From: Chromatiales bacterium
GTDB taxonomy: Bacteria > Pseudomonadota > Gammaproteobacteria > SZUA-152
Length of the DNA stretch: 55,004 bases
NCBI GenBank assembly: GCA_026982475.1
Contig: JALSHB010000104.1
Coordinates: 1-55,004, forward strand
Direction: 5' to 3'
Below are positions 1 through 55,004 of this stretch, one piece after another. Position 1 is the first letter of the stretch. Each line of letters opens with the position of its first letter. Both the position numbers and the translations under genes were made by a program. Under the pieces are notes generated by a model. It did not search any database. It worked only from the letters and a program-made list of their open reading frames with translations, and had not been told where the DNA came from.

Positions 1-5
1 ACTTC

Positions 6-67
6 GTAGGGTGGGCACCGCCCACCATGACCTTACTCCGGACTTCCGGTGGGCAATGCTCACCCTA
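6..67. repeat. REP palindrome pair beside RAYT
   Basis: Two oppositely oriented copies of a REP-like unit lie just downstream of the RAYT gene. The unit at 6-26 reads GTAGGGTGGGC followed by ACCGCCCACC. The unit at 48-67 is a diverged inverted copy (GGTGGGCAATGCTCACCCTA). A perfect 21-bp inverted copy of the first unit is found at 662-682 on the other side of the transposase gene. Paired inverted REPs are the usual arrangement for RAYT-mobilised elements. Confidence 0.8.
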
Positions 68-71
68 TGGA

Positions 72-617
72 TCATTCGCCAAACCCGTCATCCGGCGCAT
101 TGGTTCCGCCAGCCCAGCCCTTGGCGTAAACACCCTCTCTGACATACCGGTGAAACGTGGAATACGGCCATGCTTTTACCTCTGTTACCAATCCATGTTT
201 AACCGGGTTGAAATGGATATAATCCACATGCCGCTGGAAATCCACTTCATCCCGGATTTGATGTTCCCAAAAGCGGCGCTGCCATATCGTGCCTTCCCGG
301 TGTCGTCGCCTTGACGGGCCCATCCACACATCACGGTGAAAAAGAGGCTTTACCTGTTTCGTAAACCCGGCCTTTATCATTCCCCAGCGTCGGGAGTAAT
401 CGGCATCTGTATCCGGTAATGTCCAGAGGCAGTGCATGTGGTCTGGCAACAACACCCATGCGTCAATGGTAAAGGGGTGCTGTTGCCTTACTTCTCCGAT
501 CACCTGTCGCAGGGCTGCCCGGCTTTCCGGGTTAACCAGGATCGGCTGACGCTGATACGTTACCACTGTAAAAAAATACGTTGCTCCCGGTGCCATTGAA
601 CGACGGTAGTTTGGCAT
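72..617 (-). CDS. REP-associated tyrosine transposase (RAYT, IS200/IS605-like Y1 family)
   Basis: A 181-residue single-strand DNA transposase-like protein of the HUH/Y1 type, the class thought to mobilise REP palindromes. The histidine motif is at His60-Met-His62 (DHMHCLW). The C-terminal signature around residues 133-144 (YIHFNPVKHGLV) contains the likely nucleophile Tyr133. The ATG at 617 is chosen because AAGGAAG sits a few bases upstream and family homology starts at MPNYRR; the longer reading frame to 707 only adds sequence running through the REP. Perfect inverted REP copies lie on both sides (6-26, 662-682). The full domain is present with no frameshift, so it is probably functional. 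It follows parE on the same strand but is presumably independent of it. Confidence 0.88.
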   Translation of the reverse strand: MPNYRRSMAPGATYFFTVVTYQRQPILVNPESRAALRQVIGEVRQQHPFTIDAWVLLPDHMHCLWTLPDTDADYSRRWGMIKAGFTKQVKPLFHRDVWMGPSRRRHREGTIWQRRFWEHQIRDEVDFQRHVDYIHFNPVKHGLVTEVKAWPYSTFHRYVREGVYAKGWAGGTNAPDDGFGE

Positions 618-661
618 ATGTTTTCTTCCTTGATATTTTTTCGGCATCCTTGCCGTGAAAT

Positions 662-682
662 GGTGGGCGGTGCCCACCCTAC
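662..682. repeat. REP palindrome upstream of RAYT
   Basis: A 21-bp unit, the exact reverse complement of 6-26, lying between parE (stop at 704) and the RAYT start (617). Together they give the transposase gene perfect flanking inverted REPs. Confidence 0.82.
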
Positions 683-703
683 ACCTATTGGCTACCCACC
701 AGA

Positions 704-2611
<1,908 letters not shown>

Positions 2612-3241
2612 TTAGTAAGGCTCCGGCAGTTTACATGCGGGGGTGGCCTGAATCGAGGTCTCCAGATCCCCCGCCAGCGCGGCGCCGATGGCGGCTGGCA
2701 GGGCGCCCGTGCGCAGCCGGTACGCCGGGTGATCGCAGCCCATGGCCAGCAGCGCCCCGCGGCGCAGCGAGACCGCCATGGCCGGCTCGAGTTCGAAGCG
2801 CAGAAAGTGCACGGCGGAGGTCTTGCGCTGGTCGCTGCGAGGCAGGTCTTCATCGGCAATGGCCTGTACCGGCGGGTGGCCGGCCACCCGCAGCCAGATG
2901 CGGTGCTCGATGCCCACCAAGGCCGCCAGCGCCTCACGGCGCTGGCGCGGATCGGCGTATTCCAGCATCAGCGTGGCCTTGAGATTCGTGCCATCGGGGA
3001 TCAGCGGATTATAGCTGTCCAGCTCGGCCTGCACTTCATCCGGCGCAAAGATGCGCTCGATGCGCAGCATCTCCTGCACCTGATACTGGATGGTGAGGCG
3101 GTCCTCGAAATGCAGGGAGGCGTGATCGCCCAGCGCAACGCGGCGCAGGCGCTTGTGGGCCATCATCCGCTCGCGGAACGCCGCCCGCTGGGCGGCGTAC
3201 TGCTCCAGGCCCAGCAGGTCTTCACGGGTCAGTTTCTTCAT
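2612..3241 (-). CDS. DUF3501 family protein
   Basis: A 209-residue cytoplasmic protein matching the DUF3501 family from memory of its conserved blocks: an N-terminal KKLTREDLLGLEQYA, FEDRLTIQYQVQEMLRIERIF in the middle, and KTSAVHFLRFEL near residue 150. The biochemical function is unknown. In many genomes it neighbours rubrerythrin and an iron-sulfur oxidoreductase, which suggests a role in peroxide or redox metabolism (inference). Here rubrerythrin is directly upstream (78-bp gap), but the iron-sulfur partner is absent. The ATG at 3241 is preferred over the longer reading frame to 3310 because family homology begins there, though its ribosome-binding site is weak. Confidence 0.82.
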   Translation of the reverse strand: MKKLTREDLLGLEQYAAQRAAFRERMMAHKRLRRVALGDHASLHFEDRLTIQYQVQEMLRIERIFAPDEVQAELDSYNPLIPDGTNLKATLMLEYADPRQRREALAALVGIEHRIWLRVAGHPPVQAIADEDLPRSDQRKTSAVHFLRFELEPAMAVSLRRGALLAMGCDHPAYRLRTGALPAAIGAALAGDLETSIQATPACKLPEPY

Positions 3242-3319
3242 GGGTACAACTAAGAGGGAACAAGAGAGAAATGGAAAAAAAACCTGCGGAGTGGCGACCA
3301 CCCCGCGCAAGGACGGGCA

Positions 3320-3739
3320 TCAATCGTCGAGGGTATCCAGCGCCTTGTGAAAGCGGCTGGCGTGGGAGCGTTCGGCCTTGGCCAGGATCTCGAACCAGTC
3401 GGCGATCTCGTCGAAGCCCTCCTCCCGGGCGGTCTTCGCCATGCCGGGATACATATCGGCATACTCATAGGTCTCGCCGGCAATGGCGGCCTTGAGATTG
3501 TCCGCGGTGCGGCCGATGGGCAGGCCGGTGGCGGGATCGCCCACCTCTTCGAGATACTCCAGGTGGCCGTGGGCGTGGCCCGTTTCGCCCTCGGCGGTGG
3601 AACGAAACACCGTGGCCACGTCGTTGTAGCCCTCCACGTCCGCCTTGGCGGCAAAATAGAGATAGCGACGGTTGGCCTGTGATTCGCCGGCGAAGGCATC
3701 CTTGAGATTCTGCTCGGTCTTGCTGCCTTTGAGCGTCAT
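3320..3739 (-). CDS. Rubrerythrin-type diiron protein without rubredoxin domain
   Basis: A 139-residue ferritin-like four-helix protein. Glutamate and histidine ligands expected for a diiron site are visible in [11 protein letters not shown] (residues 16-26), [10 protein letters not shown] (around 50-59), [11 protein letters not shown], and [12 protein letters not shown] near the C terminus. Rubrerythrins act as NADH-linked peroxidases. Classical forms carry a C-terminal rubredoxin-like FeCys4 domain, but this protein ends at the ferritin-like domain and has no CxxC pair, so it would need a separate electron donor. It is the first gene of the minus-strand run into DUF3501 and parE. The 185-bp gap to xseB separates divergent genes and should hold both promoters; no consensus is clear. 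Confidence 0.88.
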
Positions 3740-3924
3740 GACTATGTCCTCATTGAAAAAATGCGGGGGGCAAGATTAGCCCGCTTCACGCGCAAATAAA
3801 AGGTGAATCCCCACCCGCGCGGCACGAACGGCGTTTGACCGTTGAGGGAATCGGAAGGTAACGTTACGCCCTCGACCGAACCAGCCCGCACCCGGTGCGT
3901 GGCGCGCATTGTGGTGACCGTAAC

Positions 3925-4164
3925 GTGGTAAAGAAAAAAGCCAAGGCCTTTGATTTTGAATCCGCCCTCGCCGAACTGGAAACACTGGTGGATCGCATGG
4001 AACAGGGGGAGACCAGCCTGGAGGCCTCGCTGCAGGATTTCGAACGCGGTATCGAGCTGACCCGCGCCTGCCAGGCGGCCCTGCAGGAGGCCGAACAAAA
4101 GGTGCAGATCCTGCTCGACAAGGATGCCGAGGCGGTGGACTTCGAACCCCCGGCCGAATCATGA
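3925..4164 (+). CDS. xseB: Exodeoxyribonuclease VII small subunit
   Basis: A 79-residue small subunit of exonuclease VII, which together with XseA degrades single-stranded DNA. The helical XseB signature is plain: [40 protein letters not shown], followed by an acidic tail. A GTG start at 3925 is chosen because the family begins with a short lysine-rich stretch ([12 protein letters not shown]); the upstream GTG at 3895 would add 10 atypical residues. The stop overlaps the ispA start (ATGA), the usual xseB-ispA-dxs arrangement of Proteobacteria. xseA is not in the window. Confidence 0.93.
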
Positions 4165-5051
4165 GCCTGACGACCCTGCTCAACGCCTACCAGGCCCGCA
4201 CCGAACAGACCCTGCAACACTGGCTGCCGACGGCCCGGACCCTGCCCGGCCACCTGCACCAGGCCATGCGCTACGCGGCGCTGGACGGCGGCAAGCGCAT
4301 CCGCCCGGCGCTGGTCTACATGACCGGCGTGGCGCTGGGTGCGCCGCAGGCGCGCCTCGACGGCCCCGCCTGCGCGTTGGAGCTGATCCACGTCTACTCG
4401 CTGGTGCACGACGACCTGCCGGCCATGGACGACGACGACCTGCGCCGCGGCAAGCCCACCACCCACATCGCCTTCGACGAGGCCACCGCCATGCTGGTGG
4501 GCGACGCCCTGCAGTCACTGGCCTTCTACATTCTCGCCCACGACCCGCAGATGCTCGACGACCCCGCCCGGCGCCTGCGCATGGTGGAGACCCTGGCCCT
4601 GGCCGCCGGCTCGCGCGGCATGGCCGGCGGCCAGGCCATGGACCTCGCCGCCACCGGCCGCGACATCAGCCTCGCCGAACTGGAGGACATGCACATCCAC
4701 AAGACCGGCGCCCTGATCCGCGCCAGCGTGCGCCTCGGCGCCCTCAGCCAGCCCGGCGGCGACGACGCCCTGCTCGACAGCCTCGATCACTACGCCAAGT
4801 GCATGGGCCTGGCCTTCCAGATCCGCGACGACATCCTCGACATCGAGGGCGACACCGCCACCCTCGGCAAGCCGCAGGGCAGTGACCAGGCCGCCGACAA
4901 GCCCACCTACCCGGCGCTGGTGGGCATGGACGAGGCCAAGCGCATGGCCCGCGACCTGCACCAGGAGGCGCTGGACAGCCTGGCGCCGCTGGGCGAGGCC
5001 GGGCAACCCCTGCGCGACATCGCCGAATACATCATCAACCGCCACAGCTGA
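4161..5051 (+). CDS. ispA: (2E,6E)-Farnesyl diphosphate synthase / polyprenyl synthetase
   Basis: A 296-residue trans-prenyltransferase that condenses DMAPP and IPP to geranyl and farnesyl diphosphate for ubiquinone and undecaprenyl carriers. The first aspartate-rich motif is [14 protein letters not shown] near residues 86-99. The second is [13 protein letters not shown] near 220-232. [14 protein letters not shown] near 41-54 binds IPP. Length and motifs are typical. The start codon overlaps the xseB stop by 4 bp, indicating translational coupling, and dxs follows about 200 bp downstream, so substrate supply and condensation are encoded together. Confidence 0.94.
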
Positions 5052-5068
5052 AGCCCGGCACCCCCCAT

Positions 5069-5140
5069 GCAGGAGCGGCGCCTCAAGCCGCGCCAGATTG
5101 CCCGGCACCGTCATCGCCACCTGGGGGGGGCCGCTCCTGC
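5069..5140. repeat. Inverted repeat between ispA and dxs
   Basis: Perfect 11-bp arms GCAGGAGCGGC (5069-5079) and GCCGCTCCTGC (5130-5140) enclose a further GC-rich palindromic stretch. The arms share the AGGAGCG core of the REP cluster at 31.2 kb, so this may be a related REP-type unit. It could alternatively act as an attenuating or terminating hairpin after ispA, although no T-run follows. Confidence 0.55.
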
Positions 5141-5170
5141 AGGCGGAAAACCCACCCCGGCACCCGCCGC

Positions 5171-5211
5171 CGGGGGACAAATCCCCCGAAGAAACGATTT
5201 TTCGCTATAAT
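5171..5211 (+). promoter_or_regulatory. Probable dxs promoter region with hairpin
   Basis: A perfect 7-bp stem with a 4-nt loop (CGGGGGA CAAA TCCCCCG, 5171-5188) is followed by a consensus -10 hexamer TATAAT at 5206-5211, 43 bp before the dxs ATG. No good -35 hexamer lies at the right spacing because the hairpin occupies that place, so an activator or a different architecture is possible. Confidence 0.45.
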
Positions 5212-5253
5212 CGTCCCCTTTTTCCGGCTGCCTACCGCTCCCCCTGACCGCCC

Positions 5254-7140
5254 ATGTCCAAATTCCCCCTGCTGGAACAAATCGACGACGCCAACGACCT
5301 GCGCCAGCTGGCGCCGGACCAGCTCGCCCCGCTGGCCGACGAGCTGCGCGCCTTCCTGATCCAGTCCGTGGGTCAGACCGGCGGCCACCTGGCCTCCGGC
5401 CTGGGCACGGTGGAACTGACCATCGCCCTGCACTATGTGTTCAACACCCCCCATGACCGCCTGGTGTGGGACGTGGGCCACCAGAGCTACCCGCACAAGA
5501 TCCTCACCGGCCGCCGCGATCGCATGGACACCCTGCGTCAGCTGGGCGGCATCGCCGGCTTCCCCAAGCGCAGCGAAAGCCCCTACGACACCTTCGGCGT
5601 CGGCCATTCCAGCACCTCCATCGGCGCCGCCCTGGGCATGGCCCTGGCCGCCCGGCAGGCCGACGAAGACCGCGAGGTGGTGGCGGTGATCGGCGACGGC
5701 GCGATGACCGCCGGCATGGCCTTCGAGGCGCTCAACCACGCCGGCAGCCTGGACGCCAACCTGCTGGTGGTGCTCAACGACAACGACATGTCCATCTCCG
5801 CCAACGTCGGCGGGCTGTCCAACTACCTGGCGCGCATCCTCTCCGGCAAGCTCTACCTCACCGCCCGCGAGGGCTCGAAGAAGGTGCTCAGCCAGCTCCC
5901 CAGCATGTGGGAACTGGCCAAGCGCGCCGAGGAACACATGAAGGGCATGGTGATCCCCGGCACCCTGTTCGAGGAGCTGGGCTTCAACTACATCGGCCCC
6001 ATCGACGGCCACGACCTCGACACCCTGGTGCGGACCCTGGGCAACCTCAAGTCGCTGCAGGGCCCGCAGTTCCTGCACGTGGTGACCAAGAAGGGCAAGG
6101 GCTTCCCCCCCGCGGAGGAAAATCCCTGCGCCTTCCATGGCGTCGGCAGCTACGACCCGGACACCGGCGAACCCCTGACCCGCCGCCACGGCCAGCACGG
6201 CCCCACCTACACCGAGGTATTCGGCGACTGGATCTGCGACATGGCCGCCGCCGACGAACGCCTCATCGGCATCACCCCGGCGATGCGCGAAGGCTCCGGC
6301 CTGGTACGCTTCTCCGAGGAATACGCCGACCGCTACCAGGACGTGGGCATCGCCGAGCAGCACGCCGTGACCCTCGCCGCCGGCATGGCCTGCGAGGGCC
6401 TCAAGCCGGTGGTGGCCATCTATTCCACCTTCCTGCAGCGCGCCTACGACCAACTGATCCACGACGTGGCGATTCAGAACCTGCCGGTGCTGTTCGCCAT
6501 CGACCGCGCCGGACTGGTGGGCGCCGACGGCCCCACCCACGCCGGCAACCTCGACCTCAGCTACCTGCGCTGCGTGCCCAACCTGCTGATCATGGCCCCG
6601 GCCGACGAGGCCGAATGCCGGCGCATGCTCAGCACCGGCTTCCGCCACAACGGCCCCGCCGCGGTGCGCTACCCGCGCGGCTTCGGCCCCGGCGTGCAGC
6701 CCGGCACCGATCTCGACACCCTGGCCGAGGGCAAGGCCGAGCTGCGGCGCCAGGGCAAGGGCGTGGCCATCCTCGCCTTCGGCAGCATGGTCGGCCCCGC
6801 CGAAGTGGCCGGCAGTGAAACCGACGCCACGGTCGTCAACATGCGCTTCGTCAAGCCGCTGGACGAGACCCTGATCCTGCAACTGGCCAAGACCCACCAC
6901 GCCTTCGTCACGGTGGAGGAAAACGTCGTCGCCGGCGGCGCCGGCAGCGGCGTGAGCGAATGCCTGGCGGCGCACGGCGTCAACCTGCCCGTCACCCACC
7001 TCGGCCTGCCCGACCGCTTCGTCGAACACGGTGACCACCAGCAGCTGCTCAGCGCCTGCGGGCTCGACACCGCCGGCATCCGCGCCGCCGTCGAGGCCCT
7101 GCGCGGCGACAACCTTGCCAGGCAGCACGCCATAACATAG
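5254..7140 (+). CDS. dxs: 1-Deoxy-D-xylulose-5-phosphate synthase
   Basis: A thiamine-diphosphate enzyme that condenses pyruvate and glyceraldehyde 3-phosphate to DXP, the first step of the MEP isoprenoid pathway. At 628 residues it has normal length. Visible features are [18 protein letters not shown] near residue 70, the ThDP/Mg motif [18 protein letters not shown] (about 148-165) completed by NDNDMSIS, and the catalytic-glutamate region [17 protein letters not shown] near 364-380. The C-terminal transketolase domain is complete. It lies downstream of ispA on the same strand and is probably transcribed both from there and from the TATAAT promoter at 5206. Confidence 0.96.
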
Positions 7141-7162
7141 TATTCTGCTAGGTTTTTTACCC

Positions 7163-7543
7163 ATGAGCGCCAAATACACCCTCAAGGTCGTCAGCGACTT
7201 CGCCTCCGCCCACACCCTGCGCGACTACCCCGGCGCCTGCTCGCGCCTGCACGGGCACAACTGGAAGGTAGAGGCCGAGGTAGAGGCCAGCCAACTGGAT
7301 GAAGTGGGCATGGCGGTGGACTTCAAGGTCATCCGCAAGGCCGTGAAGAAGCTCACGGACCGCCTCGACCACTACTATCTCAACGAGATTCCGCCCTTCG
7401 ACACCCTCAACCCGACGGCGGAGAACATCGCCGCGCACCTGTACCGGGGGCTGGCGGACGCATTGAACGACGAACGCATTCGTGTCAGCGCCATCACCCT
7501 GTGGGAAACCGAACGGGCCTGCGTGCGCTACAGCGAAGACTGA
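7163..7543 (+). CDS. queD: 6-carboxy-5,6,7,8-tetrahydropterin synthase
   Basis: A 126-residue member of the PTPS/QueD family. It converts 7,8-dihydroneopterin triphosphate to 6-carboxytetrahydropterin in the queuosine/preQ1 pathway. The zinc ligands are His16 in FASAHTL and the pair in SRLHGHNW. The conserved NPTAENIAAHL and WETERACVRY blocks support the assignment. The QueD-type Cys27 is present in PGACSRLHGHN. It follows dxs by 22 bp and precedes folE2, another GTP-derived pterin enzyme, so the two may feed the same pathway. Confidence 0.92.
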   Translation: MSAKYTLKVVSDFASAHTLRDYPGACSRLHGHNWKVEAEVEASQLDEVGMAVDFKVIRKAVKKLTDRLDHYYLNEIPPFDTLNPTAENIAAHLYRGLADALNDERIRVSAITLWETERACVRYSED

Positions 7544-7551
7544 AAAACAGA

Positions 7552-7721
7552 TTCACCACAGAGACACGGAGACACAGAGAAAAACGGCGAAAAAGGTGCG
7601 CGCACGCGTCCGCAAATGAACGCCGGGAGACGCTAACGCCCCCCAGAAAGATCTTTGCCTTTTTTGCGTCAATTGGCGGATTCGACAGCCCTTCTCCGTG
7701 CCTCCGTGTCTCTGTGGTGAA
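7552..7721. repeat. Long inverted-repeat element A (CACAGAG type)
   Basis: The left arm 7552-7584 starts TTCACCACAGAGACACGGAG and the right arm 7692-7721 ends CTCTGTGGTGAA. The arms are nearly complementary over about 30 bp and enclose roughly 107 bp. It fills most of the queD-folE2 gap. First of ten such elements in the window (see findings). Confidence 0.75.
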
Positions 7722-7757
7722 AAACAAGAAACGAACAGAAAACCAGAGGAAGCAGCC

Positions 7758-8558
7758 GTGACCGAAACCACCGGCACCGCCATCGAAGACGTGCAAAGTT
7801 CCACGGACACCCGCCGCATGCCCATCAACAAGGTCGGCATCAAGGACATCCGCCACCCGGTGCGGGTGCGCGACCGCAGTGGCGGTGATCAGCACACCAT
7901 CGCCAATTTCAACATGTACGTGAACCTGCCGCACAACTTCAAGGGCACGCACATGTCACGCTTCGTGGAGATCCTCAACGAACACGAGCGTGAGATTTCC
8001 GTGCAGTCCTTCAAGCACATGCTGCGCGAGATGACCGCACGCCTGGAGGCCGAATCCGGCCACATCGAAATGAGCTTCCCCTATTTCGTCTGCAAGGCGG
8101 CGCCCATCTCCGGGGTCAAGAGCCTGATGGACTACGACGTGTCCCTGATCGGCGAGATCACCCACGGCGAGCACCAGACCACGCTGAAGGTGGTGGTGCC
8201 GGTCACCAGCCTGTGCCCCTGCTCGAAGAAGATTTCAGACTACGGCGCCCACAACCAGCGCTCGCACGTCACCATCACCGTGCGCACCTGCAAGTTCGTA
8301 TGGATCGAGGACATCATCGACGTGGTGGAGGAAGAGGCCTCCTGCGAACTGTACGGCCTGCTCAAGCGCCCCGATGAAAAACTAGTCACCGAGCGCGCCT
8401 ACGAGAACCCCAAGTTCGTCGAGGACATCGTCCGCGACATCGCCGGACGCCTGAACAAGGACGAACGCATTACCGCCTATTGCGTCGAGTCGGAGAACTT
8501 CGAGTCCATCCACAACCACTCGGCATACGCGTTGATCGAAAAGAACATGTCGGTTTGA
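7758..8558 (+). CDS. folE2: GTP cyclohydrolase IB (FolE2)
   Basis: A 266-residue type IB GTP cyclohydrolase that makes 7,8-dihydroneopterin triphosphate for folate and queuosine without the strict zinc requirement of FolE. Family blocks are [15 protein letters not shown] near residue 21, [19 protein letters not shown], and the active-site segment [20 protein letters not shown] with its conserved cysteines. The GTG start at 7758 is chosen because AGAGGAAG lies just upstream; an earlier in-frame start would read into repeat element A. It converges on the ATP-grasp gene with a 28-bp gap. Confidence 0.93.
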
Positions 8559-8586
8559 ACGGGACTGAGCACTCCGCACCCAGTCC

Positions 8587-9639
8587 TCACAGCGTCGCCA
8601 GCTCCACATTGTCGAAATTGCGCCGGTAGCGGCGGCGCAGATCCACCTTGTGCTCCAGGGCGTGGATCACCTCGCGGGAAAAGTTTCGCGCCTCCATCCG
8701 GTCCACGCCGCTCAGGCCGCCGGGACTGAATACGTTGATTTCCATCAGCTTGTCGCCGACGATGTCGAGCCCGACCAGGAACATGCCGTCCTGCACCAGC
8801 TTTGGCCGCACCGTCTCGGCCAGTTCCAGCATGCCCTCGGTGATCCGCACCCGGCGCGCCACGCCGCCGGCGGTAAGATTGTTGCGCAGGTCGGGGTCGC
8901 CGGACAGGCGCACCCGGCGGAAGGCGGCGTAGCGGCCGTCGCTCATCAATGGCCGCCCGTTCATCAGGAACAGGCGGATATCGCCCTCGGCGGCCTCGGG
9001 CAGGTATTGCTGGACGATCACATAGCCCTCGGCCTGTACCGCCTCGATGATCTGATTGAGGTTGGCCCGCTCGTGCGGCTCCACCAGGAACACGTTGCGA
9101 CCGCCGGAACCGGCCAGGGGCTTGAGCACCGCGGTGCCGCCCAGCTCGCGGATGAAGGCCTTGATGTCGTCGCGGTTGCGGCTGATGAGGGTGCGTGGCC
9201 GCACCTGCTCGGGAAAATATTGCAGGTACATCTTGTTCACCGCCTGGCTCAGGCCATTGGGGTCGTTGAGCACGATCACGTCGTGGTGGATGGCGAGGCG
9301 GCCGAAGTTGATCCCCGCCAGCCGCGCCCAGGGGCGCTCGATGACGTCGTCCGCCGGGTCGTTGCGCAGCAATAACACGTCAAGCTCCCCCAGGTCGATG
9401 CGCTGGCGGATGGCCGACTTGCCGCGCAGGCCGTTGAGGTAGACCTCGGCGGAGCGGTATTTCTTCGGTGGCGCCATGGTGGCATGGGCGTGGACACGTT
9501 CATCCGCGTCATAGGCAAAGTCGCCCATGCCGATGTACCACACCGGGTGGCCGAGGCTGGCGGCGGCCATGGCGAGATGGGTGGTGGTGTAATCCGCCCA
9601 TTCGGTCTTCAGATCGTTGATGGCGATGCCCAGTTTCAT
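8587..9639 (-). CDS. Glutathione-synthetase-like ATP-grasp ligase
   Basis: A 350-residue ATP-grasp protein resembling GshB: a pre-ATP-grasp domain (MKLGIAINDLKTEWADYTTTHLAMAA), VVLKPL-type ATP binding (GGTAVLKPLAGSGGRNVFLV near residue 170-188) and a C-terminal metal/ATP site (LVGLDIVGDKLMEINVFSPGGLSGV). It is not the usual 315-residue GshB, and gshA is not nearby. Its start overlaps the stop of the DUF1704 gene by 4 bp (ATGA). ATP-grasp ligases join a carboxylate to an amine; substrate is unknown here. Linkage to a formylglutamate amidohydrolase-like gene and a putative zincin suggests peptide or amino-acid conjugate metabolism rather than glutathione synthesis (inference). Confidence 0.82.
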   Translation of the reverse strand: MKLGIAINDLKTEWADYTTTHLAMAAASLGHPVWYIGMGDFAYDADERVHAHATMAPPKKYRSAEVYLNGLRGKSAIRQRIDLGELDVLLLRNDPADDVIERPWARLAGINFGRLAIHHDVIVLNDPNGLSQAVNKMYLQYFPEQVRPRTLISRNRDDIKAFIRELGGTAVLKPLAGSGGRNVFLVEPHERANLNQIIEAVQAEGYVIVQQYLPEAAEGDIRLFLMNGRPLMSDGRYAAFRRVRLSGDPDLRNNLTAGGVARRVRITEGMLELAETVRPKLVQDGMFLVGLDIVGDKLMEINVFSPGGLSGVDRMEARNFSREVIHALEHKVDLRRRYRRNFDNVELATL

Positions 9640-11522
9640 CGTTCACATGCCTCCACAAGCCGGCTCAGGCTGACGCCCTGTTGCAACCACGCCAGCCGCG
9701 CCCGGTTTTCCTCGCCCTGCAGATGCCGCGGCCGCAGCGGGGGCGGCCGCAACACCTTGCGCCATTGCAGTTCCTCGATGAGATGGATCTGCTCGAGGTC
9801 GATCTTGCCCAGATAGAGGCGTTCGATATCCCCGCCTTCGCCAAGATAGCGCAACAACCCGGCCAGGCCACGCAGGTAGACCGCGTCCTTGGTGAAGCCC
9901 CCGCCACGATGGACGCGCAGGGTGATGGCGAAGGCCTGGCGTTGGGCGAAGCCGTGGCGGCGGGTCAGTTCGCGGAAGGTGTCCGTGAAGCTCGCCGCCT
10001 GGGTCAGGCTGTGCACCGCCAGCACCCGCCCCGCCAGTTGCCGCAGGCGCTCGCGGTCCAGCTGACCGGTCAGGAACTCCGCCAGCACCGCCAGTCCCTC
10101 CTGCAGGGGCTCGTAGTTGGCCATGCCGGCGTGGAGCAGGCGCAGGGGCTGGTGCTGGCCGTTGTGGTAGGTGACGACGTGGGTGCCGATTTCATGCGCG
10201 AGGACGGCGTCCAGCCGCGCCGCCGCCACGCAGGCGTCGCGGGCCACCAGAAAATGCCCCCGCGACACCATGATGCCGGTCATGTCGTCGCGCAGTTCCA
10301 CCCGCGCCGGCAGGCCGGGCATGAGGCGGCGGTAGTGCGCCAGCTCTGCCTCGGCGCGCGCCGCGAAGGCCTGTGCGTCCAGCCGCTGCCCGGCCTCCTC
10401 GCCGGCCTCGGCGGGCGGGATCTGCGCCACCAGTTGCCGCGCCAGCTGCAGCAGCCAGGCCTCCACCTCGCCGTAGACCTGCTGGCTGCCGCGCAGAAAG
10501 CGCGGCGTGTTGCGGTCGGCGATCATGTTGATCTGTCGATCCAGTTCGTCGCGCTTGGCGGCATAGATGGCGGCCAGGGTGGGATCTTCGATGCGCTCCA
10601 CGGGGATCCGGTAGAGCTGGCGCTTGAGCAGGCCGGGGTCCACTGGCCGCGGGCGGTAATGCAGCTCCGGCGTCTGCTCGAAGCCCCGACGCCGGAATTC
10701 CGCCCAGGCGTCGCCGGCATTGACGGGGGTGACGTGGAGCAGCAGGTCGAAACGCTCGCTGACCTCCACCATCTGCCGGTCCGTGGCCTGCAGCGCCGAG
10801 GTCATGGCGCGGCGGCCCAGCATGTGGTGGTGGGCGGGGCGCTGGGAGGTGTAGGCATGGGCAAAGCTGTAGAAGACCTGCTTGAGGGCGTGGCCGAGGC
10901 CGCGCTGGAGTTCCTGCAGTTCGAAGGGAAACAGCTCGCCGGTGATCCTGTCACGGTAATGCGGGCTCACCTCGATGCCGATCAGCCATACCGCCGGGGC
11001 GCCGGCCGTCTCCAGCAGGGGCGCGAGCCCCGGCGGCGCCACCGTCTCGTGGTAGCTCACCTCGACTCGGGGCGCGACGCCGTCGACCGTCATCGACAGC
11101 AGGGCACTCTCCAGCGACTCCAGCAGCGGCGTGGGGGCGTGCCGGCGCGGCGCGACGATGCGGAAGCCCGGGGCGTCCCGCGCCTCCGTGGCGGCCCACA
11201 GTTCCAGCAACAGGGTGGCGCCGAAGGCCGTCACCTGGGTGGCGGTGACCGCCGCCACCAGGCGCCGCAGCCCCGCCTGTGCGGGCGGCTCGCCGGGGGC
11301 GAGGATGTAGGCCGCCTCGCCCAGCAGCAGCCGCCGGGTACCGGCGTCGGGGTGATCGGGGGGGCGGCGATAGACGCACAGAAACGGCAACTGGCGGTCG
11401 ATGTGGATGCGCCCCCAGCCCGGCAGGCGACGTCGCAGGTAGACGTTCTTCGTCAACGCCGCGCGCACCTCGTCGATGAAGGCGTCGTTGATCACGGCCT
11501 TGTTTCCCGTCTCCGTGTTCAC
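9636..11522 (-). CDS. DUF1704 / QEGLA-motif zincin-like protein
   Basis: A 628-residue protein with the DUF1704 signature, annotated in databases as flavohemoglobin-expression-modulating QEGLA motif protein. The putative metal site is AHEIGTHVVTYHNG (HExxTH), followed by QEGLAVLAEFLTG. The family resembles the eukaryotic MATCAP/KIAA0895 tubulin carboxypeptidases (family knowledge), so peptidase activity is plausible but unproven. The GTG at 11522 is preferred because it overlaps the upstream stop (GTGA); the frame is open further to 11615 but that runs inside the neighbouring gene. Its stop overlaps the ATP-grasp start, so the three genes are translationally coupled. Confidence 0.83.
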   Translation of the reverse strand: MNTETGNKAVINDAFIDEVRAALTKNVYLRRRLPGWGRIHIDRQLPFLCVYRRPPDHPDAGTRRLLLGEAAYILAPGEPPAQAGLRRLVAAVTATQVTAFGATLLLELWAATEARDAPGFRIVAPRRHAPTPLLESLESALLSMTVDGVAPRVEVSYHETVAPPGLAPLLETAGAPAVWLIGIEVSPHYRDRITGELFPFELQELQRGLGHALKQVFYSFAHAYTSQRPAHHHMLGRRAMTSALQATDRQMVEVSERFDLLLHVTPVNAGDAWAEFRRRGFEQTPELHYRPRPVDPGLLKRQLYRIPVERIEDPTLAAIYAAKRDELDRQINMIADRNTPRFLRGSQQVYGEVEAWLLQLARQLVAQIPPAEAGEEAGQRLDAQAFAARAEAELAHYRRLMPGLPARVELRDDMTGIMVSRGHFLVARDACVAAARLDAVLAHEIGTHVVTYHNGQHQPLRLLHAGMANYEPLQEGLAVLAEFLTGQLDRERLRQLAGRVLAVHSLTQAASFTDTFRELTRRHGFAQRQAFAITLRVHRGGGFTKDAVYLRGLAGLLRYLGEGGDIERLYLGKIDLEQIHLIEELQWRKVLRPPPLRPRHLQGEENRARLAWLQQGVSLSRLVEACER

Positions 11523-12343
11523 AGTCTGGCCATCTCCTCGCTGATGCCCGGCAGGGTGGATTTCAGGGCCTCGTAGAGGCACTCCAGGCAGTCCGGGTCC
11601 ACCGCGCCGGTCCATTCATCCATGAAGATCTTCTTGAATTCCAGCGACAGCACGCAGGCGGATTCCGGGTAGTGGGCATGCACCCAGCGGGCGAAGTGGC
11701 GGCCCTTGAACTTGACGTTCTCGCGCACGTCCAGGTGCCGTCCCTGGCAGTCGAAGCGGCGCAGGTCGGCGATGAAGCGGTCTACCACCGGCGCCCAGCG
11801 CTGCCGGTCCATGGAGCCGGTGCCGACGTTGACGTCCGGGTTGTGCGCCGGGTCCGCGGGCGGCGCATCCGGCCCGGCGCGGCGGTGGTTGTAGCTGTGG
11901 ATGTCGAAGATGATGAAGCGGCCATAGCGCATCTCCAGGGAGGTCAGCAGGTGTTCGAGTTCGGCGTAATAGGCGTCGTACTCCGCCAGGGAACGCTGGA
12001 TCACCGCCTCCGGCAACGACGCCTTCCATACCTTCAGCCCCCAGGCGTCCTCGGGGCCGAGGTAGACCGCCTCGTCGCGGGCGCGATTCAGGTCCACCTC
12101 GAAGCGCGAGCGGTGGGGCACCAGGCGCGTGGGGGCGACGGTGGCCAGGTAATCGGTGTACGGGTCTTCCTCGCGCAGGCGGGTGGCCTCGTCGATGGCG
12201 ATCAGGCGGGCGAGTTCATCGCGCAGATCGTGGCCGGCGTGCACGGCGGTGGCAAACAGGGGTTTTTCCCCTTCGTGCACCGTCCACAGGGTCTGTACGA
12301 AGGATTCTGCGCCTTCGCCGCGTTTTGCCGGCTGCATGGTCAT
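11519..12343 (-). CDS. N-formylglutamate amidohydrolase-like protein
   Basis: A 274-residue member of the N-formylglutamate deformylase (HutG-type) superfamily. Features are FATAVHAGHDLRDELARL near residue 30, VDLNRARDEAVYL near 84, the FDIHSYNHRR metal-site motif near 145, and a C-terminal SLEFKKIFMDEWTG. No histidine-degradation genes are present, so a hut role is unlikely. It is the first gene of the overlapping operon with DUF1704 and the ATP-grasp ligase, and probably hydrolyses an amide in the same unknown pathway (inference). It is divergent from the small acidic gene at 12484. Confidence 0.84.
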   Translation of the reverse strand: MTMQPAKRGEGAESFVQTLWTVHEGEKPLFATAVHAGHDLRDELARLIAIDEATRLREEDPYTDYLATVAPTRLVPHRSRFEVDLNRARDEAVYLGPEDAWGLKVWKASLPEAVIQRSLAEYDAYYAELEHLLTSLEMRYGRFIIFDIHSYNHRRAGPDAPPADPAHNPDVNVGTGSMDRQRWAPVVDRFIADLRRFDCQGRHLDVRENVKFKGRHFARWVHAHYPESACVLSLEFKKIFMDEWTGAVDPDCLECLYEALKSTLPGISEEMARL

Positions 12344-12483
12344 GCCATCCCGCTTCCGCTGCCCACCTTTGCCTGCGGCATGCAGACATCCCTTTTATGG
12401 TGTCCGCCGCCAGCAACATCAAGCGCTTCTGCTAGATTTAGGGGAGCAGGAAGAGAGCCACGCCAGCCACCGGGGAGACGACC

Positions 12484-12801
12484 ATGCCAACCGATATCGA
12501 ACCCATCATCGACAACTGGTACCAGCACCTGGACAAGGGGCAGCTTTTTCGCGTGGTGGCCATCGACAGCGAAGACGGCGTGGTGGAAGTCCAGCACTTC
12601 GACGGCGACCTGGAGGAGATCCCCCTCGACGCCTGGCGGCAGCTGGAGCTGGATCTCGCCGAACAGCCGGAGAACTGGAGCGGTCCCCTGGACGTGGCCG
12701 AAGAGGACGATCTCGGCGAGGGGATAACCGACACCACGCGCGACGACTGGAACGCCCCCCTGGCGGAGGTCAAGCCGCCGCCCGAGAAGGAGCAGCCCTG
12801 A
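12484..12801 (+). CDS. Small acidic conserved protein (DUF6763-like)
   Basis: A 105-residue, strongly acidic cytoplasmic protein. It begins IEPIIDNWYQHLDKGQLFRVVAIDSEDGVVEVQHFDGDLEEI, a compact beta-rich fold, and continues into a low-complexity acidic/proline tail. It resembles small gammaproteobacterial proteins I associate with DUF6763 (tentative). Function unknown. GGGGAG about 8 bp upstream supports the ATG. It is divergent from the amidohydrolase-DUF1704-ATP-grasp operon and convergent with the histidine-kinase operon. Confidence 0.7.
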   Translation: MPTDIEPIIDNWYQHLDKGQLFRVVAIDSEDGVVEVQHFDGDLEEIPLDAWRQLELDLAEQPENWSGPLDVAEEDDLGEGITDTTRDDWNAPLAEVKPPPEKEQP

Positions 12802-12816
12802 GCGACGGCGCACGCT

Positions 12817-12901
12817 GGTGAGGCTTGAGGCTGCGGGATGGAGGGAGCATTGTTGCGGCAGGGGTGGCCGGCCCGTCCCGCCTCAGGCCTGCGGCCTCAC
12901 C
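12817..12901. terminator. Possible bidirectional terminator hairpin
   Basis: Arms GGTGAGGC (12817-12824) and GCCTCACC (12894-12901), with an additional internal GCGGGA/TCCCGC match, lie between the convergent genes at 12801 and 12897. No T-run is present, so terminator function is only suggested by position. Confidence 0.35.
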
Positions 12902-15470
12902 CCTCGAGCAAGGCCGCAATCCGCCCCAGCAATACACGAGACGCGACCGGCTTCGTCAGGTAACCCTGAATGCCGATCTCTCGCGCGGCCGCCTCGTCCA
13001 CATCCTCGCTGTAGCCGGTACAGAGAATCACCGGCAGGTCCGGCGACAGCGCCAGCAGCTGGCGCGCCAGCTCCGCGCCGGTCAGGTTCGGCATGGTCTG
13101 ATCCGTGATCACCAGATCGAAGCGCCCGGACTGCTGCCGGAAGATCTCCAGCGCCTGCGCGCCATCCCCCGCCAGCACCACCTCATAACCGGCGACGCTG
13201 AGCAACTCACGGAGAAAGCCGGCCACCGACGGTTCGTCATCGACCACCAGGATGCGCGCCGGGCCGGCGGCCGGACCGGCTTGCGCGTGGGAAAAGACCT
13301 CCTCCGACCGCTCAGCCGCGGGCGCGGATGATGCCGGCAGCAGGATGCGAAATGTCGTTCCCTCGCCTTGCACGGACTCCACGAGGATATGGCCGGCCGC
13401 CTCATGCACGATGCCGTGCACCACGGACAGGCCCATGCCGGTGCCCTGGCCAATGTCCTTGGTGGTGAAAAAGGGGTCGAAGATACGGTCCAGCACTGCC
13501 TGATCGATGCCGCCGCCACTGTCCTTCACGGATAACTCGATATAGTTTCCCGGGGAGAGCATTTCCCGGCACGACTGGCATTCCAGGCAGCTGCCATGCC
13601 CATCGACAGCGACCGGCCGCACGGCGATGCGCAGGGTGCCCTTGTTGTGCATGGCGTCACGGGCGTTGATGCTGAGATTCATGACGATCTGCTGCAACTG
13701 CACGGGGTCGATGTTGGCGGCCAGGGCCTGGTCACCGGCGTCGACATCCAGCTCGATGCTCGCCGGCAGGGTAAAGCGCAACAGCTTGATGGTTTCGCTG
13801 ATGATCGGCCGCAGCTCGATGCGCTCGGCCTCGCCCTTGCGCACGCGGCTGAAAGACAGCATCTGCCCAACCACATCCCTGGCCCGCTCGCCGGCGCGGA
13901 TGACCTCGCGCAGATACTCATCCAGTTCGCTGTCCGCCAGATCGTCCGGCCGCTCCAGGGCCAGCCCGGCATAACCCAGAATAGACGACAACATGTTGTT
14001 GAAGTCATGTGCGATGCCGCCACTGAGCTGACCGACGGCCTCCATCTTCCTCGCCTGCAACAATTGATTCTGCAGGTGCTCATGCTCTTTGCGGGTGCGC
14101 AGCGTATCGATGCCAAAGGCAAGGTCATCGGACAGGTCGGTCAGCAGCGCGACCTCATGGCTGTCAAAATCCGTCGCCAGCGACGAGACGATCGTCAGAA
14201 TGCCCTTCACCTCCTGGGCGATGACCAGCGGCAACAGCAAGGCGGTGAATGCCGGCATGTCCTCTTTCACTTGCAGATTGCGCTGAATGCTCAGGCCCTT
14301 GCCCGCCAGCACCGAGGCAATAGCCTGCTGGCCAAGCTGTTGCTGGATCCGTTGCATGTTGTCGGCAACATCATCCGCGTGGTGCGCGCGCGAATGGGCA
14401 ACCCGACGCAGACCGCCGGCCTGACCCGGCTCGACATAATCCACCCAGGCGGCGCAATAGCCGGATATCTCCACGCTGATGCGGCAGACCTCGGCAACAA
14501 AGTCCTTTTCATCCGCCGCCCGCACCAGGGCCTGGTTGCAGGCGCTCAAAGCGCGCAGGGCGCGATTGCTGCGCAGCAGCGATTCTTCCGCAATGCGGCG
14601 GGTGGTGATGTCCGTCGCGGTACCCGCAAAGCGCACCACCTCACCGTTTTCGTCCAGCACCGGATAGGCGCGCGACTTGATCCAGCGCACATGGCCACTG
14701 GGACGGATAATGCGGAACTCCGGAAACTCCACCGTGTTCCCCGCCTCATTGCCGGCCTGCTGTATGCAGGCCTCGATCATCGGCAGATCATGGGCATGCA
14801 CGGCATCGCGCCAGGGACGCGGCAGCTCCGCTTCAGTGGACTCATCGGCCTGCCAGCCCCAGATTGCGTAAAATGCCGGGCTCACATAAAAGCTGTGTGT
14901 CCAGTCCGGCGACGCCAGCCAGAACACCTCATCGACGTTTTCCGCCAGCTCGCTGAAACGCTGCTCACTGATCCGCAGCGCCGCCTCGGCCTGGCGGCGC
15001 GCCTGGCGCTGCTCTGCCTCTTGAAGCTCACGCATGACCACCGGCATCAGGCGCTGGAGATTGTCCTTCATGACGCAATCGCGCGCGCCGGCGCGCATGA
15101 TGTCCACCGCGGTTTCTTCGCCAATGCGCCCGGAGACCATGATCACCGGCAGGTCGGGATCGGCCTGCTGCAAGGTCATCACGGCGGACAGACCATCAAA
15201 TCCCGGCAATTGATAATCGGTAATCGCCAGATCCCATTTTTCCTTCAGCACCGTCTGCAGAGAGGCCTCGTCATCGACCCGGCAATAAACGGGAGCAAAA
15301 CCCGCCTTGCGGAATTCCCGCAGCAGCAACTCGGTGTCGGGCTTGGAATCCTCGACGATCAACAAGCGGATAGCGCCGCCCGGGCGTGGCCCTGCGTCAG
15401 CCCGGCGCACGGAAGGAAAGGGACAGGTGGAGAAAGAAAACGAAGAGGGCGATGCGCCTTGGGTGGTCAT
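12897..15470 (-). CDS. Hybrid sensor histidine kinase (REC-PAS-GAF-HisKA-HATPase-REC)
   Basis: An 857-residue soluble kinase with no transmembrane segment. Order: N-terminal receiver (LLIVEDSKPDTELLL, phospho-Asp in DLAITDYQLPGFDG near 85), PAS (FSELAENVDEVFWLASP), GAF-like region with two cysteines (EVCRISVEISGYCAAWVDY), HisKA (QLSGGIAHDFNNMLSSILGYA), HATPase (DSGGGID, GTGMGLSVVHG), and a C-terminal receiver (ILVVDDEPSVAGFL, DLVITDQTMPNLTG). The ATPase domain carries an unusual CLECQSC cysteine cluster just before the N/G1 boxes; its partner kinase has an equivalent insert. The start overlaps the preceding kinase stop by 4 bp. It is the last gene of a four-gene signalling operon; the ligand is unknown. 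Confidence 0.9.
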   Translation of the reverse strand: MTTQGASPSSFSFSTCPFPSVRRADAGPRPGGAIRLLIVEDSKPDTELLLREFRKAGFAPVYCRVDDEASLQTVLKEKWDLAITDYQLPGFDGLSAVMTLQQADPDLPVIMVSGRIGEETAVDIMRAGARDCVMKDNLQRLMPVVMRELQEAEQRQARRQAEAALRISEQRFSELAENVDEVFWLASPDWTHSFYVSPAFYAIWGWQADESTEAELPRPWRDAVHAHDLPMIEACIQQAGNEAGNTVEFPEFRIIRPSGHVRWIKSRAYPVLDENGEVVRFAGTATDITTRRIAEESLLRSNRALRALSACNQALVRAADEKDFVAEVCRISVEISGYCAAWVDYVEPGQAGGLRRVAHSRAHHADDVADNMQRIQQQLGQQAIASVLAGKGLSIQRNLQVKEDMPAFTALLLPLVIAQEVKGILTIVSSLATDFDSHEVALLTDLSDDLAFGIDTLRTRKEHEHLQNQLLQARKMEAVGQLSGGIAHDFNNMLSSILGYAGLALERPDDLADSELDEYLREVIRAGERARDVVGQMLSFSRVRKGEAERIELRPIISETIKLLRFTLPASIELDVDAGDQALAANIDPVQLQQIVMNLSINARDAMHNKGTLRIAVRPVAVDGHGSCLECQSCREMLSPGNYIELSVKDSGGGIDQAVLDRIFDPFFTTKDIGQGTGMGLSVVHGIVHEAAGHILVESVQGEGTTFRILLPASSAPAAERSEEVFSHAQAGPAAGPARILVVDDEPSVAGFLRELLSVAGYEVVLAGDGAQALEIFRQQSGRFDLVITDQTMPNLTGAELARQLLALSPDLPVILCTGYSEDVDEAAAREIGIQGYLTKPVASRVLLGRIAALLEG

Positions 15471-16702
15471 GATCCGGTCCCGGTCGAGCCAGCCTCGGCA
15501 GCTTGCGCCGCCTGGGGGTCGACCGGGAACAGCAGGCGGAAACAGCTTCCCTTGCCGACCTCCGAATCAACCCGAACATGCCCGCCACAACCATGCACAA
15601 GACCATGCACGACCGACAGACCGAGTCCGGTTCCCTGGCCCGCATCCTTGCTGCTGAAAAAGGGATCGAACACGCGTTGCAGGGTATCGTCATCGATACC
15701 CCGTCCACTGTCGCAGATGGACAGTTCGACATAATCGTCACTCAGCCACTCGTGACACGAGGCACAGCTGGCGCGCACATCACGCACTTGCCGCAAGCGC
15801 AGGCGGATTTCTCCCGCCCCCTCCATCGCCTCGCGGGCATTGATGCAAAGACTCATCAGCATTTGATACAGCTGGTCCTGGCTCACCAGAACCAGCGGAA
15901 TATCCTTGTCAAAATCCGTTTTCAGCAAAATGCTGGCCGACATCACAGGTTGCAGCATGCGCACGATTTCATCGAGCATCACGCCCTGCAGGGGCGCCTT
16001 GCGAGAACCACTGCCACCATTGCTGAACGAGCGCAGACTGACCACCAGGTCGCGCGCCTCGCTGCCGGCCTGATGAATGTTATCCAGGAAGTCGTCCAGC
16101 TGGCCCTCGCCAACACCGGGAAACATCTCCTTTGCCAGCTCTGCATAACCAAGAATAGCGGCAAGATAATTGTTGAAATTATGCGCAATGCCACCGGTCA
16201 GGGTGCCTATCGCCTGCATCTTGTGCGCACGCTGAATCTGTTGCGCCATGCGCTCGCGCTCGGCCTGTTCGCGGCGCGCCTGCTCCACCTCGAGCTGCAA
16301 GCGAACCAGGCGGGCGCCGGCCTGCACCCGCGCCAGCAGGACACGTGGGGATACCGGCTTGGGGATATAGTCATCGGCGCCGGCGGCAAAGGCCTTGAGC
16401 AGCGATTCTTCGGCATCGTGGGCGGTCAGGACGATGAGATAGAGCAAGCGGCCGTTCTTCCGCTGGCGCAGCGCCTGGCACAGTTCGAGACCATCCATGC
16501 CTTCCATTATCCAGTCGGTCAAGACGATCTCGGGATGAAAGGAATCCATCTTTTCCAGCGCCTGCGCGGCGCTTTCGGCGCTTTCCACGCGATAATCGGC
16601 CGCCATCAAATGCAGGGCAATCTCCTGCAGGATGAAGGGATCGTCATCCACCACCAGAATACGCAGATTCTTTTTCGGGAGTTGTTCCGGTAACTCTGCC
16701 AT
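15467..16702 (-). CDS. Receiver-histidine kinase (REC-HisKA-HATPase)
   Basis: A 411-residue soluble kinase. The N-terminal receiver (LRILVVDDDPFILQEIALHL, phospho-Asp in EIVLTDWIMEGMDG) leads through a coiled linker to HisKA (IGTLTGGIAHNFNNYLAAILGYA) and an ATPase domain (ICDSGRGIDD, GTGLGLSVVHGLVHG). Just before the N box is a CASCHEW motif matching the CLECQSC insert of the next gene. HNFNN in place of the commoner HDFNN is a minor variant. The ATG at 16702 is preferred (GAGG upstream, homology start); an ATG at 16711 is possible. ATGA overlap with the downstream hybrid kinase indicates coupled expression. The N-terminal receiver suggests it is controlled by another kinase rather than by a ligand. 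Confidence 0.9.
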   Translation of the reverse strand: MAELPEQLPKKNLRILVVDDDPFILQEIALHLMAADYRVESAESAAQALEKMDSFHPEIVLTDWIMEGMDGLELCQALRQRKNGRLLYLIVLTAHDAEESLLKAFAAGADDYIPKPVSPRVLLARVQAGARLVRLQLEVEQARREQAERERMAQQIQRAHKMQAIGTLTGGIAHNFNNYLAAILGYAELAKEMFPGVGEGQLDDFLDNIHQAGSEARDLVVSLRSFSNGGSGSRKAPLQGVMLDEIVRMLQPVMSASILLKTDFDKDIPLVLVSQDQLYQMLMSLCINAREAMEGAGEIRLRLRQVRDVRASCASCHEWLSDDYVELSICDSGRGIDDDTLQRVFDPFFSSKDAGQGTGLGLSVVHGLVHGCGGHVRVDSEVGKGSCFRLLFPVDPQAAQAAEAGSTGTGS

Positions 16703-16745
16703 TGGCCTCATTCTTCCGCGGCCTTGCCAGGCCTGTTCACAGGTT

Positions 16746-16765
16746 CCTGAATCCGTAGATTCAAG
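16746..16765 (+). repeat. 20-bp near-palindrome, copy 1
   Basis: CCTGAATCCGTAGATTCAAG in the gap between the response-regulator and receiver-kinase genes. One of seven related intergenic copies (others at 23741, 27037, 40462, 40603, 49779, 52894). Confidence 0.65.
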
Positions 16766-16828
16766 AGCTTGCCGAAAGGGCATCCCGCCCTTTTCAGCAC
16801 TCGAAAAGCAGAGGCATCCACGCGCCTG

Positions 16829-17212
16829 TCAATGAACCCCTGGCATCTCCAGCGCCTCCGCCACCGCCGACTTCAGTGCTTGCAGACTAAACGGTTTCTG
16901 CAGGATATGTAATGCCCCGACCAGCTTGGCAACGGGCAGATAATCGAACGAACCGGTGATCCCGCCACCGCCCGAGATGGCCACGATGCGAATCGACGGA
17001 AACTCCTTCTTCAGCTCCAGAATCATGTCGATGCCGTTTTTTTCCGGCATCACCAGATCCGTTATCAGCAGATCCGGCTGGTGCTCACGGTATTTCTTGC
17101 AACCCTGCGCCCCGTTCTCCGCTTCAATGACCTCATGATGTTCCACCGCCAACATCTTCACCAGCATGCCCCGGACCTGGGCCTCATCATCCACCACCAG
17201 TATCTTCGCCAT
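16829..17212 (-). CDS. Single-domain response regulator
   Basis: A 127-residue stand-alone receiver, CheY-like. It has the acidic pair in KILVVDDEAQVRG, phospho-acceptor Asp in DLLITDLVMPEKNG near residue 53, the switch residue in IVAISGGGG and the conserved lysine in ILQKPFSLQAL. There is no output domain. The ATG at 17212 is 1 bp after the MCP stop, so translation is coupled; the longer frame to 17293 lies inside the MCP gene. It probably carries phosphate between the operon's kinases or to the flagellar motor; which of these is not decidable from sequence. Confidence 0.9.
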   Translation of the reverse strand: MAKILVVDDEAQVRGMLVKMLAVEHHEVIEAENGAQGCKKYREHQPDLLITDLVMPEKNGIDMILELKKEFPSIRIVAISGGGGITGSFDYLPVAKLVGALHILQKPFSLQALKSAVAEALEMPGVH

Positions 17213-17213
17213 C

Positions 17214-18419
17214 TCAAAACAACTCCACGTCGCTCTCATCCATGTTCTGCTGGTGGATAGGAGACCTTTCGAGCATCTCCGCCGACTCGTCAAAATTCAT
17301 CCGTAACCGGGCAAGCCGCTCCTGCAGCTGCCGCTCGATCTCCGTGCCCTCATCCGACAACAACCCCGACCGCAAGCCATCCACCGTATCGAGAAATTCA
17401 TGAAAGGCCTGCAGCCGCTTGCGCATGTGGTCGAGCAACTGCCGGGTCATGTCCTCGAATTGCAGTGAGCGCACGGCAATGGCCACATTCTGGCCGATTT
17501 CTTCGGACATGCCCGAGACCTCACGCAGCTGGTCCACCATGCCAGCATTGATATTCGTCACTTCCTGCATCAATTCCGCCACGCGATCCTTGGAACTCAA
17601 GGTCATTTCCATGTCACGCGAGGCCATGCGCGCGACAATGACACTGGCCTGATCCATGCTGTCACGCGTCTTGGCATATTCGGCGCGAATCTGGCCGCTG
17701 AATTCATTGCTGCGCAGGGACAGCGCACGCACCTCATCGGCCACCACCGCAAAACCCCGGCCCGCCTCGCCGGCGCGGGCGGCCTCGATGGCCGCATTCA
17801 AGGCCAACAGGTTGGTCTGCGAGCTGATGCCATCGATCTCGCCAAGCATTTTCTCCACGGTGCTGATCTGGTCCTTCATCTCGATGAACACATCGACCAT
17901 TTCGGCGCTACCATCACGCATGGCGACAATGCTTTCGACGAACATCTGCACCAGTTCCGCCGCTTCACTGGCGAGGGTGCTGATGCCGGAGCCATCACCG
18001 GTCGTCTCCGCCACACGCGCCACCAAGGCGTGCGTCAACGCCTCCTGGTCACGGGACTGCCTTTCCAGCCCGGCAAAGCTCTGCATCAAGCCGCTGATGG
18101 CATCCCCCTGCAGGCTCTGCACCTGCTGCAATTCCCGGTCCAGGTGAGCAAATTGCCGCTCCATCTCCTCGGCGGAGCGCTGCATGAGCTGCTGAAAGTC
18201 TTCTCGCAGGCGGGTGGAAACGTGCAATTCCTTGTCGGCCTGCGCCTCCCGCGCCGCCTGCCGCCGGCCCAGTTGACGCACGTGCGCCAGCCACACTCCG
18301 CTCAACCCCACCAGCAGCGCATACGCCACCATCTGCCCGGGCCAGAGCCAGAGCACCCCGGTGGCGGGCAAGAGGAGAAAACCCGGCCAGTAAGTGCGCA
18401 TCCATGAATCTTTTGTCAT
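17214..18419 (-). CDS. Methyl-accepting chemotaxis protein without periplasmic sensor
   Basis: A 401-residue chemoreceptor. One or two hydrophobic segments near the N terminus ([16 protein letters not shown] and [17 protein letters not shown]) anchor it with essentially no periplasmic domain between them, followed by a long coiled coil. The cytoplasmic hairpin tip is canonical: [36 protein letters not shown]. The C-terminal part carries [14 protein letters not shown], a motif seen in HAMP-less chemoreceptors, and no NWETF-like pentapeptide for CheR. It heads an operon with a CheY-like regulator and two kinases. It may sense a cytoplasmic or membrane-energy signal and might not act on motility at all (inference). 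Confidence 0.9.
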
Positions 18420-18594
18420 GCCCTAATATTCCCGCTAATTCTTCCAGAGAATACAGCGGCGGGCGGGCGGTGAACTTTAAGGCCGCTGACAATCGCTGGT
18501 CTTGCTGTACAAAAAGGAGAAATTTTCTGCAGGCGTCCCCTGCACAGGCAGAGAATAGCTGGTAAACGAGAAAGCGGCTGCTGGCCGCGGGTCG

Positions 18595-18744
18595 TCAGGG
18601 GGCGATCTGGTAGGCCACCACGATGGTGTCGGCCGATGCCCCTTCCCGGGCCTGGGCAAACATCGTCAGCGCAACACCCAGCGACACAACGATGAGCAGG
18701 GCGGTCATCAGATCCAGCTTGAAGGGCTTTTTTGGGTGATTCAC
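18595..18744 (-). CDS. Small membrane protein, 49 residues
   Basis: A short GTG-start reading frame supported by GGAG 7 bp upstream. The product begins with a basic stretch (NHPKKPFKLD), then one hydrophobic segment (LMTALLIVVSLGVALTMFA), then a short polar tail ending in VVAYQIAP. That topology suggests a single-pass or signal-anchored peptide. It lies in the 447-bp gap between the chemoreceptor (18419) and the glycerate kinase (18867), on their strand, and could be cotranscribed with either. I do not recognise a family. Apart from this frame I see nothing clear in the gap. Confidence 0.5.
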   Translation of the reverse strand: MNHPKKPFKLDLMTALLIVVSLGVALTMFAQAREGASADTIVVAYQIAP

Positions 18745-18866
18745 GGGACAGCTCCAGGGAGCGTCTCATCGCCCGTTCATGGCTGCTGCAGGTGTTGAAT
18801 TCAGCCCGGGGTAGGCGCTCTCAGCAGAACTATCGACCGCAAGGCCGCCAACTGTAGAGAAGTGGG

Positions 18867-20147
18867 TCACACTTCAGCAACCGGGAGCCGGCGCGGAAAA
18901 GCGCCAGGCCGCCGCTTGATGCCCAGGACCACGTCCATGACATTGGTGCCCGTGGGTCCGGTACGCAGCAGGTCACCGCTGGCCCGCAGGAAGCGCCCGC
19001 TATCGGCCCGGCGCAGGGCCTCGACGGCATTCAGGCCCTGTCCTTGCCCGCGCCGCAGGGTGCCGCCGTCGACAACGGCGCCGGCATCCTCCCCCGGGCC
19101 GTCGCTGCCATCGGTGCCGGCGCACAGCAGGGTGCAGTGCGCATCCCCCGCCAGCACCGTGGCCGCCGCCAGGGCCAGATGCTGGTTGCGGCCACCCCGC
19201 CCCGGCCGCGCGGGCAGGCGCACACTGGTCTCGCCGCCCCAGACATGCAGGCCGGCGGGGCCATCACGCAGCCGCTGCGCCAACCGCCGGCCACAGCTCG
19301 CCGCATCCCCCGACAGCGGCGTGGCGTGCTCAAACACCGCAAGGCCCAGCCCGCGGCCGGCATCGGCGGCGGCCGCCAGCGCGTCCTTCAGGCGGGCGAT
19401 GACATGACTCTCGACCGTGGCGAAACAGCGGTCACCGGCGGCGGGCAGCGCCGGCGCCAGGCCCTGCAGGGGGCGTAGCCAGTCCGGCGTCTGCCTGGCA
19501 ATAGCCGCCGGCATCGCCGCGGCCGGGGCCAGCAGGCCGGAACCGATCACCCCCGGGTCATCGCCCGGCACGTCGGAGATCATCAGGCACAGGCTGTGGC
19601 GCCCCGCCAGCCGCCGCGCCAGGCGTCCTCCCTTGATGCAGGACAGGGAGCGCCGCACGGCATTCATGGCGCCAATGTCCAGCCCGCTGCCCAGCAGCCA
19701 GTCGTTGAGCCGCTGCAGTTCGGCCAGCCCGGCGCCCTCCGGCAGCACCTCCACCAGCGCCGAGGCGCCGCCGGACACCAGCAGCAACAGTGGCACCCCG
19801 GCCGGCAGCGCATCGATGAACGCCAGCAGCGCGGCGCCGGCCTGCAGGCTGCGCGCATCCGGCACCGGGTGGCCGGCAAACAGGCAGTCAAAGCCCGCCG
19901 CCGCGCCCGTCAACGGCTCACCGTGCCCCGCCTTGGTGATCACCAGGCCCCGCAGGATCCGCTCCCCCAGGGCATCCGCCGCCCCCTGCGCCATGCCGCT
20001 GGCGGCCTTGCCGATGGCCACCAGCGCAACGGGGGTCGCAGGGCGGTGCTCGCGCAGAAAGCGCCGGCAACACCGGCGGCCGTTTACCGCCGCCAGGGCC
20101 GCCCGGTAGACGCTCAACAACGGTTGTCTCGTTGGGTCATCAGACAT
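18867..20147 (-). CDS. Glycerate 2-kinase (MOFRL family)
   Basis: A 426-residue GckA/TtuD-type kinase (older annotation hydroxypyruvate reductase) that phosphorylates D-glycerate to 2-phosphoglycerate. The N-terminal DUF4147 domain is visible in VAIGKAASGMAQGAADALG and LLLLVSGGASALVEVLPEG, followed by RRSLSCIKGGRLAR. The C-terminal MOFRL domain shows GGETSVRLPARPGRGGRNQHLALAAA and CAGTDGSDGPGEDAGAVVDG. Length is normal. No glyoxylate-metabolism neighbours are present, so its metabolic context is not shown locally. It is divergent from the cyclase-ATPase gene. Confidence 0.9.
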   Translation of the reverse strand: MSDDPTRQPLLSVYRAALAAVNGRRCCRRFLREHRPATPVALVAIGKAASGMAQGAADALGERILRGLVITKAGHGEPLTGAAAGFDCLFAGHPVPDARSLQAGAALLAFIDALPAGVPLLLLVSGGASALVEVLPEGAGLAELQRLNDWLLGSGLDIGAMNAVRRSLSCIKGGRLARRLAGRHSLCLMISDVPGDDPGVIGSGLLAPAAAMPAAIARQTPDWLRPLQGLAPALPAAGDRCFATVESHVIARLKDALAAAADAGRGLGLAVFEHATPLSGDAASCGRRLAQRLRDGPAGLHVWGGETSVRLPARPGRGGRNQHLALAAATVLAGDAHCTLLCAGTDGSDGPGEDAGAVVDGGTLRRGQGQGLNAVEALRRADSGRFLRASGDLLRTGPTGTNVMDVVLGIKRRPGAFPRRLPVAEV

Positions 20148-20328
20148 GGGACATCCCGGTTTCTCGAAGGGGCTGCGGGTTTCTGCGGGTTTCTTGCTGC
20201 AAGGGGGGGCGGCCGTTATGCTTCATGCCCTGTGATCAGGCCAAAACAGGCTGTCCTGCGCCAGCCCGGTGCGGGCAACACAGCGAGTCCCTGCGGTTAC
20301 CGGCCCAACAATCGTCAGACAGCAACGG

Positions 20329-23300
20329 ATGAATGATGCCATGCAGTGCGAGAAATGTGGATTTGAAAACCCGCCGGGGATGCACTATTGCGGAAAATGC
20401 GCCGCGCCGCTGAAGCGCCCCTGCCCCAGCTGCCAGTTCGCCAACCCGGCGGATTTCCGCTTCTGCGGCCAGTGCGGCGCCGAACTGGCCGCCATGGCCG
20501 GAAAAGAAGCCACACCGGCCCAGGACGAGGATTCCACCCCATCCGTCACGGAACAGCATCGCCAGGAGGCCGAACGGCGCCAGCTGACGGTGCTGTTCTG
20601 CGACATGGTGGGCTCCTCCGCCCTCTCCGAACGCATCGACCCGGAAGACCTGCGCGACATCATGCGCGGCTACCGCAGCGCCTGCAGCGATGTGGTAGCC
20701 CACTTCGATGGCCACGTGGCGCAGTACCTGGGCGACGGCATTCTGGTCTATTTCGGCTACCCCCATGCCCACGAGGACGACGCCCGCCGCGCCACCCAGG
20801 CGGCGCTGGATATCGTGCGCCGCGTCTCCGAACTGCGCTATCCACTGCTCAGCGGTGAAGAGATTCCCCTCGCCGTGCGCGTCGGCGTGCACACCGGGCT
20901 GGTGGTGGTGGGCGAGATCGGCGACGGCGACAAGCGCACCCTGGCGCTGGGCGAGACGCCCAACATCGCCGCCCGTCTGCAGGAGCTGTCGACCCCCAAC
21001 TCGGTGGTGGTGAGCAGCGCCACCCATCACCTGATCAGCAACAAGTTCGACTTCGAAGACCTCGGCGGACATCAGCTGAAGGGCTTCTCCCAGCCCCTCA
21101 ACCTCTACCGCGTGACCGGTGAACACAGCACCCGCCAGCGCCTGCTGGCCAGTCGCGGCCAGCACCACGAGCCGCTGGTGGGCCGCGACCAGGAAACCGC
21201 CCTGCTCATGGAGCGCCTGGAACAGGCGCGCAAGGGTGTGGGCCAGGTGGTGCTGCTGGGCGGCGAGGCCGGCCTGGGCAAGACCCGCATGGTGCAACTG
21301 GTGCTGGAGCGGCTGGCCGACCAGTCCTGCTTCATCATGGAATGCGGCAGCTCGCCCTATTATCAGGGCAGCTTCCTCTACCCCATCGTCGACCTGCTGC
21401 AACGCACCCTCGGCCTCACGGATCTCACCGACAACGCCGCCCGCCACGCCCGCCTGCTGGAGTCCGTGGAGACCCTGGGACTGGAGGCGACCGAGGTTCT
21501 CCCCGCCCTGGCGGAACTGCTCGGCATCCACGTCGCCGGTCTCGGCCCGGAAACGCTGGGCGCCACCCCCCAGCAGCGCAAGCAGAAGATCCTCGACACC
21601 CTGGTGTCGATACTGCAGACCATGGCCCAGCAGAAACTGGTGGTGCTGGTGGTGGAGGACCTGCACTGGGTCGACTCCTCCACCCTGGAACTGCTCACCC
21701 TGCTGGTGGAGCAGCCGGGGCTGACCAACCTGTTCGCCCTGTTCACCTTCCGCAGCGAGTTCGCGCCGCCGTGGAGTTCGCACGCCAACCTGACCCTGGT
21801 AACCCTCAACCGCCTCACCCGTCAGCAGGCCGGACACCTGATCCGCCAGCTCAGCGGCGGCAAGACCCTGCCCATGGACGTGTTCTCCGAGATCATCCGC
21901 AAGACCGACGGCGTGCCCTACTTCATCGAGGAACTCACCGGCATGGTGCTCCACTCCGACATGCTGGAAGAAAAGGCCACCCACTACGTGCTGAAGGCCG
22001 GGATGGCCGAACTGGCCATCCCCTCGACCCTGCAGGACTCGCTCATGTCGCGCCTCGACGGCCTCGGCGACGACAAGGAACTGGCCCAGCTCAGCGCCAC
22101 CCTGGGGCGCGAATTCGGCCACGAACTGCTCAGCGCGGTGGCCGGCCGCGACGAGATCAGTCTGCAACTGGGCCTGACCCACCTCATCAATGCCGAGCTG
22201 TTCCTGCAACGCGGACGCCCCCCCAAGGCCTCCTACAGCTTTCGCCACGCCCTGCTGCGCGAGGCGGCCTACCAGTCCCTGCTCAAGCGCACCCGGCAGC
22301 GCTACCACCGGCGCATCGCCACCCTGCTGCAGGAACGCTTCCCGCACATCGTGGAGGCCAACCCGGAGCTGCTGGCGCACCACTGCAGCGAGGCCTGTAT
22401 CGACGACCTGGCGGCGACCATGTGGCTCAAGGCCGGCAAACTGGCCGCACGCCGTTCCGCCAACCGGGAGGCCGTCACCCACCTGCAACACGGCCTGGTG
22501 GTACTCAAGCGTCTGCCCGACACCCCGCAGCGCCGCGCCCGCGAACTGGAGATGCAGATCACCCTCGGCCTGGCGCAGATGATGAGCCAGGGCTACGCCG
22601 CCCCCGCGGTGGAAAAGGCCTATGCCCGCGCCCGCGAGCTGTGCCACAGCATGGCCGACATCAGCACCACCTTCCCGGTGCTGTGCGGCCTGTGGGAGTA
22701 CTACATCGTGCGCGCCGACCTCGCCAGCGCCGAATCACTGGCCAACGAACTGCTTGGCCTCGCCGCCCAAGTCAAGCAAGCGGAGCTGAACCTGGAGGCC
22801 AAACGCACCCTCGGCACCACCCGCTTCTGGCAGGGCCGCCTGCAAGAGGCGCTGGAACTGCTCACGCCGCCCCTCAACGCCAACCCCGCCGTCCCGGCCC
22901 TCACCGCCGAGGTCTCGCACTGCCAGGACGTGCGCGTCGCCTGCCTCGCCAACACCGGCTGCATCCTGTGGCTGCTGGGCCAGCCGGATCAGGCGCTGGA
23001 GAAATGCCGCCAGGCGCTGGAGGCCGCCAAGCGTCTCACCCATCCCTTCAGCCAGGCCTATGCCCTGCAATTCCTCGCCGTGGTGCACCAGCTGCGCGGC
23101 GAACGCGAGGCCACCAAGCGCCAGGCCGAGGCGCAGATCGCCCTGTGCGAAACCTACGGCTTCGCCTTCTGGTCCGCCACCGGCAAGATGCTGCGCGCCT
23201 GGGCCGAGGCCGAGGATCACAACATCAAGGACTGCTGCGAGGACTTTCAGTCCGCCCTGGCCGAATACGAACGATCCGGCAGCCGCCTGGTGCGCTCCTA

Positions 23301-23688
23301 CTTCCTCGCCCTGCTGGCGGAACTGCAATTCCGCGCCGGCCAGGGCGATGCCGCCAACGCCACCCTCGACAAGGCCCTGGAAGGAACGAAGCGCACCGGC
23401 GAGGGCTTCTTCAGCGCCGAACTGCTGCGCCTCAAGGGCCACTTTCTGCAGCAGGCCGGAGCGGCGCATTCCGCGCAGGCGGAGACCCTGCTCAGCCAGG
23501 CGCTGCAACTGGCGCAGCAGCAAAATGCCCGCTCCCTGGCGCTGCGCTGCAGCATCGACCTGGCCGGCATCGCCAGTCAGGAGGGGCGCAGCGCAGAGGT
23601 GAAATCACTGCTCGGCCAGCAGCTCGAGCACATCGACGGCGGCGCCGACACACGAGACGTCAGGCGTGCCCACGAAACCCTTCATTGA
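20329..23688 (+). CDS. Zinc-ribbon / class III cyclase / AAA ATPase / TPR signalling protein
   Basis: A 1119-residue multidomain protein. Two zinc ribbons (CEKCGFENPPGMHYCGKC and CPSCQFANPADFRFCGQC) are followed by a class III nucleotide cyclase domain. The cyclase has metal-binding aspartates in LFCDMVGSS and YLGDGILVYFGYPHA, and ALGETPNIAARLQ further on. Next is a STAND-like ATPase with Walker A GGEAGLGKTRM near residue 305 and Walker B LVVLVVEDLHWVDSS, and then about 500 residues of TPR-like helical repeats. Such proteins are thought to combine cAMP production or binding with protein-protein sensing. Substrate specificity cannot be fixed because the usual D/T position before the NIAARL block is not conserved. 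The start at 20329 is chosen near the zinc ribbon; the frame is open to 20269. It stands alone in its transcription unit. Confidence 0.88.
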   Translation: MNDAMQCEKCGFENPPGMHYCGKCAAPLKRPCPSCQFANPADFRFCGQCGAELAAMAGKEATPAQDEDSTPSVTEQHRQEAERRQLTVLFCDMVGSSALSERIDPEDLRDIMRGYRSACSDVVAHFDGHVAQYLGDGILVYFGYPHAHEDDARRATQAALDIVRRVSELRYPLLSGEEIPLAVRVGVHTGLVVVGEIGDGDKRTLALGETPNIAARLQELSTPNSVVVSSATHHLISNKFDFEDLGGHQLKGFSQPLNLYRVTGEHSTRQRLLASRGQHHEPLVGRDQETALLMERLEQARKGVGQVVLLGGEAGLGKTRMVQLVLERLADQSCFIMECGSSPYYQGSFLYPIVDLLQRTLGLTDLTDNAARHARLLESVETLGLEATEVLPALAELLGIHVAGLGPETLGATPQQRKQKILDTLVSILQTMAQQKLVVLVVEDLHWVDSSTLELLTLLVEQPGLTNLFALFTFRSEFAPPWSSHANLTLVTLNRLTRQQAGHLIRQLSGGKTLPMDVFSEIIRKTDGVPYFIEELTGMVLHSDMLEEKATHYVLKAGMAELAIPSTLQDSLMSRLDGLGDDKELAQLSATLGREFGHELLSAVAGRDEISLQLGLTHLINAELFLQRGRPPKASYSFRHALLREAAYQSLLKRTRQRYHRRIATLLQERFPHIVEANPELLAHHCSEACIDDLAATMWLKAGKLAARRSANREAVTHLQHGLVVLKRLPDTPQRRARELEMQITLGLAQMMSQGYAAPAVEKAYARARELCHSMADISTTFPVLCGLWEYYIVRADLASAESLANELLGLAAQVKQAELNLEAKRTLGTTRFWQGRLQEALELLTPPLNANPAVPALTAEVSHCQDVRVACLANTGCILWLLGQPDQALEKCRQALEAAKRLTHPFSQAYALQFLAVVHQLRGEREATKRQAEAQIALCETYGFAFWSATGKMLRAWAEAEDHNIKDCCEDFQSALAEYERSGSRLVRSYFLALLAELQFRAGQGDAANATLDKALEGTKRTGEGFFSAELLRLKGHFLQQAGAAHSAQAETLLSQALQLAQQQNARSLALRCSIDLAGIASQEGRSAEVKSLLGQQLEHIDGGADTRDVRRAHETLH

Positions 23689-23740
23689 TCCGCCGGCACA
23701 GCCCCCTTTCCCGCAACCACGCCACGCACCTGGCCTAAAC

Positions 23741-23760
23741 CCTGAACCCACAGATTCTGG
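23741..23760 (-). repeat. 20-bp near-palindrome, copy 2
   Basis: CCTGAACCCACAGATTCTGG, the reverse orientation of the family unit, 52 bp downstream of the cyclase gene. Confidence 0.6.
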
Positions 23761-23833
23761 CCAAACCCAATCGTTGCATAAATTCGTGCGCAAACAGCGG
23801 GCGACACGGGATGTGAAATCGACCACGAGAATC

Positions 23834-23921
23834 AACGCAAAGAACGCCAAGGCGCAGAGGACGCAAAGGAAACCTTTTCAATAAACCTTTGCATCCTCTG
23901 CGCCTCCGCGACCGCTGCGTT
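23834..23921. repeat. Long inverted-repeat element B (CGCAAAG type)
   Basis: Left arm 23834-23872 starts AACGCAAAGAACGCCAAGGC; right arm 23886-23921 is the diverged complement ending GCTGCGTT. It sits in the 494-bp gap between the cyclase gene and the TPR gene. Besides this element and the 20-mer at 23741, I see no gene in that gap, only an AT-rich stretch around 24050-24080 that could hold the promoter of the next gene. Confidence 0.7.
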
Positions 23922-24182
23922 TCATGCCATTCCCGGCAACAGCCTCGGATTTCGCGTCGTCTTATTCCGGTCTATGTAGCTGGATCGCACGAGCAGTGAA
24001 CGCCTGCAGAAAGGGCGCCACATACAGTAACGCCCGGAAATACCGGAATGTGCGCGATTTTTGATCTGTTTTTTTGCAACTAACGGGTAAAGACATCCCA
24101 TTCCCTGGCGATAAAGAGGGAGAAACCGCCCCGCGCGGCCATTCACCCCGGTCCTTCGTGACCCACGCACAAGGAAATGGTC

Positions 24183-25040
24183 ATGAGGACAATCCGCGTC
24201 ACAACCGGCAAGCCGCAGCGATCCCTGCCGGCCCTGAGCGCCCTGCTGGGGCTGCTGATCATCACCGCCCCGGCGCTTGCCAATTCCCGTTACTCCGCCA
24301 GCCTGAAAACCCTTGCCGCAGACAGCAGCCAACAGCTGCATGAAACCCACGCCCCAGGCGAGGAAATCAGCCACGGCCTCAGCCGTGAATTCGTCTGGCT
24401 CTATGAACGCGGCTACTATCCCCAGGCGCTAGCCACCGCCGAACGTGCGCACGCACTGGCCAGCAGGCTTCACGGCGAGAACCACATCAACAACGCCGAT
24501 CCCTTGCTCAAACTCGGCATCATCCACCAGACCCTCGGCCACCTCGGCCGTGCCCGCGACTGTTTCGAGCAGTCGCTGCGGGTCCTGCAACACAATCACA
24601 GCCGGGACATCCCGCAGATAGCCATCACCCTGACCAACCTCGGCGGCCTCTATTTCGAGTTGGGCGACTACCCCGCCTCGGAACAGGCGCATCGAAGGGC
24701 ACTGGATCTGCGCCGCGCCGCGTTTGGCCGGCACAGCGCCGAGACAGCGCAATCACACTACAATCTCGGCGTACTGTACGAGCATCAGCGAGACTACAAC
24801 CGTGCCGCACGCCAATATCAGAACGCCATCGACCTGTGGTCAGAAACGCTGGGCGAAAACCACCCTTTCACCGACAACACGCGACAGAACCTGGCCCGCG
24901 TTCACCTCGCCCAGCGGCGTCACATCCAGGTCACCCCGGCGCGCGACACAGCATCACCATTGGTCAGCCGGGAGCCATTGCACCGCCGGCCATTATCTGC
25001 AACATTGAACCCCGTGAATGAAACGAACGGACACAGGTGA
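24183..25040 (+). CDS. Exported tetratricopeptide-repeat protein
   Basis: A 285-residue protein with a signal peptide (basic RTIRVTTGKPQR, hydrophobic LPALSALLGLLIITAPALA, cleavage probably after ALA near residue 35). At least three kinesin-light-chain-type TPRs follow: HINNADPLLKLGIIHQTLGHLGRARDCF, QIAITLTNLGGLYFELGDYPASEQAH and ETAQSHYNLGVLYEHQRDYNRAARQY. It is probably a periplasmic protein-interaction module. The ATG at 24183 has AAGGAA 8 bp upstream; an ATG at 24177 overlaps that site and is less likely. It is followed after 3 bp by the DUF5062 gene, so the two form an operon. Confidence 0.78.
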   Translation: MRTIRVTTGKPQRSLPALSALLGLLIITAPALANSRYSASLKTLAADSSQQLHETHAPGEEISHGLSREFVWLYERGYYPQALATAERAHALASRLHGENHINNADPLLKLGIIHQTLGHLGRARDCFEQSLRVLQHNHSRDIPQIAITLTNLGGLYFELGDYPASEQAHRRALDLRRAAFGRHSAETAQSHYNLGVLYEHQRDYNRAARQYQNAIDLWSETLGENHPFTDNTRQNLARVHLAQRRHIQVTPARDTASPLVSREPLHRRPLSATLNPVNETNGHR

Positions 25041-25043
25041 CCC

Positions 25044-25313
25044 ATGGCAAAAAGCAAGAAACTCAAACACGAGGCCGAGCTTGCCAAGGCGGCGATCATC
25101 GCCGGCGTGAAATATGCCGAGGAAAGAGGCGCCGCGGTCTTCGAACCCACGGATTCGGTGAGCGAGAAAACGCTCTTCATCTATCGCCTGCTGGTGCACG
25201 ACAAGCTGATCCAGCCCCTGCCCGAGGAGCAGGTATCGCAAAAGACCATGCGCCACAAGCTGGCCCTGTGGTACGCCAAGCAGCTGCCCAAGGATCATCC
25301 GCTGCTGGCTTGA
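25044..25313 (+). CDS. DUF5062 family protein
   Basis: An 89-residue cytoplasmic protein. The blocks AIIAGVKYAEERG, FIYRLLVHDKLIQPLPEEQV and HKLALWYAKQLPKDHPLL match the DUF5062 family as I recall it. The function is unknown. It begins 3 bp after the stop of the TPR gene, with AGGTGA upstream, so it is co-expressed. Confidence 0.82.
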   Translation: MAKSKKLKHEAELAKAAIIAGVKYAEERGAAVFEPTDSVSEKTLFIYRLLVHDKLIQPLPEEQVSQKTMRHKLALWYAKQLPKDHPLLA

Positions 25314-25358
25314 ACCTGAAGGAAGTCTCAGGCGACTTTGCCACATAGACGCCATCGA

Positions 25359-25506
25359 TCACCACAGAGACACGGAGGCACGGAGAAAACCAATAAAGCA
25401 TTGACCGTAAAGTGACGCGAAGATACAAAAAGCTGTTGCTGCCTTTGCGCAACTTCGCCCCCTTTAGTGATTGAATGCTTTTCCCCGTGCCTCTGTGGTG
25501 AGAAAA
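25359..25506. repeat. Long inverted-repeat element C (CACAGAG type)
   Basis: Left arm 25359-25389 begins TCACCACAGAGACACGGAGG; right arm 25480-25506 ends CTCTGTGGTGAGAAAA. It lies between the convergent DUF5062 and metZ genes and ends 7 bp before the metZ stop. Confidence 0.72.
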
Positions 25507-25512
25507 CCGGCA

Positions 25513-26715
25513 TCAGAGTAAATCCAGCCCCCGCAGCAGATCGGCCTTGATGTCGTCGATGTCCTCCAGTCCCACCGCAATGCGCACCAGGCCGTCGCTG
25601 ACGCCGGCCTCAGCGCGCGCCGCGGGATCGACACGGCCATGGGTGGTGGTCGCCGGGTGGGTGATGGTGGTCTTGGTATCGCCCAGATTGGCGGTGATGG
25701 ACAGCAGCCGCGTGCTGTCGATCAGCCGCCAAGCGCCCGCCTGACCACCCTTCACTTCAAAGGACAGCACACCGCCGAAGCCCGTTTGCTGTTTCGCCGC
25801 CAGCGCGTGTTGCGGATGTGACGTCAGCCCCGGATAGTTGACACGGGTCACTGCCGGCTGCACCTCCAGCCACTCGGCCAGCCGTTGCGCATTGCGGCAG
25901 TGCGCCTCCATGCGGATGCGCAGGGTCTCCAGCCCCTTGAGAAACACCCAGGCATTGAACGGACTCATGCTGGTGCCGCCAGTGCGCACGATGCCGTAGA
26001 CATCGCCCCCCACCAGTTCTTCGCTGCCCACTACCGCACCACCGATGCAGCGGCCCTGGCCGTCGATGTACTTGGTGGCGGAGTGAATGACGATGTCCGC
26101 ACCCAGTTCCAGCGGCCGTTGCAGGGCCGGGGTACAGAAGGCGTTGTCCACCACCAGCAGGCAACCGTGGGCATGCGCCAGCTCGGCCAGCGCCGCGACG
26201 TCGGCGATCTCGGTAACGGGATTGGAGGGCGTCTCCAGAAACAGCATCTTCGTTTCAGGGCGAATCGCCGCGCGCCAGGCATCCAGATCCGTCTGCGCCA
26301 CGAAGGTGGTGGCGATATCGAAGCGCGCGAGAATGGTGTCGAACAGGACCACCGTGGAGCCGAAGATGGCGCGCGAGGAGACGATATGATCACCGGCCTT
26401 GAGGGTGCCGAGACAGGCGGTGAGGATGGCGCCCATGCCCGAGGCAGTGGCCACGCAACGCTCGGCGCCTTCCAGGGCCGCCAGGCGCCGCTCGAAGGCA
26501 TTCACGGTGGGATTGGTGAAGCGCGAATAGATATTGCCCGGCTCGTCGCCGGAAAAACGCGCCGCCGCCTGCGCCGCGCTCTCGTAGACATAACTGGAAG
26601 TAGCGAAGATGGCCTCGCCGTGTTCACCCTCGTTGGTACGCTGGTAGCCGGCGCGCACGGCGAGGGTGTCGAAGCCCAATGTCTCGTCGGTCGGTCTGTC
26701 GTCATTACTGGCCAT
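25513..26715 (-). CDS. metZ: O-succinylhomoserine sulfhydrylase
   Basis: A 400-residue PLP enzyme of the Cys/Met metabolism family. It makes homocysteine directly from O-succinylhomoserine and sulfide. Family blocks are LAVRAGYQRTNEGEHGEAIFATSSYVY, GDEPGNIYSRFTNPTVNAFERRLAALEGAERCVATASGM and the PLP-lysine motif IHSATKYIDGQGRCIGG near residue 200. MetZ is favoured over MetB/MetC because of its length, the sequence around the PLP lysine and the purF-metZ synteny known from Pseudomonas. A promoter, SAM-II riboswitch and terminator-like hairpin upstream (26924-27100) indicate control by S-adenosylmethionine. The 385-bp gap to purF also holds repeat element D. Confidence 0.92.
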   Translation of the reverse strand: MASNDDRPTDETLGFDTLAVRAGYQRTNEGEHGEAIFATSSYVYESAAQAAARFSGDEPGNIYSRFTNPTVNAFERRLAALEGAERCVATASGMGAILTACLGTLKAGDHIVSSRAIFGSTVVLFDTILARFDIATTFVAQTDLDAWRAAIRPETKMLFLETPSNPVTEIADVAALAELAHAHGCLLVVDNAFCTPALQRPLELGADIVIHSATKYIDGQGRCIGGAVVGSEELVGGDVYGIVRTGGTSMSPFNAWVFLKGLETLRIRMEAHCRNAQRLAEWLEVQPAVTRVNYPGLTSHPQHALAAKQQTGFGGVLSFEVKGGQAGAWRLIDSTRLLSITANLGDTKTTITHPATTTHGRVDPAARAEAGVSDGLVRIAVGLEDIDDIKADLLRGLDLL

Positions 26716-26742
26716 GGTTCATACCTTGCTCGATTGATTTTA

Positions 26743-26902
26743 TTCACCACAGAGGCGCGGAGATACAGAGAAGTTCAATTTCTCGCCAAGGCGCAGAGAC
26801 ACAAAGAAAAGAAAATGAATATTTTTTCTTTTCTTTGTGTGCTTGGCAGGCTCTGCGAGAGATGATCTTTTCTCTGTGTCTCCGTGCCTCTGTGGTGAAA
26901 TA
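26743..26902. repeat. Nested inverted-repeat element D (both types)
   Basis: Outer arms of the CACAGAG type (26743-26772, TTCACCACAGAGGCGCGGAG; 26868-26902, ending CTCTGTGGTGAAATA) enclose inner arms starting CTCGCCAAGGCGCAGAGAC and their complement CTTTGTGTGCTTGGCAGG. The inner loop is the AT-rich AAAATGAATATTTTTTC. It would form a long two-part hairpin in the metZ 5' leader. Confidence 0.7.
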
Positions 26903-26923
26903 AATAATGTTTCACGCCAGCAC

Positions 26924-26968
26924 AAAAAAACCCGCCCGGCCATCGTCTCGTCAACAGGCCAAAGCAGG
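26924..26968 (-). terminator. Terminator-like hairpin after the SAM-II aptamer
   Basis: Read on the minus strand, CCTGCTTTGGCC pairs with GGCCGGGCGGG (GC and GU pairs) around a 15-nt loop, followed by seven T residues (26930-26924). Position directly after the riboswitch aptamer suggests a transcription-terminating expression platform or leader terminator. Confidence 0.62.
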
Positions 26969-26974
26969 TTCCCC

Positions 26975-27026
26975 TCGCTTTAGCTGCATTTGTTGAGCGC
27001 CCGCAAGCTGACATCAAATCGGCGCT
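26975..27026 (-). ncRNA. SAM-II riboswitch (metZ leader)
   Basis: On the minus strand AGCGC (27026-27022) pairs with GCGCT (27000-26996) as P1. The conserved loop segment GATTTGAT follows the 5' arm, and the 3' part reads AAATGCAGCTAAAGCGAGGGG, matching the SAM-II pseudoknot core (AAATGNAGCTAAA). The aptamer precedes metZ, a standard SAM-II target in Proteobacteria. Binding of SAM should lower metZ expression. Confidence 0.82.
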
Positions 27027-27036
27027 GTAAGTCCAG

Positions 27037-27057
27037 CCTGAATCCGTGGCTTCGAGG
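27037..27057 (+). repeat. 20-bp near-palindrome, copy 3
   Basis: CCTGAATCCGTGGCTTCGAG lies between the metZ promoter and the SAM-II aptamer, so it is transcribed in the leader. Confidence 0.6.
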
Positions 27058-27071
27058 CGGACTCGTCATCA

Positions 27072-27100
27072 AGGTTAGTGAAGGCGCCCCTGCCTGTCAA
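27072..27100 (-). promoter_or_regulatory. Sigma-70-type promoter for metZ
   Basis: A consensus -35 TTGACA (27100-27095) starts immediately after the purF stop codon, 17 bp before TAACCT (27077-27072). Transcription would start near 27065, about 40 nt before the SAM-II aptamer. Confidence 0.6.
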
Positions 27101-28609
27101 TCAGGCACTGTTGTGCAGATCGATGACCGCGTTGTCTTCCTGCTGGCTGCTACGCGCGCCGTCGTTGCGGCGTCCTTCGAGGAAGTCGAGATAATCCGGG
27201 GTGATGTCGCCGGTGACGTAGTTGCCGTCGAAGACCGAGGTGTCGAAGCGCTGGATGCCGGGATTGCCGACGCGCGCGGTCTCGATCAGGTCGTCGAGAT
27301 CCTGGTATACCAGCCAGTCGGCACCAATGGCCTCGGCGATTTGCTTGTCATTGCGATTGTGGCCCACCAGCTCGTTCACCGAGGGCATGTCGATGCCGTA
27401 TACATTGGGGTAACGCACCGGCGGCGCGGCGGAGGCGAAATAGACCTTGTTGGCGCCGGCCTCGCGGGCCATCTGGATGATCTGCTTGGAGGTGGTGCCG
27501 CGGACGATGGAGTCGTCCACCAGCAATACGTTCTTGCCCTTGAATTCCAGCTCGATGGCGTTGAGCTTCTGGCGCACGGATTTCTTGCGCTGCTTCTGCC
27601 CGGGCATGATGAAGGTGCGGCCGATGTAGCGGTTCTTGATGAAGCCTTCGCGGTACAGCACGCCGAGGGCATTGGACAATTGCAGCGCGGAGGTGCGGCT
27701 GGTGTCGGGGATGGGGATCACCACGTCGATGTCGTGGTCCGGGAACACGCGATCGATCTTCTTCGCCAGCGCCTCGCCCATGCGCAGGCGGGCCTTGTAC
27801 ACGGAGATGCTGTCGATGATGGAATCGGGGCGGGCGAAGTAGACGTGCTCGAAGATGCACGGATTGAGCTGCGGATCTTGCGCGCACTGGCGGGTGTGCA
27901 GCTGGCCGTCGGTATCGATGTAGACGGCCTCGCCGGGGGCGATGTCGCGCACCAGCTCGAAGCCCAGGGAATCGATGGCCACGCTCTCGGAGGCGATGAT
28001 GTATTCCATGCCGCGCGCGGTCTCGCGCTGGCCGAATACGGCGGGGCGGATGCCGTGCGGATCGCGGAAGCCGACGATGCCGTGGCCGGTGATCATAGCC
28101 ACCGCGGCATAGGCGCCGCGGCAGCGGTGGTGCACGCCGGCGACGGCGGCAAACACGTCGTCCGGGGTCACCTTGAGGTTGCCCTGCTGCTGCAATTCGT
28201 GGGCGAAGACGTTGAGCAGCACCTCGGAGTCGGAATCGGTGTTGATGTGGCGGCGGTCGGCGCGGAACAGGTCGCGCTTGAGTTCGATGGCGTTGGTTAG
28301 GTTGCCGTTGTGGGCCAGCGAGATGCCGAACGGTGAGTTGACGTAGAAAGGCTGGGACTCGGCGGAGGAAAAACAGCCGGCGGTGGGATAACGCACGTGG
28401 CCGATGCCCATGCTGCCCACCAGGCGCAGCATGTGGCGGGTATGAAACACGTCGCGCACCAGGCCGTTGTCCTTGCGCAGGAACAGCCGCCCCTTGTCGC
28501 AGGTGACGATGCCCGCCGCGTCCTGGCCACGGTGCTGCAAAACGGTCAGGCCGTCATACAGTTCCTGGTTCACGTTCTCGTGACCAACGATTCCGATAAT
28601 GCCGCACAT
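27101..28609 (-). CDS. purF: Amidophosphoribosyltransferase
   Basis: The enzyme of the first committed step of purine synthesis: PRPP plus glutamine to 5-phosphoribosylamine. At 502 residues it has normal length. Cys2 ([13 protein letters not shown]) is the N-terminal nucleophile of the glutaminase domain after Met removal. The PRPP loop [17 protein letters not shown] near residue 360 marks the transferase domain. [15 protein letters not shown] is also conserved. It lies downstream of cvpA with 45 bp between, as in E. coli and Pseudomonas, and probably belongs to the folC-dedD-cvpA-purF unit. Confidence 0.96.
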
Positions 28610-28654
28610 CAGGGATAACCTCTTGCTACTGCCGTTGAATTTGGAGGGAATGGC

Positions 28655-29140
28655 CTAGCTCAGATAACGCTTGATCTCCGGCGCGACGTTTTCCTGCAGC
28701 CACACCGCCAGTTCCTGAAAATAGCCGATGGTCACGGACTCCCGCCACCACGGATCCTGTGGCATGGTGGTCAGGCCCGCCAGCAGCACCAGCACCGCCA
28801 CCACCACCGCGCCGCGCGCGGCGCCGAACAGCATGCCGATCATGCGGTCGGTGCCGGTCAGCCCGGTCCGTTTCACCAGCTGGCTGGCCAGCCGGTTGAT
28901 CAGCGCCGACAGCACCAGCACGATCACGAAAAGGATCACGAAGGCCACGCCGACGCGCAGCGAGGGCGCGGAAATGCCGCCGAGAAAGGCCTCCGCCAGC
29001 GGCTGGGAAAAATGCAGCGCCACCCACGCGGCCAGCAGCCAGCCGGTCAGTGACATGGCCTCGCGGACGAAGCCGCGCATCAGGCTGAGCAGGGCCGAAA
29101 CCACAATTATTCCGGGAATCAGGTAATCCACCCAGACCAT
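28655..29140 (-). CDS. cvpA: CvpA family membrane protein
   Basis: A 161-residue inner-membrane protein with about four hydrophobic segments: VDYLIPGIIVVSALLSLMRG, LTGWLLAAWVALHF, VGVAFVILFVIVLVLSALI and GAARGAVVVAVLVLLAGLT. The family is named for colicin V production in E. coli and affects envelope homeostasis. Its exact role is unresolved. It lies immediately upstream of purF, the conserved position. Confidence 0.92.
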   Translation of the reverse strand: MVWVDYLIPGIIVVSALLSLMRGFVREAMSLTGWLLAAWVALHFSQPLAEAFLGGISAPSLRVGVAFVILFVIVLVLSALINRLASQLVKRTGLTGTDRMIGMLFGAARGAVVVAVLVLLAGLTTMPQDPWWRESVTIGYFQELAVWLQENVAPEIKRYLS

Positions 29141-29207
29141 CAGACACGACCCATCTCAAAGCGAAACAGCGGCGATTTTAACAGACCTTGAGGTGCAACG
29201 GGGGGCA

Positions 29208-29828
29208 TCACGGGTAACGCAGCACGATGCCCTTGAGCCCGGCATCGCGGGCCAGCCGCTGCTGCAACTTCTCCGCCAGGTCGCGGCGCAGCTCCGGCCC
29301 CACGCGCACCCGGTAGACCGGCTTTCCGTGCGTGTCCTTCACCGCCTCGACAAAGGCGGCGCGGCCTTGCGTGCGCAGCCTGTCACGCAGGGCGCGGGCA
29401 TTTCTGGCGTTGGAGAAACTGCCCACCTGCACCACCCAGCCGGTGGCCTGGCCATCCCCCGCCTTGCTGACGGCGCTCTGCTTCGGCGTCGCGGCATCGA
29501 CGGGCAGGTCCGGCTTGGTGACGGGTTCCGCGATGGGCCTGGTGGCCGACTTTTCCCCGGTGACGGCTGGGGTCTCCGGTTTCGCCGGCTCCTCCACCAC
29601 GGGCGCCGGCAGCGCCTCCACCGGCACCGGCGGCGCCTGCGCCACGGGCGGTGCCGGTGGCGGCTCCGGCAGTGGCGCGAAACGATAGTCCGGCTCGGCG
29701 GGAATGGTGCTGACCGGCTGCTGGCGGGTATAACTGCCCTCGCCCGGCAACAACATGGGAATGATGATGACGGCCAGCGAGACCAGCACCACGGCCCCGA
29801 CCAGTCGCTGCTTGAGTTGGATGTTCAC
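29208..29828 (-). CDS. dedD: SPOR-domain cell-division protein, DedD-like
   Basis: A 206-residue bitopic membrane protein. After a short cytoplasmic start (NIQLKQRLVG) comes one membrane segment (AVVLVSLAVIIIPMLLPG), a proline-rich periplasmic linker (PLPEPPPAPPVAQAPPVPVEA), and a C-terminal SPOR domain (GWVVQVGSFSNARNARALRDRLRTQG ... YRVRVGPELRRDLAEKL). SPOR domains bind denuded septal glycan strands. The GTG at 29828 is used because DedD homologues begin there; the open frame upstream to 30236 overlaps folC. The folC-dedD-cvpA-purF order is conserved across Gammaproteobacteria. Confidence 0.87.
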   Translation of the reverse strand: MNIQLKQRLVGAVVLVSLAVIIIPMLLPGEGSYTRQQPVSTIPAEPDYRFAPLPEPPPAPPVAQAPPVPVEALPAPVVEEPAKPETPAVTGEKSATRPIAEPVTKPDLPVDAATPKQSAVSKAGDGQATGWVVQVGSFSNARNARALRDRLRTQGRAAFVEAVKDTHGKPVYRVRVGPELRRDLAEKLQQRLARDAGLKGIVLRYP

Positions 29829-29898
29829 GGAATTTTCCGGCTTCCTTCGCGGCGGGCCGGCCAGGGTGCCGGCCGGCGTCAGGGCGCAATTATACGCG

Positions 29899-31137
29899 CT
29901 AAGCGAGGGCCGCAGCCACCGTGTAAAACGAGCCAAAAATGACAACCCGGTCATTCTCTGCGGCCGCCGCCAGCGCCGCGGCCCGGGCGGCGGGCACGCT
30001 GTCGAAGCACTGCCCGGCCCCGCCCAGCGCCTCGCGCAGCCGCGACGCCGGCGCACCGCGCGGCGCCGCCAGCGTGGCCAGGTACCAGTCGTCCACCAGG
30101 GCCTGCAGGCAGGCCACGGTGGCGGCGATGTCCTTGTCATCCAGCATCCCCAGCACCGCCCGGGTGCGCCCGGCGCAGGGCTGGCGGGCGAGGTTCTGCG
30201 CCAGGGCGCGGGCGCTGTGCGGGTTGTGCGCCACATCGAGAATCTGCACCGGCCGCCCCGGCAACACCTGAAAACGCCCCGGCAGCCGCACCGCCAGCAG
30301 ACCGCTGCGCACCGCCTGCTGACTGACCGGGAAGCGCTCCCCCAGCCGCGCCAGCACCATCAGCACGCCGGCGGCATTGGCCAGCTGAAAATCACCGCGC
30401 AGGGCCGGCAGCGGCAGGGCATGGCGCCGCTGTCCCCCGCCCGTCCAGCACCACTGGTCGCCCTGCGCCTGGTAATGGTAGTCGCGGCCGGCGAGGGCCA
30501 GCGGCGCGCCCAGCTCGCCGGCGCGATCCAGCACCGAGCGCGGCGGGTTCGGGTCACTCACCACCACCGGCCGCCCGGCGCGCATGATACCGGCCTTCTC
30601 GAAACCGATGGCCTCGCGGTCATGGCCCAGCCAGGCGACATGATCCACGTCCACCGGAGTGATCAGGGCCAGGTCGGCGTCGAGCACGTTGACCGCGTCC
30701 AGGCGCCCGCCCAGGCCCACCTCCAGCACGGCGATCTCCACCCCGCGCCGTTGCAGGCAGTCGATGGCCGCGAGGGTGCCGAACTCGAAATAGGTCAGGG
30801 AGATGTCGCCGCGGGCGGCGTCGATGCGCGCGAAGGCGGCGCACAGCTCGTCATCGGAAACGGCTTCGCCGCCGGCGCGGATACGCTCGTTGTAGCGCAG
30901 CAGGTGGGGCGAGGTATAGGCGCCGACACGATAACCGGCGGCATGCAGGATGCTCTCCAGCATGGCCACGCTGGAGCCCTTGCCATTGGTGCCGGCGACG
31001 GTGACGACGGTAAAGTCGGGCCGGGCCAGGTCCAGGCGCTCCAGCACCGTGCGCACGCGCGCCAGGCCCAGCTCGATCTCGCGGGGATGCAGGGACTCCT
31101 GCCAGCGGAGCCAGTCGTCGAGGGTGTGGAAGCGCAT
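29899..31137 (-). CDS. folC: Bifunctional dihydrofolate/tetrahydrofolylpolyglutamate synthase
   Basis: A 412-residue Mur-ligase-family enzyme that adds glutamate to dihydropteroate and to folates. The ATP P-loop is VTVAGTNGKGSSVAMLESIL near residue 43, followed by SPHLLRYNERIRAGGE and EVGLGGRLDAVNVLDADLALITPVDVDH. The C-terminal Mur-ligase part includes ILDVAHNPHSARALAQNL. It is downstream of accD, with a 210-bp REP cluster in between. Confidence 0.94.
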   Translation of the reverse strand: MRFHTLDDWLRWQESLHPREIELGLARVRTVLERLDLARPDFTVVTVAGTNGKGSSVAMLESILHAAGYRVGAYTSPHLLRYNERIRAGGEAVSDDELCAAFARIDAARGDISLTYFEFGTLAAIDCLQRRGVEIAVLEVGLGGRLDAVNVLDADLALITPVDVDHVAWLGHDREAIGFEKAGIMRAGRPVVVSDPNPPRSVLDRAGELGAPLALAGRDYHYQAQGDQWCWTGGGQRRHALPLPALRGDFQLANAAGVLMVLARLGERFPVSQQAVRSGLLAVRLPGRFQVLPGRPVQILDVAHNPHSARALAQNLARQPCAGRTRAVLGMLDDKDIAATVACLQALVDDWYLATLAAPRGAPASRLREALGGAGQCFDSVPAARAAALAAAAENDRVVIFGSFYTVAAALA

Positions 31138-31167
31138 GAAGGAGGTCCGTCACGGAATCTCGTGGCA

Positions 31168-31333
31168 GCGGGCCATGCCCGCGATGTAACCCATCAACAC
31201 ACCATCCGTGCACCTGTAGGAGCGCCTTCAGGCGCGAACATTTTTCGTATCCGGCTTTTCGCGCCTGAAGGCGCTCCTGCATTGCCTGATTTTTTCTGCT
31301 GCTGTGTCATCAGCCATCGCGGGCATGGCCCGC
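31168..31333. repeat. Nested REP-like inverted repeats between accD and folC
   Basis: Outer 19-bp perfect arms GCGGGCCATGCCCGCGATG (31168-31186) and its complement (31315-31333) enclose inner perfect 21-bp arms at 31218-31238 (starting AGGAGCGCCTTCAGGCGCG) and 31258-31278. Each arm is itself partly palindromic. The TAGGAGCGSGC..GCCCGCGA style resembles the REP units of Pseudomonas and relatives. The cluster occupies nearly all of the 210-bp gap. Confidence 0.8.
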
Positions 31334-31347
31334 TCCTACAGGAGGCC

Positions 31348-32208
31348 TCAAGCCGCCGGCTTGCCGGTGAGCATGGTGAGCACGCGGGCCAGGCGGTCGC
31401 GCATCTCGCGGCGGTCGACGATCATGTCCACGGCGCCGTGTTCGAGCAGGAACTCGCTGCGCTGGAAGCCCTCGGGCAGGGTCTGGCGCACGGTCTGTTC
31501 GATGACGCGCGGGCCGGCGAAACCGATCAGGGCCTTGGGCTCGGCCACGTTGAGGTCGCCGAGCATGGCCAGGCTGGCGGACACGCCGCCCATGGTGGGG
31601 TCGGTCATCACCGAGATATAGGGAATGCCACGGCGGCTCATCTTCGCCAGCGCGGCGCTGGTCTTGGCCATCTGCATCAGCGAGAACAGGGCCTCCTGCA
31701 TGCGCGCGCCGCCGGAGGCGGTGAAGCAGACGAAGGGGATGTTGTGCTCGATGGCGGTGTCGACGCAGCGCACGAAGCGCTCACCCACCACCGAGCCCAT
31801 GGAGCCGCCCATGAACTTGAATTCGAAGGCCGCCGCCACCAGTAGCATGCCCTTCAGCTCTCCCTTCATGCCGATCAGGGCGTCCGTTTCGCCGGTGGCC
31901 TTCTGCGCCTGGGTCAGGCGGTCCTTGTATTTTTTCAGGTCCTTGAACTTGAGGGCGTCCACGGGCTCCAGGTCCGCGCCGATCTCCTCCCGTGGCTCTT
32001 CGTCGAGAAAGGTCTCGAGGCGGCGGCGGGCGCCGATGCGCATGTGGTGATCGCATTTGGGACAGACGTCCAGATTGCGTTCCAGATCGGCGCGGTAGAG
32101 CACCGCGTCGCAGGCCGGACACTTGGCCCACAGGCCTTCGGGGACGGTCTTTTTCTGCCTGCCATCGATGCGGATGCGCGAGGGTATCAGTTTTTCCAGC
32201 CAGCTCAT
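31348..32208 (-). CDS. accD: Acetyl-CoA carboxylase carboxyltransferase subunit beta
   Basis: A 286-residue beta subunit of the carboxyltransferase that makes malonyl-CoA with AccA. The N-terminal zinc ribbon has Cys30, Cys33, Cys49 and Cys52 (CPAC...CPKC). The crotonase-like core includes [39 protein letters not shown] and [15 protein letters not shown]. The ATG at 32208 is preferred; the longer frame to 32304 lies in trpA. It follows trpA by 19 bp, an arrangement common in Gammaproteobacteria. Confidence 0.95.
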
Positions 32209-32227
32209 GTGTCTCGTGCCTATTCTG

Positions 32228-33031
32228 TCAGGCGTCCATGGCCGCGCGCATGCGGGCGAGGACGTCGGTGATTTCCCGGGTGATTTTATCGCTTTGACCG
32301 GCATTCTGCTCGATCTTTTTCACCAGCGCGCTGCCCACCACCACGGCGTCGGCCACCGCGGCCACGGCACGTGCGGAATCGGCGTCCTTGATGCCGAAGC
32401 CGACGCCCACCGGCAGCGCGGTGTGGCGACGGATCTGCGCCAGCTTGTCGGCCACGGACTGCACGTCCAGGCCGCCAGCGCCGGTGACGCCCTTCAGCGA
32501 CACGTAGTAGAGGTAGCCGCTGGCCACCGCGCAGATCTTCTCGATGCGCGCATCGTCGGTGGTGGGGGCGAGCAGGAAGATGGGGTCGACGCCGTGGCCG
32601 CGCAGGGCCTCCAGCAGGTCGTGGGCCTCCTCCGGCGGCAGATCGACGCTGAGCACGCCATCCACGCCCGCCTCACTGGCGGCCTTGGCGAAGGCCTCGT
32701 AGCCCATCGCCTCGACGGGGTTGAGATAGCCCATCAGCACCACGGGAGTGTCACGGTCCTGCTGGCGGAACGTGGCCACCATGGCCAGCACGTCGCGCAG
32801 GCGGGTGCCGTGTTCCAGGGCGCGCTCGGCGGCGCGCTGGATCACCGGGCCATCGGCCATGGGATCGGAGAACGGCACCCCCAGTTCGATGATGTCGGCG
32901 CCGGCGGCAACCATGGCGTGCATCAGCGGCACCGTGATGGCAGGCTCGGGATCGCCGGCGGTGACGTAGGGGATCAGGGCCTGTCGGCCTTCGCGCTTCA
33001 GTTTTTCAAATCGGTCGGTGATACGGCCCAT
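32228..33031 (-). CDS. trpA: Tryptophan synthase alpha subunit
   Basis: A 267-residue TIM-barrel subunit that cleaves indole-3-glycerol phosphate and passes indole to TrpB. Catalytic Glu49 and Asp60 are present ([16 protein letters not shown]), as are the phosphate-binding region [16 protein letters not shown] and GVTGAGG. It lies downstream of trpB, with a 246-bp gap holding inverted-repeat element E, so coupling with trpB is not tight. Confidence 0.95.
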
Positions 33032-33099
33032 GTCGATTCTCTTGGCTATTTCGATTCGGACGGATACCCGGCATTGCGGGTTGCTTCAAGCGTGTTTTT

Positions 33100-33255
33100 C
33101 AACGCAAAGGCGCGAAGACGCAAAGGGCGCAAAGCGATGCAAAACACATTTTTCTGTTCCGCGGGATGATGCCCGAGCTTGGTGCCACCGGCTCGTAAAG
33201 AAAATCATTGCGGTTTTCCCTTTGCGCCCTTTGCATCTTTGCGCCTTTGCGTTGG
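33100..33255. repeat. Long inverted-repeat element E (CGCAAAG type)
   Basis: Left arm 33100-33134 begins CAACGCAAAGGCGCGAAGAC; right arm 33218-33255 is its complement ending GCGCCTTTGCGTTGG. The element fills the trpB-trpA gap inside the trp operon, so any read-through transcript would carry a long hairpin between the two synthase subunits. Confidence 0.75.
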
Positions 33256-33277
33256 ATTTCCCATTTGCAGCCACGCA

Positions 33278-34495
<1,218 letters not shown>

Positions 34496-34538
34496 TACCG
34501 TTTCACTCTTCGTTTGTGCGTTTGGTGCTCAAAAAACA

Positions 34539-34830
34539 TTCACCACAGAGGCACGGAGACACAGAGAAAAATTATTGACTTGTGACACCACGCTTACCGA
34601 TGTCGCCCACGCACGGCTCACGACGACGAGCAAGCTCGCTTCCTTCTCTGTGCCTCTGTGTCTCTGTGGCAAAAGAAATCAAGAGGCATCCGCCAAGGCT
34701 GTAGCCTGTTTGATTTTGAACCCCGAAACTTGAGTTATTGGGTCACTACCCAATAACACGCTTATAACGGCTTCCGTCATAAAGTGATTTTCTCTGTGTC
34801 CTCTGTGTCCTCTGTGCCTCTGTGGCAAAG
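34539..34830. repeat. Inverted-repeat element F with extra half-arm
   Basis: Left arm 34539-34573 begins TTCACCACAGAGGCACGGAG; first right arm 34642-34670 is CTTCTCTGTGCCTCTGTGTC plus TCTGTGGCAA. A second right-type arm follows at 34788-34830 (TTCTCTGTGTCCTCTGTGTC...). This suggests two insertions or a partly deleted second element in the 358-bp trpF-trpB gap. No reading frame of interest was found there. Confidence 0.68.
34735..34756. promoter_or_regulatory. Perfect palindrome in the trpF-trpB gap
   Basis: TTATTGGGT and ACCCAATAA form perfect 9-bp arms around a 4-nt CACT spacer. It is unrelated to the surrounding repeat element and could be an operator or a small hairpin. No function can be assigned. 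Confidence 0.4.
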
Positions 34831-34853
34831 CCTTTCAACTTGCGCACTGGCCA

Positions 34854-35477
34854 CTAGCCGTCCGCCAGCCGCACGGCCTCCACCAACGCGGCCATCTTCG
34901 GCGCGTCCTTGACGCCCTTGGCCGATTCCACGCCGCCGCTGAGGTCCACCGCCCAGGGGTGTGCCGTGGCGATGGCCTCGGCGACATTGGCCGGGGTGAG
35001 GCCGCCGGCCAGCACCACGGGCAGGGACAGGTCGTCCGGCACCCGGGACCAGGCGAAAGACTCGCCGGTGCCGCCCGGCGTGCCGGGACGGTAGGCGTCC
35101 AGCAGCAGGCCGGCGGCCTCGCGGTAGCGAGACGCTTCGCGCGCCAGGTCGATGCCCTCGCGCATGCGGATGGCCTTCAGCCACGGACGGCCGAACTGCA
35201 TGCAGTAGGCCGGGGATTCGTCGCCGTGGAACTGCAGCAGGTCCAGCGGCACCTGCTCAAGCACCCTTCGCACCTGCTCCGCAGCCTCGTCGACGAACAG
35301 CCCCACCGTACTCACAAAGGGCGGCAGGGCCTCGATGATGGCCTGCGCAGCAGCGATGTCCACGGCGCGCGGACTGGGCGCATAGAACACCAGGCCGATG
35401 GCGTCCACGCCCAGCGCGGCGGCCTGGCGGGCGTCATCGGGGCGGGTGAAACCGCAGATCTTGATTCGGGTTCGCAT
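34854..35477 (-). CDS. trpF: Phosphoribosylanthranilate isomerase
   Basis: A 207-residue TIM-barrel enzyme of tryptophan synthesis. The catalytic cysteine lies in the N-terminal RIKICGFTRPDDA, and catalytic-aspartate and phosphate-loop regions are visible in LAGGLTPANVAEAI and AVDLSGGVESAKGVKD. The ATG at 35477 is taken over a TTG at 35501 because homologues begin at RIKICG. The truA stop lies 33 bp upstream, so truA-trpF-trpB-trpA-accD run as one cluster. Confidence 0.93.
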   Translation of the reverse strand: MRTRIKICGFTRPDDARQAAALGVDAIGLVFYAPSPRAVDIAAAQAIIEALPPFVSTVGLFVDEAAEQVRRVLEQVPLDLLQFHGDESPAYCMQFGRPWLKAIRMREGIDLAREASRYREAAGLLLDAYRPGTPGGTGESFAWSRVPDDLSLPVVLAGGLTPANVAEAIATAHPWAVDLSGGVESAKGVKDAPKMAALVEAVRLADG

Positions 35478-35510
35478 GCGTGGGCGGTGCGTTTCGGGCA
35501 AACGCGCAGA

Positions 35511-36293
35511 TTACCAGACCAACCGGGTATTGGACAGGCGCGGGATGCCGAACTCGGGCGGATAACCCACCGCCATCAGGTACAGTCCGTGCGGCGGCGC
35601 GGTCACCCCGCCCTGGGTGCGGTCGCGCGCCTCCAGCACCTCGCAGGCCCAGTCGGGCTCGCGCTCGCCGGCGCCGATGTCCATCAGCACACCGGCGATG
35701 TTGCGCACCATGTGGTGCAGGAAGGCATTGGCCTCGATGTCGATGAACACCAGGTCGTCGTGGCGCGAGACGTCCAGCCGGGTGACGTTGCGGAACGGGG
35801 TGTTGGACTGGCAGCCGGCGGCGCGGTAGGAGGTGAAGTCGCGCTCGCCCAGCAAGTGCCGGCCGGCCTCCATCATGCGCGCGGCATCCAGCGGACGGTA
35901 TTCCCAGGTCACGCGGCCCTGGGCCAGACTGGAACGCACCGGGCGGTTGAGGATGACATAGCGATAGCGGCGGCTGAAGGCGGAGAAGCGGGCGTGGAAG
36001 TCGTCAGCCACGGGTTTCGCCCACAGCACGGTAATCGCGCGGTCGAGATTGGCATTGGCGCCGCGCACCCAGGAGCGCTCGCTGCGCTCGGCCCCGGTAT
36101 CGAAGTGCACCACCTGCTCCAGGGCGTGCACACCGGCATCGGTGCGCCCGGCGCAGACCAGCTCCACCGGCGCGTCGGCGACCCGCGACAGGGCGCGCTG
36201 CAGGCTGGCCTGCACCGTGGGCAGATCCCCCTGCTGCGCCTGCCAGCCGCGAAAATGCTGGCCGTCGTATTCCACCCCAAGGGCTATGCGCAT
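35511..36293 (-). CDS. truA: tRNA pseudouridine(38-40) synthase
   Basis: A 260-residue enzyme that makes pseudouridine at positions 38-40 of the tRNA anticodon arm. The catalytic Asp52 lies in CAGRTDAGVHALEQVVHFDT; other conserved blocks are FHARFSAFSRRYRYVI and ANAFLHHMVRNIAGVLMDIG. The ATG at 36293 begins the family-typical MRIALGVEYDGQHFRGWQ. It lies between an EcfT-like membrane gene and trpF, the fimV-truA-trpF order conserved in Pseudomonads and Chromatiales. Confidence 0.95.
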   Translation of the reverse strand: MRIALGVEYDGQHFRGWQAQQGDLPTVQASLQRALSRVADAPVELVCAGRTDAGVHALEQVVHFDTGAERSERSWVRGANANLDRAITVLWAKPVADDFHARFSAFSRRYRYVILNRPVRSSLAQGRVTWEYRPLDAARMMEAGRHLLGERDFTSYRAAGCQSNTPFRNVTRLDVSRHDDLVFIDIEANAFLHHMVRNIAGVLMDIGAGEREPDWACEVLEARDRTQGGVTAPPHGLYLMAVGYPPEFGIPRLSNTRLVW

Positions 36294-36340
36294 GTCAGTC
36301 TCGGATTCGATGAAGAGGATGAGAAAAGTGGCCGCCCATT

Positions 36341-37048
36341 TTACCAGCCCAGCGCCATGAACAGCGCGCTCAGCAGCAACGGATACAGCCATTGCGCCAG
36401 CGGCGGGTTGCTGGGCCGGGGCACCTCGATGGCCTGCGCCGGCACCGACTCCGCCTGCTCGATCACCGCCACCACCAACCGCTGCGCGGTGGCGCCGATG
36501 CGCCACAGGCGCGCCTTCAGGCTGGTGAGGCGCCCGTCCCCCGGTGGGTCTTCATCGCCGTCGCCGCCGCGCGGCCGGTGGCGATAGATCACCTGCACGC
36601 TGTCCACGGCATCCAGGGTCAGGGCGATGCGCACCGCCAGGCGCTCGCGCGGCAGCCCTAGCCAGCTCAACGGCGTCAGGCACCAGAGGATGGCCGAGAT
36701 CAGCGCCGGGCGCGGCGTGGTGCGCAGCAGCAGATTGACCGCGAAGACGATCAGCACCAGCGAGGCGATGCGCTGACCGCCACCGGCCAGCCCTTCCACG
36801 GTCGGTCCCCAGGGCCAGGCGGAAAACAGCAGCCGCCCCGGCGTAAAGAGCAGGTACACCAGGGCGATGGAGAGGAAGAACCAGCGCATGCGCCGCAGCA
36901 TGCGCAACGCCAGCCGCAGCCGCTCCCAGGGCCCCGGCAGGTACAGGGCCAGCACCAGCACGGCACCCGTGAGCAGGCTCGGGACGCCACCAAAGGCGAC
37001 GGCGGCGCCGTAGATCAGGAACAGGATGATTTTGATGGCGGGGTGCAT
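36341..37048 (-). CDS. EcfT/CbiQ-like membrane protein
   Basis: A 235-residue integral membrane protein with about five hydrophobic segments: PAIKIILFLIYGAAVAFG, LLTGAVLVLALYLPG, FFLSIALVYLLFTPG, IASLVLIVFAVNLLL and a C-terminal LYPLLLSALFMALGW. A basic cytoplasmic stretch (RERLAVRIALTLDAVDSVQVIYRHRPRG) lies before the last one. Layout resembles the T component of energy-coupling-factor transporters (CbiQ family), but no ATPase or substrate-binding partner is nearby and the typical coupling motifs are not clear. It sits between fimV and truA. ATG at 37048 chosen as the hydrophobic N terminus begins there. Confidence 0.6.
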   Translation of the reverse strand: MHPAIKIILFLIYGAAVAFGGVPSLLTGAVLVLALYLPGPWERLRLALRMLRRMRWFFLSIALVYLLFTPGRLLFSAWPWGPTVEGLAGGGQRIASLVLIVFAVNLLLRTTPRPALISAILWCLTPLSWLGLPRERLAVRIALTLDAVDSVQVIYRHRPRGGDGDEDPPGDGRLTSLKARLWRIGATAQRLVVAVIEQAESVPAQAIEVPRPSNPPLAQWLYPLLLSALFMALGW

Positions 37049-37153
37049 GACTGTCCGGGTGCTGGGCCGGGGATGGGCATCCCGCGGCATCAGGCAGAAA
37101 AAAGGCGCGACCCCTGCGAGCCGCGCCGTTGATTCTACCAGCTGTGGCTACCG

Positions 37154-40117
37154 CTAGCCGATCTGCTCCAGCAAATCCTTGGCCTGCTGTTTCTGGGTGT
37201 CGTCACCCTCCTCCAGTACCTCGTCGAGGATGCTGCGCGCACCGTCGCCGTCGCCCATGTCGACGTAGGCCTTGGCCAGATCCAGCTTGGTGCCGATTTC
37301 GTCGACCTCGCCGAAGATATCGTCGCCGAGGAGGTCATCGTCGAGACCGTCCGTGGCGGCCAGCTCTTCCTCGAACGCCTTGATCTCGTCCTTGTCCGAT
37401 GTTGGCGCTTCGCCGCCCTTGGCGCTCTCTGTCTCGCTGCTTTCGGTCTCGGCAGTTTCGATCTCAGCGCTTTCGATCTCGGTGCTTTCGATACTTTCCT
37501 CGACGACCAGGACCTCGCCTTCCGCCGCCCCTTCCAGCTCAAGACCGGCACCGGACTCACGGTCATCCTTCTCTTCGACCACGGCATCAAACTCAATGGC
37601 CTCGTTTTCATTCAGGGTCAACGCCTCATCGCTGAGGTCGAGGCTGAAGTCCGAGTGCTCACTGTCCGTCTGTTGCGCATCGGTCAGTTCCGCGTCCAGC
37701 GGCTCCACGGAACTCGTTCCGTCCCTGCCCTGTTCGGCGGGCGGGCTGTCGTCCGTGCTGAACTCCAGCACGGTGTCTTCGATGCCGGTGGCCGTCTTGG
37801 CGAGATCGAGGTCCAGGTCGAGCGCCGCCTCGTCGTCTGTCTCAGGCAGCCGCTCCGCCACCTCGATCTCCGTCTCTTCCGTTTTCTCTGCCTTCTCTGC
37901 AGCGGCAACGGTCTCGCCCAGCATCTCCATATCGAAGTCCAGGGCATCGTCATCCTTTGCAGCGACGGCTTCGTCACCGCTGGCGGCTGGCCGTTCGCCC
38001 TCGGCCCCGTCGCTGCGCTGATCGAGGCTGAAATCCAGGCTGGAGACATCGAAATCCAGGCCGTTGTCAGCGGCGGACGGAGCCTCGGCTTGCGCGTCCT
38101 TGCCCGGCTTGGCCTCGTCACCGAGGTCGAAATCATCGGCCTTGGTCTTGCCCTGTCCCAGGTCCGGGGAGTCAAGATCGAAATCGAAGTCCAGGAGGTC
38201 GTCGTCGGTGCCGGCTGCCACGCCTTCCTGTTCTTCCTGCAGGGCCTGGGCGGCATCGCCAAACAGCGGATTGCCGGGACACAGCTGGCTACCCATGGTA
38301 ACCACATTGGCCCACAGGGGATCGGATTCGTCATCCAGGGTGTCGTGGAACGCCTGCGCCTGGGTCTCGAAGGCCTCGCCGTTCTTGGCGGCAAAGAACA
38401 CTTCCAGCAGCTTCAACTTCAAGTCATTGCGTTCCGGCTCGGTCTCCAGCGCCGCGCGAATGATGTCTTCCGCCTGCTGGTGGCGCCCATAGGCCAGGTA
38501 GACATCGGCCTCCGAAAGGGGGTCCACCTCGGAGACATCCGTCTGGATGCCGCTCATGTCACTGATTTCGCTCATGGCGAAATCGCTCACCATGGAGCTT
38601 TCACCACCCGCGCCCTTGGCCAGCACGCTGCTCGTCGCGCCCGCCGCCGCGCCACCGGCGCCGCCCACGTTGAGAATGCTCTCCTGGAAGCCCTCCTGCA
38701 TCTTGCGGCGGCGCGCCACGATCCAGCCGACGATGGCCAGCACCAGCACGCCGATACCGCCGTACATTACCAGGGGATTTTCCAGCAGGCCCGGCTCGGG
38801 GGCGGGGGTCTCGGCAACCGGAGCCACAACCGGCGGCTTGGGCTTCTGCGCTTCCGTCGTTTCTGCGGCCGTCGGCGCAGGGGCCTCGGCGGCGCCCTCA
38901 ACCGGCTGCGCGGCTTCGGTGGTTTCACCTTCCGGCGCTTGCTGCTGTTCGCTTGCCGGGGCCGCCGGCTCTTCGATGCCACCGGCCAGCTGTTTCTGCA
39001 GGCTCAGCATCTCATCGTCCTTGAGCATGATGAGGCGCTGCATGGCGACCAGCTGTTCTTCCATCTGCGACAGGCGGGCCTTGAGTTCCTCGGTCTCCTG
39101 GCGGTTGGCGTCCAGCGCCTCGGCGGCGAGCACCAGGTCCTGACGCAGTCGCTCGACATCGCCATCGCCGGTGCCCGAACCCAGACCTTCGCTACCCGGA
39201 GCCACCAGCTTGAGGCGCGCCTGGCCGGCCGCGCCACTGCCTTCACCACCGACTTCAGCAGCGCCGCCCGTATCGGCCGCCGTCTCGGCAGCCGCCACCT
39301 GACGCAGGGGACGACCGCTCTTGCGCGCCTCCCACTCGGCGCGCTGCCGTTCGATCTCTGCATTGGCCTCAGCGGGCGATACGGCGGTAATGCTGGCGGG
39401 GTCTTCGATGCGCAGCACGTAACCCGCCTTGAGCTGGTTGACGTTACCGTTGTAGAAGGCCTGCGGGTTGTTACGCACCAGGGCCAGCATCATCTGATTG
39501 ACGGTGACGGCGTCATTGGGCCGCATCTTGTTGGCGATGACCCACAGGGTATCGTTGGGCCGCACGGGGCCGTAACTCAGCACGCCATCGCGCGACATCA
39601 CCGGCGACAACGCGGCGCGCTGGCGAATCGGTGCCTGGCGGGTGGTTTGCGGGGCGGTGGCAACAGCAGCGGGCGCCGCCTGCGCGGCGGCCTGCTGGAT
39701 CGGCGCCGGGGCCTCCTCGGAAACCACGGGAGGATCGACCAGCACGGTGAACTCGCGCAGGATGCGGCCTCGCGGCCAGCGGGCCTCGACCACGAAATTG
39801 AGAAAGGGTTCGGTAATAAATTCGGTGCTGCTGACCTTGACATAGGGCGTGCCGTCCGGCCTTTGCGCCACATCGAACTTGAACTTGGTCAGAAAATAGG
39901 TGCGATCCGCACCGACGCGGGCAAAGTCCTCGGCTGAGGCCAGGCGAATCTGCAGATTTTCCAGGTCGCCCTTCTGCACCGACAGCAATTCGATCTCAGC
40001 CTCCAGCGGCTGATTCAATGCCGACTTCATGGTGATATTGCCAAGTCCCAGGGCGTAGGCCGCCACAGGTGCCAGCATCGCCAGCATAGCAATTACCGGT
40101 GCCAATCTCTTACCCAT
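37154..40117 (-). CDS. fimV: FimV/HubP family polar motility hub protein
   Basis: A 987-residue inner-membrane protein. A signal peptide (MGKRLAPVIAMLAMLAPVAAYA) is followed by a periplasmic FimV domain (LGLGNITMKSALNQPLEAEIELL) and a LysM-like peptidoglycan-binding part (GPVRPNDTLWVIANKMRP). A coiled coil and one membrane segment (MYGGIGVLVLAIVGWIVARRR, about residue 470) come next, then a very acidic, low-complexity cytoplasmic region and the conserved C-terminal FimV TPR motif (KLDLAKAYVDMGDGDGARSILDEVL). It organises type IV pili and polar signalling. The ATG at 40117 is preferred for its GGGAG; an in-frame ATG at 40129 lacks one. A promoter lies about 300 bp upstream at 40430-40458. Confidence 0.92.
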   Translation of the reverse strand: MGKRLAPVIAMLAMLAPVAAYALGLGNITMKSALNQPLEAEIELLSVQKGDLENLQIRLASAEDFARVGADRTYFLTKFKFDVAQRPDGTPYVKVSSTEFITEPFLNFVVEARWPRGRILREFTVLVDPPVVSEEAPAPIQQAAAQAAPAAVATAPQTTRQAPIRQRAALSPVMSRDGVLSYGPVRPNDTLWVIANKMRPNDAVTVNQMMLALVRNNPQAFYNGNVNQLKAGYVLRIEDPASITAVSPAEANAEIERQRAEWEARKSGRPLRQVAAAETAADTGGAAEVGGEGSGAAGQARLKLVAPGSEGLGSGTGDGDVERLRQDLVLAAEALDANRQETEELKARLSQMEEQLVAMQRLIMLKDDEMLSLQKQLAGGIEEPAAPASEQQQAPEGETTEAAQPVEGAAEAPAPTAAETTEAQKPKPPVVAPVAETPAPEPGLLENPLVMYGGIGVLVLAIVGWIVARRRKMQEGFQESILNVGGAGGAAAGATSSVLAKGAGGESSMVSDFAMSEISDMSGIQTDVSEVDPLSEADVYLAYGRHQQAEDIIRAALETEPERNDLKLKLLEVFFAAKNGEAFETQAQAFHDTLDDESDPLWANVVTMGSQLCPGNPLFGDAAQALQEEQEGVAAGTDDDLLDFDFDLDSPDLGQGKTKADDFDLGDEAKPGKDAQAEAPSAADNGLDFDVSSLDFSLDQRSDGAEGERPAASGDEAVAAKDDDALDFDMEMLGETVAAAEKAEKTEETEIEVAERLPETDDEAALDLDLDLAKTATGIEDTVLEFSTDDSPPAEQGRDGTSSVEPLDAELTDAQQTDSEHSDFSLDLSDEALTLNENEAIEFDAVVEEKDDRESGAGLELEGAAEGEVLVVEESIESTEIESAEIETAETESSETESAKGGEAPTSDKDEIKAFEEELAATDGLDDDLLGDDIFGEVDEIGTKLDLAKAYVDMGDGDGARSILDEVLEEGDDTQKQQAKDLLEQIG

Positions 40118-40429
40118 ATCCACTCCCATTTGAAGTTATTGCGCCCGCCTTCGCGTTTCCATTCCCAGGAATTCCAGTTACAGCATCGGCACCATGCGAG
40201 AATAATTTAATCGGGATCCTCTGATGTGATCCGGGCAGGCTGAATTGACGTTCGATTTCTGCAAACTCCAGACGCAGATCACCGCCAAGAGCGGGGCCAT
40301 TGCTGGGCTTCACGCCAACAGCAGGCACTTCAGGCGGCGCGGAGGTTGAAGGTTCTCGGCTCAAGGCAGTCGGCCATGGCTTGATCAAGGGTTCCCAATA
40401 TGAGCAAACAGGGCAAAATGACAGTGGGA

Positions 40430-40458
40430 ACTATAGCTTACAAGTATTCTTTTACCAA
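40430..40458 (-). promoter_or_regulatory. Probable sigma-70 promoter for fimV
   Basis: On the minus strand TTGGTA (40458-40453) and TATAGT (40435-40430) are separated by exactly 17 bp. They direct transcription toward fimV with a leader of about 300 nt. The leader (40130-40425) shows no convincing gene. The -35 lies 4 bp from the MITE-like element at 40462. Confidence 0.55.
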
Positions 40459-40461
40459 GAT

Positions 40462-40622
40462 CCTGAATCCCTAGGTTCATGACGGCGAATCGCACAACGC
40501 ATTGATCCCTCTCGCACTATGAAAAATCTCGGCAATAGTCCCCGCTATTCCCTCGATTTTTCATTACGCGATACGCATCAAGCCGTTGCACGCTTCATCC
40601 GCCATGAACCTACGGATTCAGG
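40462..40622. mobile_element. MITE-like imperfect hairpin with terminal 20-mers (copies 4 and 5)
   Basis: A 161-bp element bounded by CCTGAATCCCTAGGTTCATG (40462-40481) and the inverted CATGAACCTACGGATTCAGG (40603-40622), which differ at one position. Internally, ATGAAAAATC (40519-40528 region) pairs with GATTTTTCAT, and intervening sequence matches at roughly 70%. It contains no gene. The right end supplies the last codons and TAG stop of the asd-like remnant. This looks like a miniature element whose ends belong to the dispersed 20-bp family. Confidence 0.62.
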
Positions 40623-41021
40623 AAGATTTCAGCGATTTGCACACTATTCAGCGCCGCGCCCTTGCGCACATTGTCTGCCACCACCCACGGGTCCAGTCCA
40701 CGCGGATGACGGATATCTTCCCGCAGCCGGTCAACGAAAACGCCACCCTCGCTAACCGCAGAAGGATACCCCGCCTCTCCCAGCAACTCCACGCCCGGTT
40801 TCTGCCTCGTCTCGCTATGCCGGGCGAGGGAATTGCCAACAATGCCGGTACGCGCGCCGCCGTCGATTGATAACTGTCTATTGACAACTATAGCCTCACC
40901 GCCCAACAGCTTTTGTGACTCCCATACCATTTCCGTCTCTTCACGGGCATGGCCATTGTCCCGCACCGCGCCGATTGGGGCCAGTACATTGAGGGCCGTC
41001 TGTTTCTCGTCAGGTCGATCT
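40610..41021 (-). pseudogene. Remnant of a second Asd-like gene (Usg/PA3116 position)
   Basis: The reverse-strand frame encodes only the C-terminal part of an aspartate-semialdehyde-dehydrogenase-like protein: EKQTALNVLAPIGAVRDNGHAREETEMVWESQKLLGG, then a garbled middle, then REDIRHPRGLDPWVVADNVRKGAALNSVQIAEIF. The N-terminal NAD(P)-binding domain and catalytic-cysteine region are missing, and the segment around residues 40-80 of the remnant (VNRQLSIDGGARTGIV...) does not match the family. Pseudomonas has an Asd homologue at this exact place between asd and fimV, so this is the decayed ortholog. Its stop lies inside the MITE-like end at 40603-40622. Confidence 0.8.
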
Positions 41022-41037
41022 TCAGCGCACGGATGCC

Positions 41038-41058
41038 GGGCAGGCTGACCGCCTGCCC
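41038..41058 (-). terminator. Hairpin directly after asd
   Basis: Perfect 8-bp arms GGGCAGGC and GCCTGCCC around a 5-nt loop, 9 bp beyond the asd stop. No T-run follows. It may protect or end the leuC-leuD-leuB-asd transcript, or mark a deletion junction with the remnant downstream. Confidence 0.4.
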
Positions 41059-41066
41059 GCCAGCGG

Positions 41067-42179
41067 CTAGTGCTCCAGCAGGATGCGCAGCATGCGGCGC
41101 AGGGGCTCGGCGGCGCCCCACAGCAGCTGGTCGCCGACGGTGAAGGCGGCCAGGTAGTCGTCGCCCAGGCTCAGCTTGCGCAGACGGCCCACGGGCACGT
41201 CGAGGGTGCCGGTCACCGCCGCCGGGGTCAATTCGCGCATGGTGATGTCGCGCTCGTTGGGCACCACCTTCACCCAGTCGTTGGCCTGCGCCAGCAGGTC
41301 GTGGACCTCGTCCAGCGGCACGTTGTGCTTGAGCTTGATGGTCAGCGCCTGGCTGTGGCAGCGCATGGCGCCGATGCGCACGCAGATGCCGTCGATGGGG
41401 ATGGGGTTGTCGGCGCGGCCGAGGATCTTGTTGGTTTCCACCTGGGCCTTCCATTCTTCGCGGGTCTGCCCGGAGTCCATGGGCGAGTCCAGCCAGGGGA
41501 TCAGGCTGCCGGCCAGGGGCACGCCCCACTGGTCCTTGGGATAGTCGTCGGCGCGCAGGAAATCGGCCAGGCGGCGGTCGATGTCGAGGATGGCGCTGGC
41601 GGGGTCGTCGAGCAGTTCCGCCACCTCGCCGTGGATGGCGCCCATCTGGCGAATCAGCTCGCGCATGTTCTGCGCCCCGGCGCCGGAGGCGGCCTGGTAG
41701 GTCATGGGCGTGATCCATTCCACCAGGCCCTGCTGGAACAGGCCGCCGATGGCCATCAGCATCAGGCTCACGGTGCAGTTGCCGCCGACGAAGGTCTTCA
41801 CGCCGCTAGCCAGTCCGCCCTCGATGACACCCCGGTTGACCGGGTCGAGGACGATGATGCTGTCGTCCTTCATGCGCAGGGTGGAGGCGGCGTCGATCCA
41901 GTAGCCGTCCCAGCCGGCGGCACGTAACCGGGGATAGATCGCCTCGGTGTAGCCGCCGCCCTGGCAGGTGACGATCACATCCATGGCCTGCAGCTCGTCG
42001 ATGTCCTTCGCATCCTTGAGCGGCGGCACGTCCTTGCCCACCTCGGGGCCTTTCTCGCCGGCCTGCGAGGTGGAGAAGAACACCGGCTCGATGTCGCGAA
42101 AATCGTCTTCCTCGCGCAGGCGCTGCATCAGCACCGAGCCCACCATGCCACGCCAACCGACAAAACCCACCTGTTTCAT
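41067..42179 (-). CDS. asd: Aspartate-semialdehyde dehydrogenase
   Basis: A 370-residue enzyme of the E. coli/Vibrio type. It reduces aspartyl phosphate to the semialdehyde for Lys, Met, Thr, Ile and diaminopimelate. The NADP loop is VGFWRGMVGS-like ([20 protein letters not shown]), the catalytic cysteine lies in [17 protein letters not shown], and [16 protein letters not shown] holds substrate-binding residues. Length is normal. It is downstream of leuB (145-bp gap with repeat element G). A second Asd-like gene follows as a remnant. Confidence 0.95.
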
Positions 42180-42202
42180 TTTTGAATCCCTCTTTCAAGA
42201 TC

Positions 42203-42313
42203 CAACGCAAAGGCGCGAAGGCGCAAAGATCGCAAAGATCGCAAAGATCGCAAAGTCTTTTTATGAAAATATTTGCTTTGCGTCCTTTGCGCCTTCGCGC
42301 CTTTGCGTTGAAA
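42203..42313. repeat. Long inverted-repeat element G (CGCAAAG type, expanded)
   Basis: Left arm 42203-42255 begins CAACGCAAAGGCGCGAAGGC and contains three tandem copies of the octamer AAAGATCG-like unit. Right arm 42277-42313 is TTTGCGTCCTTTGCGCCTTC onward. The unequal number of units in the two arms shows expansion by slippage. It lies between leuB and asd. Confidence 0.75.
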
Positions 42314-42324
42314 GCATTTCATCA

Positions 42325-43395
42325 TTAAAGCGCCGCCACCACGGCATCGCCCATCTCACGGGTGGAGACCCGACGGGTACCCTCGCTGTGGATGTCGGCG
42401 GTGCGCAGGCCGTCGTCGAGCACCCGCTCCACCGCCTGCTCGATGCGCTCGGCCATGGCTGGCTCGTCCAGGGAGTAGCGCAGCATCATGGCAACAGACA
42501 GAATCGTCGCCAGCGGGTTGGCCACGTTCTGCCCGGCGATGTCCGGCGCGGAGCCGTGGATGGGTTCGTACATGCCACGGCCAGCGGCGTCCAGCGAGGC
42601 CGAGGGCAGCATGCCGATGGAACCGGTGAGCATGGCGGCGCAGTCGGAGAGGATGTCGCCGAACATGTTGGTGGTGACCATCACGTCGAACTGCTTGGGC
42701 GCGCGCACCAGTTGCATGGCGGCATTGTCCACGTACATGTGCGACAGTTCCACCTCGGGGTAGTCCCTGGCCACCCGCTCCATCACCTCGCGCCACAGCT
42801 CGGTGCACTCCAGCACGTTGGCCTTGTCCACGGAGCAGACCCGCTTGCCGCGTTTCATGGCGATGTCGAAGGCGGAGCGGCCGATACGCTCGATCTCCGA
42901 CTCGGCATAGACCAGGGTGTTGAAGCCCTGGCGCTCGCCGTTGTCCAGGGTGCGCACGCCGCGCGGCTGGCCGAAATAGATGCCGCCGGTGAGTTCGCGC
43001 ACGATCATGATGTCCAGCCCGGCCACCACCTCCGGCTTGAGGGTGGAGGCCTCGGCCAACTGCTGGTAGAGGATCGCCGGGCGCAGGTTGGAGAACAATT
43101 CCAGTTCGGAGCGCAGGCCCAGCAGGCCCTTCTCCGGGCGCACGCTGATGTCCAGCGACTCCCACTTGTAGCCACCCACAGCACCGAGCAGGATGGCGTC
43201 CGAGCCTTTGGCCAGTTCCAGCGTCTCCCCCGGCAGCGGCGTGCCGTGCACATCGTAGGCCGCACCACCCACCAGGCCCTCTTCCAGCTCGACGTCAAGG
43301 CCATCGGCGCGCAGACGCTCCAGCACCTTCACCGCCTCATTGACGATCTCCGGGCCAATGCCGTCACCGGCCAGTACTGCAATCTTCTTGGTCAT
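42325..43395 (-). CDS. leuB: 3-isopropylmalate dehydrogenase
   Basis: A 356-residue NAD-dependent decarboxylating dehydrogenase of leucine synthesis. N-terminal [23 protein letters not shown], the substrate-binding arginines around [21 protein letters not shown], and the signature [25 protein letters not shown] identify it. The ATG at 43395 starts the family homology; the longer frame reads into repeat H. leuC-leuD-leuB-asd are codirectional, though the intergenic gaps are filled with repeats. Confidence 0.95.
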
Positions 43396-43422
43396 CAGTC
43401 GATATCCTCGCTTAAAAAAATC

Positions 43423-43518
43423 CAACGCAAAGACGCGAAGGCGCAAAGGACACAAAGGCTTTGTTTTCAAAAAACCTTCTCTGCGCCCTCTGCGGCTTTG
43501 CGCCTTTGCGTTGAAAAA
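43423..43518. repeat. Long inverted-repeat element H (CGCAAAG type)
   Basis: Left arm 43423-43460 begins CAACGCAAAGACGCGAAGGC; right arm 43477-43518 is CTTCTCTGCGCCCTCTGCGG onward to GCGTTGAAAAA. The loop GGCTTTGTTTTCAAAAAACC is AT-rich. Nearly identical to element I 80 bp further on. Confidence 0.78.
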
Positions 43519-43597
43519 GATTCATCATCAAAACGCCGCTATCGCCCTGCCGCAATCTTCAGCAGCCCAGCAAACCTTTCTCCGCCCCCTTCAAAGT

Positions 43598-43694
43598 CCA
43601 ACGCAAAGACGCGAAGGCGCAAAGGACGCAAAGGCTTTGTTTTCAAAAAACCTTCTCTGCGCCCTCTGCGACTTTGCGCCTTTGCGTTGAAAAA
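43598..43694. repeat. Long inverted-repeat element I, duplicate of H
   Basis: Over about 95 bp this differs from element H at only a few positions (for example GACGCAAAGG for GACACAAAGG, CTGCGACTTT for CTGCGGCTTT). The pair fills the 300-bp leuD-leuB gap together with 80 bp of non-repeat sequence, where no gene is seen. Confidence 0.78.
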
Positions 43695-43695
43695 A

Positions 43696-44334
43696 TCACG
43701 CAAACAACCACGGCGCCTCGCGGCGGCGGCGGTCTTCGTAGGCGCGGATGTCGTCCACGTGCTGCAGGGTCAGGCCGATGTCGTCGAGGCCATTGAGCAG
43801 GCAGTATTTGCGGAACTCGTCCACCGCGAAGGGGATCTCCTCGCCACCGGGGGTGGTGATGGTCTGCGCCGCCAGGTCCACCGTCAGCCGGTAGCCTTCG
43901 CTGGCCGCCACTTCCCTGAACAGGCGATCCACCGTCTGTTCATCGAGGACGATGGGCAGGATGCTGTTCTTGAAACAGTTGTTGAAGAAGATGTCGGCGA
44001 AGCTCGGCGCGATGATGACGCGGAAGCCGTAGTCCAGCAACGCCCAGGGGGCGTGCTCGCGCGAGGAGCCGCAGCCGAAGTTCTCGCGTGCGAGCAATAT
44101 GCTGGCGCCCTGATAGCGCGGCTGGTTGAGCACGAAGTCCGGGTTCAGCGGCCGCTGGCTGTTGTCCATGCCCGGTTCGCCCACGTCGAGGTAACGCCAC
44201 TCGTCGAACAGGTTGGGACCGAAGCCCGTGCGCTGGATGGACTTGAGAAACTGCTTGGGGATGATGGCGTCGGTGTCCACGTTGGCGCGGTCCATGGGCG
44301 CCACGATGCCCGTTACCTTGTCAAATTTTTCCAT
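43696..44334 (-). CDS. leuD: 3-isopropylmalate dehydratase small subunit
   Basis: A 212-residue swivel-domain subunit of isopropylmalate isomerase. Typical blocks are [31 protein letters not shown] at the N terminus and [45 protein letters not shown] in the middle. It begins 95 bp downstream of leuC, with element J between. The TCA stop is only 2 bp from element I. Confidence 0.95.
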
Positions 44335-44352
44335 TGTTCAACTCCGCATAGG

Positions 44353-44432
44353 AAACGCAAAGTTCGCAAAGACGCAGAGGACGCAATATAAAAAACCTTT
44401 GCGTTCTTTGCGTCTTTGCGTCCTTTGCGTTA
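44353..44432. repeat. Long inverted-repeat element J (CGCAAAG type)
   Basis: Left arm 44353-44386 begins AAACGCAAAGTTCGCAAAGA; right arm 44396-44432 ends TCCTTTGCGTTAA. The right arm reaches the leuC stop codon (TAA at 44430-44432), so the element abuts or has been captured at the end of leuC. Confidence 0.76.
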
Positions 44433-45854
44433 ATTCTCAAACTCTCTCACATCCACGAAACACCCCGTGACCGCTGCCGCGGCGGCCATGGCCGGGCTCA
44501 CCAGGTGGGTGCGCCCGCCGGCGCCCTGGCGGCCTTCGAAGTTGCGGTTGGAGGTGGAGGCGCAGCGCTCGCCGGGCGCCAGGCGGTCGGCGTTCATGGC
44601 CAGGCACATGGAGCAGCCGGGCTCGCGCCATTCGAAGCCGGCTTCGATGAAGAGACGGTCCAGCCCCTCTTCCTCGGCCTGCCTTTTCACCAGCCCGGAG
44701 CCGGGCACCACCAGGGCCTGTTTGACGTTGTCCGCCACCTTGCGGCCGCGGGCCACGGCGGCGGCGGCGCGCAGGTCCTCGATGCGCGAGTTGGTGCAGG
44801 AGCCGATGAACACCTTGTCCACCGTGATCTCGGTGATGGGCGTGCCGGCGCTCAATCCCATGTAGTCGAGGGCGCGGCGCATGCCCTCGGCCTTCACCGG
44901 GTCGCTCTCGGCGGCGGGGTCGGGCACGCGCCCGCCCACGGGGACCACCATTTCCGGTGAGGTGCCCCAGGTCACCTGGGGCTGGATGGTCGCGGCGTCG
45001 ATCACCACCTCGCGGTCGAACACCGCGTCGTCGTCGGAGCGCAGCTCGCGCCAGGCGGCCACCGCCTGCGCCCACAGCTCGGGGCCCGGGGCGAAGGGCC
45101 GGCCCTTCACGTAGTCGATGGTCTTCTCGTCCACCGCCACCATGCCGGCGCGGGCGCCCGCCTCGATGGCCATGTTGCACACCGTCATGCGGCCCTCGAT
45201 GGACAGGTCGCGGATCGCCTGGCCGGCGAACTCGATGGCGTAGCCGGTGCCGCCGGCGGTGCCGATCTCACCGATGATGGCGAGCACGATGTCCTTGGCG
45301 GTGACGCCGGGACCCACCTTGCCATCGATCACCACGCGCATGTTCTTCGACTTGCTCTGGATCAGGCACTGGGTGGCGAGCACGTGCTCCACCTCGGAGG
45401 TGCCGATGCCGTGCGCCAGGGCGCCCAGCGCCCCGTGGGTGGAGGTGTGGGAGTCGCCGCACACCACGGTCATGCCCGGCAGGGTGGCGCCCTCCTCCGG
45501 TCCCACCACGTGCACGATGCCCTGGCGCGGGTCGTTGATGGAAAATTCGGGGATGGCGAACTCGGCGCAGTTGCGGTCCAGGGTCTGCACCTGCAGACGC
45601 GCCACCGGGTCACTGATGCTGTCGACACCACCGCGGCGGTCGTCGGGCGTGGTGGGCACGTTGTGGTCCGGGGTGGCCAGGTTGGCGTCGCTGCGCCACG
45701 GCCTGCGCCCGGCCAGGCGCAGGCCCTCGAAGGCCTGCGGGCTGGTCACTTCGTGGATCAGCTGCCGGTCTATATAAAGAAGACAGGTGCCGTCGTCCTG
45801 GGTGCGCACCACGTGCTGCTCCCACAATTTGTCGTAAAGAGTCTTGCCGGCCAT
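44430..45854 (-). CDS. leuC: 3-isopropylmalate dehydratase large subunit
   Basis: A 474-residue aconitase-family subunit that isomerises 2- and 3-isopropylmalate with LeuD. Fe-S cluster cysteines appear in [16 protein letters not shown] and [41 protein letters not shown] is also diagnostic. The ATG at 45854 (GAGG upstream) starts [15 protein letters not shown], the family N terminus. It is the first gene of the leuCDB-asd run and is divergent from a LysR regulator, as often seen for leu operons. Confidence 0.95.
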
Positions 45855-45952
45855 CTCTGCGTCCTCGATTCGGATATTGCCTGCCATGCGTGGCGATGTG
45901 CCCATACTACGCCCGCCCATCAATTACCACAATTCAAGTTTCTCATGTTTTG

Positions 45953-45969
45953 CATTCCTTTTTGGAATG
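45953..45969. promoter_or_regulatory. Candidate LysR-type operator
   Basis: CATTCC TTTTT GGAATG is a perfect 6-bp inverted repeat with a 5-bp spacer in the 130-bp leuC-lysR intergenic region. It contains a T-N11-A match (45955 to 45967), the hallmark of LysR-family binding sites, and lies 16 bp before the regulator ATG. Confidence 0.5.
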
Positions 45970-45984
45970 ATTCATCCTCGTCTC

Positions 45985-46875
45985 ATGGATACCGCCAATC
46001 TCAAGACCTTCATCGCCGCCGCCGAGCTGGCCTCCTTTTCCCACGCCGCCGAGCGGCTGTATCTCACCCAACCGGCGGTGAGCAAGCGCATCTCGGCGCT
46101 GGAGACAGAGCTGGGTGCGCGCCTGTTCGACCGCATCGGCCGCCGCGTCAGTCTCACCGAGGCGGGACGCATGCTGCTGCCGCGCGCGCACCGCATCCTT
46201 GCCGAGATCGATGACAGCCGCCGCCAGATCACCAATCTCAGCGGCGAGGTGGGCGGCCGCCTCAGCATCGGCACCAGCCACCACATCGGCCTGCACCGCC
46301 TGCCGCCGGTGCTGCGCGCCTACACCAGGGCCTGGCCCCAGGTGGAACTGGATCTGCGCTTCATGGATTCCGAGGCCGCCTGCCGCGCGGTGCAAACGGG
46401 GCAGCTGGAGCTGGGCATCGTCACCCTGCCCCTGACGCCACTGAACGACCTCGACAGCCAGCGCATCTGGAACGACCCCCTGCGCATCGTCGCCGGCCGG
46501 GAACACCCGCTGGCCGCCGAACGGCGCATCTCCCCGGCGCAGCTGACGGCCCATGCCGCCATCCTGCCCGCCCACGGCACCTATACCCGCGCGCTGCTGG
46601 AGCAGGCCATGGGTGCCGAAGCCGGCGCCCTGCATGTCAGCATGACCACCAACTATCTTGAAACCATCAAGATGCTGGTCAGCGTGGGACTGGGCTGGTC
46701 GGTGCTGCCGCAAACCATGCTCAGCGACGAGCTGCGGGCCCTCGACATCCCCGCCCTCCCCCTCACCCGCCAGCTGGGCGTGGTGCATCATCGCCAGCGC
46801 ACCCTCTCCAACGCCGCCCGCGCCATGTTGCGGCAATTGCAGGCCAGCCGTGACGCGGATGGCGCCCGGCCATGA
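45985..46875 (+). CDS. LysR family transcriptional regulator (probable leu regulator)
   Basis: A 296-residue LysR-type regulator. The N-terminal winged helix-turn-helix is visible in ASFSHAAERLYLTQPAVSKRISALETELGARLFDR (residues 19-53). A periplasmic-binding-protein-like effector domain follows (GTSHHIGLHRLPPVLRAYTRAWPQVELDLRF). The ATG at 45985 starts the usual MDTANLKTFI. Divergence from leuC suggests it regulates leuCDB in response to an isopropylmalate-type signal (inference by position). It may repress itself through the site at 45953. Confidence 0.88.
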   Translation: MDTANLKTFIAAAELASFSHAAERLYLTQPAVSKRISALETELGARLFDRIGRRVSLTEAGRMLLPRAHRILAEIDDSRRQITNLSGEVGGRLSIGTSHHIGLHRLPPVLRAYTRAWPQVELDLRFMDSEAACRAVQTGQLELGIVTLPLTPLNDLDSQRIWNDPLRIVAGREHPLAAERRISPAQLTAHAAILPAHGTYTRALLEQAMGAEAGALHVSMTTNYLETIKMLVSVGLGWSVLPQTMLSDELRALDIPALPLTRQLGVVHHRQRTLSNAARAMLRQLQASRDADGARP

Positions 46876-46905
46876 AGGATCACGCCAGCGGAGGAAAATC
46901 TCTCC

Positions 46906-46948
46906 TATAATGGGACGTATCCGAAAAAAGCCACCGATCCACAGGAGA
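46906..46948 (+). promoter_or_regulatory. Promoter and ribosome-binding site of the TusE-like gene
   Basis: A consensus -10 TATAAT at 46906-46911 lies 46 bp before the ATG, and AGGAGA at 46943-46948 is a strong ribosome-binding site. The -35 is weak. Confidence 0.5.
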
Positions 46949-46956
46949 GAAGCCCC

Positions 46957-47691
46957 ATGAGCCAGCTCGTCGTCAACGGAAACAACATCGATCTCACCGC
47001 CAGCGGACGCCTGGCCAACCTCGCGGACTGGACACCCGAACTCGCCGAGGCCATCGCCAACAACGAAGGTCTGACGCTGAGCGACGCCCACTGGGACATC
47101 ATCAATCTGATGCGCGATTATTACGCCACCTACAACATCCCGCCCATCCTCAAGCTGCTGAAGCGTGAAGTCGCCCGAAAGTTCGGCCCCGAGCGCGCCA
47201 CCGACGCGGCCTTCAACGCCCTGTTTCCCGGCGGCGTGAGCCATCAGGGCACCCGCATCGCCGGCCTGCCGGTCCCCATGCTGGACGCGGAGCGGGAGCA
47301 AAGCAGCCAGGTGAGAAGGACCACGCCGCAGGCCAGCACGCCCCACTACCGCGACAGCTTCGAGTTCAAGGGCCGGCAGATCAAGGTCTACCCCAGCGGC
47401 AACCTGGTCAACCTCGAGGACTGGAACGAGGAACTGGCCGAGCAGCTGGCCAAAAAGGAAGGCATCGAACTGACGGACGCGCACTGGGTGGTGCTGCGCT
47501 ATCTGCGCAAGTTCTATTTCCAGTACGGCATCACGCCGATGGTGAAGATACTGATGAAGCACATGGGCGAAGAACTGGGCAAGGACGCCAGCGACCGCGA
47601 CACGCTCTACCGCCTGTTCCCCGGCGGCCCCTCTCGCCAGGGCTCCCGCATCGCCGGCCTGCCGGTGCCGCAGGGTTGCATCGACGACTGA
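46957..47691 (+). CDS. Tandem two-domain TusE/DsrC family protein
   Basis: A 244-residue protein made of two TusE/DsrC domains. Domain 1 (about 1-110) and domain 2 (about 130-244) each show the family order: LADW/LEDW segment, LTDAHW helix, YYATYNIPPI / FYFQYGITPM and a C-terminal arm with LFPGG and AGLPVP. Single-domain family members are about 105-115 residues. The functional C-terminal cysteine is retained only in domain 2 (PQGC, Cys241); domain 1 ends AGLPVPM with no cysteine. The second DsrC cysteine position reads Ser or Thr in both arms (QGTRIAG, QGSRIAG). It therefore resembles a TusE-type sulfur carrier with one active arm rather than a DsrC trisulfide protein (inference). A strong terminator follows. 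Confidence 0.85.
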   Translation: MSQLVVNGNNIDLTASGRLANLADWTPELAEAIANNEGLTLSDAHWDIINLMRDYYATYNIPPILKLLKREVARKFGPERATDAAFNALFPGGVSHQGTRIAGLPVPMLDAEREQSSQVRRTTPQASTPHYRDSFEFKGRQIKVYPSGNLVNLEDWNEELAEQLAKKEGIELTDAHWVVLRYLRKFYFQYGITPMVKILMKHMGEELGKDASDRDTLYRLFPGGPSRQGSRIAGLPVPQGCIDD

Positions 47692-47700
47692 CCTCCCCTC

Positions 47701-47732
47701 AACGCCTCCCGCGACACCGCGGGAGGCGTTTT
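47701..47732 (+). terminator. Rho-independent terminator after the TusE-like gene
   Basis: A perfect 13-bp stem (AACGCCTCCCGCG / CGCGGGAGGCGTT) with a 4-nt ACAC loop, running into TTTT. It starts 9 bp after the stop codon and separates the gene from the ODP operon. Confidence 0.85.
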
Positions 47733-47857
47733 GCCGTCAACGGCGCGCCCCGCGGCCCTGGAAAACCGCTCAACGGATCGACCGCCCGCTAAACTTTCCC
47801 ATCCGGCTGCCGAAGGAGTCCCCACAGAAAAAAATCCGACAGGAAACCCGCTCCATC

Positions 47858-48523
47858 GTGGTCAGACAAACACAACATCCCCCCGCCTTCGTGATTGCCG
47901 CCATGCTGGCCGGACATCTGTTTCGCATGATGCGCACCGCCAAGCTCATGTCGCTGAGCGCCAGCAACGCCAAGGGCGTGGCGGCGCGGGCCGGCGACAA
48001 GGCGCTGGGCTTCCGGCCGATCACGGATTTCATCGCCGAAATGGCCAACGACACCATTCATTATGCCACCAAGATCAACAACCTGGCGCTGACGGTATCG
48101 CGCACCGCGGTGGCCGATCTGCGCGCCCTGGACGGCGCGCGCCGCTTTGCCGAGGCCCGCGCGCAGATCGACGACAGCGGACAGGCGGCCTTCATCGATC
48201 GGCTGATCCACCAGGCCGACGAGGAGCGCGCGGTCATGCACGCCGAGACCGCCGAGATCATGACCCAGCTCAACGCCCAGCTGGACGAGATCCATCAGCG
48301 GGTGCGCGGCTCGACCATCATCGTCAGCAATTCACGCACCGAGGCGTCCCGCGCCGGCGAGTTTCAGAAATACCTCGACTCCATTGCCGACAGCGTGGAA
48401 CGGTCGGCGCACGACATTCAGCGCGAGATCAGCAAATGCCGCAAGCTCATCGAGTCCCTCGACGGGCTGGATGAAAACGGCCACGGCACCCCGGATTACC
48501 GACTGCGAACAGGCACCTCATGA
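47858..48523 (+). CDS. Soluble chemoreceptor-tip-like protein, partner of ODP
   Basis: A 221-residue, mostly helical protein without a clear membrane segment beyond a mildly hydrophobic start. Residues around 31-62 (MSLSASNAKGVAARAGDKALGFRPITDFIAE) resemble the chemoreceptor hairpin tip ([26 protein letters not shown]), with the NA, AARAG and GF landmarks kept but most CheA/CheW-contact residues changed. Flanking coiled-coil heptads continue on both sides. A GTG at 47858 is the start used. The stop overlaps the next gene by 4 bp (ATGA), which ties it to the oxygen-binding diiron protein. It may be a degenerate receptor that relays an oxygen or redox signal (inference). Confidence 0.65.
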   Translation: MVRQTQHPPAFVIAAMLAGHLFRMMRTAKLMSLSASNAKGVAARAGDKALGFRPITDFIAEMANDTIHYATKINNLALTVSRTAVADLRALDGARRFAEARAQIDDSGQAAFIDRLIHQADEERAVMHAETAEIMTQLNAQLDEIHQRVRGSTIIVSNSRTEASRAGEFQKYLDSIADSVERSAHDIQREISKCRKLIESLDGLDENGHGTPDYRLRTGTS

Positions 48524-49251
48524 AGACGACAAACCTCTACAACAAAGGCCACCGCTGGGTCACCTTCGGCCGCGACCCGAAAAAGCTGCACGGCATCATC
48601 GATACCAATCAGTACATGATCATCGATGGCCAGCGCGCCCTGCTCATGGACCCGGGTGGCATCGAGGTCTTTTCCGCCATGCTGGCCTCGGTGCTGCGCC
48701 TGTGCGACATCGACACCATCACCGACATCTTCGCCTCGCACCAGGACCCGGACATCATTTCCTCCCTGGGCCTGTGGGACCAGACCCTGCCCACCGCCCG
48801 CCTGCACGCGCCGTGGATCTGGGAAAGCTTCCTGCGCCACTTCGGCCTCAATCACATCGAATACGTCGGCATTCCCGACGAAGGCAAGACCCTGGCGCTG
48901 GAATCGGTGGAGGTGCGTTTCATCCCCGCCCACTACCTGCATGCCTCGGGCAACTACCACGTCTATGACCCCGAGGCGCGCATCCTCATGAGCGGCGACG
49001 TGGGCGCGGCCCTGGAGGCCGACGGCGCGCCCATGTTCGTGGAAGACTTCGACGAGCATGTCGACAAGATGAAGCTGTTCCACCAACGCTGGATGCCCTC
49101 CAACCGCGCCAAGAACGACTGGATAAAACGGGTGCGCGAACTGGACATCGAGATGATGGCGCCACAGCACGGCCGCATCTTCCGCGGCGACGACGTCAAG
49201 CGCTTCCTCGACTGGTTCGAGGCCCTGGAGGTGGGCAGCGCCATTGGCTAG
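48520..49251 (+). CDS. ODP-type diiron oxygen-binding protein (MBL fold)
   Basis: A 243-residue metallo-beta-lactamase-fold protein of the type described as oxygen-binding diiron protein (ODP), related to flavodiiron proteins but without a flavodoxin domain. Ligand candidates are His74, Asp76 and Asp78 (FASHQDPDII), His138/His141 (PAHYLHASGN), Asp160 (LMSGDVGA) and His217 (PQHGRIF). The SHQDPD variant replaces the HxExDH motif of catalytic relatives, as expected for a sensor. Known ODPs act with chemotaxis proteins; here the upstream overlapping gene is chemoreceptor-like, supporting a two-component oxygen or iron sensor. The coding region ends inside the 58-bp hairpin at 49248-49305. Confidence 0.85.
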   Translation: MKTTNLYNKGHRWVTFGRDPKKLHGIIDTNQYMIIDGQRALLMDPGGIEVFSAMLASVLRLCDIDTITDIFASHQDPDIISSLGLWDQTLPTARLHAPWIWESFLRHFGLNHIEYVGIPDEGKTLALESVEVRFIPAHYLHASGNYHVYDPEARILMSGDVGAALEADGAPMFVEDFDEHVDKMKLFHQRWMPSNRAKNDWIKRVRELDIEMMAPQHGRIFRGDDVKRFLDWFEALEVGSAIG

Positions 49252-49305
49252 TGCACTGCAACGAATGAAATGCACATTCACATTTTATTCGTTACAGTAC
49301 ACTAG
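49248..49305 (-). terminator. 25-bp stem hairpin between ODP and cytochrome genes
   Basis: Left arm 49248-49272 begins CTAGTGCACTGCAACGAATG; right arm 49281-49305 is nearly complementary with three mismatches. In a plus-strand transcript these are C-A mismatches, but in a minus-strand transcript all three become G-U pairs, giving an unbroken 25-bp stem around an 8-nt loop. It follows the cytochrome gene on the minus strand and overlaps the stop of the ODP gene on the other. Confidence 0.6.
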
Positions 49306-49310
49306 ACCAC

Positions 49311-49709
49311 TCAACGGATGCCGTTCTTGCGCTGCTCGGCGCGCACATAGGCGATGATGTTGGCGACATCCTCCGCCGACAGCCCCTTGATGGCGGGCAT
49401 GTCGCCGAAGTGCCAGTGGTGCTGGCGAACGCCATCCTTCACCGCCCAGTAAAAGGCCAGATCGGCATGGTGCGCCGGGCGATAGACCGAATGCACCAGC
49501 GGCGGACCCTGGTCGCTGCCCATGGCCCCCGGGCCATGGCAGCGGGCGCAGTGAGCGCGAAACAGCCGCTCACCCACCCCCGCATCGGCGACAAAACCCG
49601 CGGGTGGAAGCAGTTTTTTTTCCGCCGTTGCTGCTTTCTCCTGCCGCTCACAGGCGGCCAGCAAGAGGATTGTCGCCATAGCGGCGACGATAGCCAGTTT
49701 TCCGTTCAT
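49311..49709 (-). CDS. Lipoprotein class I cytochrome c
   Basis: A 132-residue monoheme cytochrome. The signal peptide (MNGKLAIVAAMATILLLAAC) ends in a lipobox with Cys20, so it is probably membrane-anchored in the periplasm. The heme motif is CARCHG (Cys54, Cys57, His58), and Met103 in GDMPAIKG is the likely distal ligand. The C-terminal LSAEDVANIIAYVRAEQ is the usual cytochrome c helix. It is downstream of the HMA-like gene and copBA on the same strand, but a 97-bp gap with 20-mer copy 6 intervenes. Such cytochromes often accompany copper-resistance genes. Confidence 0.9.
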   Translation of the reverse strand: MNGKLAIVAAMATILLLAACERQEKAATAEKKLLPPAGFVADAGVGERLFRAHCARCHGPGAMGSDQGPPLVHSVYRPAHHADLAFYWAVKDGVRQHHWHFGDMPAIKGLSAEDVANIIAYVRAEQRKNGIR

Positions 49710-49778
49710 GATCTTTGTTACTCCGATAGTTACACGGCAGCTATTTGCAGTGATGCAGGCCGCCCAGCCAGACTGAGG

Positions 49779-49798
49779 CCTGAATCCGCAGCTTCAGG
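49779..49798 (+). repeat. 20-bp near-palindrome, copy 6
   Basis: CCTGAATCCGCAGCTTCAGG is the most symmetrical copy, with perfect CCTGAA/TTCAGG ends. It lies 8 bp past the stop of the HMA-like gene. Confidence 0.65.
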
Positions 49799-49806
49799 TG
49801 AAGCAA

Positions 49807-50163
49807 TCATTTGCGCCGCTTGGCGTAGACATCGCTGGGATTGCCGCAGCAGGCGCCCTTCGCCTCGGCATTGGCGCGGGCGTTTCCGTCCAGATAGCGA
49901 TACCAGGCATAACGCATGCGCGACCAGCGATCCCGTGCCGGTGGCCAGCCGGCCTCCGTCAGCGCCTGCTCGATGCGCCAAAAACCGAGGCGCGCGGCGT
50001 CATAGGTCAGCGCAACCCGTTTCCGTTCGAGGTCGAAGCGTAGCTGCTGCATGCCCGGCAGCGCCTTCAGACAGGCCTGGATCTTCTCCACGTCGTCCTC
50101 GCCCATGCCGGGCAAGGCAATCGAGCGATGGACTGAAAAATCTCCCGGTGTCGTCGTATTCAT
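49807..50163 (-). CDS. HMA-like protein without CxxC, copper operon
   Basis: A 118-residue protein. Residues 10-75 resemble a heavy-metal-associated ferredoxin-like fold (HRSIALPGMGEDDVEKIQACLKALPGMQQLRFDLERKRVALTYDAARLGFWRIEQALTEAGWP). The metal-binding CxxC loop is missing: the loop reads LPGMGEDD, with methionine. A basic tail with CCGNPS near the C terminus contains two cysteines that may replace it. The ATG at 50163 (GGGAA upstream) is used; the open frame extends further inside copB. It lies 40 bp after copB and could be a copper carrier of altered chemistry (inference). Confidence 0.7.
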   Translation of the reverse strand: MNTTTPGDFSVHRSIALPGMGEDDVEKIQACLKALPGMQQLRFDLERKRVALTYDAARLGFWRIEQALTEAGWPPARDRWSRMRYAWYRYLDGNARANAEAKGACCGNPSDVYAKRRK

Positions 50164-50203
50164 GATTTTTCCCGGCCGCCTGACATGTTGTGTTCTGCCC
50201 TCA

Positions 50204-51085
50204 TCAAAACCAGAAGCGCACGCCGGCCACGGCCCGTGCCTCACTGCTGTCCAGCCCGGCGGCGCGGGCATAGTCGGCGCTGCCGCCAAACTTTCCGGCC
50301 CATTCCACGCCCACATAGGGGGCAAATTCACGGCGAATTTCGTAACGCAGGCGCAGGCCCGCCGACAGTTCGGACAGGCCGGCGCCAATGCCCCGCCCGG
50401 CATCCTTCTTGCCATAGACATCCGCCTCGAAACGCGGCTGCAGGATCAGGCGCTGGGTGAAGAGGATTTCGTATTCCGCCTCCAGACTGAGGGCGGTGCG
50501 CCCCTGCTCGCCGACATAACCAGTAATATCCAACTCGAACCAGTACGGCGCCAGGCCCTGCATGCCGAAGGCCAGCCAACTGCGGCCCGGCTCTTCGCCG
50601 CTGTCGTGGCGCAGGCCCAGCTGGGCGTCCCAGTAGGTGGCCACGGCATGTCCCCAGAGCAGCTCGGTAGTGGCCTCCTCGAGCCTGCCGTTGTCGACGC
50701 TGCCTTCGGCCTTCAGCACCAAGCGGTCGTAGGTGCGGCCAAACCAGGCCTGCAGGTCATACAGGGCCGTGGTGTCGTTGTCGCTGCGCACCGCCTCCAG
50801 ACGATCCATTCGCAGTGAGGCGAAGTACTGCTCGTCGGCAAAACGGGGCCGCGGGATGGGGCCGAAGTCATAGCCATCCGCATAGGCGTGGGGATCACGG
50901 GCGTCGGCCGGCGCCGAACCACCCTGCATGGCGCCCACCGCTCCGCCCGCCTCCATGCCCGGCATGGCCGCCGCTTCGGCGCGCACCGGCGATGTGCCGG
51001 CGAGCAGCAACACGCCGGCCAGCAGACCCAGTGCCCCGCTCAATGTCCGTCTATTTTCAGTTGTACTTCTCAGCTCACCACTCAT
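50204..51085 (-). CDS. copB: Copper resistance protein B
   Basis: A 293-residue outer-membrane protein of the CopB/PcoB family. A signal peptide (GALGLLAGVLLLAGTSPVRAEA) is followed by a short Met-rich stretch (MPGMEAGGAVGAMQGG) and a beta-barrel part with alternating strands (LQAWFGRTYDRLVLKAEGSVDNGRLEEATTELLWGHAVATYWDAQLGLRHD) ending in aromatic Phe (GVRFWF). The Met-rich N-terminal region is shorter than in the plasmid-borne CopB. It overlaps copA by 4 bp and works with it in periplasmic copper handling. Confidence 0.92.
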   Translation of the reverse strand: MSGELRSTTENRRTLSGALGLLAGVLLLAGTSPVRAEAAAMPGMEAGGAVGAMQGGSAPADARDPHAYADGYDFGPIPRPRFADEQYFASLRMDRLEAVRSDNDTTALYDLQAWFGRTYDRLVLKAEGSVDNGRLEEATTELLWGHAVATYWDAQLGLRHDSGEEPGRSWLAFGMQGLAPYWFELDITGYVGEQGRTALSLEAEYEILFTQRLILQPRFEADVYGKKDAGRGIGAGLSELSAGLRLRYEIRREFAPYVGVEWAGKFGGSADYARAAGLDSSEARAVAGVRFWF

Positions 51086-52812
51086 GCCACCACCACCTCG
51101 CGGAACATGCCCGCGTCCATGTGATAGAGCAGATGACAGTGCCAGGCCCAGCGCCCCAGGGCATCGGCGCTGACGCGAAAGGTAACCCGCTGCGCCGGCT
51201 GCACGCTGACCGTGTGGCGACGGGCGAGGAATTCACCGCCGGGGGTCTCCACGTCGCTCCACATGCCATGCAGGTGCATGGGATGGCTCATCATGGTGTC
51301 GTTGTGCAGGATCACGCGCAGGCGCTCACCGTAACGGAAATGGATCGGCGTGGATTTGCCGAATTCCAGGCCGTCCAGCGACCAGCTGTAGCGCGCCATG
51401 TTGCCGGTCAGGTGCAGTTCGATGTCCCGCCCCGGTTCACGCCGGTCTTCCGGCTCGCGAAGGCTGTGGATGTCGGCATAGGTCAGCACACGGCGGCCGT
51501 TGTCGCGCAGGCCGACGCCGGGATCGTCGAGATTGGTGCGCGGCGTGTCCACGCGCATGTCGACGCTGGGGCCGTATTCGCTCCTGGCGTGGCGCACATG
51601 CACCGGGTCTTGCGCCATCCCCTGCATGCCCGCCATGGCCCCGCCGGCCTGACCCATGCTGCCCATCATGTCGGCCATGGTCAGCCATTGCGGCGCGTCC
51701 GGCGCCGGCACCGGCGCCGTCAGGCCGGCGCGGGTGGCCAGGGTGCCGCGGGCATAGCCGGTACGGTCCATGGACTGGGCAAAAATGGTGTAGGCGTCAT
51801 CCTCGGGTGTCACCAGCACATCGTAGGTCTCGCCCGGACCGCAGCGGAACTCGTCCACGGTGACCGGCTCCACGTCCTGCCCGTCGACGTGCACCACGGT
51901 CATTTTCAGGCCCGGAATGCGCACGTCGAAATAGCTCTGCGTGCCACTGCTGATGAAGCGCAGACGCACACGCTCGCCGCGATTGAACAGCCCGGTCCAG
52001 TTGCCGGCGGGGGTGACGCCGTTCATCAAATAGGTGTAGGTGTAGGCGGAGATATCCGCCAGGTCCGTGGGCGACATGCGCATGCGGTTCCACATGCGCC
52101 GCTTGGCGATGGCCTTGCCGAGGCCTTCCTCGCCGACGTCGCGGAAGAAGTCCAGCGCCGTCGGCTCGATAAAGTTGTAGTAGTCGCTCTGTTTCTTCAG
52201 CTTGGCGAAGACGACCAGCGGGTCCTCGTCGGTCCAGTCGGACAGCTGCACCACGTAGTCACGATCGGCGCGAATGCGCTCGCCGCCACGGGGCTCGACG
52301 ATCATGGTGCCGTAGATGCCGGTCTGTTCCTGAAAGCCGCTGTGGGAGTGGTACCAGTAGGTGCCCGCCTGTTCCAGCGTGAAGCGGTAGACAAAGGTCT
52401 CACCGGGGGCGATGCCGGGAAAACTGACGCCGGGCACGCCATCCATCTGGTAGGGAAGGATGATGCCGTGCCAGTGAATGGAGGTGGAAACGGCGAGGCG
52501 GTTGGTGACGCGAATGGTCACCGTGTCACCCTCGCGCCAGCGCAGGGTGGGGCCCGGCAGGGAGCCGTTGACGGTGGTCGCCATGCGCGGATTGCCGGTG
52601 AAATCGACCGGGGTTTCGGCGATGGTGAGATCGAACTCCGTGCCACTGAGCACCGGCGCCGTGCCGTTGGCCGTGACCGCCGCCGGCTCGGCCCAGACCG
52701 GGCGTCCCCAGGGCGACAGCCCCATCAGCACACCGCCCGCCGCCAGGCCTTGGATGAAGCGGCGGCGCGAAGGATCGGGCGCGATGCGGCCCTTGAAGGG
52801 TACTCTACTCAT
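51082..52812 (-). CDS. copA: Copper resistance multicopper oxidase
   Basis: A 576-residue periplasmic multicopper oxidase of the CopA/PcoA type. A Tat signal (SRRRFIQGLAAGGVLMG) exports it folded. Copper-ligand motifs are in order: SIHWHGI and YWYHSHSGFQ near residues 115-165, then HPMHLHGMW and WAWHCHLLYHMDAGMF near the C terminus. A Met-rich segment (MADMMGSMGQAGGAMAGMQGM) before the third domain likely binds Cu(I). AAGGAG precedes the ATG at 52812. It heads the copAB unit; a copRS pair is not in the window, so regulation is not shown. Confidence 0.94.
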   Translation of the reverse strand: MSRVPFKGRIAPDPSRRRFIQGLAAGGVLMGLSPWGRPVWAEPAAVTANGTAPVLSGTEFDLTIAETPVDFTGNPRMATTVNGSLPGPTLRWREGDTVTIRVTNRLAVSTSIHWHGIILPYQMDGVPGVSFPGIAPGETFVYRFTLEQAGTYWYHSHSGFQEQTGIYGTMIVEPRGGERIRADRDYVVQLSDWTDEDPLVVFAKLKKQSDYYNFIEPTALDFFRDVGEEGLGKAIAKRRMWNRMRMSPTDLADISAYTYTYLMNGVTPAGNWTGLFNRGERVRLRFISSGTQSYFDVRIPGLKMTVVHVDGQDVEPVTVDEFRCGPGETYDVLVTPEDDAYTIFAQSMDRTGYARGTLATRAGLTAPVPAPDAPQWLTMADMMGSMGQAGGAMAGMQGMAQDPVHVRHARSEYGPSVDMRVDTPRTNLDDPGVGLRDNGRRVLTYADIHSLREPEDRREPGRDIELHLTGNMARYSWSLDGLEFGKSTPIHFRYGERLRVILHNDTMMSHPMHLHGMWSDVETPGGEFLARRHTVSVQPAQRVTFRVSADALGRWAWHCHLLYHMDAGMFREVVVA

Positions 52813-52893
52813 GTGGCTCCTTTTCTTTTTTGGCTGTTCAAAAACTGCTTGATACAGTTATGCATACTGCGTGTTAACAGGTCATGAATCTCA

Positions 52894-52913
52894 CCTGAAT
52901 CCGTGGGTTCGGA
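52894..52913 (+). repeat. 20-bp near-palindrome, copy 7
   Basis: CCTGAATCCGTGGGTTCGGA lies between copA and the 93-residue gene, 3 bp beyond that gene's stop. Confidence 0.6.
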
Positions 52914-52915
52914 TC

Positions 52916-53197
52916 TCAGACAGCGGCAAAGATGAAATCGAACTCGCCGTCATTGATACGCACCCGGATGTTGCCGCCATGGCCTTCGGCATAGGCCAGC
53001 CATCCCGGTTTGTGCTGGCATTCAGGCACGCTGGGATGCTCCTCTTTGCGCTGGCCGTCGTACCAGGCCAGCAACAGGAAATCCTCGGCGAGGCGCGCGG
53101 CAATCTGTTCGGCGAGGGCATTTGCCAGTGCAATATCCATGGCAATGCCCTCGACATTTATCGCTACCCGTTGCATCTCTGTACGATATTCATGCAT
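52916..53197 (-). CDS. Small protein of unknown function
   Basis: A 93-residue protein: an N-terminal HEYRTEMQRVAINVEGIAMDIALANALAEQIAARLAEDFLLLAWYD, then a short loop with one cysteine (SVPECQHKPGWLAYAEGHGG) and a C-terminal beta segment (NIRVRINDGEFDFIFAAV). I recall similar small proteins under DUF5395 but am not certain. The ATG at 53197 is well supported by AGGAG 8 bp upstream; the open frame continues to 53299, reaching the MITE-like element. It lies upstream of copA on the same strand, 103 bp away. Confidence 0.7.
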   Translation of the reverse strand: MHEYRTEMQRVAINVEGIAMDIALANALAEQIAARLAEDFLLLAWYDGQRKEEHPSVPECQHKPGWLAYAEGHGGNIRVRINDGEFDFIFAAV

Positions 53198-53301
53198 CTT
53201 CTCATCTCCTGAAAAGGCGGCTGTTTCCATCACATTGCTGATCCAGCGATACAACACGGGGCGACGCAAGCCATTGGCCTTGACCTTGGCCTCAGGCATG
53301 A

Positions 53302-53585
53302 TATTAACCCGGCGACGAACTATGCCGTGTTCAGGGCTTCAGGAATGGCCCGTATCAAGACGTCGCTCTTGCCCAGGGTGGTTCCCTTGGCAAGAGCGAC
53401 AACGCGGAGACGGGCCATTCCTGAAGCCCCTTGCCATATGACACACAAAGGAAAGGCCGGCATGAGCCCGCCTGCGGACTGCGTTATCAAAACTTACTGT
53501 AGAGCCACCACAGTGGCGTTTTGATGCCTTGCCGCAGGCGGGCTCATGCCGGCTGAACACGACATAGTTCGTCGCCGGGTTAATA
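53302..53585. mobile_element. MITE-like element with 33-bp terminal inverted repeats and two internal cruciforms
   Basis: The ends (53302-53334 and 53553-53585) are inverted repeats that begin TATTAACCCGGCGACGAACT and differ at one position in 33. Two internal hairpins stand side by side. One has perfect 20-bp arms starting GGGCTTCAGGAATGG (53334-53353 and 53410-53429) and an inner 12-bp stem (53362-53373 and 53389-53400). The other has 21-bp arms starting CCGGCATGAGCCCGC (53457-53477 and 53532-53552) and an inner 8-bp ATCAAAAC stem. No transposase gene is present. The right end provides the stop codon of the HD-GYP gene. Confidence 0.78.
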
Positions 53586-54404
53586 ACCACGCCCTCGGTG
53601 CATCTTCGTGTGGTAGTGCGTTACTTCCCCTTCCGCCTCGCCGTTTGCTTGCGCGGGCTGGTAGGGCTGGGGTGTGATGGCGCATTTCATCTCGACCATC
53701 TGCCGCAACACGGCTTCTTCGGCGACAAAGGCCTCCACCGCCCGCGGGTCGAACTGGCTGCCGCTCGTGCGAAGGATTTCCGCCTTTGCCTCGGCGAACG
53801 GCAGTCCCCGGCGGTATGGGCGGTCGGAAGTCATTGCATCGAGGGTATCGATAACAGCAAACAGCCGCGCTCCCCAGGGGATGTCGTCACCGGCCAGTCC
53901 CTGGGGATAGCCGCCTCCGTCATAGCGCTCTTCGTGGCAGAGCACGATCTCCGCCGCCCTCGCCATGAAGGGCAGGCCGGCGATGATGTCATGCCCACGC
54001 TGGGGATGGCTGCGCATGATGGCCCATTCCTCCTCGCTCAACGGCCCCTGCTTGAGCAGCACGGCATCGGGAATTGCGATCTTGCCGATGTCGTGCAACA
54101 GCGAGCCCCAGTAGACCTGCTGCAGCCAGTCGTCGTCCTGACTGAAGCGACGCGCCAGCAGCTGAGTGTGGCAGGCAACCCGTTTGGAATGCATGCCGGT
54201 CTCCCGTTCACGTGCGTCGAGCGCCGCTGCCAGCGCCTCGACCAGGGCCAGTTGGGTGGCGTCACGTTCACGCAGCGAGCGCTGGTGAGCTACATAGCCG
54301 AGAAAACAACCCTCGCAGCAAAAGGCGCCGTGATTCTCGGAGGCATAACTGGATTCGGTAATTTGTCGGCCACACCAGCGGCATGTGCGGGAATTATCCA
54401 TCAT
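53580..54404 (-). CDS. HD-GYP domain phosphodiesterase-like protein with zinc finger
   Basis: A 274-residue protein. An N-terminal zinc ribbon (CRWCGRQI ... CCEGCFLGY) and coiled region precede an HD-GYP domain with LLHDIGKIAIPDAVLLKQGPL, RSHPQRGHDIIAGLPF, HEERYDGGGYPQGLAGDDIP and DTLDAMTSDRPYRRG. HD-GYP proteins cleave cyclic di-GMP. HD and GYP residues are intact, so the enzyme is probably active. The ATG at 54404 is used. The last codons and TAA stop lie in the MITE-like element's right end, so the natural C terminus may have been altered by its insertion, though the catalytic domain ends well before. Confidence 0.86.
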   Translation of the reverse strand: MMDNSRTCRWCGRQITESSYASENHGAFCCEGCFLGYVAHQRSLRERDATQLALVEALAAALDARERETGMHSKRVACHTQLLARRFSQDDDWLQQVYWGSLLHDIGKIAIPDAVLLKQGPLSEEEWAIMRSHPQRGHDIIAGLPFMARAAEIVLCHEERYDGGGYPQGLAGDDIPWGARLFAVIDTLDAMTSDRPYRRGLPFAEAKAEILRTSGSQFDPRAVEAFVAEEAVLRQMVEMKCAITPQPYQPAQANGEAEGEVTHYHTKMHRGRGY

Positions 54405-54450
54405 TGGCTGTGGCTCCAGTCTGGGTTTCGGGTGGGCTGGGACAGGGTCG

Positions 54451-54951
54451 TCAGCCCTTCCCGGATTGCATGGCATCCTCGTAGTCGATACCGATCTCGA
54501 TCATCGTCGTGGTGTGGAAATGATGTGGCGGCACCACCAGATTGGTGGGCGCCGGCACGCCGCTGTAGACGCGCCCGGCCAGGTCATAGCGCGAGCCATG
54601 ACAGGGACAGAAATAACCGCCCACCCAGGCCGGCCCAAGGTCTTCCGGCGCCACTTCGGGACGAAAATTGGGCACGCAACCGAGATGGGTGCAAATACCG
54701 ATGACGACAAAATATTCCGCATTGATGGACCGCCAGGCATCGCGCGCATACTCTGGCTGCTGGGTGTACTCCGTCGAGTCCGGATCGCGCAGGCGCTGGC
54801 GATGTTCCGGCGTTTCCATCAGGCGCAGCATCTCTGCACTGCGGCGCACGACTAAGACAAACGATAACAAAGCCTCATTCAGAGTGGGCCGGATGCGGCG
54901 AATCAAGGCGTGATCCGCAGGGAATGGCCCAGCCCTTTTCAAGGATCGCAA
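54451..54951 (-). pseudogene. petA: 5'-truncated Rieske iron-sulfur subunit of cytochrome bc1
   Basis: The C-terminal Rieske domain is intact: ICTHLGC and [16 protein letters not shown] hold both Cys and both His ligands, and [12 protein letters not shown] matches the Pro loop. Recognisable bc1 Rieske sequence starts near 54852 ([17 protein letters not shown]). Upstream, the expected Tat signal and transmembrane helix are absent, and the frame runs into the REP-like inverted repeat at 54882-54978. petB and petC do not follow; an HD-GYP gene does. The most likely reading is a gene broken by insertion or rearrangement, although a non-standard soluble Rieske protein cannot be excluded. Confidence 0.75.
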
Positions 54952-54978
54952 CGCCGAGTCGCCGCATCCGGCCCACTC
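54882..54978. repeat. REP-like inverted repeat at the truncated Rieske gene
   Basis: Perfect 20-bp arms GAGTGGGCCGGATGCGGCGA (54882-54901) and its complement (54959-54978) enclose 57 bp with a second imperfect GGCGT..GATCC / GGATC..ACGCC pairing. The GCCGGATGCGGCG core resembles classical enterobacterial REP units. It occupies the place where the Rieske 5' end should be. Confidence 0.7.
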
Positions 54979-55004
54979 CCTCCGGGCAGGCGTCTGGGCG
55001 GCCA

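Follow-up and report, generated by a model that had tools for sequence, protein, structure and literature searches.

A single-chain, double-tip chemoreceptor relative encoded with an oxygen-binding diiron protein is probably a stripped-down oxygen input for chemotaxis arrays

Introduction

Two overlapping genes in a 55,004-nucleotide stretch of DNA from a Chromatiales bacterium (the window) raise the question of how a soluble oxygen-binding protein might be wired into a chemosensory system. An earlier note, made by a model from the sequence alone, described the upstream product as a degenerate chemoreceptor tip that has lost its sensing domain and most kinase-contact residues, and the downstream product as an ODP, an oxygen-binding diiron protein whose state the upstream protein would read. 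We ask here what the upstream protein is, whether it belongs with ODP, and what the pair might do.

Results

The features of the pair are collected in Table 1. Both open reading frames are intact and share an ATGA, as the earlier note had it, and this overlap of stop and start recurs in many relatives. Both genes are under purifying selection, with dN/dS values among near relatives of 0.10-0.26 for the upstream gene and 0.04-0.13 for the ODP gene. A search for a sigma-70-like promoter found none. A palindrome-like 62-bp element lies just past the ODP stop (49246-49307), and pieces of it recur in the same genome on contigs C61 and C130. The gene upstream of the pair (46957-47691, + strand) encodes a member of the DsrC/TusE family that carries the DsrC domain twice in one chain, and only the second copy ends in the Cys-bearing GLPVPQGC tail. 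Gaps around leucine-synthesis genes at 42189-44437 hold interspersed repeats whose units, for example CAACGCAAAGACGCGAAGGCGCAAAGGACGCAAAG, also occur as reverse complements; they resemble a small mobile intergenic element.

Table 1. Features of the gene pair, in window coordinates. Partner residues follow a 219-residue numbering in which residue 1 is the codon at 47864; hhalign E-values are those of single comparisons.
Feature	Position	Strand	Details
Partner gene, single-chain double-tip chemoreceptor-like protein	47858..48523	+	221 aa, GTG start, TGA stop
ODP-family oxygen-binding diiron protein gene	48520..49251	+	243 aa; PF19583, PDB matches
ATGA stop/start overlap, partner gene / ODP gene	48520..48523	+	sequence
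First receptor-hairpin half	47903..48100	+	residues 14-79; hhalign 97.6%, E 3.9e-12, ungapped
Tip 1 motif SASNAKGVAARAGDKALGFRPIT	47957-48025	+	inside first hairpin half
Loop connecting the halves, at the end opposite the tips	48164..48178	+	residues 101-105; AlphaFold helix break 102-104
Second receptor-hairpin half	48260..48463	+	residues 133-200; hhalign 96.2%, E 2.3e-9, ungapped
Tip 2 motif VSNSRTEASRAGEFQKYLDSIA	48323-48388	+	inside second hairpin half; AlphaFold helix break at residue 164
SHQDPD diiron-site motif	48736..48753	+	residues 73-78; H74, D76, D78

To judge from its sequence, the downstream protein is beyond doubt a bona fide ODP. It matches PF19583 over model positions 1-194 of 194 at 5.4e-74 and 248.7 bits (gathering cut-off 27.2), and both ODPs in the PDB (6qrq and 6qnm) match it end to end, with E-values of 4e-62 and 1.5e-58. 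The SHQDPD motif, correctly named earlier as the diiron site, is accompanied by the remaining site residues H138/H141, D160 and H217 (motifs AHxxH, GD and QHG). These residues align with those of 6qrq and 6qnm and are kept across both of the ODP subgroups described below; in a 72-sequence alignment HQDPD is kept in at least 95% of each subgroup. The motif residues that act as ligands are assigned by analogy with the flavodiiron family.

Single-sequence matches of the upstream protein (hereafter the partner) are weak. Its match to PF00015 (MCPsignal) has an E-value of 6.3e-5 and 23.3 bits, under the gathering cut-off of 34.6, and assorted coiled-coil families also match, as would be the case if the likeness to receptor tips were a coiled-coil coincidence and the partner an unrelated helical bundle. 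This reading, which we find hardly credible, is largely refuted by profile comparisons. PF00015 is matched at E <= 0.01 by 22 of the 33 partner-family members (best 2e-9), and a profile of the partner's close relatives picks out soluble receptors of Thermotoga among PDB entries (4e-7), the best PDB sequence match of the partner itself being the soluble T. maritima chemoreceptor (3g6b, 3g67). In genome after genome, the family profile picks its own members first and ordinary MCPs directly after.

An initial sequence comparison had aligned two separate stretches of the partner to one and the same receptor tip. When the family alignment is split into halves and compared by hhalign with a profile of the window genome's own 16 MCPs, both halves fall on the same MCP columns. 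The real control is provided by shuffles: against the MCP profile, none of 100 shuffles that keep the heptad pattern exceeds 56% for the N-terminal half or 8% for the C-terminal half, reversed profiles of the halves give 0.4% and 3%, and the coil between the halves gives only 1-3% in the same tests. Compared with each other, the two halves match at 95.2% (shuffles at most 3.7%). Because both halves match the MCP tip and the matches vanish in the controls, we regard the partner as two diverged receptor tips in tandem. On the strength of these comparisons it is chemoreceptor-derived, with both hairpin halves homologous to the receptor tip. The NA..AARAG..GF landmarks on which the earlier note relied are thus real, and the lack of likeness to receptor hairpins that it had named as grounds for abandoning the idea is not what we find; the degenerate tip that it described is receptor-derived, but a second one in the same chain (SNSRTEASRAGEF, residues 155-167) had been missed.

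With two tips and four helices per chain, the partner departs from the MCP plan of one hairpin in a dimerising chain. Each tip is flanked by stretches of about 35 and 56 residues, after which the chain ends or turns; receptor methylation sites lie at least 80 residues away from a tip. A domain search of the partner found no other domain. The partner has neither a membrane span nor a sensing domain, HAMP or methylation helices, in keeping with the sensor-less protein first described.

The two tips are worn differently. In Tsr numbering, assigned by homology, tip 1 in the window's clade has N381 (100%), R388 (83%), G390 (100%), G395 (92%) and F396 (100%), has lost Glu385 (I/V), and carries K at 373, P at 398 and F at 402. 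Tip 2 in the same clade has E385 (83%), R388 (58%), E391 (88%) and A400 (100%), with Gly395 and Phe396 lost. Partners of the che-cluster clade can be nearer ordinary receptors, as with ALKALNAMLIARQSGESARGFQVVSGELRHF in genome G358. The supposed loss of most kinase-contact residues is therefore better described as selective wear than as simple stripping, and because the wear differs between the tips, it suggests that they divide labour. The asymmetric loss would also suit an array capper or jammer, one tip of which would insert into trimers of receptor dimers without CheA being activated, with ODP releasing or recruiting it by oxygen; a single chain could fix the facing of each tip, given the inner and outer roles known for receptor subunits (PMC4692393). 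The residue changes are open to several readings, however, and we consider this one quite improbable.

The AlphaFold model of the window partner is all-helical (pLDDT 86.7), with breaks at the loop, at residue 149 and at tip 2. DSSP gives no break at tip 1 in this model, one helix running from residue 8 to 101, and none of its fold matches passes an E-value of 0.001; a search of a viral fold library gave nothing useful. The model of the partner in the G358 che cluster (pLDDT 87, core mostly 95-98) has helices at 3-36, 38-94, 100-152 and 156-189, the breaks being tip 1, the loop and tip 2. In the PDB the folds closest to this model are antiparallel four-helix bundles built from one chain (6z0c_D, TM 0.54/0.66); its matches also include the cytoplasmic domain of Tsr, 1qu7. 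A long two-helix hairpin, as the window model without a tip 1 break might imply, is opposed by the breaks in the G358 model and by the four-helix-bundle matches. From the helix breaks, the fold matches and homology we infer U-turns at the tips, and the predicted shape is in effect that of the distal end of a receptor dimer made from one chain.

Going by the coordinates of ODP matches and by reconstructed genes, the partner lies directly upstream of ODP in 44 of 44 copies examined, from about 25 gammaproteobacterial families, and the pairing presumed in the earlier note is thus conserved. Of these copies, 31 come from 29 genomes in a class-wide sample of 369; the others come from relatives, from a phylum sample, in which family members occur in the same class only, and from two plasmids or chromids, of Pseudoalteromonas xiamenensis (pair WP_208844982.1 and WP_208844981.1) and Shewanella aestuarii. 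One copy is already annotated 'chemotaxis protein'. An apparent orphan partner in genome G472 is a gene-picking artefact, with ODP directly downstream. The ODPs that have a partner split from the 32 that have none without a single misplacement, with a branch support of only 0.43, and seven ODP residues (W13, D28, E49, L85, W191, K198 and V238) are diagnostic of the split (100% versus 0%). The window's ODP belongs to the subgroup with a partner. The partner and ODP trees correlate with r 0.93 (0 of 5000 permutations), to which shared descent contributes.

ODPs of another subgroup adjoin small proteins with the look of roadblock/LC7 domains (L091:2657-3037, L092:2480-2845, L080:335-703 and L089:3037-3510), which are possibly a different ODP signalling partner. 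Those at L091, L092 and L080, short proteins upstream of ODP that were considered as single-tip ancestors, are by eye of roadblock/LC7 type and not tips. We also note ODP-like domains fused to a GGDEF-type C-terminus in proteins of 600-690 aa (L097:2682-4760, L110:910-2715), which suggest direct oxygen control of c-di-GMP, and tandem ODP gene pairs (L107:2281-4069, L108:2163-3822).

The pair is also linked to chemotaxis genes. Every one of the 29 pair genomes in the class sample has CheA, compared with 186 of 369 in the sample as a whole (P 7e-10) and 31 of 42 genomes that have ODP without a partner (P 0.002), P values that overstate independence because the genomes are related to one another. 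Ten further pair genomes all have CheA, for a total of 39 of 39. At nine loci in eight families the pair lies in or beside a che cluster, a location that again speaks against a coiled-coil coincidence. The order in G181 is STAS-CheA-MCP-CheW-pair-CheR-CheD-CheB, with similar orders in G358, G248, G338, G111 and G194, CheW-pair-CheR being among those seen. G173 has CheY-CheZ-CheA-pair-MCP beside FliM, G378 has CheA-pair-MCP, and G270 has CheB-MCP-STAS near the pair. The nearby CheA and CheW that the earlier note had proposed looking for are therefore found in relatives, but no che genes lie beside the pair in the window or in most clade-A genomes.

Besides its MCPs, the window genome has two CheA matches, 11 CheW-domain matches and flagellin. 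The window itself encodes a short MCP (17214-18419, - strand) that is about 400 aa long and has a DVELF tail; it can be aligned end to end with the MCP beside the G270 (L134) pair, at 34.5% over 397 aa, and is similar to short MCPs in other pair-bearing che clusters.

Some pairs have other neighbours, namely Hpt-receiver-SpoIIE genes (L131:8205-9731) or STAS, HATPase and Hpt-hybrid-kinase genes (L134:4528-13278), hinting at a partner-switching output. The partner could accordingly be a receptor relic off the array, now a scaffold or regulator of ODP that passes the oxygen state to another output, such as an Hpt/receiver/SpoIIE-STAS switch or a hybrid kinase. The Hpt-REC-SpoIIE protein just upstream of the clade-A pair at L131, the flanking of the L134 pair by STAS, a HATPase protein and an Hpt hybrid kinase, the partial loss of canonical tip residues and the lack of che genes adjoining the window pair are all consistent with this. 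Nevertheless, we consider it unlikely, given CheA in all 39 pair genomes tested, the che-cluster position in eight families and the continued conservation of N381, G390, G395 and F396 in tip 1 and of E385 and E391 in tip 2.

Discussion

We consider it fairly likely that the two genes jointly encode a chemosensory input made of two proteins, the first of which arose as a receptor tip duplicated into one chain. Counting against this are the tip residues lost in the window's clade, the lack of neighbouring che genes in the window and most clade-A genomes, and the window model, with no break at tip 1 and no fold match passing an E-value of 0.001. Because the partner always adjoins ODP, often in chemotaxis clusters, the two together probably serve bacterial chemotaxis arrays as a pared-down oxygen input, and oxygen signalling is the function that we infer for it. 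Since a reduced tip has been duplicated into one chain, a single polypeptide would fold as the four-helix bundle that otherwise needs a receptor dimer, with both tips facing the same direction and a short loop at the far end. O2 would be bound by ODP at the diiron site, and ODP most likely senses oxygen (or iron), signalling through the double-tip partner to CheA in mixed arrays. Docking of ODP on the partner may change the partner's conformation or its occupancy at the CheA-CheW baseplate, and the array, built with full receptors, would report oxygen as a result. That the partner reads the oxygen-bound state of ODP, as was proposed in the earlier note, is plausible.

The two tips may reflect the different roles of the inner and outer dimer subunits in a trimer of dimers. 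A more specific form of this idea, which we put forward tentatively as a possibility that falls short of the likely, is that the partner is an asymmetric natural pseudo-dimer whose tips have specialised, one in receptor contacts and one in coupling to the kinase, and that a soluble O2-binding protein drives it in place of a ligand-binding domain; it would then be a minimal transducer that plugs a cytoplasmic gas sensor into many arrays. Identical subunits make the inner and outer receptor roles hard to study, and diverged natural tips would show which residues each needs. If the oxygen-input model is correct, about 200 receptor residues are enough to connect a soluble oxygen sensor to chemosensory clusters of very different kinds, and ODP-based oxygen sensing reaches beyond spirochaetes into about 25 gammaproteobacterial families.

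Several known systems share parts of this arrangement. Campylobacter CetA/CetB combines a PAS/flavin sensor with a membrane receptor that has an ordinary signalling domain, and contains neither ODP nor a double tip. Sensor and receptor are separate proteins there, as in the ODP-partner pair. A bipartite energy-taxis MCP is known in Campylobacter (PMC12442639). The T. maritima chemoreceptor (3g6b, 3g67) is likewise soluble, but has one intact canonical tip per chain.

The original report of the T. denticola ODP is that of Muok et al. (2019, PNAS). This ODP (TDE2498) is genetically coupled to TDE2496, an MCP homologue without transmembrane and sensing modules that is able to modulate CheA; when ODP is lost, the ordering of CheA in the arrays is affected (PMC7666581). 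The window pair is similar in that ODP is coupled to a sensor-less, membrane-less receptor. However, TDE2496 is a described MCP homologue, whereas the partner falls under the MCP cut-off, has two tips and leaves no room for methylation helices, and unlike in T. denticola the partner-paired ODPs here form a separate subgroup with diagnostic residues.

What is already known is ODP-receptor coupling and single-chain signalling domains, each separately; the literature searched describes no minimal double-tip protein confined to a single ODP subgroup, and the genomic survey of Muok et al. (2019) may include some such genes. Single-chain MCP signalling domains, described without an assigned role, occur naturally in R. 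centenum and a few other organisms, and have been engineered as Tsr~Tsr, which works; the inner and outer subunits of a receptor dimer differ in role (PMC4692393). Like the partner, these proteins carry two receptor units per polypeptide, and the natural ones are soluble. The partner differs in being reduced to two diverged tips and their surroundings, about 205 residues in all, and in being always paired with ODP.
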